The position numbers and the translations under genes are program-made. Source: an uncultured Pseudomonadota bacterium (GTDB lineage: Bacteria; Myxococcota_A; UBA796; SXON01). Taken from it: a DNA stretch of 39,483 nucleotides. The stretch covers positions 1 through 39,483 of the forward strand of contig CAIMSU010000296.1 of assembly GCA_903844155.1 (NCBI GenBank), written 5' to 3'. A model generated the notes under the pieces. It was not told the origin of the DNA. It worked only from the letters and a program-made list of their open reading frames with translations, and did not search any database. Shown here one piece after another: positions 1 through 39,483 of the stretch (its first letter is position 1; every line of letters starts with the position of its first letter).

Positions 1-273
1 ACCCCACTCGCGGCCGCCCTTTGCGGGCGTCCTCCGTGGGCGGGCTACGCCGCCTGAACGCCTTGTCGGCGTTCGCCGTCGCAGTGCTCCGGCCGGCGGC
101 TCCGCGTCGGGCGCGGACGCCCGACCGCGCCAGGATCGGCGTTGATTTTTCGGTGTTCCAAGGCCACGTTCGCCGCCAGCCGCCGAGTACGGCAGCCGGC
201 ACCGAACGTGCGGGTCGCTGTCGCCGGGGATATCATCCGCGCCCCAGCCCCCCATCCCAGGCACGGAGCCCCG
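1..273. other. Leading non-coding stretch, no gene assigned
   Basis: I see no convincing coding region, RNA gene or repeat here. Open frames exist on both strands, but they are arginine/proline-rich and look like the by-products of high GC. The only functional sign is the ribosome binding site of the next gene: GGAG at 265-268, five bases before the ATG at 274. Confidence 0.5.
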
Positions 274-1278
274 ATGATCCTCGTAGTTGGCGGCACTGGC
301 CGCCTTGGAAACCACATTGTACGTGCACTTCGGGACCAGGGCCGGGACGTCCGCGCGCTGGTGCGGAAGGGCAGCGAGTACTTCTGGCTGAACGACACGG
401 GGACGAACTACTTCTTCGGCGACCTCCGTGACCCGCAGAGCCTGCATCGGGCGCTCCGCGATTGCGACACCGTCATCTCCTCGGCCGCCGTGCGCGTCGA
501 GCAGACGGACAACAACCACAAGACGTTGGCGCAGGGCCATGAATCGCTGTGGGAGGCCGCGAAGGCGCGCGGAGTGACGCGTGCGATGTTTGTGAGCTGC
601 ACCGGTGTCGGCGCGGCCGGCGATGTGCCGGCGTTCTCGTCCAAGCGGGCGAGTGAGGAGGCGCTCGTCAACTCCGGTATTCCGTACACGATTTTTCGGC
701 CGGGCTTGTTTTCCGCGAACTTCGCGGACCTGCTCCGTCGCGCGGACCACAACGGCTCCGTCTTTCTTCCCGGCCGCGCAGACGCCCGCGTCGCGCCCGT
801 CCACCCCCGCGACGTGGCGGACATCATCGCCTCCGCCGTGGCATCCGGGCAAGGCGCGAACGAGGTCATCGAGCTCGCGGGTCCCGATCTCATGACCGTC
901 GAGCAGGCCTGGAAGATCGCGTGCGAGGAGGCCGGGGTCAGCGCCGATTACTGGAAGATGCCGCCCTCGACCTTGAAGCTCGCCGCGGTCGCCCTGCGCC
1001 CCCTGGTTCGCCGATGGGCCAACCATTTCCAGGCGTTGAGCGTCAACTTCGGGCAGGATCAGGCAGGGGATGGAACGGCTGCTGCCGCGCGCTTCGGTGT
1101 CGCGCTCACGCCCTTCCGCACGGCCGTGAAGGCGGCGTGGTTGGAGCGCCATCCTGGCGAAGATCCCGTCGCTCGCGAAGAAAAGGTCGTCCATCGCCAG
1201 TTCGTCGCCACCATCTACGAGCCGGGCACGATCAAGTTCGACGCGCTCCCGGATGGACCGCCACCCCGCCAGGACTGA
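274..1278 (+). CDS. NmrA/atypical-SDR NAD(P)-binding protein
   Basis: A 334-residue Rossmann-fold protein of the atypical short-chain dehydrogenase/NmrA type. The N-terminus carries the dinucleotide motif GGTGRLG right after a beta strand (MILVV), followed by an acidic-turn motif (FGDLRD) and the segment FVSCTGVGAAG, where such proteins hold their substrate. It lacks the classical YxxxK dyad in the usual place, as many atypical SDRs do, so it may bind NAD(P) for redox chemistry or sensing; the substrate cannot be told. I chose the ATG at 274 because it begins the Rossmann strand and has GGAG five bases upstream; a longer frame upstream has no family-like sequence. The C-terminal ~60 residues are charged and unassigned. 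It runs co-directionally into the MFS gene after a gap of about 70 bases, so co-transcription is possible. Confidence 0.8.
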   Translation: MILVVGGTGRLGNHIVRALRDQGRDVRALVRKGSEYFWLNDTGTNYFFGDLRDPQSLHRALRDCDTVISSAAVRVEQTDNNHKTLAQGHESLWEAAKARGVTRAMFVSCTGVGAAGDVPAFSSKRASEEALVNSGIPYTIFRPGLFSANFADLLRRADHNGSVFLPGRADARVAPVHPRDVADIIASAVASGQGANEVIELAGPDLMTVEQAWKIACEEAGVSADYWKMPPSTLKLAAVALRPLVRRWANHFQALSVNFGQDQAGDGTAAAARFGVALTPFRTAVKAAWLERHPGEDPVAREEKVVHRQFVATIYEPGTIKFDALPDGPPPRQD

Positions 1279-1351
1279 GTCGCGGCGTCACGCGTCCGTC
1301 ACATCGGCCGCCATTTTTTGAACGCCCCCTGGGTTACTCGCCGGGCGCGAG

Positions 1352-3310
1352 GTGTCCGTGTCCAGCGCCGCCAGCCCTGTAGCCGCCCCCGGCGGTGACC
1401 CCAGCGCGCACAGCTCTGCGTATCGAACGCGGCGTTTTTTGAACTGGTTCCCGCTCGGGGTCGCGTACGCGCTCCTCTACATGGGCCGGTACAACCTGAC
1501 CGTCGCCAAGACGAACCTCGGCGACCTGATGAGCAAGGAGCAGTTCGGTACGATCTTCCTCGTGGGCACGTGGGTCTACGGGCTGTCCTTCGTCGTCAAC
1601 GGACCGCTCACGGACCGCGTTGGCGGCCGGCGGTCCATGCTCGTCTCGCTCTCGGGCGCAGCCGTCGCGAACATCGCGATGGGCGCGTTCATCCAGAACA
1701 TGTTGCAGAGCGCGGACCCCGGGGCGGTCAACGTCGCGCTGTGGATGAGCGTGCTGTACGGCATCAACATGTACTTCCAGAGCTTCGCGGCCGTCGCCAT
1801 CGTGAAGGTGAACGCCTCGTGGTTCCATGTGCGCGAGCGAGGAGGTTTCTCCGGCATCTTCGGGACGATGATCAGCTCGGGCATCTTCCTGGCGTTCACC
1901 GGCAACGCCTGGATCCTCGACACGTTCAAGCCGGCGGGGGCATCCGCCGGCCAGATCACCCCAGTCTGGCTCGTCTTCTTCGCGCCGGGCGTCCTGCTCG
2001 CCATCGTGTGGGTCGTCGAGCTCTTACTGCTGCGGGATCGCCCGTCCGACGCGGGGCACGCGGACATCGACACGGGCGACGGGGGCGACGGCCGCGGGGA
2101 GGCGCCGGTTCCTCCGATGACGCTCATCAAGCAGATCCTGACCCACCCCGTGCTGCTCCCCATCGCGGGGATCGGTTTCTGCACGGGCGTGCTCCGGCAG
2201 GGGATCATGCAGTGGGTGCCGCAGTATGCGAAGGAGGTGTGGGTGTTGCCGCCCTCGCACATGCTCGTGTACGGCCACTGGCAGACGGCCGCGGAGCTTG
2301 GCGTGCCGGGGCCGTGGTGGATGGGAATCGTGGCGGTGCTCGCCGTGGCGTGGGGCGGAGCAACGGCCCTTTTCCTGGGCGCGCGCGCGTCCGGGGGGAT
2401 GCGGCGCCGGGTGCTGGCGAGCAGCGGCCTCCTGTGCGCGCTCGCGCCGTTCCTGCAGGGTGGGTTTGGCGGGTTGCTGTTCGTCGCCGGCGTGATTGGC
2501 GGCAATGCCGCCGGGTACGTCTCTGACCTGTTCTTCCAGTCGCGGCGCGGGCCTGCGGCGGGCGGCCTGTACGTCGCCCTGACGGTGGCCATCGCAGCGA
2601 TGATCTTCTCGCTTGGCGGCACCAAGGCCGAGGTCGGGTGGATCTCCGATCCGGCGAAGACCGACCTGCGGCCTGGTGACAAGGTCACGGAGATCGCGGG
2701 TGTCAGCGACCTGCACGACTGGAAGGACGTCGCGCACGCCTTCGCGTGCGTGCCGGCGACGTGCGTCGTGCCCAAGCGGTTCGAGGGCACCGGGCTGGCC
2801 GCGCCTGGCTGGGACGGCACCGCCTGCACCTGCTCCAGCGCAGTCGTGAACGACCCCGCCACCGCCGCGAAGAGCCCCGGCTTCATCGCGGCGACCGTGA
2901 TGCGGGCAGGTACGAGCGGGGACGAGGCGTTCCCGCTCGCGATCAAGGACCCGAAGGCAACCCAGACCGCGGGCGACACCCGAACCCTCCCGGCCGGCCC
3001 TGCGCTCACGCTCTCCGCGGTTCCGCTCATCCTCATCAGCTTCCTCGTCAGCCTCGGCGTCATCGGGACGCAGGGCCTGCTCTCGGGGACCGCGACGATG
3101 GACTTCGGCGGGCGCCGTGCTGCTGCCACGGCAGCGGGCGTCATCGACGGCTTCGTCTACCTTGGCTCGGGCGTGCAGGCGGTCGCGCTGGGGTTTCTGA
3201 CCACCGAAAACTGGGCGTACTGGCCGATGTTCTTGCTCCCGTTCGGGATCGTCGGCTGTCTGCTTTGCGTGCGCATCTGGGACGCGCGACCGGGGACCGG
3301 CGGGCACTGA
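1352..3310 (+). CDS. MFS transporter (GlpT/UhpT-like) with PDZ-like insert
   Basis: A 652-residue major facilitator protein, about 200 residues longer than the organophosphate:antiporter (GlpT/UhpT) group it resembles. Family signs are YMGRYNL in TM1, GPLTDRVGGRR in the TM2-3 loop and GNAAGYVSDLFF plus SRRGP in the second half. Two additions stand out. Residues about 300-390 add two extra hydrophobic segments between the expected TM7 and TM8. Residues about 425-548 replace the TM9-TM10 loop with a soluble block containing LRPGDKVTEIAGVSDLHDW, the pattern of a PDZ domain (GD-x-I-x-x-I-x-G), with a Cys-rich insertion. By normal MFS topology that loop is periplasmic. The substrate is unknown; a phosphorylated small molecule would fit the subfamily. 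The start is GTG at 1352 (a second GTG lies at 1358) with no clear Shine-Dalgarno. It converges on the next gene with a six-base gap. Confidence 0.82.
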   Translation: MSVSSAASPVAAPGGDPSAHSSAYRTRRFLNWFPLGVAYALLYMGRYNLTVAKTNLGDLMSKEQFGTIFLVGTWVYGLSFVVNGPLTDRVGGRRSMLVSLSGAAVANIAMGAFIQNMLQSADPGAVNVALWMSVLYGINMYFQSFAAVAIVKVNASWFHVRERGGFSGIFGTMISSGIFLAFTGNAWILDTFKPAGASAGQITPVWLVFFAPGVLLAIVWVVELLLLRDRPSDAGHADIDTGDGGDGRGEAPVPPMTLIKQILTHPVLLPIAGIGFCTGVLRQGIMQWVPQYAKEVWVLPPSHMLVYGHWQTAAELGVPGPWWMGIVAVLAVAWGGATALFLGARASGGMRRRVLASSGLLCALAPFLQGGFGGLLFVAGVIGGNAAGYVSDLFFQSRRGPAAGGLYVALTVAIAAMIFSLGGTKAEVGWISDPAKTDLRPGDKVTEIAGVSDLHDWKDVAHAFACVPATCVVPKRFEGTGLAAPGWDGTACTCSSAVVNDPATAAKSPGFIAATVMRAGTSGDEAFPLAIKDPKATQTAGDTRTLPAGPALTLSAVPLILISFLVSLGVIGTQGLLSGTATMDFGGRRAAATAAGVIDGFVYLGSGVQAVALGFLTTENWAYWPMFLLPFGIVGCLLCVRIWDARPGTGGH

Positions 3311-3316
3311 CCGGCG

Positions 3317-4633
3317 TCAGATCCCGTTCGTCCACCACGTGCCGCCCGGACCGGTCCAGCTCGCGCCCTCGGCCCAGATGATGTGGTTCACGCCCTCGCC
3401 GTCAACCGACATGTCGAAGTAGTCGCCGTACGGGAACGCGTAGCCGACGTCGCGCTTGTAGGGTGCGCCAGTGGCGAGATCCGAGAGCTTGATCGGGTCT
3501 GAGAGCCAGGTCGTGCCGTCGTCCTCGGTGCGCTGGTACCAGGTGTTCCAGGTCGCGGGGTCCGGCCCGTCCGCGCTGCCCTGCCACCCGACCCGGAAGT
3601 CGCCGGCGGTCGGGCCCGCTTCGGCCGTTACAAAGCCGTTGTTTCCGTGCACGCCAAGCGCGATGGGCGCGCTGAAGAAGTCCCAGTCCGAGCCGCCCGG
3701 CGAGGTGGTGGCGTAGACCTGCATGTTCTGGCCGTCCGCGTCGTTCTTCGAGTACAGGAACAGCACGCTGCCCGATGGGTCGACGGCGACGGCGGATTGT
3801 GCAGCAAGAAAGCCGAACGTGCAGCCATCGGCCCACGCGCAGTCGGCCGGTGCCTGGGAGGTTGCGACCGTCGCCGTCTCCCAGGTCGCGCCCTTGTCGG
3901 ACGAGCGCCAGAGGACGAGCGGCGCCGGCCCGGTGTAGTCCTGCGAGAATTCCCCGTTTGCCACGTAGATCGTGCCGTCTGGCGCCATGGCCGCGCTGTA
4001 CTCAAAGTTGTACAGCGTCCCGTCGCCGGTCACGTGGACCTGCGTGAACGTCTGGCCGGCGTCGTGAGAGACCGCCACGTAGCCGACGCCAGCGTCGCCG
4101 GGCGTCTCGGGAGGTGTGGCGTTGAACGCCACATAAACGTCGTCTCCGTCGGGCGAGACCAGGAGCCAGCCGTGGTCGGTGGTCCAGTCGTCGGGCGCGA
4201 TTGGGGACTCGTCGGTCCAGGTCGCGCCGTTGTCGCAGGACTGGCGGACGTACGTGCTCCAGCCGCCGGCCCCGCCGAGCAAGGTGACGTACACGCACCC
4301 GGTCCCGGAAGCGACGGCGAGCTGCGGATCGTAGGTGGAGTAGCTGTCGCTGACGACCTGGTCGGCCCCCCACGTGACCCCACCGTCCGACGAGGTGCGG
4401 ACAACGATGGTGCCACCGAGGTTCTGGTCGATTCGGGTGGTTGCCTGGTAGACCCAGGACGAGTTCGGATCGGCCGCGATCGCCGGCTCCCAGTCGTCGT
4501 TCGCGCTCCACAATTGCTCGGAGGTGAACGAGGGCGCGGCGGTCCCGGAGTCCGCCGACGAGTCGCCGGTCGGGAGGTCCTTGTGGGGGATGCAGGCGGG
4601 GAGGAGGGCGAGGGCGAGGGGAAGTACGAGCAT
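3317..4633 (-). CDS. Asp-box (BNR/sialidase-like) propeller lipoprotein
   Basis: A 438-residue exported protein with five Asp-box motifs of the S-x-D-x-G-x-T-W type (SSDGGVTWG, SCDNGATWT, SHDAGQTFT, SSDKGATWE, TEDDGTTWL), the hallmark of sialidase-type beta-propellers. The N-terminus MLVLPLALALLPAC is a lipoprotein signal with Cys at the lipobox, followed by an acidic Ser/Thr linker (TGDSSADSGTAAP), so the mature protein should be tethered to a membrane. Sialidase activity should not be assumed: I cannot find a convincing arginine triad, and Asp-box propellers are often structural or binding domains. The ATG at 4633 was chosen because it gives the signal peptide; the frame is open further upstream, but that part overlaps the TSP3 gene and is not protein-like. 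It is the last gene of the envelope operon, 37 bases after the TSP3 gene. Confidence 0.78.
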   Translation of the reverse strand: MLVLPLALALLPACIPHKDLPTGDSSADSGTAAPSFTSEQLWSANDDWEPAIAADPNSSWVYQATTRIDQNLGGTIVVRTSSDGGVTWGADQVVSDSYSTYDPQLAVASGTGCVYVTLLGGAGGWSTYVRQSCDNGATWTDESPIAPDDWTTDHGWLLVSPDGDDVYVAFNATPPETPGDAGVGYVAVSHDAGQTFTQVHVTGDGTLYNFEYSAAMAPDGTIYVANGEFSQDYTGPAPLVLWRSSDKGATWETATVATSQAPADCAWADGCTFGFLAAQSAVAVDPSGSVLFLYSKNDADGQNMQVYATTSPGGSDWDFFSAPIALGVHGNNGFVTAEAGPTAGDFRVGWQGSADGPDPATWNTWYQRTEDDGTTWLSDPIKLSDLATGAPYKRDVGYAFPYGDYFDMSVDGEGVNHIIWAEGASWTGPGGTWWTNGI

Positions 4634-4670
4634 GAAGCGCGCTAACCGGCTGGGCGGGTGCCCGGGTCCA

Positions 4671-5875
<1,205 letters not shown>

Positions 5876-5879
<4 letters not shown>

Positions 5880-7408
5880 TGGTCGTCTCCCTCCTTTGGC
5901 GCGGGCTTGGTGGGCGGGATCGGCGGGGGTAGTGGGGCGACGGTGTGCTCGTCGCCGGTCCACGGCACCTTGACGGTCTTGCCGTAGTCCGGCCACTGTT
6001 CTCCGGGCTGTAGCTGTCGCTCGATGTGGAACACGACGCGGCGGTTGAGCGCCAGGGCCGCTTCAGACTGCTCCCTGGTCATCCCCGGCGTGACGGTCGC
6101 GATCGGCTCCGTCTCGCCCATGCCGCGGCAGGAGAGGCGCGCGGGGTGTACGCCAACCTCGACCAGCCGGCGGTTGATCGCCTGCGCGCGGGTGAGCGAC
6201 AGGTTGTAGTTGTAGATGAAGCTGCCTTCTTCGCTCGCGTGGCCTTCGATGACGACCGTGAGGATCTGCGGATTGTCCTCCAGCACCTTCGCGATGGCTT
6301 GCAGCGTCGGCTCGCTTGCGGGGAGGATCTTGTCCGTGCCAAGCTCAAACTGGATCGGATCGCGGATGATGATCTGCTGCGATTCGACCTTCGCAAGCTC
6401 CCCTTCTGCCCACTTCGGCGGCTCGACGGCGACCGGGGTGGGCGGCTCAGGTGCGAACTCGACGTCCTCCGGGAGCACGAGCGTGGCGACCTTCTGATCG
6501 GCGACGGGCGCGGCGACGGGGTTGGGTCGGTGGATGTAGGTCACGGCCACCGTCGCACGGAATTGCGGCGTTCCATAGCCGGCAGTCAGGCCGCGGCCGA
6601 CGAGGGCGTCGATCTGGAGGTCGCGGCGCGGGTAGATCGTGAGGCCGGACATCCACGCGAGCGGATTCTCGGCGGGCGTCGAGAGGAAGTGGTCGTAGCC
6701 GGCGCGGCCGAGCAGCTCCGTCTGCAGGTCCGCCTTGTCATGCCACACCTCGTAGCGCAAGCCGAGGTTGGCGATGAGCTCGCTGCCGAGGACAAAATCG
6801 TAGGTGCTGTCGACGGGCGGGCGCAGCATCGTGTGGACGCCGAACAGGAGGCTCGTGCGTCCGGCCACGACGTCGCTAGCAGCGCCGGCGTCGAAGCGAA
6901 TGCTGGTTTCACCGAGGTATTTTCCAGCCGTACTCGTCGGCAGGTAGAGGTCGGCGTCCGTCGCCAGATCGAAGTGGTGCGTATCGACAAGGCGGACATG
7001 CAAGCCCGCGGAGCCATCGCCAGCGCCGACGCCGTCGCCCGAAAGCGAGCCGATGTCGCTGCCCCACTGCGCCGCGACCGGAAGGACAAAGCGGAAGCCG
7101 ACGCGCCGGGACGCCTGCCAGGCCACGCCCAGGTACAGCGTGTCGCGGTTGGACACCACGGCGCCGACCTCATCGAGCCCCTTGTAGAGCAGCAGCGGAT
7201 CGCGGTCGTACTGCAGCTGGAGGCCGATCCGGTAGGTGCCCGTGCGGTTGAACGACGCCGACTCAAAGCCGGGCAGCGCGTCGGGCGAGAACGTTGGGCG
7301 GGCAACCTCGATGTCCAGCGACTCGCCGGCGGCGTGCGCGGGCGTGGGGAGGACCAGGGCGAGGAGGAGGGCGGGCGCCAGGAGCGCGCTGCAGGCTCGG
7401 CAGCTCAT
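5876..7408 (-). CDS. OmpA-family outer-membrane protein
   Basis: A 510-residue protein with a signal peptide ([18 protein letters not shown]), a beta-rich region (about 28-300) of alternating aromatic/polar strands suggesting an outer-membrane barrel, a Pro/Glu linker and a C-terminal OmpA-like peptidoglycan-binding domain (about 350-460). The OmpA domain has [35 protein letters not shown] and GMGETEP. Most OmpA domains have Asp in the GHTD position that contacts diaminopimelate; here it is Ser392 (GHAS), while the partner Arg407 is kept. The likely role is to anchor the outer membrane to peptidoglycan and perhaps form a pore. The start overlaps the upstream stop as ATGA, and its own stop overlaps the TSP3 start the same way. 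Myxobacterial OmpA proteins often carry TSP3 repeats inside the chain; here they lie in the neighbouring gene. Confidence 0.88.
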
Positions 7409-8280
7409 TTGCCACCCCCGGGCGTGGGCTCGGCGTCCGTCAGCTTGTCAACGGGCGGGACGGGAGGGGCGTCCTGGGGGGTCGTCGCGGAAGGGAGGAC
7501 CGGGACGGGCGCGACGGCCGTCGACGGCGAGCCGGTCGAGGGCAGCGCTGGGAGGCCCAACTTCACGCGAACGGCGGCGTTGTGCGCGTCAATCAAAGGG
7601 TCGACCTGCGGTGCGGTGTAATAAAGCGCCGTCCAACGCTCGCGATCCTTGTTCGCGCGGGAAGGCAGCGTGCAGACGGCGATCGGGAACGCGCCGACCG
7701 CTGCGGCCGTCGCACCGCGCCAGAGCCAGTCCTCCGACTCCGAATTGTTCGTGTTTCCACCAGCCAGATACCCGACTGCGACGACCTCCAGGGCAGCCCC
7801 GACGCCGGCGAGCAACACGCCCTCCCAACGAGCGCCGCGTCGCTTGTCGGCGAGTCGCTGCTCCCCGAGCTTGTCGTCAGTGAGGTGCGCGAAGTCGGTG
7901 GCGCCGAGGGCATGCCCGGTGCCGTCCCGAACGACCCACTCGACGCCCGTAGGAGCCCCGTCCTTGTGCGCGACCGGCCCGCGGATCAACGCCTGCGCGA
8001 GGTAGTCGGGCTCTGCGCCGAGGGGGATGGTCGCGGGAACTTCGGGGGTTGAAGCTGCAAGAGGTGGGGTCACGGGCGACGTTGTGGGAGGAGGCGACGC
8101 GGGCGCGGCGGAGGGCGGTGTAGGCGCGGGTGTAGGCGCGGGTGCGGGCGTGGTCGCGAGGGCGACGGGGAGGAGCAGGGCGAAGGAGGCGATCAGCAGC
8201 ACAGCGGCACGATATCCCGACGCGGAGGGGGGCTGCGGGGTTGTGGACGACCTCCGTTGGAGTCGGAAAGGAACCGCCAA
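7405..8280 (-). CDS. Proline-rich membrane-anchored protein, unknown function
   Basis: I do not recognise a family. The 291-residue frame has an N-terminal hydrophobic segment (VLLIASFALLLPVALA), then a Pro/Thr/Ala-rich stretch (APAPTPAPTPP) that looks like a periplasmic spacer. A folded region (about residues 85-250) contains DFAHLTDDKLGEQRLADKR, two hydrophobic helices (EGVLLAGVGAALEVVAVGYL and GATAAAVGAFPIAV), then RERWTALYY and IDAHNAAVRVKLGL; a second Pro-rich tail ends the chain. The ATG at 8280 is the longest start, but a GTG at 8202 would place the hydrophobic segment at the N-terminus as a tidy signal peptide and give 265 residues, so the start is uncertain. It is the first gene of the envelope operon and overlaps the OmpA start by ATGA, which suggests an envelope role alongside it. 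Confidence 0.7.
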   Translation of the reverse strand: MAVPFRLQRRSSTTPQPPSASGYRAAVLLIASFALLLPVALATTPAPAPTPAPTPPSAAPASPPPTTSPVTPPLAASTPEVPATIPLGAEPDYLAQALIRGPVAHKDGAPTGVEWVVRDGTGHALGATDFAHLTDDKLGEQRLADKRRGARWEGVLLAGVGAALEVVAVGYLAGGNTNNSESEDWLWRGATAAAVGAFPIAVCTLPSRANKDRERWTALYYTAPQVDPLIDAHNAAVRVKLGLPALPSTGSPSTAVAPVPVLPSATTPQDAPPVPPVDKLTDAEPTPGGGK

Positions 8281-8590
8281 GACGCAACGCAGCCAGACGC
8301 GTCGGGCGCGGCCGAGGTCCGAGCCCGTTCAAGATCCGGCGGTGCCAGCCCACGCAGAGGCGCAGAGGCGCAGAGAGGAGGGGGAGAAAAGGCGGATTGA
8401 ACCGCCAAGGACGCCAAGGACGCCAAGGAAAGACAGGAGGAAAGAGAGGGATTGGAAACCGCCAAGCGCTTCCAGGCTTTGGTTCTCCTTGGCGGCCTTG
8501 GCGTCTTGATGTTCTTCCTTGGCGGTAAATTCTTCGCCTTGCTCTCCCGCGTCCTCCGCGTGCGACCCTCAGCCCGCGCTACGATGAAGC
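8281..8590. other. Divergent spacer between envelope operon and 8591 gene
   Basis: This 310-base gap separates two genes that point away from each other, so it should hold both promoters. It is mostly filled by the nested inverted-repeat element at 8351-8565. Near the right end TACGAT (8579-8584) has the TAnnnT form of a -10 box and ends six bases before the GTG start at 8591, a spacing seen for leaderless transcripts. I find no convincing -35 box, so the promoter call is weak. Confidence 0.4.
8351..8565. repeat. Nested inverted-repeat element (CGCAGAGG / CGCCAAGG type)
   Basis: Two arm pairs are nested. The outer left arm (8351-8380) is built on repeats of CGCAGAGG and is matched, imperfectly, by CTCTCCCGCGTCCTCCGCG at 8542-8560 on the right. 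The inner left arm (8401-8429) is three runs of CGCCAAGGA and is matched by TCCTTGGCGGCCTTGGCG at 8487-8504 and TTCCTTGGCGGT at 8515-8526. The transcript could fold into a long stem around a purine-rich loop. From memory, such runs recur in intergenic DNA of unrelated bacteria, so this is probably a copy of a dispersed repeat and not a local operator. The composition (A/G on one side, C/T on the other) differs clearly from the flanking genes. Confidence 0.65.
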
Positions 8591-9481
8591 GTGTTTCCAA
8601 TTCACGCCGAAGCCGCCCGCCTCTTTGCCGACGATCGTGTCGCGCAGGCGGCGATGCTGGCGGCGGTGTCTTCCCCGGAGTTCCAGCGCCTTCGCGACAC
8701 CGCCCAGGCGAACCTGGCGTTGGGGGAGGCCGGCTGCCGGCTATTGACCGACGAGTGGCCCGAGGTCTACAAGGCAGAGAGGACCGGCGTTTTCGGGAAC
8801 GCCGAGGCGTTGGCGGCGTGCCCCGGACTGAACGCCGAGGGTGGGCAGTGGGTCCGGATCGACCGTGGGGGCGGCGTTGGCGTGGCGCTCCAGGTCGCGG
8901 CGGGTCGCGTGAACCTCTCGGTGAGCTGGCTCATGGCGCCGCTCTTGAACCACGGCTCGCCCATGTGGATCCTGGCGTGCGCCTACGAGGGAGACCACCA
9001 GCTCTGTGTGCGGGGCGGCGACCCAGTGCTGGAGATCGACTGGCTCGACGACGGCGCGATGCTTGAGGCCGTACCGGAGGAGCGGAAATTCGCGTATTTC
9101 GGCTTTGATCGCCACCTGCCGGCAGGCCTGCCCGATGGTGTCCGCTGTGGTGCCCTGGGGGTCGGCATCGTCGCCACACCCGCTCGGTACGCCGCGGTCT
9201 GCACTGCCGACGACTACTCCCTGCCCACGAGCGGTGTCGACGTCGCCCGCTCAGACCCCTGGCTCGCGCGCGACCACTTCGTGCGTTGGGCCGGAGGAGT
9301 GCCGACCGGGTGGGCGGTCCTGGCGGTCGATGATCGTGTCGTGCTCCGGAGATGGCGCCCGGCCGGCGTCACCGATCGGCGCACACTGCGGCGGGTGGAG
9401 GGGATCATGTGCGGGACCCCCTACACCTACCTCGACCCGACGTCCGACGGGCCCGACCTGACCAAGCTCCCGGCGCCATGA
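8591..9481 (+). CDS. Hypothetical protein, no family recognised
   Basis: A 296-residue soluble protein with no signal peptide or membrane segment. The first ~60 residues are helical and alanine-rich; the rest looks like a mixed alpha/beta fold with many Trp and Gly (WVRIDRGGGVGVALQV, LSVSWLMAPLLNHG, WAGGVPTGWAVLAVDDRVVL). I can name no motif with a known function. The GTG at 8591 is the only start near the beginning of protein-like sequence; there is no Shine-Dalgarno, but a TAnnnT box six bases upstream would fit a leaderless mRNA. It stands alone: divergent from the envelope operon, convergent with the CNNM genes, with a repeat element upstream and a giant hairpin downstream. Codon use is high-GC like its neighbours. 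Confidence is moderate that it is a gene and nil on function. Confidence 0.7.
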   Translation: MFPIHAEAARLFADDRVAQAAMLAAVSSPEFQRLRDTAQANLALGEAGCRLLTDEWPEVYKAERTGVFGNAEALAACPGLNAEGGQWVRIDRGGGVGVALQVAAGRVNLSVSWLMAPLLNHGSPMWILACAYEGDHQLCVRGGDPVLEIDWLDDGAMLEAVPEERKFAYFGFDRHLPAGLPDGVRCGALGVGIVATPARYAAVCTADDYSLPTSGVDVARSDPWLARDHFVRWAGGVPTGWAVLAVDDRVVLRRWRPAGVTDRRTLRRVEGIMCGTPYTYLDPTSDGPDLTKLPAP

Positions 9482-9579
9482 GCGCGTGGCGGAGAAAGGA
9501 GCGATGGAGGGGAAGACTACGCGTGGTGAGGGCGTGGGGCTTACGCGGCGTTCCATGCGGGATCTGGAGCGGCGGGGGG

Positions 9580-9656
9580 CGCGTACGAAAACGGACGATG
9601 TCAGCTTTTCGCACATTCCGATGTGCGAAAAGTGACGTCGTCCGTTTTCGTATGCG
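9580..9656 (+). repeat. 36-bp near-perfect hairpin with TCCG loop
   Basis: The left arm 9580-9616 pairs with the right arm 9621-9656 around the loop TCCG (9617-9620). I count 36 pairs, one bulged G (9604) and two positions that are G-U wobbles if the plus strand is transcribed but C-A mismatches if the minus strand is. UCCG belongs to the UNCG tetraloop class in plus-strand RNA. The element lies 98 bases after the hypothetical gene and 62 bases before the convergent CNNM gene. There is no T-run after it, so it is not a standard intrinsic terminator. The outer arm recurs at the window end (39460-39483). Confidence 0.85.
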
Positions 9657-9718
9657 ACCCGGTGGGAGCGAGCCGCCCAAAGGACGCTGAAAACCCCGCC
9701 CGCTGTCACGACGTGCGG

Positions 9719-10966
9719 CTACCGCGTGTCCTGCACGCTGACTTCCAGGATCGCCCGTTCGTTCGCCAGGGTCACCGTGAACACGAACGTGCCCCAGGTG
9801 AACCGCTCGCCGACGGCAGGCACGTGGCCGAAGCGGGTGAGCAGGAAACCCGCGAGCGTCTCGTAATCGCCACTTGGCATGACAAACCCAGTTTGCGCCT
9901 GCAGTTGCTCACCCTCCACCCGCCCGCTGGCGATGAACTCGCGCTCGCCGACCTTGCGCACGGAGGGCCGCCGGCGGTCGAATTCGTCGTCGATGTCGCC
10001 AACGATCTCTTCCAGGATGTCTTCGATGGAGATGATGCCGACGGCACCGCCGTACTCGTCGACCGCGACCGCCAACCGCTTGCGTTTTCGGCGGAGATCC
10101 AGGAACAGCTCGTCGACGCGCTTGGTCTCCGGGACGAACACCACCTCCTGCATCACGCTGCTCAGGGGCGATGCCCCGTCTGCGGCGAAGAGCAGGTCGC
10201 TGTGCATCACCATGCCAACGATCCGGTCGATGCGCTTGCGGTAGACCGGCATGCGGGAGAAGCCAGCTTCGACCATGATCACCGCTGCTTCGTCGCACGT
10301 CGCGGTCTCGGGGAGACCGGCCATCTCGATGAGCGGGACCATGGCGTCCTGCACGAGCGTCTCCGAGAAGTGGAAGACGCGGAGGATCATCTCCTTCTCG
10401 TCGGCGTGGATGTCGGTTTTTTCGGCGTTGTTCAGGAGCAATCGGATGTCCTCGCGGCGGACGGTGTGCGGCTCCGTCTCGCCGGCGCCCATCGCGCGCA
10501 TGACGGACCGCGAGAACCACTCGACGGCTGTCAGCGCAGGCGAAAAGAGCACGGAGAACCACCCGAGGACCGGCGCGACGACGGGTGCGACGCGTGTGGC
10601 GTTCGCCCGGTAGATGCTTTTGGGCAACAGCTCAGCGAAGATGATGGTGATGGGCGTGAACAGCGCGACCACCACGATCTGGGGCATGTCGCCGACCTGA
10701 TGGAGCACGTGGGCTGCCACGGTCGAGCCGGCGATGAGCGCGAGGTTCGTGCCGATGAGGCAGGTGCCGACGAGACGGGTGGGGCGAGCGAGCAACGCGA
10801 GGACCCGCGCAGCGCCTGCATCGCCGCCATCGGCCCGATTCTTCAGCACGAGCCGGTCCGAGCTGACGATCGCCAGCTCGGACCCCGAGAAGAACCCCTG
10901 GATCAGCACCAGCAGCGCCACCAGGGCCACTTCGCCGCCCACGCCGCCGAGATCGGGCATGCTCAT
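9719..10966 (-). CDS. CNNM/CBS-pair transporter-like protein (HlyC/CorC family)
   Basis: A 415-residue inner-membrane protein of the HlyC/CorC (CNNM, DUF21) family, linked in characterised members to divalent cation (Mg/Co) export or resistance. The N-terminal CNNM domain (about 1-180) has the diagnostic IQGFFSGSELAIVSSDR and IIFAELLPKSIYR segments and about three to four membrane helices. A CBS pair follows (about 200-330; DAMVPLIEMAGLP, FSRMPVYRKRIDRIVGMVMHSDLL, AVAVDEYGGAVGIISIEDILEEIVGDI). The C-terminal CorC_HlyC domain (about 340-415) ends the chain. It starts inside the stop codon of the upstream paralogue (ATGA at 10963-10966), so the two are probably translated together and may form a heteromer. 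Despite old haemolysin names, nothing here suggests a toxin. Confidence 0.9.
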   Translation of the reverse strand: MSMPDLGGVGGEVALVALLVLIQGFFSGSELAIVSSDRLVLKNRADGGDAGAARVLALLARPTRLVGTCLIGTNLALIAGSTVAAHVLHQVGDMPQIVVVALFTPITIIFAELLPKSIYRANATRVAPVVAPVLGWFSVLFSPALTAVEWFSRSVMRAMGAGETEPHTVRREDIRLLLNNAEKTDIHADEKEMILRVFHFSETLVQDAMVPLIEMAGLPETATCDEAAVIMVEAGFSRMPVYRKRIDRIVGMVMHSDLLFAADGASPLSSVMQEVVFVPETKRVDELFLDLRRKRKRLAVAVDEYGGAVGIISIEDILEEIVGDIDDEFDRRRPSVRKVGEREFIASGRVEGEQLQAQTGFVMPSGDYETLAGFLLTRFGHVPAVGERFTWGTFVFTVTLANERAILEVSVQDTR

Positions 10967-12300
10967 GCGCCCCCCAGCCCGCTCTGGCCGTCGTCGTCGC
11001 CGGTCGAGGCGGGGATCGGGCCCTTCTTCACGGTCAGCTCGGTGATCCGGCGTCCCTCCAGCCCGGAGACGTGAAAAGCAAAGCGGTTGCCTGGCGGATC
11101 GCCATCTCCCACAAGATCGATGCTCGCGTCGTCCCCCTTCTGTGGTGCGCGTCCCAGGAGCTGGAGCACCAGGCCGGCGAGCGTGGTGTACTCGCCCTCC
11201 GGCACCTCCACCTCAAAGTGCCGGCCAAAATCCTCGATGTCAATCCCCGCCTTCACACTCCACAATCCGGGCTGGATGGCCACGATGTCGCGCTCGTCCA
11301 CGTCGCTCTCGTCCAGCACCTCGCCGACCAGCTCGGTCAGCAGGTCGTCCAGCGTGATCAGGCCCGTAATCGTGCCGTGCTCGTCCACCACCATCGCCAT
11401 GTGGTTCTTCTTCGCCCGGAATTCCCGAAGGAGGTCCTGCGCGAGCTTGCCGGGCGGCACGTACAGCACGGGATGCAGCAGCTTCTGGAGCTGGCGGATG
11501 TTGGGGATCACGGCGCGGTCTTTGGCCGTCGCCCGAAAACGCAGCAGGTCCTTCATCAGCAGCACGCCGACGACATTGTCGGGGTTGGACTGCCAGATCG
11601 GCACGCGACTGTAGCGCTGGTCCCGCATGGCCACGAGGATGTCGGGCCACGGCGTGGTGATCGACAGGCCGAAGATGTCTGGCCGCGGGGTCATCAGCCG
11701 CGAAACCGGGATCTCGCCGAATTCAAACACGCGGTGGATGATCTCCTGCTCCATCGGCTGGATCGCGCCGACCTCCGTGCCCTGGTCGATCAGCGTGCGC
11801 AGGTGCGATTCCTGGATGTCACGGTCCTCCTCGACGTGCGCCACGCCCAGCACATGGAGGATGCTGTCGACGATCGTGAGGAGGAACCAGCGGATCGGGC
11901 TGACCATCTCTGCCCAGAAGTTCAGCGGCCGGACGATGGTCTGGACGACCGCCCGGTTGTAGCGGAACCCGAAGGTCTTGGGGATGACGTCGCCGAACAG
12001 GATGAGCACCGGTGCAACGGCGACGACGTTCAGCCAGGGGGCCGTGGGGGCGACGGTGAAGAGGATCGACGCGGTCAACGTGGAGAGGCCGATGTTGGAG
12101 AGCTCGTTTCCGATGAGCAGCGCCGCGAGGACCCGTTGCGGCCGGTGCAGCAAGTGCGTCAGGAGCTCGCCGACCCGACCTGACTCCTTGAGCGCCTCCC
12201 GGTCGACCTTCTGAAGCGAGAACAGCGCGCTCTCGGACCCCGCGAAGAACGCGCAGGCGAGCAGCAGCGCCAGCACGCCGAGCAGCGTAGTCGGCAACAT
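10963..12300 (-). CDS. CNNM/CBS-pair protein, second HlyC/CorC paralogue
   Basis: The upstream partner of the neighbouring CNNM gene, with the same domain order. The CNNM domain starts LLACAFFAGSESALFSLQ and includes VLILFGDVIPKTFGFRYNR. The CBS pair includes RVPIWQSNPDNVVGVLLMKDLL and MVVDEHGTITGLITLDDLLTELVGEV. A CorC_HlyC domain is at the C-terminus. I chose ATG 12300 (445 residues), which puts the first membrane helix at the start as in most relatives. The frame is open to an ATG at 12483 (506 residues), and the extra part contains a signal-like stretch (LSPLLILLARAAVTPCWA), so a longer form cannot be ruled out. Neither start has a clear Shine-Dalgarno. The role is probably divalent-cation transport or homeostasis, by family analogy. 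Confidence 0.87.
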   Translation of the reverse strand: MLPTTLLGVLALLLACAFFAGSESALFSLQKVDREALKESGRVGELLTHLLHRPQRVLAALLIGNELSNIGLSTLTASILFTVAPTAPWLNVVAVAPVLILFGDVIPKTFGFRYNRAVVQTIVRPLNFWAEMVSPIRWFLLTIVDSILHVLGVAHVEEDRDIQESHLRTLIDQGTEVGAIQPMEQEIIHRVFEFGEIPVSRLMTPRPDIFGLSITTPWPDILVAMRDQRYSRVPIWQSNPDNVVGVLLMKDLLRFRATAKDRAVIPNIRQLQKLLHPVLYVPPGKLAQDLLREFRAKKNHMAMVVDEHGTITGLITLDDLLTELVGEVLDESDVDERDIVAIQPGLWSVKAGIDIEDFGRHFEVEVPEGEYTTLAGLVLQLLGRAPQKGDDASIDLVGDGDPPGNRFAFHVSGLEGRRITELTVKKGPIPASTGDDDGQSGLGGA

Positions 12301-12895
12301 GCCCGGTTGGAGCGTGATCCCGGCGTCGTCGGCGGCCCAGCAGGGGGTCACCGCAGCGCGCGCGAGGAGGATCAGGAGCGGAGAGAGTGGGTGAATAGCG
12401 GTTCTGGCGGGTTTACGGCGTAGAAATAGGGGAGTTTTGCGCCCGGGGAAAGGGGCGCGACGACAGCGCGGACGCGCGTGCAAACCACGCGCCGGCCGTC
12501 AGGGGAGACTCTACCCCACTCGTGGCCGATTTTGGGGTCCGCAGCGTCGCGCGGGAGCCCTGACCGGCCCAAAATGTCGCCGGCGCCGTTCTGAGTGCCG
12601 TCAAATGTCGCTCAACGTGCTGGGGAAGGCGGACCGTGAGAGGACCTGCCCTCAGGGGTCACGCCCGCGAGCGTCGGCATTACCGGCAAACGCCGGGAAT
12701 CCGATACAAGGGGCTGGCTCGTGGTAGACGCGGCCGCTCGCCTGGAGGTCCGGGAGGTGCCCGGGACCCGCCGGGCGACATTTGAACCGGATCAGGATCG
12801 GTTCCGCGACTTTTGGGGGCTGTCAGAGCCCCTTCCGACGCGTTCCGACCCTCTGCTCCGAGCGCAGGCCCGGACAATCCGGTAGGGTGGCCGCG
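12301..12895. other. Divergent intergenic region between CNNM and phosphatase genes
   Basis: About 600 bases without a gene I trust (shorter if the CNNM start is at 12483). It should hold promoters for both directions. Visible elements are a GC hairpin at 12439-12458 (GCGCCC/GGGCGC), an inverted repeat GAACCG/CGGTTC at 12784-12804, and a hairpin GGGGCT/AGCCCC at 12816-12832. TAGGGT (12883-12888) lies seven bases before the ATG at 12896 and fits a leaderless -10 box. Open frames through the region are Arg/Pro-rich and not protein-like. Confidence 0.45.
12784..12832 (+). promoter_or_regulatory. Two adjacent small inverted repeats upstream of phosphatase-like gene
   Basis: GAACCG (12784-12789) faces CGGTTC (12799-12804), and GGGGCT (12816-12821) faces AGCCCC (12827-12832). 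They lie 64 to 112 bases before the start of the phosphatase-like gene. Either could be an operator or a small hairpin; in GC-rich DNA six-base arms can arise by chance. Confidence 0.25.
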
Positions 12896-13267
12896 ATGAA
12901 CGTCCTCTTTGTTTGCACGATGAACGCGGCCCGAAGCGTCGCCGCCGAGCGGATGTACCGGGGAACGCCAGGAATGTCCGTGCGGTCGGCGGGGATCGAT
13001 GCGCGGGCGCGCTACGTCGTGATGGCAGCGGACGTGGAGTGGGCGGACCGGATCGTGGTCTTCGAGGACGCGCATCGGCAGCACATCCTGCGTTTCTGCG
13101 GTCCGCGCCCGGGCTCCATGGATCCTGAGAATGACGCCGCGGTGGCGGCGATCGACGCGAAGATCGTCGACATCGGGATTCCCGACGCCTTCGGGGCCAA
13201 TGACCGGGGGCTGGTGACGGAGCTGCGGGAGTTGCTCACCGAGTTGCTCGGACCGCCTGGGAGGTGA
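12896..13267 (+). CDS. Small protein-tyrosine-phosphatase-like protein
   Basis: A 123-residue protein resembling the short predicted tyrosine phosphatases related to the low-molecular-weight family. The N-terminal strand-loop MNVLFVCTMNAARS carries the P-loop signature Cys-x5-Arg-Ser (Cys7, Arg13) of the LMW phosphatase/arsenate reductase fold. Then come VRSAGIDARAR, where these proteins have their second strand, and WADRIVVFEDAHRQHI, typical of the group. The C-terminus is IVDIGIPDAFGANDRGLVTELRELL, in place of the DP loop of full-length enzymes. It may dephosphorylate phosphotyrosine or act on another thiol substrate; this is not settled by sequence. The ATG at 12896 begins the conserved strand, and a longer frame upstream has no family match. 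It converges on thiL with an eight-base gap. Confidence 0.8.
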   Translation: MNVLFVCTMNAARSVAAERMYRGTPGMSVRSAGIDARARYVVMAADVEWADRIVVFEDAHRQHILRFCGPRPGSMDPENDAAVAAIDAKIVDIGIPDAFGANDRGLVTELRELLTELLGPPGR

Positions 13268-13275
13268 TCGCCGAC

Positions 13276-14172
13276 TTATCCTCTGTGAAAGTGCTCAAAC
13301 AAGGAGTCAGGCCAGTCGACACCGAGGAGGCGGGCGGTGTGATCGCCGCCGGGTGCCGTGGGCGTGATCGTCCCAATTCGCGTGCTGACGACGCCGTGGG
13401 CGTGGGAGAGCGCACCGATGGCCGAGCGGCCCGCCGGGGGCGCGGTGAACAGGAGCTGGTAGTCCTCCCCGAAGGCGACGCGCCAGGCGAGGTCGGGCAC
13501 GCCTGGGATCGCGTCGGCATCGATGTCGGCGCTCACGGCGGACGCCACGCAGAGGCGGGCCAGATCGAGCCGTAGACCGTCCGAGAGGTCCATCATCGCG
13601 GTCGGGAGCCTGGCTTGGGCGAGGGCGAGGCCGAGGGCGACGGGGGGTGGGGGACGTGCGAGGGCGGCGCGCGCGGCAGGCGAGGGGTGTGACGACAGGA
13701 ACCCTTCGGCGGCGAGGCCGAGCTGACCGGTGACCCAGATGTCGTCGCCGGGTCGCGCGGTGGAGCGGAGGACGGGGTGGTCGGCGTGGCCGCCGGCCGT
13801 CAGGGTGAGGACGCGGATGGGCGCGGAGACCGTGTCGCCGCCGATGAGCTCGATTCGAAAATGGTCGAGGGCTTCGTAGAGGCCGGCGCGGAAGGCGTCG
13901 AGCCAGGCGCGGTCGACGGGGTCGGGGAGGGCGAGGGAGAGCAACGCCCAGGACGGCCGGGCGCCCATCGCGCCAAGATCGCTGGCGTTCACGGCCACGA
14001 GCTTCCAGCCGACGTCGGCGGGCGTGAGCTTGTCGTCCCAATGTCGGCCTTCAACCATCGTATCGACGGTGATGACTGTGCCGTCGTCGAGGACCGCGCC
14101 GTCGTCGCCGATCCCGACGCGCGCGCGCGCCGACGGACGTGTGAGCGCGGCGATGATCTCGGCTTCGGTCAC
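13276..14172 (-). CDS. thiL: Thiamine-monophosphate kinase
   Basis: A 298-residue ThiL, which phosphorylates thiamine monophosphate to the active cofactor thiamine diphosphate using ATP in the cytoplasm. Family motifs are in order: VGIGDDGAVL at the N-terminus, VDTMVEGRHW (Mg/ATP site), VNASDLGAMGARP, ELIGGDTVSA, DIWVTGQLGLAAEG, MMDLSDGLRLDL and AFGEDYQLLF. The length is slightly under the usual 310-340. The GTG at 14172 is the first possible start that keeps the N-terminal helix (VTEAEIIAAL); the frame upstream is unrelated to ThiL and overlaps the preceding gene. It is the last gene of the long minus-strand block, 16 bases after the lipoprotein gene, and has no other thiamine genes near it. 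Confidence 0.92.
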   Translation of the reverse strand: MTEAEIIAALTRPSARARVGIGDDGAVLDDGTVITVDTMVEGRHWDDKLTPADVGWKLVAVNASDLGAMGARPSWALLSLALPDPVDRAWLDAFRAGLYEALDHFRIELIGGDTVSAPIRVLTLTAGGHADHPVLRSTARPGDDIWVTGQLGLAAEGFLSSHPSPAARAALARPPPPVALGLALAQARLPTAMMDLSDGLRLDLARLCVASAVSADIDADAIPGVPDLAWRVAFGEDYQLLFTAPPAGRSAIGALSHAHGVVSTRIGTITPTAPGGDHTARLLGVDWPDSLFEHFHRG

Positions 14173-14188
14173 CCCGTCAACGTAGCCG

Positions 14189-14974
14189 CTACCAATGATG
14201 CGGGTCCCAGTCGAGCACATGGTGCCCGACCCCGACGCGGTCAAAGTCCAGTCCCAACGCCAGGATTGCGATTGTGTGGTCCTGGTAGACACCCTTCCCC
14301 GAGGTGCCCTGCGCAAGCACTGCGGACACACCGAGCTGGGTGTCGACGTAGAAAGGGGCCCAGCCGGTTCGCAGGTCCAGGACCGGCTCCAGATAGAGGT
14401 AGTCGGGCGGCGAGATGCGGATGTGGTAGTTCTCGGCGTCGAAGAACAGGTGTTCCTCGACGATGCGGGTAGCGACCGCGAAGCTGAGCCAGCGGGTCTT
14501 GTAGCCGACCTGCCCTTGCGCCGTGGTGTTGAGCGTGAACGCGGAGAGGCGGTACGCCAATACGTTGGGTCCGGGGACGTTGGCGAGGAAGTCTGTGGCC
14601 TGGGCGGCCTCCTCCCGCGAGACCGAGTCGAAGACATGTCCAGGGCCAACATCGATACTCGCGCCCGCCCGCCACCCCGGCCGCGCCCGATCGTCCGCGG
14701 TCTGCCCAGGCGACCAGAACCAGCCGACGCCGACGTCGGCGCGGTACTGGGACGCGTCGCTCCGCGCCCCGGCGGCCATGTCCGCCTGGAAGCGCCCGGC
14801 GAGGTGGTCGGTGACGGCGTAGCTGACAGCGACCCCGGTCGAGTTCCCGCTGCCGCCTGTGACCTCGAGATCGCCCCGGTTCGCCGGCATCGCCATGTTT
14901 GCGATCACGGGCTCGTACACGCGCGCGCAGGCCCCGAGGGCGGTCCAGGCGACGAGGCCGATCAACCCCGCCAC
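14189..14974 (-). CDS. Putative lipoprotein, unknown function
   Basis: A 261-residue exported protein with a lipoprotein signal (GLIGLVAWTALGAC), so the mature protein begins at that Cys. The rest is rich in alternating strands with Tyr, Trp and Phe (VAVSYAVTDHLAGRFQADM, YRADVGVGWFWSPG, PFYVDTQLGVSAVLAQG) and resembles small outer-membrane-associated beta proteins, but I recognise no named family. The GTG at 14974 follows the TAG of the LpoA-like gene by five bases, so the two are almost certainly co-transcribed and perhaps coupled. The frame is open further upstream, but that would overlap the previous gene and bury the signal. Its placement after a putative penicillin-binding-protein activator hints at a cell-envelope job. 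Confidence 0.7.
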   Translation of the reverse strand: MAGLIGLVAWTALGACARVYEPVIANMAMPANRGDLEVTGGSGNSTGVAVSYAVTDHLAGRFQADMAAGARSDASQYRADVGVGWFWSPGQTADDRARPGWRAGASIDVGPGHVFDSVSREEAAQATDFLANVPGPNVLAYRLSAFTLNTTAQGQVGYKTRWLSFAVATRIVEEHLFFDAENYHIRISPPDYLYLEPVLDLRTGWAPFYVDTQLGVSAVLAQGTSGKGVYQDHTIAILALGLDFDRVGVGHHVLDWDPHHW

Positions 14975-14979
14975 GCGCG

Positions 14980-16746
14980 CTACGGGGTCGGGGGCACGTA
15001 CGCCGGCAGTGGCCCGATCCCCTGCTTGGTGATGGTCAAAAGCCGCCAATCGCGCTTGGCGTCGCGATTGCCGTCAAAACCGCTGGTCCCCGCCACGCCG
15101 TCCTTGATCTCCACCGTGCCCAGCGCGGTCGCCGCGTCCCCGCCAGCCGCAAGCGCCCCCGCTGCGAGCAGCGTCGCGTCGTAGCCCACCGCGTCCAGGA
15201 CGTTCGGCGGGCTGTCCCCCTTCCAGTTCGCCACGAATTTCACGACGGCGGGGTCGAGCGCGTGCGGGTCGAACGCGTCCACGAAGATCGCCTGCTGCAC
15301 GTAGATTCCGCCCCGCCGCACGATCTCGTCGTTGTGCCAGCCGTTCAGGCCAAGGAGCGGCACCGCCGGGTCGCTGTCGACCTTTTGGAAGCCGCCGACC
15401 GAGATCTCCTGGGACGCGATCGCCGCGGCCAGCAGGGCGACGTTCTGGTAGGTGTCCGGGAGGAAGATGGCGTCGAAGGCCTTGCCGTTCAATTGCTTGG
15501 CGAACGACCTGAAGTCCGCAGTCGTCGGCTCGTAGCCGATGTTCGCGGTGATCGACCCGCCGCCTGCCGTGACGCCGTCGACGAACGCGCGCGCTGCGTT
15601 CTCGCCGTAGGCGGTCTTCGGGTGGACGATCGCGTAGGTCTTGATGCCGCGGTGGTCGAGGGTCTCGGAGAGCAGCGCGTGGACTTGATCCTCGCTGGTC
15701 GGGTATGGGCGGAAGACCTGATCACCTGCTGCGACGACGTCCGCCGAGGACGTCAACGGCAGCATGGCGGTGTGGAGGAGCTGGGCGGCGGGGGCGCACT
15801 GGGCGGCTTCCTCCTTCGTGAGCGGGCCGAGGACGATGGTCGCACCGTCTTCGATCACCGCCTTCTGCAGGGACTTGACGCACTGATCGGGGGTGCCCGC
15901 GGTGTCGTAGAACGCGATCGTGTAGGTCCCGCCGAGGTGCTCGCCGGCCTGCTCGATGGCGGACTTGAGGCCCGAAGCCGGCTGGGCGTACTGACCGGTG
16001 AGGGGGAGGAGGACGGCGATGCGCTTGTAGTCGGGGGGCTTTCCGGCGGCTGCGCGCGCCGCGGCTGTCTGGGCCTCGGCGCCGTGCGCGGACGTCGGGT
16101 ATTTCGTCGAAAAAGCCGTCGCAAGCTGGGTGACGGTGGCGAGGTCGCCCTCGCGTAGGCTGGAGCGGATCTTCTCGATGGCGGCGTCGTCGGCAGCCAT
16201 CGCCCCGGCGGGGGGCAGGTCGGCGCTGATGCTGGCGACGGAACGGGCGACCCGCTTCTGGACCGCGGGGTCGGACGCGGCGAACTTCGTGGCTTTTTCG
16301 GTGGCGTCCGTCACCCGCGCTGCCGTCGCCCCCTCGCCCTTCCGGGCTGCCGCGATGAGCAGCCACCGGTCGGCGTTCATGGTGTCCGGCACGCCATCGT
16401 CCGACAGCAATTCGAGGGTGGAACGTGTGTTTCCCGATGCGGTCCCGTTCGCGTCCACCAGCGCCATGCCGAGCAACGCGGCGTTCTTGGCCCCGGAGGC
16501 GGGGTAGTCGCCCGCCACGGCCTGGAAGTGTGCGCGCGCACCGGCGTCATTCGAAAGGCGCTCAAGCTCGCCCAGATAGAGCAGATCCCAGGCTTTCGCC
16601 GTTCCGTCCGTCTCGGCGCTGGACGCCGCCTCCAGCCTGGAGATCGCCGCCTTGTGGTTGGTGTTCCCGAGGGCGTCCAATACGGCGGCCGGCAACTTTG
16701 CCGCGTTCGCCGTGGCGATGAGGCCGCAGAGCACCAGGCCGATCAT
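14980..16746 (-). CDS. LpoA-like periplasmic substrate-binding protein
   Basis: A 588-residue exported protein with a short signal peptide ([15 protein letters not shown]). The N-terminal half (about 20-235) is helical and TPR-like ([22 protein letters not shown]). The C-terminal half (about 245-585) is a type 1 periplasmic-binding domain: [79 protein letters not shown] helical N-domain followed by this fold is the layout of LpoA, the outer-membrane activator of PBP1A in enterobacteria, and the family is annotated as penicillin-binding-protein activators. LpoA is a lipoprotein; here the Cys7 context (LVLCGL) is not a clean lipobox, so it may be soluble. An amino-acid receptor is the alternative. 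The ATG overlaps the dnaJ stop as ATGA. Confidence 0.82.
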
Positions 16747-17810
16747 CGCCGCACCTTCATCACCGACTGGTATTCCGCTCGCCGGGGGTGCGACGCTGCA
16801 GCCAACGCGGCGAGGAGCCCCGCCTTTGCTTCCACGCCGAGATCGGTCGGCGTCTCGACGTCGAGCTTCACGTGCAGGTCGCCCTTCCCGGTGTCGCCCG
16901 GCAGCCCACGGCCGGCGAGGCGGAACGACTTGCCCGAGGGCGTGCCCGGTGGGACGCGGATCGTCGTGTTGCCGTCGAGGGTGGGGACGACGAGATCGGC
17001 GCCCAACGCCAGCTCTGCGAGGGTGACCGGCACCTCGCACAGCAGGTCCGGACCCCGGCGGCGGAAGAGCGCGTGCTCCTGCACTTGAACGAGGACGTAG
17101 AGGTCACCCGTTGCGCCAGCCGTGGTCCCGACGACCGGGGCGGCGTCGTTGCCTTTCTGCTTGAGTCGGAGCTTCGATCCCGTGGCCACGCCAGCAGGAA
17201 CCTTCACCCGCAAGCTCTCTTCCATCGGGCCCCGCTTTTCGCCGTTGCACTTCTCGCACTTCGCCGCCGGCTTGTACCCCTTGCCGTCGCACACCGGGCA
17301 TTCGGTCCGGAACAGCCGCCGCGTCCCCGACTTGCCCGACCCCCCGCAGGATGCGCACGGCATGCGGTTCTCGGCGTGATCGCCCGTCCCGAGGCAGCGC
17401 GTGCACCGCACCTGCCGCTGGACCACCAGCGTCCGGTCCAGGGTCTTCGCCGCCTCTTCGAGCGTGATCGTGAGGGTGTACGTGAGGTCTTCGCCGGGCG
17501 CGTCGGCACGTCGCCGACGGAAGAGCCCGCCGAACGCCTCGCGGAGCATGTCGTTGACCTGATCGGGGCTCGGCGGCCGGCCGCTGTCCGTGTAGAGCGG
17601 TCCGAGCCGGTCGTAGCGTACCCGCTTTTCGGGGTCGCCAAGCACGTCCCAGGCCTCGGCGACCTCCCGGAAGCGCGCCTCGGCGTCGGTATCGCCTTCG
17701 TTGCGGTCCGGGTGATACTTCAGCGCCAACGTCCGGAACGCCTTCTTGAGCTCGTCCGGGCCGGCGTTCTTCTTGACGCCGAGCACCTCGTAGTAGTCGC
17801 GGCGGGCCAA
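16743..17810 (-). CDS. dnaJ: DnaJ-type Hsp40 co-chaperone
   Basis: A 355-residue type I Hsp40 that stimulates the Hsp70 (DnaK) ATPase and delivers unfolded clients. The J domain (1-70) begins [13 protein letters not shown] and has the essential HPD in [10 protein letters not shown]. The usual G/F-rich linker is short and replaced by [14 protein letters not shown]. The zinc domain has all four CxxCxGxG-type repeats ([32 protein letters not shown]). The C-terminal substrate-binding domains include [19 protein letters not shown] and [20 protein letters not shown]. The start is a TTG at 17810; no other start fits and the first residues match the family exactly. It sits four bases after the PP2C gene and overlaps the LpoA-like gene. 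No dnaK or grpE is nearby, so this may be a secondary DnaJ. Confidence 0.92.
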
Positions 17811-17814
17811 GTCG

Positions 17815-19029
17815 CTACCGCACTCCGCCCTGCACGGAGGCGAGGCGCTCGTTCGTACGCCGCAGGCGCTGGCCCATCACGTTGAGCAGCTTCCACAGCA
17901 ATTCGCCGCCAAGGACCGGCTCTTCCTTGACGAAGGACTCCAGGTCCTCCGCCCCCACGCTCACCGCGCTGCCGAACTCGCACGCCCGGATCGTCGCCGA
18001 CCGCGGCCCGTGGTCGATGAGCGAGAGCTCGCCGAAGTGCTCTCCCGCCGTCAACGTCGCCAATTCGAGGTTGTCGCGCTCCACGCGCACCTCGCCCTCA
18101 AGCATGATGTACATGCGACGTTCGCTGGAGCCGGCCGCGATCAGCTCGTCGCCAGGCGCAAAGTAGTGCTCCTGCATGATGCGCGAGACCTGCAGGCGCT
18201 GCGCGTACGGCATGTCCTTGAAGAGGAACAGCGTCTCCAGCAGCTTCGCGCGCGACGCCGCCTCGTCCAGCGGTTCGGCGCCCGAGGGATCGATGAGGAT
18301 GATCGTGACGTTGTCGGGACCGCCCTTGTCCAGCGCTGCCTGGAGCAGCCCCTCCGCACCGGCGTCCAGGCTTTCGAGGGAGCCTCGCGCGGCGATGATG
18401 TCGTCCGTGACCACGTCCGAGAGGCCGTCCGAGCAGAGGACGAAGCGGTCCCCAGCGACGAGGTCAACGGCCGCCAACGACGGTTGGACGGTTGGGTAGA
18501 GGCCGACGGCGCGGGTGATGACGTGGCGGTGGCGCGACGCCCTCGCTTCGACGAGCGTCATCTTCCCACTTCGGACCAGCTCATTCACCATCGAGTGATC
18601 CTCGGTGAGCTGGTGGAGCGCCTGCTGGCGGACGAGGTAGGCGCGCGAGTCGCCGACGTGGCACAGGAACGCCGTCCCGGACGCGAACACCGCGGCGACG
18701 AGCGTCGTCGTCATGCCCGCCTTGCCCTCGGTCTCCGCGGTCTCGTAGATGCGCCGGCTGGCGGTCTGACAGGCGTCGTCCATCGCCAGAAGCACGCTGT
18801 TGCGTGCTTCAAGCGTGGGCCCGGCGTTGAAGTTCGAGACGCGCTCCGCGATCGTGGACGCGGCGGCCCGGAACGCATCGACGCAGATGGCTGCGGCCAC
18901 TTCGCCAGCGGCACGGCCGCCAACGCCGTCTGCGACCACGTAGATGCCCTGCTCGGGCATCGCGGCCATCGCGTCTTCGTTGTGTTGGCGCTTCTTTCCG
19001 GGGTCGGTGCGGGCGGCGACTCGTTGCAT
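17815..19029 (-). CDS. PP2C Ser/Thr phosphatase fused to cNMP-binding domain
   Basis: A 404-residue cytoplasmic protein in two parts. Residues about 1-250 are a PPM/PP2C phosphatase with its metal-binding motifs: [42 protein letters not shown] and [11 protein letters not shown]. Residues about 270-385 are a cyclic-nucleotide-binding domain: [30 protein letters not shown] and the phosphate-binding cassette [18 protein letters not shown], which keeps the Glu and Arg that contact the cyclic phosphate. No helix-turn-helix follows, so the domain probably senses a nucleotide or docks a partner and does not bind DNA. The likely role is to reverse the action of Hanks-type kinases, which are abundant in myxobacteria, under second-messenger control. 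It lies four bases upstream of dnaJ. Confidence 0.9.
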
Positions 19030-19065
19030 GGGTGGGGACTAATCCGAAAGGCTGGGGCCTGGGGG

Positions 19066-20928
19066 CTAGCCGTCGAGGTGCCCGACGTCCGAGTCGCCCA
19101 TCTCGACCTGAGGTTTTCCATCTGATGCGGGAAAATACTCGGACCAACGCCGGGTCACGGTCGAGGCAGTCTCCGGGTCGCAGAACAGTTCCTTCGGGTA
19201 CCAGGGCTTCATGCGGGCGTCGAGCACGATGCTCCCGCTGAAGGCGATGTGGTTGTTCACGATGGTCCGGGTGCCATGCAGGTCGGCAGCCGGCTCCATG
19301 CGGGTGAACGCCGTCCAGAGAAAACGAGCGTCCGAGGCGGTCGCGCGCCTCGCGTCGTCCACGATTACGACCAGGGGCCACTCGGGGAAGCAACCCGCCA
19401 GCCGCTCCGCGAGGTCGGGCTCGTTCGCGAACGTCGCGCCCTCGACCACCAGGCAGCCTGGGCAATAGACCCGAACGTCGCGGACGGCAGTGTTGACGCG
19501 TCGAGAGCCGGATCCGAGCAGCTCAGATCCGGCTGCTCCGGACGTGAACGCCCGCGGCAACTGCCGGATCGCGGGCCCGATCCCCAGCATGACCCCCTTG
19601 GAGCCCTTGTTCACCTCGCCTGCCTGGAACCCGGCGTAGTCGAGCGTGTCCATCGACGTGTTCGAGTAGATGTAGAGGTCGCGCTCGGGGCGGAAGCGCG
19701 CGAGCACGTGCTCGAGCACCTTCCTGAAGTCGCGCAGGTCCATCGGCTCGTCGATGAGGAGGAGGAATTTGGTGAGGGAAAGCTGGCCTTCGCCGAGGAT
19801 GCGGAACGCACTGGCCAGGGCCTCGCGGTGGTAGCGGTCGCGGACGACGGCGGCCGAGAGCGAGTGGTAGCCGGTCTCGCCGTAGGACCAGAGGTCGCGC
19901 ACGGTCGGCATGACGAGCGGAAAAAGCGGCGACAGCAATTCCTGAAGAAAATCGCCGAGGTAGAAGTCCTCCTGGCGCGGCTTTCCGACGACCGTGGCGG
20001 GCCAGATGGCGTCCTTGCGGTGGCAGACGGCGTCGACCTCGATGACCGGGTAGTCGTGCTGCAGCGAGTAGTACCCGTAGTGGTCGCCAAAGGGGCCCTC
20101 GGGATGCCGGCGGTTTGGGGGGACTTTTCCGATGATGGCGAACTCGGCGTCGGCGCAGAGCTGCAGGGGGCCCGCGGGGTTGTCGCAAGTGCGGAGGCGC
20201 TCGCCGACGAGGAGCGAGGCGAGGAGCAGCTCAGGGACGTTCTCGGGCAGCGGCGCGATGGCCGAGCAGATGAGGCCAGGAGGACCGCCGACGAGCAGGT
20301 TGATCGGGAGCGCCTGACCGGCGTCCTCGGCGACCTTGTGGTGAAAGCCCCCGCCCTTGCCGATCTGCCAGTGGATGCCGGTGAGGGAGGGGCCGTGCCG
20401 CTGGATCCGGTACATCCCAAGGTTGTGACTGTGGTTCTCGGGGTGCTCGGTGTAGACGAGGGGCAACGTCACAAAAGCGCCGCCGTCCTCCTTCCAGCAC
20501 GTCAGCATCGGGATCGTGGTGAGGTCGCCCGGGCGCGAGACGACCTCCGTCACGGGGCCGGAGCCGGAGCGCGAGAGGCCGAGCGACAGGCCTTGCCACG
20601 CAAGATCGCGCTGTGCCCAGAGTTTTCCGGGCGAGGGCGGCATCAGCTCGTGCGGGAGCGCGGCTACGCGGCGGACGAAGGCGCCTGCGCGTGGCCCGAA
20701 CGCGAGATCCACCCGCTTCTTCGTGCCGAACAGGTTCGTCACGACGGGAAAGGCGCTGCCCTTGCCGCCAGGGGCGTTCGGCCGGCGGAACAGGATCGCT
20801 GGACCGTTCGCGGCGATCACCCGGCGGTGAACCTCTGCAAGCTCGAGGTTCGGGTCGACCTCGGTGTCCACCTCGACCAGCTCGCCTTCGCGTCGGAGGA
20901 CGTCCAGAAATGCACGGAGATCACGCAT
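19066..20928 (-). CDS. UbiD-family prenylated-FMN decarboxylase
   Basis: A 620-residue UbiD-type (de)carboxylase, which uses prenylated FMN made by a UbiX partner. In E. coli UbiD decarboxylates 3-octaprenyl-4-hydroxybenzoate for ubiquinone; long homologues like this one also occur in menaquinone-by-futalosine organisms and in aromatic degradation, so the substrate is open. Recognisable parts are the N-terminal RDLRAFLDVLRREGELVEVD, the cofactor/metal region NHSHNLGMYRIQ with its conserved Arg, and HPEGPFGDHYGYY, where the catalytic-site acidic residues lie. It exceeds E. coli UbiD (497 residues) by about 120, mostly at the C-terminus. No ubiX or other quinone gene is in the window. The start at 20928 begins the conserved helix; the Bax-inhibitor gene lies 60 bases upstream on the same strand. 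Confidence 0.88.
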   Translation of the reverse strand: MRDLRAFLDVLRREGELVEVDTEVDPNLELAEVHRRVIAANGPAILFRRPNAPGGKGSAFPVVTNLFGTKKRVDLAFGPRAGAFVRRVAALPHELMPPSPGKLWAQRDLAWQGLSLGLSRSGSGPVTEVVSRPGDLTTIPMLTCWKEDGGAFVTLPLVYTEHPENHSHNLGMYRIQRHGPSLTGIHWQIGKGGGFHHKVAEDAGQALPINLLVGGPPGLICSAIAPLPENVPELLLASLLVGERLRTCDNPAGPLQLCADAEFAIIGKVPPNRRHPEGPFGDHYGYYSLQHDYPVIEVDAVCHRKDAIWPATVVGKPRQEDFYLGDFLQELLSPLFPLVMPTVRDLWSYGETGYHSLSAAVVRDRYHREALASAFRILGEGQLSLTKFLLLIDEPMDLRDFRKVLEHVLARFRPERDLYIYSNTSMDTLDYAGFQAGEVNKGSKGVMLGIGPAIRQLPRAFTSGAAGSELLGSGSRRVNTAVRDVRVYCPGCLVVEGATFANEPDLAERLAGCFPEWPLVVIVDDARRATASDARFLWTAFTRMEPAADLHGTRTIVNNHIAFSGSIVLDARMKPWYPKELFCDPETASTVTRRWSEYFPASDGKPQVEMGDSDVGHLDG

Positions 20929-20988
20929 CGCGCAGGGCTATCCCAGGTGCTCGGATTCGCCCTCTGCGGATCCGAGCACTCGAGAGCA

Positions 20989-21693
20989 CTAGCGCCTGCG
21001 GAGCCGGCTGAACAGCGCGAGCAAGTTCCACAACAGCACGATGATGCTCAAGGAGAGCTCGTAGCCACCCTCCATCGTCTGGCGCGTGTCCATCGTATGC
21101 ACCACGAAGTTGAGCTTGTAAAGCAGCGAACCAGCGGAGATCGCCACGAAGAGGCCGCTCAACATGATGCCCGCCGTACCGCCGATCGGCCAAACGAACG
21201 AGATCGCCATCAGGATGAGCATCGGGATGAAGAGCATTCCGAGCCCGGCGCCGAGGAGCGAAAAGTCGCGCCGCGCCATGCTCACGTACACGAACATCCC
21301 GGTGGCGGTCAGCACCACCATTCCCATGCACTGCATCAGCAGCAGGAGACCGTCCGAGACCGTCCCGAGCCCGAACAGCGTGGCGAAGAGGATGAACCCG
21401 AAGGACAGACCCTGCGCCCCCGTCCCGAGCAGAAAGCCGGCGACCTTTGCTTCGCCATACACCATTTTTCGGGCCACGCTCTGCGAGATGAACATGGAGC
21501 CGTAGATCAGCCCGAGGATGCCGAACGTGCCGAGCTTCAGCGCGAACGGCACGACAAAAAGCAGGGAGATCACGCTGAAGAAGGCGGAGACGAGGAGCCC
21601 GCCGACCGTCCAACCAGCCACGCTGGTCAGGAACGCAGTGCGGACCTCGGGCGGCGCCTCAATGGCCGGGCTCAGGTAGGAGTTTTGACGCAT
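20989..21693 (-). CDS. Bax inhibitor-1/YccA-family membrane protein
   Basis: A 234-residue polytopic membrane protein with seven hydrophobic segments, of the Bax inhibitor-1 (TMBIM/YccA) family. Typical features are a soluble N-terminus with RTAFLTSVAGWTVGGLL, Gly/Phe-rich helices, and the C-terminal signature DTRQTMEGGYELSLSIIVLLWNLLALF ending in basic residues; the acidic residues in the last helices form the calcium/pH sensor in studied members. E. coli YccA is a substrate and modulator of FtsH. Here the gene lies 25 bases downstream of ftsH on the same strand, so a YccA-FtsH functional pair is plausible. I chose ATG 21693 over TTG 21708 because GGAGG (21702-21706) sits eight bases before it as a ribosome binding site, and overlaps the TTG codon. 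Confidence 0.9.
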   Translation of the reverse strand: MRQNSYLSPAIEAPPEVRTAFLTSVAGWTVGGLLVSAFFSVISLLFVVPFALKLGTFGILGLIYGSMFISQSVARKMVYGEAKVAGFLLGTGAQGLSFGFILFATLFGLGTVSDGLLLLMQCMGMVVLTATGMFVYVSMARRDFSLLGAGLGMLFIPMLILMAISFVWPIGGTAGIMLSGLFVAISAGSLLYKLNFVVHTMDTRQTMEGGYELSLSIIVLLWNLLALFSRLRRR

Positions 21694-21701
21694 GATTCTG
21701 G

Positions 21702-21706
21702 CCTCC
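21702..21706 (-). promoter_or_regulatory. Ribosome binding site fixing the Bax-inhibitor gene start
   Basis: GGAGG read on the minus strand, eight bases before ATG 21693. It overlaps the alternative TTG start at 21708, which makes that longer start unlikely. Confidence 0.7.
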
Positions 21707-21718
21707 AAGGAAGTGTAT

Positions 21719-23554
<1,836 letters not shown>

Positions 23555-23627
23555 CCGGATCCGACAGTTGCGGAAAGGGTAGTCACCAGCCATGACGGTG
23601 GCTACCGGGCGCTTCGCCGGCCGCAGA

Positions 23628-24026
23628 TCAGCCCGGCTGCGCGTTGACCGTGATCGTCGCGGGGACAAAGTCGGTGAAGGACTCGGACATGCCGTCGCCG
23701 TCGGTGAAGTAGAGGTCGGCGGTGATCGTCCACGATCCCGCCGTCGGCAGGCTGATCGTCGGCGTGGTCGAACCCGTTTGCATGGACTGGGGCGTCGTGC
23801 CGTCCGTCCAGTCGATCTGCATGTACCCGGCTGGCTCGCCGTCGTTGTGCTTGGCGGGGTCGGACAGGAGGAAGTCGTTGACAACGATGGAGAGCGGGAG
23901 GTCGCCGATGCCAACTGTGTCGCCGTCATGCGGTGAGACGAAGGCGATCGTCGGGGTTGCGACGACGAGGGGGGTGCTGTCGGCGGATTTGCCGGTGCAC
24001 GCGGTGAGAAGGGCGGCGAGGAGCAT
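23628..24026 (-). CDS. Small lipoprotein, SPxDGDTV type
   Basis: A 132-residue exported lipoprotein: signal MLLAALLTAC with Cys10 in the lipobox, then an Asp/Ser linker (TGKSADST). The mature domain is a single beta-rich module: IAFVSPHDGDTVGIGDLPLSIVVNDF, EPAGYMQIDWTDG, then a predicted last strand FVPATITVN, consistent with an Ig-like sandwich. It shares the SPxDGDTV opening and the layout of the gene immediately upstream, so the pair looks like a tandem duplication. No function is known to me. I chose ATG 24026 because it begins the signal; an upstream GTG/ATG alternative at 24044 would overlap the previous gene. The gap to its neighbour is five bases. Confidence 0.75.
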   Translation of the reverse strand: MLLAALLTACTGKSADSTPLVVATPTIAFVSPHDGDTVGIGDLPLSIVVNDFLLSDPAKHNDGEPAGYMQIDWTDGTTPQSMQTGSTTPTISLPTAGSWTITADLYFTDGDGMSESFTDFVPATITVNAQPG

Positions 24027-24031
24027 GGCGT

Positions 24032-24445
24032 TCACCCGGTGCAAAGCGTGTTGTCGACGGTGATGTAGATGTACGTGCCCACGAAGGGCACCAGGGGCGA
24101 ATGGTCCGCGAGCGCGAGGTCCAGGCTCAACTGCCAGGGACCGTCGTTGACCGGCGCGCCGTCGCCGTTGGGTTCATCGGTGATGGTGACGTTTTCGCTG
24201 TCCGACTGCGCCGCCTCCTGGCCGTTGAGGTAGACGTGCATGTGGCCCTCGTTCGGGGGCGGATTCTCGATCGTCTGGTTTGTAAGCGTGAAGTTCTCGA
24301 CCTTCGTCACGACTTCCAGCGGGCCGCCGCAGACCGTGTCGCCGTCGACCGGCGAGATCAGCGTCAGCGACGGCGCGCCAGACGTCGAGTCCGCGTTTGT
24401 ACCGGTGCAGGCCAGCAGTGTGGCGGCGAGGGATGCGAGCAACAC
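24032..24445 (-). CDS. Small lipoprotein, paralogue of the 23628 gene
   Basis: A 137-residue lipoprotein: signal MLLASLAATLLAC, linker TGTNADSTSGAPS, then SLTLISPVDGDTVCGGPLEVVTKVENF, an NEGHMHVYLNGQ segment and a final strand TYIYITVDNTLC. The SP-DG-x-V opening followed by a GHxH segment recalls the pattern of DUF4399-like domains, but I cannot confirm membership. It has two Cys in the mature part that could pair (SPVDGDTVCGG and the C-terminal TLCTG); its paralogue lacks both. The GTG at 24445 is preceded by GGAGTG at a good distance. It is likely co-transcribed with the 23628 gene (five-base gap). Confidence 0.75.
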   Translation of the reverse strand: MLLASLAATLLACTGTNADSTSGAPSLTLISPVDGDTVCGGPLEVVTKVENFTLTNQTIENPPPNEGHMHVYLNGQEAAQSDSENVTITDEPNGDGAPVNDGPWQLSLDLALADHSPLVPFVGTYIYITVDNTLCTG

Positions 24446-24482
24446 CTGACACTCCGGCGCACGGTCAGCTTACCGGATCAAC

Positions 24483-24499
24483 ACCGTGATTGCCACGGT
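24483..24499 (-). promoter_or_regulatory. Inverted repeat upstream of the lipoprotein pair
   Basis: ACCGTG (24483-24488) and CACGGT (24494-24499) flank five bases, about 40 bases upstream of the 24445 start. The octamer TGACCGTG on the minus strand occurs here and again about 30 bases nearer the start. It could be a small operator; nothing else supports this. Confidence 0.25.
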
Positions 24500-24515
24500 C
24501 ACAGCGTAACGATTT

Positions 24516-24533
24516 GTCTGTCGCCCGACAGAC
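24516..24533 (-). terminator. Hairpin just after gcvH stop
   Basis: GTCTGTC and GACAGAC pair perfectly around a four-base loop, beginning four bases after the gcvH stop codon. There is no T-run on the minus strand (AAATCGTT follows), so it is either a weak terminator or a 3'-end stabiliser that separates gcvH from the lipoprotein pair. Confidence 0.45.
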
Positions 24534-24536
24534 GGC

Positions 24537-24911
24537 CTACGCGATGGCAGCGTACGCGGCGGCGTCCATCAGGCCCTCGAGCTCAGCCGCGTTGGTGATC
24601 TTCAGTTTGAAGAGCCAACCGCCACCGTGGGGGTCTGAATTGATGACCGCCTCATTGCCGTCGAGCGCGGTGTTCACGGCGGTGATCGTGCCGGAGACTG
24701 GCGCGTAGACGTCGCTGACGGCCTTGACGGACTCGACCTCACACGCGCTCTTGCCCTTCGCGAGGGTCTTGCCGACCGCGGGGAGCTCGACGTGCACGAT
24801 GTCGCCGAGGGCGTCCTGCGCGTGGTGGGTGATGCCGACGGTCGCGACGTCGCCCTCGATGGAGAGCCACTCGTGCTGGTCGGTGTACTTGTAGTTGGCG
24901 GGGTAGGACAT
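24537..24911 (-). CDS. gcvH: Glycine cleavage system H protein
   Basis: A 124-residue lipoyl carrier of the glycine cleavage system. It shuttles the aminomethyl group from P protein to T protein on a swinging lipoyl arm. The sequence is a full-length H protein: YKYTDQHEWLSIEGDVATVGIT at the start, then LGDIVHVELPAVGKTL and the lipoylation site ESVKAVSDVYAP with Lys63, followed by GTITAVNTALDGNEAVINSDPHGGGWLFKL. It follows gcvT by 39 bases on the same strand. Neither gcvP nor a lipoate-attachment gene is in the window. Confidence 0.96.
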   Translation of the reverse strand: MSYPANYKYTDQHEWLSIEGDVATVGITHHAQDALGDIVHVELPAVGKTLAKGKSACEVESVKAVSDVYAPVSGTITAVNTALDGNEAVINSDPHGGGWLFKLKITNAAELEGLMDAAAYAAIA

Positions 24912-24950
24912 GGGGTCGGTTCCTGGCTGGACGTTTCGGGCCGGAGTCGG

Positions 24951-26036
24951 TCAGTAGGGGCGGGTGTAGAACGGGGTCTTGGCGACCTTCGCGGGCGCCA
25001 TGCTACCGCGAATGTCGATGGCCAGGGGCGTGCCGACGGCAGCGAGATGCGCCGGAACATAGCCAATCGCGAGGTTCAACCCGAGGCTTGGTGAACGCGT
25101 GCCGCTCGTCACTTCGCCGACGACGACGCCATTCTGGAGGATCGGGCTGTGCGGGCGCGCGATTCGGCCCTCGACCACCAAGCCGACGAGCCGCTTTGGC
25201 ACCCCAGCAGCCTTCTGCGTGACGATGGGATCGCGGCCGATGAAGTCGCCCTTCTCCAGCTTCGTCACCCAGGCGAGGCCGCCTTCAAGCGGCGTTGTGT
25301 CATCGTTGATGTCGTTGCCGTAGAGGCAGTACTTCATCTCCAGCCGCAGCGTGTCGCGCGCGCCGAGGCCGATGTTGGCCAGCCGGTAGGGCTCACCGGC
25401 CGCCTGGATGGCCGGCCAGAGGATGTCGGCGGCGCCGGCGGGCAGGAACACCTCGAAGCCGTCTTCCCCGGTGTACCCGGTGCGCGCGATGATGCAGCCT
25501 TCAACGCCCGCAACCGTCCCCGTCCCGAACCAGTAATTCTTGATCGGCGCCAGCGGGACATCGGTGAGGGTCTGAAGGAGGGCCTCTGCCCAGCGCCCCT
25601 GGATCGCGAGCTGGGCGTAGTAGTCGGACTCGTTGACGATGTCCACGGCGAGCGGATTGTGGGCTACCATCCAGTTGTAGTCCTTGTCCCGGTTCGCCGC
25701 GTTCACGCAGATGAGCACTTCCTCCGGCGCCACGTTGTACACGATGAGGTCATCCACGATGCCGCCGCGCTCGTTGCACATCGCCGTGTACATCGCCTGC
25801 CCAAACGCGAGCTTGTTCACGTCGTTCGTGACGAGATGGCTCACCGCGTCCATCGCCTTCGGGCCGCGGAACCAGACCTCGCCCATGTGCGAAACGTCAA
25901 ACAGGCCCACGCGCTCGCGGCAGGCGGCGTGCTCCTCCAGGATCCCGGCGTACTGCACGGGCATTTCCCAGCCGCCAAAGTCGATCAGCCGCGCGCCGGC
26001 CTCTTTGTGGAACTCATGGAAGGGGGTGCGACGCAT
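24951..26036 (-). CDS. gcvT: Glycine cleavage system T protein (aminomethyltransferase)
   Basis: A 361-residue T protein, which releases ammonia from the H-protein-bound aminomethyl group and transfers the methylene to tetrahydrofolate. Family landmarks are RRTPFHEFHKEAGARLIDFGGWEMPVQY, FDVSHMGEVWFRGP, ERGGIVDDLIVY with the catalytic Asp, TGYTGEDGFEVF, GLGARDTLRLEMKYCLYGNDI and, at the C-terminus, GEVTSGTRSPSLGLNLAIGYV. The length is typical. GGAG lies about nine bases before the ATG. The gene order gcvT-gcvH is common; gcvP must be elsewhere. The upstream gene (26080) ends 43 bases away on the same strand; there is no room for a glycine riboswitch in that gap. Confidence 0.96.
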   Translation of the reverse strand: MRRTPFHEFHKEAGARLIDFGGWEMPVQYAGILEEHAACRERVGLFDVSHMGEVWFRGPKAMDAVSHLVTNDVNKLAFGQAMYTAMCNERGGIVDDLIVYNVAPEEVLICVNAANRDKDYNWMVAHNPLAVDIVNESDYYAQLAIQGRWAEALLQTLTDVPLAPIKNYWFGTGTVAGVEGCIIARTGYTGEDGFEVFLPAGAADILWPAIQAAGEPYRLANIGLGARDTLRLEMKYCLYGNDINDDTTPLEGGLAWVTKLEKGDFIGRDPIVTQKAAGVPKRLVGLVVEGRIARPHSPILQNGVVVGEVTSGTRSPSLGLNLAIGYVPAHLAAVGTPLAIDIRGSMAPAKVAKTPFYTRPY

Positions 26037-26079
26037 GGGAGGCTCCGGGCTGGGCCGGCTCGCCTAACCGGTGCACGCC

Positions 26080-26517
26080 CTATACGGCATGCTTCTTCAA
26101 GAGCCCGGCGAGCCTTGGCATGGCATCGACCACGTGGTCGGTCGCGCGGGGCCGAAGCTGGTCGTAGGTCTTGCGGACGGGGCCGACGGCCTGACGGGCA
26201 CGGGCGTCCGTGATGGACAGCAGCGCCTCGGCGACCTGGGGGCCCTGCCTGACGAACGTCGCGCTCGGATCGCCGCCCTTCGCCACCGCCGCCGTCCAGA
26301 ACGGGTCGACCTTGCTGGCAAAGTCGTCGAGGAGGTGGTTCAGCGCGCCGCCGATGAAGCCGGGCTTGATGCGCTTGACGGTCCCGTACGCCGCCTTGAT
26401 GGCCATCCCTGACAGCCCGCCTTTGTCCGCGACTTCGGCCTCAATGACGTTGACGCCGTCGTCGACGACGTTGCGGCGCTTGGTGGGGTCGGCGATCACG
26501 TCTTTGAGGCTCGGCAT
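26080..26517 (-). CDS. Conserved small protein of unknown function (DUF6918-like)
   Basis: A 145-residue, mostly helical, soluble protein without signal or membrane segment. The pattern MPSLKDVIAD...VIEAEVADKGGLSGMAIKAAYGTVKRIKPGF, then DDFASKVDPFWTA, reminds me of a family of uncharacterised ~140-residue bacterial proteins that I remember as DUF6918; this recollection needs a profile search. The C-terminal half (VRKTYDQLRPRATDHVVDAMPRLAGLLKKH) is amphipathic helix. No catalytic motif is visible. It sits between the HEAT lipoprotein gene (24 bases upstream) and gcvT (43 bases downstream), probably as part of one transcript, without an obvious link to glycine cleavage. Confidence 0.75.
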   Translation of the reverse strand: MPSLKDVIADPTKRRNVVDDGVNVIEAEVADKGGLSGMAIKAAYGTVKRIKPGFIGGALNHLLDDFASKVDPFWTAAVAKGGDPSATFVRQGPQVAEALLSITDARARQAVGPVRKTYDQLRPRATDHVVDAMPRLAGLLKKHAV

Positions 26518-26541
26518 GCCGGGCGGCTATCACGCGGGTGG

Positions 26542-27756
26542 TCAGAATTCGATGGTGGTCGCCCCGCCGCCGCCACCACCACCGCTCGGACCTGCGCCGA
26601 CGCCCTTCCCGCCGCCCGCCGCCGCATCCCCCGGCGCTTTACACGCCGTGTAATGGACTTTTCCGCCATACTCGTTCACGCGCGCTCCGAGGTACGCCTT
26701 GCCGCAGGTCGTGTAGCCGCTGGCGTTGAACGCGGCGGTCGCGCACGCCAGGCTGGCGTCGAAGTCCCGATCATTCTGGTAGAAAAGGATGTCGGCGTCT
26801 GACTTTTCGGTCGGGGCGGTGTCGGTCACATAGCTCTTGACCCAGAAAGGGACGGCGTCGCAGAGCGCCTTCGCGGCCTCCGGGGCGGCGTCCTTGGAGA
26901 GCATGGTAAGGAGTGACAGGCGGACGTTGGCGTCCGGCTCAAGCTTTTTCAGATGATCGGCGACGCAGCCGAGGATCTGTGGGCTGCGGGTGGCGTCGAT
27001 GGCGGTGGCGACGGCGGCACGGACGACAGGGTCCGCGTCGTCCATCGCGGCGCAGGCGACCGCAGGCCAGTCCTCCGCGTGTGTGTCCCGGTAGCCGGTC
27101 AGCGCCGCAGCCTTCGTCGGCGCGTCTCCGGTCTGGATCGCGCCTTTCAGCGCCTCTTTTGCGGCTGGGTTCCCGTCCAGGTCCAGCGCCGCGTTGGCGC
27201 CCCAGGTGCCGCCGCGCTTGAGGCCATCCATGAGCATCTGCAGCTCCTTCGGGTCCTTCGTCGCACGCAACGCCGGTAATGCGGCTGCCTGCACCTCGGG
27301 GTCCGCGTCCGACTCGGCCGCCTTGACCAGGCGCTCGTGGACCACGGACGTCTTGACCTTGAGCATCGCGGTCGCCATCCCTGCGCGGTCCTTGAGCGCA
27401 GTGTCGTCGAGCGCTTTTGCGACGCATCCTTCGTAATTTGCCTGTCCGCCGTCGGCGTCGGGGTTGGCGAGGCCGTTGTAGACCGCGGGGTCATAGGCGC
27501 CGTCGCGGGTGAGGTGGTCGCAGATGCACGCGACCCCGGGGTCTTTCAGATCCTTGAGGATCTGCGCCGCATGTTCGCGGGTGTCGTCGTCCTTCATCTT
27601 GAGGCCGACGCACAACGTCGTGATGTCGCCGGTCGTGTGCGCGCGGTCGAGATCGGCCTTGGAGACGAAGGCGGGCTCGGGCGTCTTGCAGGCGGCGAGG
27701 AGCAAGGCGGCCAGGGCACAAAACGCGGCGCGGGTGCCGGTGACGAGAGAGGGCAA
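26542..27756 (-). CDS. HEAT-repeat lipoprotein
   Basis: A 404-residue lipoprotein: signal ending ALAALLLAAC, so Cys is lipidated. The body is a solenoid of HEAT/PBS-lyase-like helices (HAAQILKDLKDPGVACICDHL, AAESDADPEVQAAALPALRATKDP, AAMDDADPVVRAAVATAIDATRSP), the kind of scaffold that binds other proteins. Cysteines recur in the repeats and the C-terminal domain and may form disulfides in the periplasm. The chain ends in a Gly-rich tail with seven consecutive Gly. The start is a TTG at 27756, supported by GGAG five bases upstream. It is divergent from dus across a 53-base gap and begins the long minus-strand block. Confidence 0.82.
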   Translation of the reverse strand: MPSLVTGTRAAFCALAALLLAACKTPEPAFVSKADLDRAHTTGDITTLCVGLKMKDDDTREHAAQILKDLKDPGVACICDHLTRDGAYDPAVYNGLANPDADGGQANYEGCVAKALDDTALKDRAGMATAMLKVKTSVVHERLVKAAESDADPEVQAAALPALRATKDPKELQMLMDGLKRGGTWGANAALDLDGNPAAKEALKGAIQTGDAPTKAAALTGYRDTHAEDWPAVACAAMDDADPVVRAAVATAIDATRSPQILGCVADHLKKLEPDANVRLSLLTMLSKDAAPEAAKALCDAVPFWVKSYVTDTAPTEKSDADILFYQNDRDFDASLACATAAFNASGYTTCGKAYLGARVNEYGGKVHYTACKAPGDAAAGGGKGVGAGPSGGGGGGGATTIEF

Positions 27757-27809
27757 GCGGGCTCCGATGGGGGCGCGGGACTATCACGGAGGTTGACAGG
27801 GAGCGGATT
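27757..27809. promoter_or_regulatory. Short divergent promoter region (HEAT lipoprotein / dus)
   Basis: Fifty-three bases must serve both directions. GGGAG lies seven bases before the dus GTG start. A perfect TTGACA (27793-27798) reads toward dus, but a -10 box 17 bases later would fall inside the assigned coding region and only CACTAC is there, so either it is chance or dus starts further in (ATG 27828 or 27855). Confidence 0.35.
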
Positions 27810-28922
27810 GTGAGGCACTACGCGCGGATGGACGAGCACGCCGCTGCCAAGGACATGAACGCGCCGATGGTGGGGGCGTTTCCGCTCTCGTACACGGTTC
27901 GGAACATCCGCATCGAGCCGAACCTCGTGCTGGCGCCGATGGAGGGCGTGACGGACTTGACATTCCGTCGGTTGATCCGGAAGATTGGCGGCGCGGGGCT
28001 GACGGTGACGGAGTTCATCGCCTCGGAGGGCCTGCGGCGAGGCGCGGAACGGATGGAGGAGATGGCCCGCATTGATCCGGACGAACATCCTGTCGCCATC
28101 CAGATCTACGGGCGGAACCCTTCGGCGATGGCTGAGGCGGCGAAGATCGTCGAGGATCTTGGCGCGGACATCTGCGATTTGAACTTCGGCTGCCCATCCA
28201 AGAAGGTGTGCGCGCACTCCGGCGGGTCGGCGTTGCTCAAGGATCCCGAGCTGGCCGAGCAGATCGTCAAGGCCGTGCGGGCCGCGATCACCATTCCGTT
28301 GACGGTGAAGATGCGGTCGGGGTTTGACGCCGAGAACCGCAACTGCCCCGACATCGCGTGGATGTGTCAGGAGGAAGGCGCCGAAGCCATCACGATCCAC
28401 TGGCGGACCCGCGCGGACCTCTACAGCGGAACGCGCGCGGTCGACAAGATCGCCGCTACCAAGCAGCGCTTGTCGATCCCGGTGATCGGGAACGGCGACA
28501 TCCTGGCCTTTGCGAGCGCGCGGGCGATGTTCGCGGACACGGGGTGCGACGGCGTGATGATCGGGCGCGGCGCCATCAAGAACCCGTGGGTCTTCCAGCA
28601 GATCCGCGCGCAGATGCTCGGAATGCCGTTGGAACCGGTGAGCCCGGAGGAGAAGCGGCGGGTGCTCATCGACTACTACGAGAGTTGCCGGACCTGGTTC
28701 CGGAGTGACCGCGGGGCGCTGGGCCGTATGAAGAAGATCTCCAATTACTTCACGCACGGCTTGCCCTACGCGAGTGAATTGCGGACGACGATCCTGCGAT
28801 CCCAGACGGTCGACGAGGCGATCAGCGCCGTGAACCGGTACTTTGACGACCTCGCTGAGTGGCGGATGCCGGACGACCCAATCGTCCAAGGTCTGGCCGA
28901 CGGCGACGGCTCGCAGCTCTGA
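27810..28922 (+). CDS. dus: tRNA-dihydrouridine synthase (Dus family)
   Basis: A 370-residue FMN-dependent tRNA-dihydrouridine synthase, which reduces uridines in the tRNA D-loop with NADPH. The TIM-barrel motifs are LAPMEGVTDLTFRRLIR, VTEFIASEGLRRG, VAIQIYGRNP, CDLNFGCPSKKVCAHSGGSALL with the catalytic Cys in GCPxxKV, PLTVKMRSGFD, ITIHWRTRADLYSG and PVIGNGDI plus GVMIGRGAIKNPW for the phosphate of FMN. The pattern is nearest the DusB group. GTG 27810 has a good GGGAG site; ATG 27828 or 27855 are alternatives, because the conserved region begins after residue 25. It opens the right-hand plus-strand block, with 57 bases to the next gene. Confidence 0.93.
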   Translation: MRHYARMDEHAAAKDMNAPMVGAFPLSYTVRNIRIEPNLVLAPMEGVTDLTFRRLIRKIGGAGLTVTEFIASEGLRRGAERMEEMARIDPDEHPVAIQIYGRNPSAMAEAAKIVEDLGADICDLNFGCPSKKVCAHSGGSALLKDPELAEQIVKAVRAAITIPLTVKMRSGFDAENRNCPDIAWMCQEEGAEAITIHWRTRADLYSGTRAVDKIAATKQRLSIPVIGNGDILAFASARAMFADTGCDGVMIGRGAIKNPWVFQQIRAQMLGMPLEPVSPEEKRRVLIDYYESCRTWFRSDRGALGRMKKISNYFTHGLPYASELRTTILRSQTVDEAISAVNRYFDDLAEWRMPDDPIVQGLADGDGSQL

Positions 28923-28979
28923 CGGATTCCTTCCGGCGCACGGCGCACGGGATCGCCGGCGCGGGGTTATCGGCCCGCC

Positions 28980-29666
28980 ATGAGAACGATCCTGATCGTC
29001 GGAGGCGCACGCGGCATCGGTCGGGCGCTTGTCGACGCGTACGTCGCCGCCGGGGACCGGGTTTTCGTGACGGCGCGGGGCCCCCTCGCCATCGACGGCG
29101 CCGTCGTCCTCGACGGGGTGGAGCTGACGGACGACGCTGCCTGCCTCGCGCTGCCGGGCCGGCTGCGGGCGCTCGGCGTTGATCGCGTCGATGTCGTCGT
29201 CGTGAACGCGGGCATCCTCACCCGCGAGCACCTGCCGGACCTGCTCGGCCCCGATAGGGCGGCGGCGTTCGCCGGGTTGCAGACGCAGTGGGAGGTGAAC
29301 GCGCTCGGCCCGCTGCGGGTCGCGACGGCGCTCCTTCCGATGCTCGGGGCGGGGAGCAGACTCGGCGTCGTGTCCTCCCGGCGCGGCTCGGTTGGCGACA
29401 ACTCCTCGGGTGGATCCTACGGTTATCGCATGTCCAAGGCCGCCGTGAACATGGCGTTCGTCAACCTCGCGCGCGATCTGGCGCCGCGCGGGATCGCGGT
29501 CGTCGTCCTCCATCCTGGGTTTGTGCAGACAGACCTGACCGGCGGGCGTGGCGACGTGACGGCGGCGGAGGCAGCCGCCGGCCTCGCCGCCCGGATCGAC
29601 GCCACGACCCTTGAGAATTCGGGCGGCGGCTTCATGCACGCCAACGGCGAGACGCTGCCATGGTGA
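28980..29666 (+). CDS. Short-chain dehydrogenase, CsgA/C-factor-like
   Basis: A 228-residue classical short-chain dehydrogenase. Rossmann motif GGARGIG at the N-terminus, the NAG motif in VVVVNAGILTRE, Asn in WEVNALGPLRV, the active-site Ser in VVSSRRGSVGDN and the catalytic dyad YGYRMSK, then LHPGFVQTDLTGG. The short chain and the SSRxGSxxDN...GGSYGYRxSKAAxNM layout resemble the C-factor (CsgA) group known from Myxococcus fruiting-body signalling, but also many housekeeping SDRs in other bacteria. The substrate is unknown. It overlaps the next gene by seven bases (ATG inside its last codons), so the two are coupled. Confidence 0.88.
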   Translation: MRTILIVGGARGIGRALVDAYVAAGDRVFVTARGPLAIDGAVVLDGVELTDDAACLALPGRLRALGVDRVDVVVVNAGILTREHLPDLLGPDRAAAFAGLQTQWEVNALGPLRVATALLPMLGAGSRLGVVSSRRGSVGDNSSGGSYGYRMSKAAVNMAFVNLARDLAPRGIAVVVLHPGFVQTDLTGGRGDVTAAEAAAGLAARIDATTLENSGGGFMHANGETLPW

Positions 29667-30214
29667 CCGAGTCCAGCGCCGGCCAGGCCGCCATCCGGGT
29701 GCGCGAGGCGCTGGCTGCGGGCGAGGGGGAGCAGGCGTTTGAGGCGCTCCCCGGCCTCGATCGCGCCCACCAGATCGAGATCCTCCTCGGCGCAGCCTTG
29801 CGCGATCGTCGTGCAGGATTTGCGGCGGTGCGGGCCTGGTACGCCGGAAACCTCATCAAGCTCTGCTCCATCCTCGCCGTGAAGCCGGACACCGCGCTGG
29901 ACGACGCCGCAGTGAGCCTGGTCGTCGCCCGTCGAGTCGATGAACGCTGGGTTCCCGACGGCAAGCCGCTCCCGGAGGCGCGCCGTTTTGAGGGCACCAG
30001 CCTCGTCCCGGGCACCGCGATCTACGACGCCGCCGCGGCCGTCGCCGACGGGGTGGGTGGCCTCGCCATCCTGGCGCGCCTCACCGACCGCTACCTGTAC
30101 CGCGCCGTCCAACAATACTACGTTGAAGGCACCATTCACGCCCTCGGCGTGCGTCCGCTGCTCATCCTGGCGGCGTCGCCGGCCGACCCCGGCCGCTACG
30201 AAGGGGCCCGGTAG
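29660..30214 (+). CDS. Hypothetical protein coupled to SDR gene
   Basis: A 184-residue cytoplasmic protein with no recognised family. The N-terminal half is helical (AAIRVREALAAGEGEQAFEALPGLDRAHQIEILLGAAL...VRAWYAGNLIKLCSIL). The C-terminal half contains FEGTSLVPGTAIYDAAAAVADGVGGLAILARLTDRYLYRAVQQYY and ends with a strand (VRPLLILAASPADPG). Conserved-looking Asp, Tyr and Gly residues occur, but no signature I can name. ATG 29660 overlaps the SDR stop (ATGGTGA) and no other start is needed. It is followed by a large hypothetical gene six bases later; the three probably form one transcript. Confidence 0.72.
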   Translation: MVTESSAGQAAIRVREALAAGEGEQAFEALPGLDRAHQIEILLGAALRDRRAGFAAVRAWYAGNLIKLCSILAVKPDTALDDAAVSLVVARRVDERWVPDGKPLPEARRFEGTSLVPGTAIYDAAAAVADGVGGLAILARLTDRYLYRAVQQYYVEGTIHALGVRPLLILAASPADPGRYEGAR

Positions 30215-30220
30215 GCGCCG

Positions 30221-32257
30221 GTGTCCAACGACCGGCTCAAGCGGCCTGACCCGAAGGAGATGGTCGCCAAGGCGCCGCCCTCCCGGCGGGCCGATCTCGA
30301 AGCAAAGCTTCAGAAGCCGGAGATCCAGCGGGCCTTGCAGAAGGCGGAGGGTGGGGTCGACGCGGACCTCGCGGCACAGCTCGCGCCGACCCTTGGCAAC
30401 GACGCGATGCAGGAGCTGCTGAAAGCCGGGAGCGAGACGTCGACGGCGTCAACAAACGCGCAGGCGACGGAGCAGGGCGCGGAGGAGGAGGCCGAGGAGC
30501 TCGAGCAGGAGCCCGAGCTGGAGGTGGAGGGCGAGGCGCAGGCGATCCTGCCGAGCTTTTCGGGGCCGTCCGGGTCGGCGGGCGGGAGCCCGTGGGCGAT
30601 GGGGAAGTTCTTCGGGGGCGATGGAGATGGCGATGCTGACGCCGTCGTAGCGGCGACCGGGCGTTGGCGGCCAATGCCGTCGCTGCCCGAGCCGGAGGAC
30701 ATCCCGCTCGAGAGGGCGGAGGCCGGGGACGGTGCCGCCGCTGAGGACGACGGGGCTGACTGGCTGGGCGAGGCCCGTGAGGCGCTTGGATGGGCCCCGT
30801 GGACGCGCGCTCTGCTTCAGCGCGGGCTTCGCGATCCGGTGTTGCTGTGCCGGCCGGATTTTGAGCCCGAGTCGCTGGACGACGCGCCAAACACGGCGTT
30901 CGGGCGGGCAAGGGCGGCGCTTGCGTTGCTCGCCTCGCACGCCGAGACGGTCGCGGCGAGGCGGCTGGCGTGGACACTGCTTGGGGCCGGCTCGGCGGTC
31001 GCTCCGGGGGCGATGGGGTACTCGGGGGCGACGGCGCGGGCGCTGCACGGGCTCTCGCGGGTGCTGGCGCTGCTGCCCAATCGTGCAGACTGGGAGCGGA
31101 TCCTGGAGGCGCGCCTGTGCGTGAACGCACGGCCGTGGGCCGAGCGGGCCATTGGGGCGCTTGAGCCCGGAACGCTCGGCGCTGTCGCCTTGATCGACGC
31201 AATGGTCGAGGCGGGCGCGCTGCCCGGCGCGGAGGGCGGCATTCCGGTGGACGCTGACGACGCTTTCGTGCCCCACCCGGCGGCTGTCGAAGCGCTGGCG
31301 CTCGCCGGCCGGATTGCGGAGATTCCAAGACTTGAACCATGGGTTCCCGACGGATTTTCGCTGGACCTTACGGCCGCCGACTTGTGCGATGGCGTGGACG
31401 CGGTGCTCGACGCCTTCACGAAGGGGGAGGTGGTGACGCCGGTGCTCACCACCGCGAAGCTGGAGCCGCTGTTCACGGGGATGAACGCGCTTTTGGACGC
31501 GCTGGGGTTGGCGCAGGTGGAGCTGGCGGCGGCAGGGACTGCGGCGGTGGCCGGCGGCGTCGACGTTGGAGCGGTCAGGGCGGCGCTGCTCGGCGGTGAC
31601 GCGGCACTTTCGCGCCTGGCGCGGCGCCTGGTCCGGTGCGGGCGGGGGATGGAGGCGCTCCTGGCTGGGACGGATTCGGCTGCTTTGACGGCGCTTTCAT
31701 GGGAGGCGGTCGGCGTTCGGGAGGGGGCGGTGGTCGCGCGGGAAACCGCGCTGGTGGCGTTGGCAGGGCTCGTCGCGCGGCGGAAGCCCCGATCCCGGCC
31801 TGACAAGCCGGCGATCGCGGTGAACCGCTGGTTGGATGCGGCAAAGTTTTCGGAGGCGCGGGCGAACGCGCCGCTCGCGCTGCAGCCGGGGATTGCGCTT
31901 CGGGAGGGGCGGCCTGGTCTGGCGTTGGAGGCGCTGAATCGGCTCTCCGGCCCGGGGCAACTGCGGCCTCGGGGCTGGCTGCCGGCGGTGTGGTCGCTGC
32001 AGGTGGGGGTGAGGCTAGGGGTGGGAGGCTCCGTCGTGAAGCCGGCGATGGCGCTGGTGGCGCGCGGGAAGGCTGATGGCAACGCCTTTTCTGTGGCCGA
32101 GGGTGCGATCGCGTTGACGGCAACCGGACTGCCGGATCGTTTCGCACCGCTGATCGCGGCGGGGGTGTGGCTGCGCGAACGCGAGGAAGGCGGCGCGCTT
32201 TCGTTGCTGGTGGCGCGTTGGGGGGAGCTGCGGCGGGCGAGCGACGGGCTGACATAG
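30221..32257 (+). CDS. Large hypothetical protein with LGNxAMQxLL motif
   Basis: A 678-residue protein that I cannot assign to a family. The first ~110 residues are basic then strongly acidic (a Glu-rich run around residues 85-110) and contain LAAQLAPTLGNDAMQELLKAG. That recalls the LQxxLGNxAVxxLL motif seen in proteins linked to contractile injection systems and DUF4157-type proteins; the match is from memory and is short. Residues about 180-670 are Ala/Leu-rich helices that look like an irregular helical solenoid (ARAALALLASHAETVAARRLAW, ETALVALAGLVARRKP). No signal peptide or membrane segment. The start is GTG 30221, six bases after the previous stop. Helical repeats and the coupled neighbours suggest a scaffold role; this is inference only. 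Confidence 0.75.
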   Translation: MSNDRLKRPDPKEMVAKAPPSRRADLEAKLQKPEIQRALQKAEGGVDADLAAQLAPTLGNDAMQELLKAGSETSTASTNAQATEQGAEEEAEELEQEPELEVEGEAQAILPSFSGPSGSAGGSPWAMGKFFGGDGDGDADAVVAATGRWRPMPSLPEPEDIPLERAEAGDGAAAEDDGADWLGEAREALGWAPWTRALLQRGLRDPVLLCRPDFEPESLDDAPNTAFGRARAALALLASHAETVAARRLAWTLLGAGSAVAPGAMGYSGATARALHGLSRVLALLPNRADWERILEARLCVNARPWAERAIGALEPGTLGAVALIDAMVEAGALPGAEGGIPVDADDAFVPHPAAVEALALAGRIAEIPRLEPWVPDGFSLDLTAADLCDGVDAVLDAFTKGEVVTPVLTTAKLEPLFTGMNALLDALGLAQVELAAAGTAAVAGGVDVGAVRAALLGGDAALSRLARRLVRCGRGMEALLAGTDSAALTALSWEAVGVREGAVVARETALVALAGLVARRKPRSRPDKPAIAVNRWLDAAKFSEARANAPLALQPGIALREGRPGLALEALNRLSGPGQLRPRGWLPAVWSLQVGVRLGVGGSVVKPAMALVARGKADGNAFSVAEGAIALTATGLPDRFAPLIAAGVWLREREEGGALSLLVARWGELRRASDGLT

Positions 32258-32278
32258 CCGCCCAAATTCCCCCGAAGG

Positions 32279-32298
32279 GATAATCGATGCCGCCGGAG
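32279..32298 (+). promoter_or_regulatory. Putative -10 box and ribosome binding site of thiolase gene
   Basis: GATAAT at 32279-32284 is close to the TATAAT consensus. GGAG at 32295-32298 sits seven bases before ATG 32306. No -35 box is found at the right distance (CTGACA at 32249-32254 is 24 bases away). It marks the probable start of the thiolase-fadJ operon. Confidence 0.4.
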
Positions 32299-32305
32299 TG
32301 CAACC

Positions 32306-33505
32306 ATGACCGACGCCTGGATTTTCGATGCCGTCCGGACGCCCCGCGGCCGTGGAAAGGCCACCGGTGCGCTGTACGCGACGCGGCCCGTGGACCTGCT
32401 GAGCCAGGTGCTCGCGGCGTTGAAGGCGCGGACCGGCGTCGAGACCGTCGACGACGTGGTGATCGGCTGTGTGACGCAGACGGGCGAGCAGGGCGGCTGC
32501 CTTGCCCGGTTTTCGGCGTTGCAGGCAGGTCTTGGGATGGAGTCGCCGGGGGTGATGGTCAACCGGTTCTGCGCCTCCGGGCTGGAGGCGGTGAACCATG
32601 CGGCGGTGATGGTCGCTTCGGGGCACTACGACGTGGTGATCGCGGGCGGCGTCGAGAGCATGTCGCGGGTCGAGATGGGGAGCGATGGTGGGGCGATCTG
32701 GGACGCGCGCACCCAGACGCTGGTTGGGAGTGTTCCGCAGGGTGTAAGCGCCGATCTGCTGGCGACGATGCACGGCGTGACCCGGGGTGACGTCGACGCG
32801 TTCGCGATCGAGAGCCATCGGCGGGCGTGTGCGGCTGAGGCGGGCGGTGCGTCGTCGCGGAGTCGGGTGCCGGTGGTCGACGAGGCGGGCCTGACGGTTC
32901 TGGACCGGGACGAGACCCCGCGTGCGGACACCACAATCGAGGCCTTGTCCAAGTTGAAGCCGAGTTTTGAGATGATGGGGCGGCAGTTCGGGCTCGACAC
33001 CCTGGTGCGTCGCGCCTACCCGCAGATCGAGCGCATCGATCACGTGCATCACGCAGGAAATTCCTCGGGGATCGTGGACGGGGCGGCGGCGGTTCTGGTG
33101 GCGAGCAGGGAGGTCGGCGAGCGGCTCGGGCTGAAGCCCCGGGCGCGGATCCGCGCGATGGCGGTGGTGGGCGATGAGCCCTTCGTGATGCTCACGGGGC
33201 CGTTGCCGGCGACGCGGAAGGTGCTGAAGCGCGCGGGAATGGCGGCCTCGGACATCGACCACTACGAGGTGAACGAGGCGTTCGCGGTCGTTCCGATCGT
33301 CTACCAGCGCACGTTCGACATCGATCCGGCGCGGATCAACCCGCTTGGTGGCGCTATCGCGCTCGGGCACCCACTCGGAGCCACGGGCGCCATGCTCGTG
33401 AGCACAGCGCTGGACAACCTCGAACGAACCGGCGGAACCACCGCCCTGCTCACCCTTTGCGTCGGCGGTGGCATGGGCATCGCCACCATCCTGGAGCGTG
33501 TCTGA
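32306..33505 (+). CDS. Acetyl-CoA acyltransferase (thiolase)
   Basis: A 399-residue thiolase II-type enzyme that splits 3-ketoacyl-CoA with CoA in the last step of beta-oxidation. Catalytic residues are at the expected places: Cys89 in [11 protein letters not shown], His355 in [14 protein letters not shown] and Cys385 in LCVGGGMG. The N-terminus ([18 protein letters not shown]) and the loop VNEAFAVVP are typical of FadA/FadI enzymes. The stop codon overlaps the start of the multifunctional enzyme (TGATG), a classic fadA-fadJ type pair. Alone it could be biosynthetic (acetoacetyl-CoA), but the partner favours fatty-acid oxidation. A ribosome binding site and -10-like box precede it. Confidence 0.95.
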
Positions 33506-35640
33506 TGGCGACCGGATTCCTGACAGACATCGCGACGGCGGAGAACGGCGGCATCGCCACGATCACGATCCAGCTCCCCGGCAAGGTGAACAAGATAAAC
33601 GCCGAGTTTGGTGTTGGCCTGAGCGCCGCCTGGGACGAGGTGATGGGGGGTGCCGCGCGGGGTGTGCTGATTGTCTCGGGCCACAAGGACTTCTGCGTCG
33701 GCGCGGACCTCGACACCATCTTCGGCGTGACGGATCCGGCGGCGATCCTTGACCTGGTCCGCATGTTGGATGGGCTCTTTCGGCGGATCGAGACGTCGGG
33801 GATCCCGGTCGCGTGTGTGTTGGCCGGCTCTGCATTGGGCGGCGGCTTTGAGTTGGCGATGGCGTGTCACCATCGCGTTGTCGTCGACAGCCCGCGTGTG
33901 TCGCTCGGCTTGCCGGAGGTGAACCTTGGCGTGATCCCGGGCGCCGGGGGAACCCAGCGTTTGCCGCGGCTGATCGGCGTGCAGGCGGCGCTGGACCTGA
34001 TGTTGCAGGGCAAGCTGGTGCGCGGGAACAAGGCTGTAGTCGCGGGGCTGGCGCACGAGGCGGCGCCGACACCCGAGGCCGCTGTGGCGCTCGCGAGAGC
34101 TTGGCTGGCTGCGACAAAGCCGAAGTCGGATGCGGCGAAGCAGCCGTGGGATCGCAGCGACTACGCGTGGCCCGGGCTTTCACCGAACAGCGCAGACGGT
34201 CGCAACGTGTTCATGGCGGCCTCGGCGATGGTCTACAAGAAGACGGCCGGCGCTTTCCCAGCCGCGGACGCCATCCTTGCGGTGGTCCAGGAGGGCGCTC
34301 GGCTGAACTTCGACGGCGGCACGCTGGTCGAGGCGCGCGCCTTCGCCCGGTTGGCGACCTCCGGTCAGGCGAAGGACATGATGCGGACATTCTGGTACCA
34401 GCGCACTGCCGCGGAGAAGCAGGAGGGACTGCCGGTTGCACCTGCCGATCCGGGCATCCGCAAGGTCGCCGTGCTTGGGGCGGGGATGATGGGGGCAGGG
34501 CTTGCGGCCATCTGCGCACAGGCGGGCTACACGGTCGTGCTGCGCGACGTGGCACAATCGGCGTTGAACGCCGGGATGGCGCACGTCGTCAAGGGGATCG
34601 GCGAGCGGCTGAAGCACAAGTCGGCCGAGGAGCGGGCTACGGTCATCGGCCGGGTGACGGCCTCCTCCGAGATTTCGGACCTCGATGGCACCGATCTCGT
34701 GATCGAGGCTGTGTTCGAGAACGCCGACCTGAAGCACCGCGTCATCCGCGAGGTGGAGGCGCGCCTCGGCGCCCGCGCGATCTTCGCGTCCAACACCTCC
34801 GCTCTGCCGATCACCGGGCTCGCGGAAGCCAGCGTTCGTCCAGAGCAGTTCATCGGCCTGCACTTCTTCTCCCCCGTCGAGCAGATGCCGCTCCTGGAGA
34901 TCATCCGGGGCCGCGCGACGACGGAGGAGACGGTGGCCAGGTGTCTGGCGTTCTGCAGGGCCATCGGAAAGCTGCCGATTGTCGTGAACGACGGGTACGG
35001 GTTCTACACCACACGGGTGTTCTCGGCCTACATCCTGGAGGGCGCACAGTGTGTGGCGGAGGGCTACGACCCTGTGTTGGTCGAGTGGGCCGCGCGGGTC
35101 GCGGGCATGGTCGTGCCGCCTCTTCAGGTGTTCGACGAGGTCACGCTGCGGCTCGGCGACCATGCGTTGAGCCAGGCGGAGGCGTTTCGGCCTGGCATCG
35201 CGGGGTTGGCGGGCGCAAAGCTGGTGAAGGCGATGGTCGAGGCGGGGCGGATCGGCCGCGCCCAGGGCGGCGGCTTTTACGAGTACAAGGACGGGCGACG
35301 GGAGGGAATCTGGCCGGGGGTAGCTGCGTTTTGCGCGCCCCGGGTGGCGGGCGACGCGGTCGCGCAGGTGCGCGCCCTGTCCGAGCGGTTGCTGCTCGCG
35401 CAGGTGGCGGAGACGCTGCGGGCGTGGGACGAGAGGATCGTGACACGGCCACAGGACGCCGACGTTGGCGCTGTGTTCGGGATCGGCTTTGCACCCAACA
35501 CAGGTGGGCCGCTGGCGTATGTCGACCGGCACGGGGCCGCAGCGGTGCGGGCGCGGCTCGTTGAGTTGGCGAGCACGTTGGGGGCACGCTTTGCACCTTC
35601 GCCGGGCTGGGCGTCCACGATTGTCCCGTTCTATGGCTGA
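33505..35640 (+). CDS. fadJ: Multifunctional enoyl-CoA hydratase/3-hydroxyacyl-CoA dehydrogenase
   Basis: A 711-residue FadJ/FadB-type enzyme that hydrates enoyl-CoA and oxidises 3-hydroxyacyl-CoA in beta-oxidation, feeding the thiolase encoded before it. The N-terminal hydratase (about 1-190) has the oxyanion-hole segment [21 protein letters not shown] and the catalytic Glu region [21 protein letters not shown]. The NAD-binding domain (about 315-495) starts [20 protein letters not shown], with SNTSALPIT and [19 protein letters not shown]. Two C-terminal helical dehydrogenase domains follow ([37 protein letters not shown]). ATG 33505 overlaps the thiolase stop. FadJ is preferred over FadB on operon order, but the two cannot be fully separated by eye. 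Confidence 0.95.
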
Positions 35641-35947
35641 TTCGCCTATGGACCGGTCGATGGAGGCCACGAACATGCGTCCGGGCTCGAAAGCATGGCG
35701 CGACGGGCAAGAGACAGCCAGCGCCGGACCGGAGGGGCCGGTGGTGGCTGGCCAAGTCGAAGGCGGGACTTCGTGCCCCGCACGAAGCGTGCCTTCGACG
35801 CGGTCAGCAGCGGTCGCGCCAGTTGAAACCGTCGTAGGCCTGGAGCGGTCAAGGGAAGCCACAAACACGCGTCCCGGTCGGAAAACATGGCGCGACGGGC
35901 AAGAGACAGCCACCACCGGGCCGACGGGGCCGGTGGTGGCTGCATGA
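35633..35947 (+). CDS. Possible small internal-repeat protein between fadJ and tsaD
   Basis: A 104-residue open frame whose ATG lies inside the last codons of fadJ (ATGGCTGA) and whose TGA overlaps the tsaD ATG (ATGA), the arrangement expected of a coupled gene. It contains two copies of a motif, EATNxRPGxKxWRDGQETAxxGPxGPVVA, encoded by the two 102-bp direct repeats, which lie exactly 192 bases apart and so in the same frame. Against it: no ribosome binding site, no known family, low-complexity composition, and only seven of the 16 differences between the copies fall in third codon positions. The DNA may be a non-coding repeat that happens to be open. No function is suggested. Confidence 0.3.
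   Translation: MADSPMDRSMEATNMRPGSKAWRDGQETASAGPEGPVVAGQVEGGTSCPARSVPSTRSAAVAPVETVVGLERSREATNTRPGRKTWRDGQETATTGPTGPVVAA
35649..35750 (+). repeat. 102-bp direct repeat, copy 1
   Basis: Aligns without gaps to 35841-35942, with 16 mismatches by my count (about 84% identity). The central 22 bases (CGCGACGGGCAAGAGACAG plus CCA) are identical. Its 3' part forms an imperfect stem, CAGCCAGCGCCGG against CCGGTGGTGGCTG, where the other copy is perfect. Confidence 0.9.
35756..35799 (+). repeat. Two-step hairpin between the direct repeats
   Basis: GTCGAAGGC (35756-35764) pairs with GCCTTCGAC (35791-35799), and inside it CTTCGTGC (35769-35776) pairs with GCACGAAG (35780-35787) around a CCC loop, with a small internal bulge. 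There is no T-run after it, so a terminator role is doubtful; it looks like a structural RNA or repeat element. Confidence 0.8.
35841..35942 (+). repeat. 102-bp direct repeat, copy 2, ending at tsaD start
   Basis: Second copy of the 35649-35750 repeat, same length and no gaps. It ends one base before the tsaD ATG. Its last 36 bases form a perfect hairpin that includes the GGTGGTGG stretch, the only candidate ribosome binding site of tsaD. Confidence 0.9.
35907..35942 (+). promoter_or_regulatory. 13-bp hairpin covering the tsaD ribosome binding region
   Basis: CAGCCACCACCGG (35907-35919) pairs perfectly with CCGGTGGTGGCTG (35930-35942) around a ten-base loop. The right arm holds GGTGGTGG and stops one base before ATG 35944. 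In the RNA this stem would hide the initiation region, so it could limit tsaD translation unless upstream translation or a factor opens it. Confidence 0.6.
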
Positions 35948-36930
35948 TCGTCCTCGGCATCGAGACCTCGTGCGACGACACAGCCGCGGCTGTATTGGAC
36001 GCATCGGGCGTACGCTCGGACGTTGTGTGGAGCCAGGCGCTGCACGCGAAGTACGGCGGCGTTGTTCCCGAGCTGGCGAGCCGGGCGCACGCGGAGCAGA
36101 TTGTAGCGGTCGTTCGCGCGGCTTTGGCGGAGGCGGGCATCGATCGGCCGGACGCGATCGCGGTCACGGCGGGTCCGGGGCTGATGGGCGCTGTGTTGGT
36201 CGGGCTCGCGTTTGCAAAGGCAGCGTCGATTGGGTGGGGCGTGCCGTTCATCGGCGTCAACCACCTAGAAGGGCACCTGCTCTCCGGGTTGATGGAGCCT
36301 GTCGTGGATGGGGTCGCCGTGGCCTACCCGTTTCTGTCACTCGTCATCAGCGGCGGCCACACGACACTCTACCGCGTCGAGGGCCTTGGCCGGTACGGCA
36401 CCGTCTCGGAGACCGTCGACGACGCGATCGGCGAGGCGTACGACAAGGTCGCGAGGATGCTGGGGCTTGGCTATCCGGGCGGGCCAGCGGTGGACGCGTT
36501 GGCAATGCAGGGACGGCAGACTGTCAGCCTGCCACGTCCCCGGCTGGCCAGGGTGGGGTCGGCCGTGGATGACATGAGCTTCTCCGGGCTGAAAACGGCT
36601 GTTCGGACGCTGCTCGAGAAGGATCGCGGCGTGGCCCCGGCGGATGTCTGCGCGTCGTTCCAGGCCGCGGTGGTGGACGTGGTCGTGGACCGCGTGACGC
36701 GCGCCGCACATGTGTGGGGCATCCGCGATGTGTTGGTCGGGGGCGGCGCGGCGGCCAATGAGGGCATTCGCGCTGGCCTGCGGGCGACCGGGCTGCGCGT
36801 TGTGCTTCCGCCCAAGCGGCGATGTACGGACAACGCGGCGATGATCGCCCATGTCGGACGGCTAAGGCTGCTGGCGGGGCAGCCGGCGGACGGCCTGACG
36901 CGCACGGCGGAGGCGCGGTGGGCGGTCTGA
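35944..36930 (+). CDS. tsaD: tRNA N6-threonylcarbamoyladenosine transferase TsaD
   Basis: A 328-residue TsaD, which with TsaB and TsaE transfers the threonylcarbamoyl group to A37 of ANN-decoding tRNAs. ASKHA-fold motifs are present: VLGIETSCDDTAAAVLD at the N-terminus, VVPELASRAHAEQI, VTAGPGLMGAVLVGLAFAK, the metal-binding HLEGHLLSG, LVISGGHTTLY, DDAIGEAYDKVARMLGLGYPGGPAVD, SFSGLKTAVRTLLE and VGGGAAANEGIR with the C-terminal Asp in CTDNAAMIAHVG. The length is typical. ATG 35944 begins the conserved strand; the repeat leader described separately ends just before it. The end overlaps the glycoside hydrolase start by 13 bases. No tsaB or tsaE is nearby. Confidence 0.96.
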   Translation: MIVLGIETSCDDTAAAVLDASGVRSDVVWSQALHAKYGGVVPELASRAHAEQIVAVVRAALAEAGIDRPDAIAVTAGPGLMGAVLVGLAFAKAASIGWGVPFIGVNHLEGHLLSGLMEPVVDGVAVAYPFLSLVISGGHTTLYRVEGLGRYGTVSETVDDAIGEAYDKVARMLGLGYPGGPAVDALAMQGRQTVSLPRPRLARVGSAVDDMSFSGLKTAVRTLLEKDRGVAPADVCASFQAAVVDVVVDRVTRAAHVWGIRDVLVGGGAAANEGIRAGLRATGLRVVLPPKRRCTDNAAMIAHVGRLRLLAGQPADGLTRTAEARWAV

Positions 36931-39458
36931 TTGGTTTGATGCTGTGGGCGCCCGTCGCGTCGGCGGCGCCGATCGATCTCGCGAAGGCCGTGAACACCCG
37001 CGTGCTCGCCGGAGAGCCCGATGCTGCCTGCGTTGGCGGGGATCTCGCTGCTGGCTTCGACCTTGACGTCAACGCGCCGATCGCGGCGCTCAACCTGACA
37101 GTCTGGCAGGCCGAGGGCTCGGCGCCGGGCGGGACGCTCATCGTCACGTTTGCGTACCCCGACGGGACGACGAGCCGGGCAGTGGCGATAGAAGGCCAGC
37201 AATTCGGGCCCGGGTTGGTCTCGGGTCTGTTCTCGCTCGGCCTACATCTCGGGCCGACGTCGTCCGGCGGTTCGGTGCCCGCCAATCAGTGGCAAGCGCC
37301 GTCGCGCGCTGCGCGTGCGATCGTGACCCGGGTGCACGTGGAGGCGCACACACCCTCGCCCGTGTGTGTCATGTCTGTCGAGACGGTCGGGAGCGTTGAC
37401 CTGGCGTCCGGCACAGACACGCACGACTGGTACCCCTTCACGGTGTCGGCGAAGCTCACGTCCCAGATTCCCCAGCTATCTCCTCTGGAAGCGCCGGCAG
37501 GCAAGCACGGGTTCCTGACACACACGCCGGACGGCCACTTCGCCTACACCGACGGCACGCGCGCCCGCTTCTGGGGGATGAACCTGGTGAATGTCGCGGC
37601 GATGCCCGAGAAGGCTCAGGCCGACAACTACGCGGCGGAGCTGGCGCAGCTCGGGTTCAACATCGTCCGCCTGCACCACATCGACGGCGTCGGCCCCGGT
37701 GGCGTGGTCAACGCAAAGCGTACGGCGGACCCGGCGACCTGGCTCGACCCGGTGCAGACGGACAAGCTCGACTACTTCATCTCACGCTTGGAGGCGCACG
37801 GCGTCTACATCTACGCGGAAGTCGCGACGGCGCGGGAGTTCACGGCGCAGGACGGCGTCCCCAATCCGGGCGGTTTGCCCAACGGATTCAAGCTGGCGAC
37901 GATGTGGAGCCAGCCCTGGCAGGCCGCCTATTTGAGTTGGTTTCGGGTGTTCTGGGGTCGAACCAACCCCTACACCAACCTACGGTACGCCGACGACCCG
38001 GGTGTCGCGCTGCTGGAGCTCTCGAACGAGCATTCGCTGCTGATGAACTGGGGGATTCCCCTGGAGCAGTTGCCGAAGGCCCAGTTGGCCTGGTTGACGG
38101 GCGCGTGGAACCTCTGGCTGCGTGCGCGCTACCCGACGGAGGCGGCGCTGGCGACCGCTTGGACCTCGGGCGCCCGGTTTGACGGGCTGCAACCAGGGGA
38201 GTCGTTCCACAGCGAGGTTGCGCGTGAGCCCGCGATCCCAGCCCTCTTTGAACAGTGGCCGACGCAACGCCGGCGCGACCTCTATGAGTTCTATGCATCG
38301 TTGGAGGCGGGGTTCTATGCGGCGGTCGCGGAGAGGGCCCGTTCCCTCGGGTTCCACATCCCCATCGTCCCGTCGATTGCTTACGACCAACCCATCCTGC
38401 AGTCCCTCTACAAAGACTACGACGCAACGGACACACACGTTGAGTGGGACCAGCCGACCGGCCCCGCCTTTACAAACGAGAGCGCGCTGGCCCACCCCGA
38501 GAGCCTGCTCGCGCGGATGGCGACCGCGATGGTGGGGAAGCCCGCGATCATGAGCGAGGTGAACCAGCCTTTTCCGAACGCCTTCCGGGCTGAGGCGCCT
38601 CTGCTCTGGGCGGCATTGTTGTCCAACCAGGATTGGGACGGCGCGCTCTGGTTCAGTTGGCTCGATTCGCCGTGGTCGGAGGACAACGCGACTGTCGTCG
38701 GCACGAACGACCTGCGGTCCAACACGCTCGCGCTCGTCCAGATGGCGACGGCGTCGTCTGTGTTTCGGGCGTTCGCGCTACCGACCGCGCGCGGGGAGTC
38801 GGACCTCGTGCTGGACCCGGACGCGATCGTCGCGGGGTTCCTGACGAACCAGCATCTCCGCCCGATCCAATCCAGACCGCTCGAGCTGCTGGACCTGCCT
38901 TTCCTGCTCACGCACCGCATACGCACCTCCTTCGCGGGTAATTTCGGTCTTGGAATTCCTGCGAATCCCGAGATCGGGTGGTGGGCCGACCCCGGAGTGC
39001 TTGTGTTGGACCGCCCCATGGTCGAGGCGCGGGTCGGTCCGCCGGGGGCGGAGTGGGCGTACGGTCATGGCACCGGCCTCCGGCAACCGGCCGGCCTGCA
39101 CGTGCACCTCGCCAACTGGGCCGCCGTCGCGCTCGCCAGCGCGGACGGGCAGCGGCTTGGCATGTCCCACGCCGCGTTGTTGACGGTCGCGACGCGTCAG
39201 GAGAACACGGGCGAGACCTGCGGCGCGCAGGGCACTGAGCTGATTCAGGCGGGTGAACCTCCGATCCTCGTGGAGCCCGCCCGCGGCAGCGTGTGGTTCC
39301 GTTGGCCGACACGCCCGCTCGTGCGCCCGCTCGATCCCAGCGGCGCGCCGATGCCGCCCATCCCCGTGCGTGCGGCGCGCGAAGCCGGGCTCCGTGGCTG
39401 GCGCGTCGACCTGTCCGCCGTCCGCTCGCCGTGGCTGACCGTCACCGATCCCGATTGA
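36918..39458 (+). CDS. Secreted clan-A glycoside hydrolase (GH5-like)
   Basis: An 846-residue exported enzyme. The signal peptide is GGLIGLMLWAPVASA. A beta-rich N-domain (about 20-190) precedes a (beta/alpha)8 catalytic domain (about 195-600) of the GH-A clan type: FWGMNLVNVAAMPEKAQADNYAAELAQLGFNIVRLHHID near its start, acid/base Glu371 in LLELSNEHSLL (the Asn-Glu pair) and probable nucleophile Glu547 in PAIMSEVNQPFPNAF, with GALWFSWLDSPW after it. The C-terminal ~230 residues look like further beta domains. The substrate could be a beta-linked polysaccharide; the exact family is unresolved. I chose GTG 36918 because it gives a signal peptide and has GGAGG four bases upstream; it overlaps tsaD by 13 bases. 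An earlier in-frame start lies inside tsaD and is unlikely. Confidence 0.8.
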   Translation: MGGLIGLMLWAPVASAAPIDLAKAVNTRVLAGEPDAACVGGDLAAGFDLDVNAPIAALNLTVWQAEGSAPGGTLIVTFAYPDGTTSRAVAIEGQQFGPGLVSGLFSLGLHLGPTSSGGSVPANQWQAPSRAARAIVTRVHVEAHTPSPVCVMSVETVGSVDLASGTDTHDWYPFTVSAKLTSQIPQLSPLEAPAGKHGFLTHTPDGHFAYTDGTRARFWGMNLVNVAAMPEKAQADNYAAELAQLGFNIVRLHHIDGVGPGGVVNAKRTADPATWLDPVQTDKLDYFISRLEAHGVYIYAEVATAREFTAQDGVPNPGGLPNGFKLATMWSQPWQAAYLSWFRVFWGRTNPYTNLRYADDPGVALLELSNEHSLLMNWGIPLEQLPKAQLAWLTGAWNLWLRARYPTEAALATAWTSGARFDGLQPGESFHSEVAREPAIPALFEQWPTQRRRDLYEFYASLEAGFYAAVAERARSLGFHIPIVPSIAYDQPILQSLYKDYDATDTHVEWDQPTGPAFTNESALAHPESLLARMATAMVGKPAIMSEVNQPFPNAFRAEAPLLWAALLSNQDWDGALWFSWLDSPWSEDNATVVGTNDLRSNTLALVQMATASSVFRAFALPTARGESDLVLDPDAIVAGFLTNQHLRPIQSRPLELLDLPFLLTHRIRTSFAGNFGLGIPANPEIGWWADPGVLVLDRPMVEARVGPPGAEWAYGHGTGLRQPAGLHVHLANWAAVALASADGQRLGMSHAALLTVATRQENTGETCGAQGTELIQAGEPPILVEPARGSVWFRWPTRPLVRPLDPSGAPMPPIPVRAAREAGLRGWRVDLSAVRSPWLTVTDPD

Positions 39459-39459
39459 G

Positions 39460-39483
39460 CACATATGAAAACCGACGACGTCG
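39460..39483 (+). repeat. Left arm of a second copy of the 9580-9656 hairpin, cut by window end
   Basis: CATATGAAAACCGACGACGTC (spelled here as CATA, T, GAAAAC, C, GACGACGTC) matches the 9580-9656 hairpin arm CATA, C, GAAAAC, G, GACGACGTC at all but two of 21 positions. It begins just after the hydrolase stop codon and runs off the end of the window, so the loop and right arm cannot be seen. Confidence 0.65.

What the first reader, a model, noticed from the sequence alone, without database searches (positions are those of the whole stretch)
9580..9656. Giant hairpin with UNCG-class loop and strand-specific wobble pairs
Seen: 36 paired positions, one bulge, loop TCCG. Both non-Watson-Crick positions are G-U only if the plus strand is RNA (they would be C-A on the other strand), and UCCG is a UNCG tetraloop only in that orientation. 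This suggests selection at the RNA level on the plus strand, downstream of the 8591 gene. It is far longer than an intrinsic terminator and lacks a T-run. It could be a 3'-end stabiliser, a small structured RNA, or a mobile hairpin (REP/MITE-like).
Basis: partly seen in the sequence, partly recalled or inferred. Interest (0 to 1): 0.75.

Follow-up and report, generated by a model that had tools for sequence, protein, structure and literature searches.

The report
Transposase-linked mobile DNA hairpin repeat
The hairpin is one of about 60 copies of a short mobile DNA palindrome that almost certainly belongs to one particular single-strand-DNA transposase elsewhere in the same genome; it is a new member of a known kind of bacterial repeat rather than a new structured RNA.

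Summary
The hairpin at 9580-9656 is real: 36 pairs, one bulge, TCCG loop, two G·U pairs on the plus strand, no shuffle folds as well. It is not a unique RNA. The 8.1 Mb genome holds about 60 copies, mostly pairs of a 21-nt near-palindromic unit (AAAASYGACGNCGTCRSTTTT, preceded by AYVTAYS), nearly all intergenic. The same paired units bracket both ends of one of five RAYT/TIRYT-like Y1 (HUH) transposase genes. Most relatives of that gene (with it, 6 of 8) are bracketed by a private hairpin. The family was not found in 37 relatives, nor its unit pattern in the GTDB collection. So this is a transposase-linked, non-autonomous repeat of the REPIN/TIR kind. The window copy is nested in a second, more abundant repeat (62 exact copies without the insert; 7 carry it at the same place). 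Stem changes are compensated (6 pairs, 0/500 shuffles), but the G·U pairs and bulge are inherited by one 12-copy subfamily whose orientation is independent of gene direction (3 vs 3). Plus-strand RNA selection is therefore not supported. Transposition itself is inferred, not shown.

The parts
9580..9656 (+). The hairpin: 36 pairs, bulge at 9604, loop 9617-9620
   Evidence: fold
9588..9609 (+). Left repeat unit AAAACGGACGATGTCAGCTTTT (one extra base relative to the 21-nt consensus)
   Evidence: catalogue
9628..9648 (-). Right repeat unit, inverted, AAAAGTGACGTCGTCCGTTTT as read on the plus strand
   Evidence: catalogue
9582..9654 (+). 73-nt element shared without gaps by 12 copies in the genome
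   Evidence: alignment A4
9545..9679 (+). Second (outer) repeat split by the hairpin: 51 nt when empty, 135 nt here; similarity extends over about 9528-9699
39465..39483 (+). Truncated further copy of the repeat unit at the end of the window, which appears to be the contig end

Best explanation
The hairpin is a non-autonomous mobile palindrome of the REPIN/TIR kind, linked to the RAYT/TIRYT-like Y1 transposase at G000:C268:23798-24592. SHOWN: about 60 copies in one genome; two-unit architecture; conserved end motif AYVTAYS; paired units at both ends of that transposase gene (the downstream pair starts at its stop codon) and not at its paralogues; mostly intergenic location; compensated stems in the window's subfamily; a nested copy inside a second repeat of which copies without the insert exist. 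INFERRED from IS200/IS605 and TnpA-REP biochemistry: the transposase recognises the folded single strand of the unit, cuts near its TA-containing foot with its tyrosine, and moves or copies the two-unit element into intergenic DNA, so that both arms stay complementary. The window copy belongs to a 12-member 73-nt subfamily, part of which seems to have spread together with the outer repeat in which it sits. Any effect on mRNA 3' ends is secondary.
For: Copies and architecture. Transposase bracketed on both sides by 2+2 units, PF01797 over cut-off and REP-associated tyrosine transposase as best NCBIfam model; HUH histidines and tyrosine invariant in eight relatives. Six of eight related genes, this one included, have hairpins on both sides, each gene with its own sequence. 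Family absent from 37 relatives and its unit pattern from the GTDB contigs. Compensatory changes 0/500. 49 of 52 placeable copies intergenic. Empty and filled outer repeats. Descriptions of REPIN, TIRYT and TnpA-REP in PMC3116915, PMC3733652, PMC8266576.
Against: No movement observed; no orthologous empty site seen (congeners have a different neighbour gene). The NCBIfam match is below its curated cut-off (40 of 80 bits). 14 of 48 two-unit copies score as direct rather than inverted, and both copies next to the transposase fold less perfectly than the window's. Arm-to-own-arm coupling is not visible in the 52-nt class. One cognate gene only, so the link rests on position.
Confidence: 0.85

Rival explanations
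1. RNA element: a 3'-end stabiliser or bidirectional terminator selected as RNA, spread by duplication and kept because it works at gene ends.
For: 22 of 49 intergenic copies lie between convergent genes, more than gaps in general (22/49 against 29/136, p 0.003; the comparison set includes some of the same gaps). Very stable as RNA. Stem changes compensated.
Against: No orientation bias of the G·U strand (3 versus 3). Copies also in tandem (18) and divergent (9) gaps. Units bracket a transposase gene. No Rfam match. No T-run.
Confidence: 0.07
2. The mobile unit is the composite (outer repeat plus hairpin), moved by unrelated machinery, and the transposase link applies only to the shorter copies.
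For: Seven composite copies share the insertion point, and five of them have outer parts more alike than those of copies without the insert (p 0.008).
Against: Members of the same 12-copy subfamily (L013, L015, L019, L020) sit at sites without the outer repeat, so the hairpin is found on its own too.
Confidence: 0.05
3. Retron msd DNA reinserted into the chromosome, as proposed for Nannocystis exedens repeats (Lampson and Rice 1997, known here only from its citation in PMC6868368).
For: The genome holds a retron-like reverse transcriptase at C314 and the repeat is a long hairpin.
Against: No match of the hairpin at either reverse-transcriptase locus beyond 12 bases; the units sit at a transposase instead.
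Confidence: 0.01
4. Classical MITE of a DDE transposase with terminal inverted repeats.
For: Short, palindromic, dispersed, non-coding.
Against: No target-site duplication above permuted flanks; the bracketed gene is a Y1/HUH enzyme.
Confidence: 0.02

Closest known systems
TIRtrons / TIRYT (TIR-associated tyrosine transposases; PMC3733652, TnpA-Y1 subclass 2.1 in PMC6006769)
   Same: RAYT-like gene flanked by inverted, partly self-complementary repeats unrelated to GTAG REPs; several such genes per genome, with different repeats; repeat dispersed as single and paired copies; protein with a long C-terminal part.
   Different: The GGGGWSAS motif common in that set was not seen in the repeats here; HUH context is AH-L/A-H or NHAH rather than NHVH; repeat family not seen outside this genome.
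REPINs (REP doublets forming hairpins; PMC3116915)
   Same: Two inverted units with a spacer folding into one long hairpin, intergenic, linked to a RAYT gene.
   Different: Unit is tagged by AYVTAYS, not GTAG; spacer only 10 or 18-19 nt; about 30% of two-unit copies score as direct repeats; tens, not hundreds, of copies.
REP dimers nested in palindromic targets (GTAG-15 of A. variabilis, GTAG-23 of T. roseum; PMC3733652)
   Same: Dimers regularly inserted within another palindromic repeat; in T. roseum the target also occurs without the insert, in hundreds of copies.
   Different: Here only about 7-9 of 60 copies are nested, and the nested ones look co-amplified.

Membership tests
TIRtron / TIRYT repeat | Y1 transposase gene flanked on both sides by inverted repeats unrelated to GTAG REPs | tested here: met
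   2+2 units around C268 gene
TIRtron / TIRYT repeat | HUH motif and catalytic tyrosine | tested here: met
   H49, H51, Y109 invariant in eight relatives; PF01797 over cut-off. That Y109 is the catalytic one is inferred from the Y-I-H-x-N motif.
TIRtron / TIRYT repeat | C-terminal DnaA-C or HTH-like domain (subclass 2.1) | tested here: inconclusive
   C-terminal extension of roughly 150 residues after the Y motif, no Pfam match there
REP (sensu stricto) | GTAG (or GTGG) tetranucleotide at the foot of the palindrome | tested here: not met
   Foot is AYVTAYS; only TA is near-invariant
REPIN | Unit occurs predominantly as inverted doublets folding into one hairpin | tested here: met
   48 of 60 clusters are doublets, 34 of those inverted; orientation of near-palindromic units is partly ambiguous
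REPIN | Excision or transposition seen in population sequencing | not testable with these tools
   No reads available
Classical MITE | Target-site duplication | tested here: not met
   39 copies, p 0.17 against permuted flanks
Retron msd | Hairpin present in the retron's own msr-msd | tested here: not met
   No match at either reverse-transcriptase locus beyond 12 bases
Known RNA family | Match to an Rfam covariance model | tested here: not met

The most novel reading that the evidence does not exclude
The composite is a co-operative unit: a transposase-linked hairpin has captured a strand-specific repeat that sits just past stop codons, and the pair spreads together as a mobile gene-end module that alters transcript ends where it lands.
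Probability: 0.1. Interest if true: 0.5.

Novelty: new member of a known kind. Interest (0 to 1): 0.32.

Why it matters
Three genomes of this genus carry at least eight related single-strand transposases, most bracketed by a different private hairpin, while 375 or so sampled genomes elsewhere in the phylum have no close homologue. That is a compact natural series for asking how a Y1 transposase and its hairpin co-evolve, in the little-studied TIR-associated class, for which a large survey reported no REP-like repeats (PMC6006769). It also explains several contig breaks in this assembly.

Tried and rejected
RNA selection on the plus strand (orientation 3 versus 3; G·U pairs inherited). Retron origin (no match at the retron locus). 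Classical MITE with target duplication. Pre-existing palindromic target at each site: a copy's own flanks pair no better than permuted flanks, although flanks share a C-rich/G-rich consensus. Known RNA family: none. Plasmid match: none. Naming the organism: both genome-contig scans returned nothing, so the phylum is not stated. Arm-to-own-arm coupling is absent within the 52-nt class (z -0.9) and weak in the 60-62-nt class (z 1.5); it is clear only in the gap-free 12-copy subfamily with per-pair counting.

Full report
OBSERVATION. The hairpin is as described: 36 pairs from C9580-G9656 inwards, bulged G9604, loop TCCG at 9617-9620, two G·U pairs on the plus strand. Free energy as RNA is -59.9 kcal/mol against a shuffled mean of -21.6 (z -11.6); the minus strand gives -51.9; as DNA -40.5 and -36.6. 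It lies between convergent predicted genes 8591-9481(+) and 9719-10966(-), the latter a CNNM/CorC-type protein. The 'window-end arm' at 39465-39483 is a truncated further copy.

COPIES. A nucleotide search of the window's own genome (8.13 Mb, 375 contigs) gave 72 matches at about 40 places. A covariance model built from 24 copies gave 108 matches on both strands at about 60 places. I catalogued 60 clusters: 48 two-unit clusters (34 scored inverted, 14 direct), 11 single units and one triple. The unit is a near-palindrome, AAAASYGACGNCGTCRSTTTT. Two units are usually 10 nt apart (52-nt class) or separated by an 18-19 nt, mostly self-complementary loop (61-nt class). Outside the units the end motif is AYVTAYS, with TA near-invariant (94-96%), then a C-rich stretch at -9 to -12 (56-66% C against 34% further out). 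GTAG is not conserved. The window copy belongs to a 12-member, gap-free 73-nt subfamily. Within it 97.8% of cells are paired and 6 pairs carry changes on both sides, a number reached by 0 of 500 shuffles; slid structures fall to 25-54% paired. Related copies share ancestry, so the shuffle figure is not a probability.

COGNATE TRANSPOSASE. The genome has five RAYT-like Y1 transposase genes. One, at C268:23798-24592, matches PF01797 above its cut-off and the REP-associated tyrosine transposase model at E 2.5e-10, though below that model's curated score. It is bracketed by the window's repeat: two units whose inner edge is about 50 nt upstream of the likely start codon, and two downstream that begin at the stop codon. 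With about 60 copies in 8 Mb this is very unlikely by chance (my estimate, order 1e-6). The paralogues do not carry this repeat. Instead C113:46396, C113:28371 and three genes in two congeners have hairpins of a different sequence on both sides; one gene (C182) shows a hairpin on one side and one (C259) none that I detected. The HUH histidines and a tyrosine in Y-I-H/P-A are invariant in all eight. This clade was found only in this genus among 379 genomes of the phylum at E 1e-20. The repeat family was found in none of 37 relatives, and its unit pattern in none of the GTDB contigs scanned.

NESTING. The window hairpin sits in the middle of another repeat. Without the insert that repeat is 51 nt (GCGGCGTTCC...GAGCGAGCCGCCCA); with it, mostly 135-136 nt. 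The pattern without insert occurs 62 times in this genome, 6 times in one congener and once in one other relative; the reversed control pattern gave none. Seven copies are filled at the same point, one of them with a shortened hairpin. In the five compared, outer parts resemble each other more than those of copies without the insert (94% against 88%, permutation p 0.008), so at least some spread as a composite. Yet hairpins of the same subfamily also occur without the outer repeat (L013, L015, L019, L020). The gene end orthologous to 9719-10966 in four congeners has neither repeat, but its neighbour gene differs too, so this is not a clean empty site.

RNA OR DNA? These and the bulge are common to 11-12 of 12 subfamily members, so they look like one inherited state. 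In the six tandem-gene contexts of that subfamily the G·U strand is sense in three and antisense in three. Copies of the whole family occur in convergent (22), tandem (18) and divergent (9) gaps, and three fall inside called genes (gene calls by a codon-usage script). The convergent excess (p 0.003) is expected if insertions between gene ends are best tolerated, and also if the hairpins help to end transcripts. An RNA effect is possible, but nothing here shows that it maintains the family.

MECHANISM (inferred). By analogy with TnpA-REP, which cuts folded single-stranded REP DNA and needs the foot motif (PMC8266576), the C268 protein probably recognises its unit as folded single strand and mobilises two-unit elements, as proposed for REPINs (PMC3116915). 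I found no target duplication, which fits single-strand transposition. Movement itself is not shown.

PLACE AMONG KNOWN SYSTEMS. The closest is the TIRtron with its TIRYT (PMC3733652): RAYT-like genes flanked by inverted repeats unrelated to GTAG REPs, several per genome, with different repeats. It works like a REPIN and meets its doublet criterion, but is not a GTAG REP. Nesting of dimers in palindromic targets is on record in the same paper. Hence: new member of a known kind.

Noticed in passing
window 9545-9679 and, e.g., L132-L151: Outer repeat GCGGCGTTCC-N(21-26)-...AGCCGCCCA: 62 exact copies without the hairpin, ends conserved, middle variable. In most copies examined its 3' side lies within about 65 nt of the stop codon of a gene on the opposite strand (7 opposite, 1 co-directional among tandem contexts, plus 10 convergent). 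No Rfam match; function unknown.
   Followed up: partly
G000 contig ends C82:1, C192:1 and end, C298:1, C293 end, C294 end, window end 39465-39483: About seven contig ends fall inside copies of this hairpin, against roughly 0.4 expected: the repeat breaks the assembly.
   Followed up: partly
L107:1340-1376 and 2294-2356; L103 around 2290-2320; L066, L072, L129: Private hairpins of the paralogous transposases: GATCTGAGCNGCTCAGATC at C113:28371 (seen only there among held loci) and CTCTCCGCAGTTGTGG at C113:46396, which recurs by chance in three unrelated loci held, so it is probably a further dispersed family.
   Followed up: partly
G000:C314 (L049:412-1992): Retron-like reverse transcriptase of 526 aa with a long insert between its two matched parts.
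   Followed up: no
G000:C62 (L048:910-1929): A second reverse transcriptase (339 aa), best matching a CRISPR-associated/DRT-type set, partner genes not examined.
   Followed up: no
window 4716-5651: About ten copies of a 69-nt in-frame tandem repeat in a predicted minus-strand gene (4671-5879), like calcium-binding thrombospondin type 3 repeats (resemblance from memory).
   Followed up: no

Follow-up and report, generated by a model that had tools for sequence, protein, structure and literature searches.

The 303-nt gap between fadJ and tsaD is best explained as an insertion of a non-autonomous mobile repeat of 192 nt and three domains, which occupies about 70 places in the genome and is not a conserved regulator of tsaD; we put the probability of this reading at roughly 85%. 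It draws on copy number, architecture, covariation, restriction to one species within its order, empty orthologous places and location in frame within open reading frames. As the element has neither a target-site duplication nor a terminal inverted repeat, its mobility is deduced from its dispersal and from the empty sites rather than from a transposon signature, and the empty sites compared are those of related species rather than of other members of this one.

The tandem pair between fadJ and tsaD

The window, i.e., the whole stretch of 39,483 nt that was analysed, is one contig (C296) of a fragmented genome assembly. The repeat search of the window located two gap-free 102-nt copies at 35649-35750 and 35841-35942, 84% identical and 192 nt apart from start to start, in agreement with the initial annotation. 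The 303-nt length of the gap, counted from the fadJ stop at 35640 to the tsaD ATG at 35944, was likewise borne out. In a search of the whole genome, copy 2 matched copy 1 with E = 8e-26, which excludes chance likeness.

The initial annotation had taken the 102-bp stretch for the repeat unit and the two-step hairpin for a separator of two such units. Both the copies and the hairpin are real, but the natural unit is a 192-nt element, in which a two-step hairpin at the 5′ end (P1) is followed by a core of ~75 nt closed by the P2 helix and by a terminal hairpin (P3). The hairpin belongs to copy 2 as its 5′ domain, and the leader consists of a 5′-truncated copy and a complete copy arranged head to tail (Table 1). 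The terminal stem is indeed imperfect in copy 1 as had been described, while that of copy 2, said to be perfect, is 94% paired, with perfect outer pairs and one inner mismatch. The same unit emerges from the rest of the genome, where the match of most isolated copies spans window positions ~35746 to ~35943 and hence starts with the two-step hairpin. In arrays, each copy starts within the final bases of its predecessor, and the period is 192 nt; the length of most full copies is 196 nt by the end definition chosen.

Table 1. Features of the fadJ–tsaD region (positions in the window).
Feature	Position	Strand	Basis and remarks
fadJ-like gene	33457..35640	+	ORF list, coding score; C-terminus aligns with G001 and G003; name from the first reading; ends directly before the insertion
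Copy 1, 5′-truncated type-1 element without P1	35649..35750	+	Repeat search; profile positions 71-196
GGAGG, ribosome-binding-like	35662..35666	+	Lies 8 nt ahead of the leader-ORF start codon
Leader ORF, 90 codons, through both copies	35675..35947	+	TGA overlaps the tsaD ATG (ATGA)
Imperfect P3 stem closing copy 1	35715-35750	+	
Copy 2, type-1 element of full length, following copy 1 head to tail	35746..35942	+	Tandem unit 35751-35942 (192 nt)
P1, two-step 5′ hairpin of copy 2	35747..35808	+	Arms 35747-35764/35791-35808; repeat search and folds
P2 domain of copy 2, closing the core	35813..35896	+	Arms ~35813-35820 and ~35889-35896; alignment fold and pair counts
P3, terminal hairpin of copy 2	35907..35942	+	Arms 35907-35922/35927-35942; ends one base before the tsaD ATG
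tsaD (MIVLGIETSCDDT...)	35944..36930	+	Start buried at the foot of P3

Fold and covariation

Besides the type-1 element of the window, a second type exists in which the sequences of the P2 helix and the core differ while the order of the domains is the same, and mosaic exchange between core types and hairpin types is seen among the copies. Diverged relatives with further core types were encountered at L288 4431-4273 (C319), L289 3619-3450 (C220) and L287 4724-4561 (C298). When folded, these three copies showed likeness in P1 and P3, extending to P2 in one case, which suggests that the family is older than the recent expansions of type 1 and type 2. No pairing between the two ends of the element, P1 and P3, appears in the folds, and there is no terminal inverted repeat or long 5′-3′ stem.

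Covariation was assessed on an alignment of 20 type-1 and eight type-2 copies with P1, P2 and P3 assigned by hand. Within this alignment, 94.7% of the cells pair, compared to 32-44% with slid partners, a control that retains the kinship of the copies. Changes on both sides of a pair were counted in 37 cells against 9.8 ± 2.3 after shuffling (0 of 500 shuffles as high), numbers that are inflated by kinship and refer to a structure derived from the same copies. Run on 34 type-1 copies alone, RNAalifold returned the same helices with hardly any covariation term, as these copies differ too little from one another; P3 and the contrast between type 1 and type 2 supply most of the signal. Since the fold covaries, the aligned copies indicate that selection has acted on the folded strand of the element, be it RNA or single-stranded DNA.

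Copy number and distribution

The genome to which the window belongs comprises 8.13 Mb in 375 contigs with 4.98% contamination. At least 45 matches were obtained in it with one 102-bp copy as query and at least 46 with 35745-35943, some of them inverted or partial in either search. The most conserved 25-mer, with up to three mismatches allowed, occurs at 51 sites compared to none for the reversed control; 38 of these are exact, five have one mismatch, five have two and three have three, of which one (C344) lies in a clear copy and two are doubtful. The type-2 core added 17 further copies, counted as matches of at least 81% extending over at least 97 nt of the type-2 query. The merged list has 75 entries, at least four of which name one place twice. 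The element, in two or more core types, is therefore present at about 70 places, as single copies or in head-to-tail order, and this figure is a lower bound as about two dozen contig ends fall inside copies. Copies are found in either orientation relative to the neighbouring genes and several lie directly behind gene ends. Nearly all places are without link to tsaD, and the suggestion of the initial annotation that a dispersed repeat had been inserted is thereby confirmed. A motif like GGCGTTTTTGGCGCG, possibly another local repeat, recurs beside two copies, in the right flanks of L107 (end of C70) and L009 (C343).

A fragmented assembly with this degree of contamination, and with so many contig ends inside copies, raises the question of an assembly or binning artefact. 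We regard its probability as almost negligible, as copies lie within many long contigs with ordinary flanks and the order of fadJ and tsaD on both sides of the insert matches that of two genomes of the same genus (see below).

Outside this genome the element was sought at several levels. Only short, chance-level matches (best E 0.0023) were given by blastn in 37 relatives, and with a covariance model (R1, an automatic structure without P2) the own genome alone matched among 63 genomes of the order, with none in the other 62. Among 377 genomes of the phylum, the model retrieved the own genome and three weak matches of 28-31 bits (E 5e-4 to 3e-3 per genome); these were rejected, being 77-106 nt long against a model of 197 positions and about as many as chance would yield for 377 genomes at that threshold. 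The model searches ran with stricter filters on the best 40 (order) or six (phylum) candidates per genome at most, a setting under which diverged relatives could be missed. A core 20-mer matched 20 other genome stretches, which were dismissed after profile comparison revealed little beyond the seed matches. The viral contigs yielded no hit, the window gave no Rfam match at the gathering score and only chance-level matches below it, and a text search of the literature, which does not reach sequences and largely leaves out subscription papers, returned no description of this repeat. Within its order, the element is restricted to this species.

The tsaD junction in relatives

TsaD was found in all 20 genomes searched, the own genome included, and is about equally far (41-51%) from the nine genomes that gave a match out of ten tested. 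The fadJ–tsaD spacers of relatives were compared. In the same-genus genome G001, the two genes overlap by ATGA, and in G003, of the same genus, they are separated by 18 nt; both junctions are without the element and keep the order of fadJ and tsaD seen around the insert. The fetched tsaD flanks of the other 17 relatives contained no fadJ, that of G010 being cut at the contig start. At the tsaD locus of G002 (L241), an apparent homologue of the 678-codon gene of the window (30221-32257) ends directly upstream of tsaD, and the fad genes lying between the two in the window appear to be absent. From the junctions of G001 and G003 it follows that the 303-nt leader was inserted in this lineage, where it appears to have replaced the normal fadJ–tsaD junction.

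The first of two readings offered by the initial annotation was a cis-regulatory RNA; as a riboswitch-like or protein-binding leader with tandem aptamers, it would control tsaD. A strong and conserved fold, the tandem placement directly before the start codon and the burial of this start by P3 of copy 2 would all suit such a leader. Nevertheless, a dedicated regulator would not be expected at about 70 places, nearly all of them elsewhere than before tsaD and some inside ORFs, nor in either orientation to its neighbours. The element is absent from the same-genus junctions and from the other 62 genomes of the order, and corresponds to no Rfam family. The proposal is thus already largely refuted, and we consider it very improbable.

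The second reading, a dispersed repeat recruited as the leader, stands in its first part, and recruitment is plausible in view of an ORF that is encoded by the element and overlaps the tsaD start by ATGA. No Shine-Dalgarno sequence was seen before the tsaD ATG, which lies at the foot of P3 and is mostly paired by prediction (unpaired probability ~0.1-0.2). The promoter scan of the leader found no sigma-70-like site. Copy 1 provides a GGAGG followed by an ATG, which opens a frame through both copies (Table 1). In the 37 aligned full copies, an ATG never follows the motif GTCACGAAC (19 have ACG, six have other codons and 12 are without the exact motif), and the start codon of the leader ORF seems to be peculiar to copy 1 of this place.

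Following the preferred reading, the insertion would have broken a tight fadJ–tsaD junction. Ribosomes may start at the GGAGG-ATG of copy 1, translate both copies, melt P3 on their way and reinitiate at the tsaD ATG via the ATGA overlap, so that the leader ORF would restore a translational coupling comparable to that in G001. Some of this arrangement could arise by chance, as the ATGA stop follows from the start of tsaD itself (ATGATC): whatever open frame arrives there in this register would end in the same way. As tsaD is usually an essential gene, the place is of interest as a case of a mobile repeat in a tight junction of such a gene, where it possibly supplies a replacement translation signal.

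Copies inside genes

All 75 entries were screened for location within ORFs, many of them being too close to contig ends to be judged; genes were called by a home-made hexamer scorer, not a standard gene finder, and its overlap rule made it miss tsaD. Five places, with six copies, are located within ORFs whose frame stays open through the copy and whose coding score is positive on either flank. The clearest is recQ, for which protein matches were obtained in 20 of 20 genomes, the own genome included. Here the element is inserted in frame, and it is absent from all 16 aligned homologues, which have a short loop only (18 homologous loci were taken, and two were dropped as their ORF was not located by motif). 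By this alignment we take recQ as the decisive case of an insertion within a gene. In a sulfotransferase, the copy sits between two matched stretches of the domain. Of the other three hosts, one is a membrane protein that contains two tandem copies and has no Pfam match; the remaining two are a pentapeptide-repeat protein and a TonB-like protein with a 5′ fragment. An insert of 192 nt equals 64 codons and would keep the reading frame.

Four of the five places use one and the same antisense frame. Among the type-1 copies, which are not independent of each other, this frame is free of stops in 34 of 36, compared to 2-19 of 36 for the other five frames and ~20% for shuffled sequences. Changes per codon position in type 1 (0.127, 0.156 and 0.134) reveal no third-position excess, and the frame is closed in all eight type-2 copies; by these two measures, no selection for the encoded peptide is seen at the codon level. 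Two further genes touch copies, both named by sequence reading: a serine-hydrolase-like gene that ends inside a copy and so gains a new C-terminus (C226, L304 14454-14648), and a pseudouridine-synthase-like ORF that reads out of a type-2 copy at its N-terminal side (C26, L300 1-141).

The in-gene copies also bear on the idea of a static structured sequence that is useful to the host, e.g., a module for mRNA stability or gene ends, spread by recombination or gene conversion instead of transposition. The copies right behind gene ends would agree with it, and the mosaic exchange of cores and hairpins resembles recombination. A gene-end module is ill suited to the interior of recQ and of a sulfotransferase domain; besides, the listed copies have no T run after P3, and some 70 places were reached within one species lineage. 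We hold this explanation to be improbable.

Insertion sites and the search for a mobilising enzyme

The edges of the element were examined in 27 copies taken as isolated, a few of which are tandem copies with another copy on the left. In all 27, a G stands immediately before the element, and the joint on the left is usually GGNTG with N mostly C or G. Target-site duplication is absent: the mean longest match of the 15-nt flanks is 3.78, against 3.78 ± 0.17 for shuffled pairing. The recQ site alone has GCGATC on both flanks, suggestive of such a duplication.

Under the mobile-repeat reading, copies would insert as a folded strand beside a GGNTG-like motif, moved by a transposase encoded elsewhere. 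With GGNTG as part of the target, arrays of 192-nt period could grow when a new copy inserts after the GGCTG at the end of a resident one. The IS200/IS605 elements transpose by a single-strand chemistry. A single-strand movement of this or of REP-like kind fits the element because of its terminal hairpins, its head-to-tail joints and the absence of target-site duplication.

A narrower version of the same reading names the enzyme, the element being of REP/REPIN type and moved by a RAYT (Y1 tyrosine transposase). The traits just listed speak for it, REPINs too are described in tandem clusters (PMC3116915), and a Y1_Tnp-family gene does exist in the genome. The search for this family returned one gene over the cut-off and one match below it, neither linked to the element. 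The gene, a RAYT-like ORF of 378 codons (C268, L174 5459-6647), has palindromes of another family on both sides (TATCAAAA...GACGACGTC...TTTTGATA), unrelated to the element, and is a REP-RAYT-like locus of its own. As it carries its own palindromes and no copy of the element lies within 12 kb of it, a link of this RAYT-like gene to the element is not supported. Moreover, REPINs are inverted doublets of short REPs, while the element has three domains and no inverted doublet. A RAYT-driven origin is hence rather unlikely, though less so than the other alternatives.

Comparison with known systems

Several families of small folded repeats resemble the element in part. The pneumococcal BOX elements are likewise modular folded repeats that can alter neighbouring genes and carry ORFs, but as portrayed in PMC3049150 they possess terminal inverted repeats, target-site duplications and a variable length, whereas the element has neither of the former and a fixed unit length. 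A classical MITE combines TIR and TSD, and the element has no target-site duplication. REPINs share its non-autonomy, hairpin ends and tandem clusters, and a single-strand movement is proposed for them (PMC3116915); they differ in the inverted doublet and in the linked RAYT, which the element lacks. The Caulobacter CIR also has no terminal inverted repeat and is built of two long-hairpin arms and a linker, according to PMC2229807, which reports CIRs as not found intragenically. The element has in addition the third, P2-closed domain, arrays and copies inside genes. It thus resembles CIR in its arms and linker and REPIN in its clusters and hairpin ends, and falls under the definition of neither.

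In its way of working, the element is like the Rickettsia palindromic elements (RPE), short folded repeats found between genes and in frame inside conserved protein genes, with mobility inferred (PMC2229807, PMC10969869); PMC3733652 was also consulted. RPE and similar protein-coding MITEs share with the element a length of ~100-200 nt, a strong fold, dispersal in one lineage and in-frame copies in genes. The element is likewise a many-copy repeat dispersed in one lineage and inserted in frame in conserved genes, but it has 192 nt, three domains, head-to-tail arrays, only five in-ORF places, no codon-level peptide conservation and no known sequence relation to RPE. Having no terminal inverted repeats, it is not filed as an RPE, though it works like one.

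Tentatively, and with more doubt than confidence, the element might stand for an undescribed class of small mobile sequences. Its members would be folded strands of three domains and 192 nt (64 codons) that join head to tail by insertion after GGNTG, exchange their core with the fold kept and can be read in frame in either orientation; the insertion at tsaD would have become a translated coupler that makes good the ATGA hand-over it had itself destroyed. It is chiefly from Rickettsia that folded repeats are known to spread in frame into protein genes, and there, in the literature drawn upon here, the means of movement is unsettled. A second case, in a large-genome lineage, with two core types in one fold, head-to-tail joints and no duplication, would offer a comparative handle on how such repeats move.
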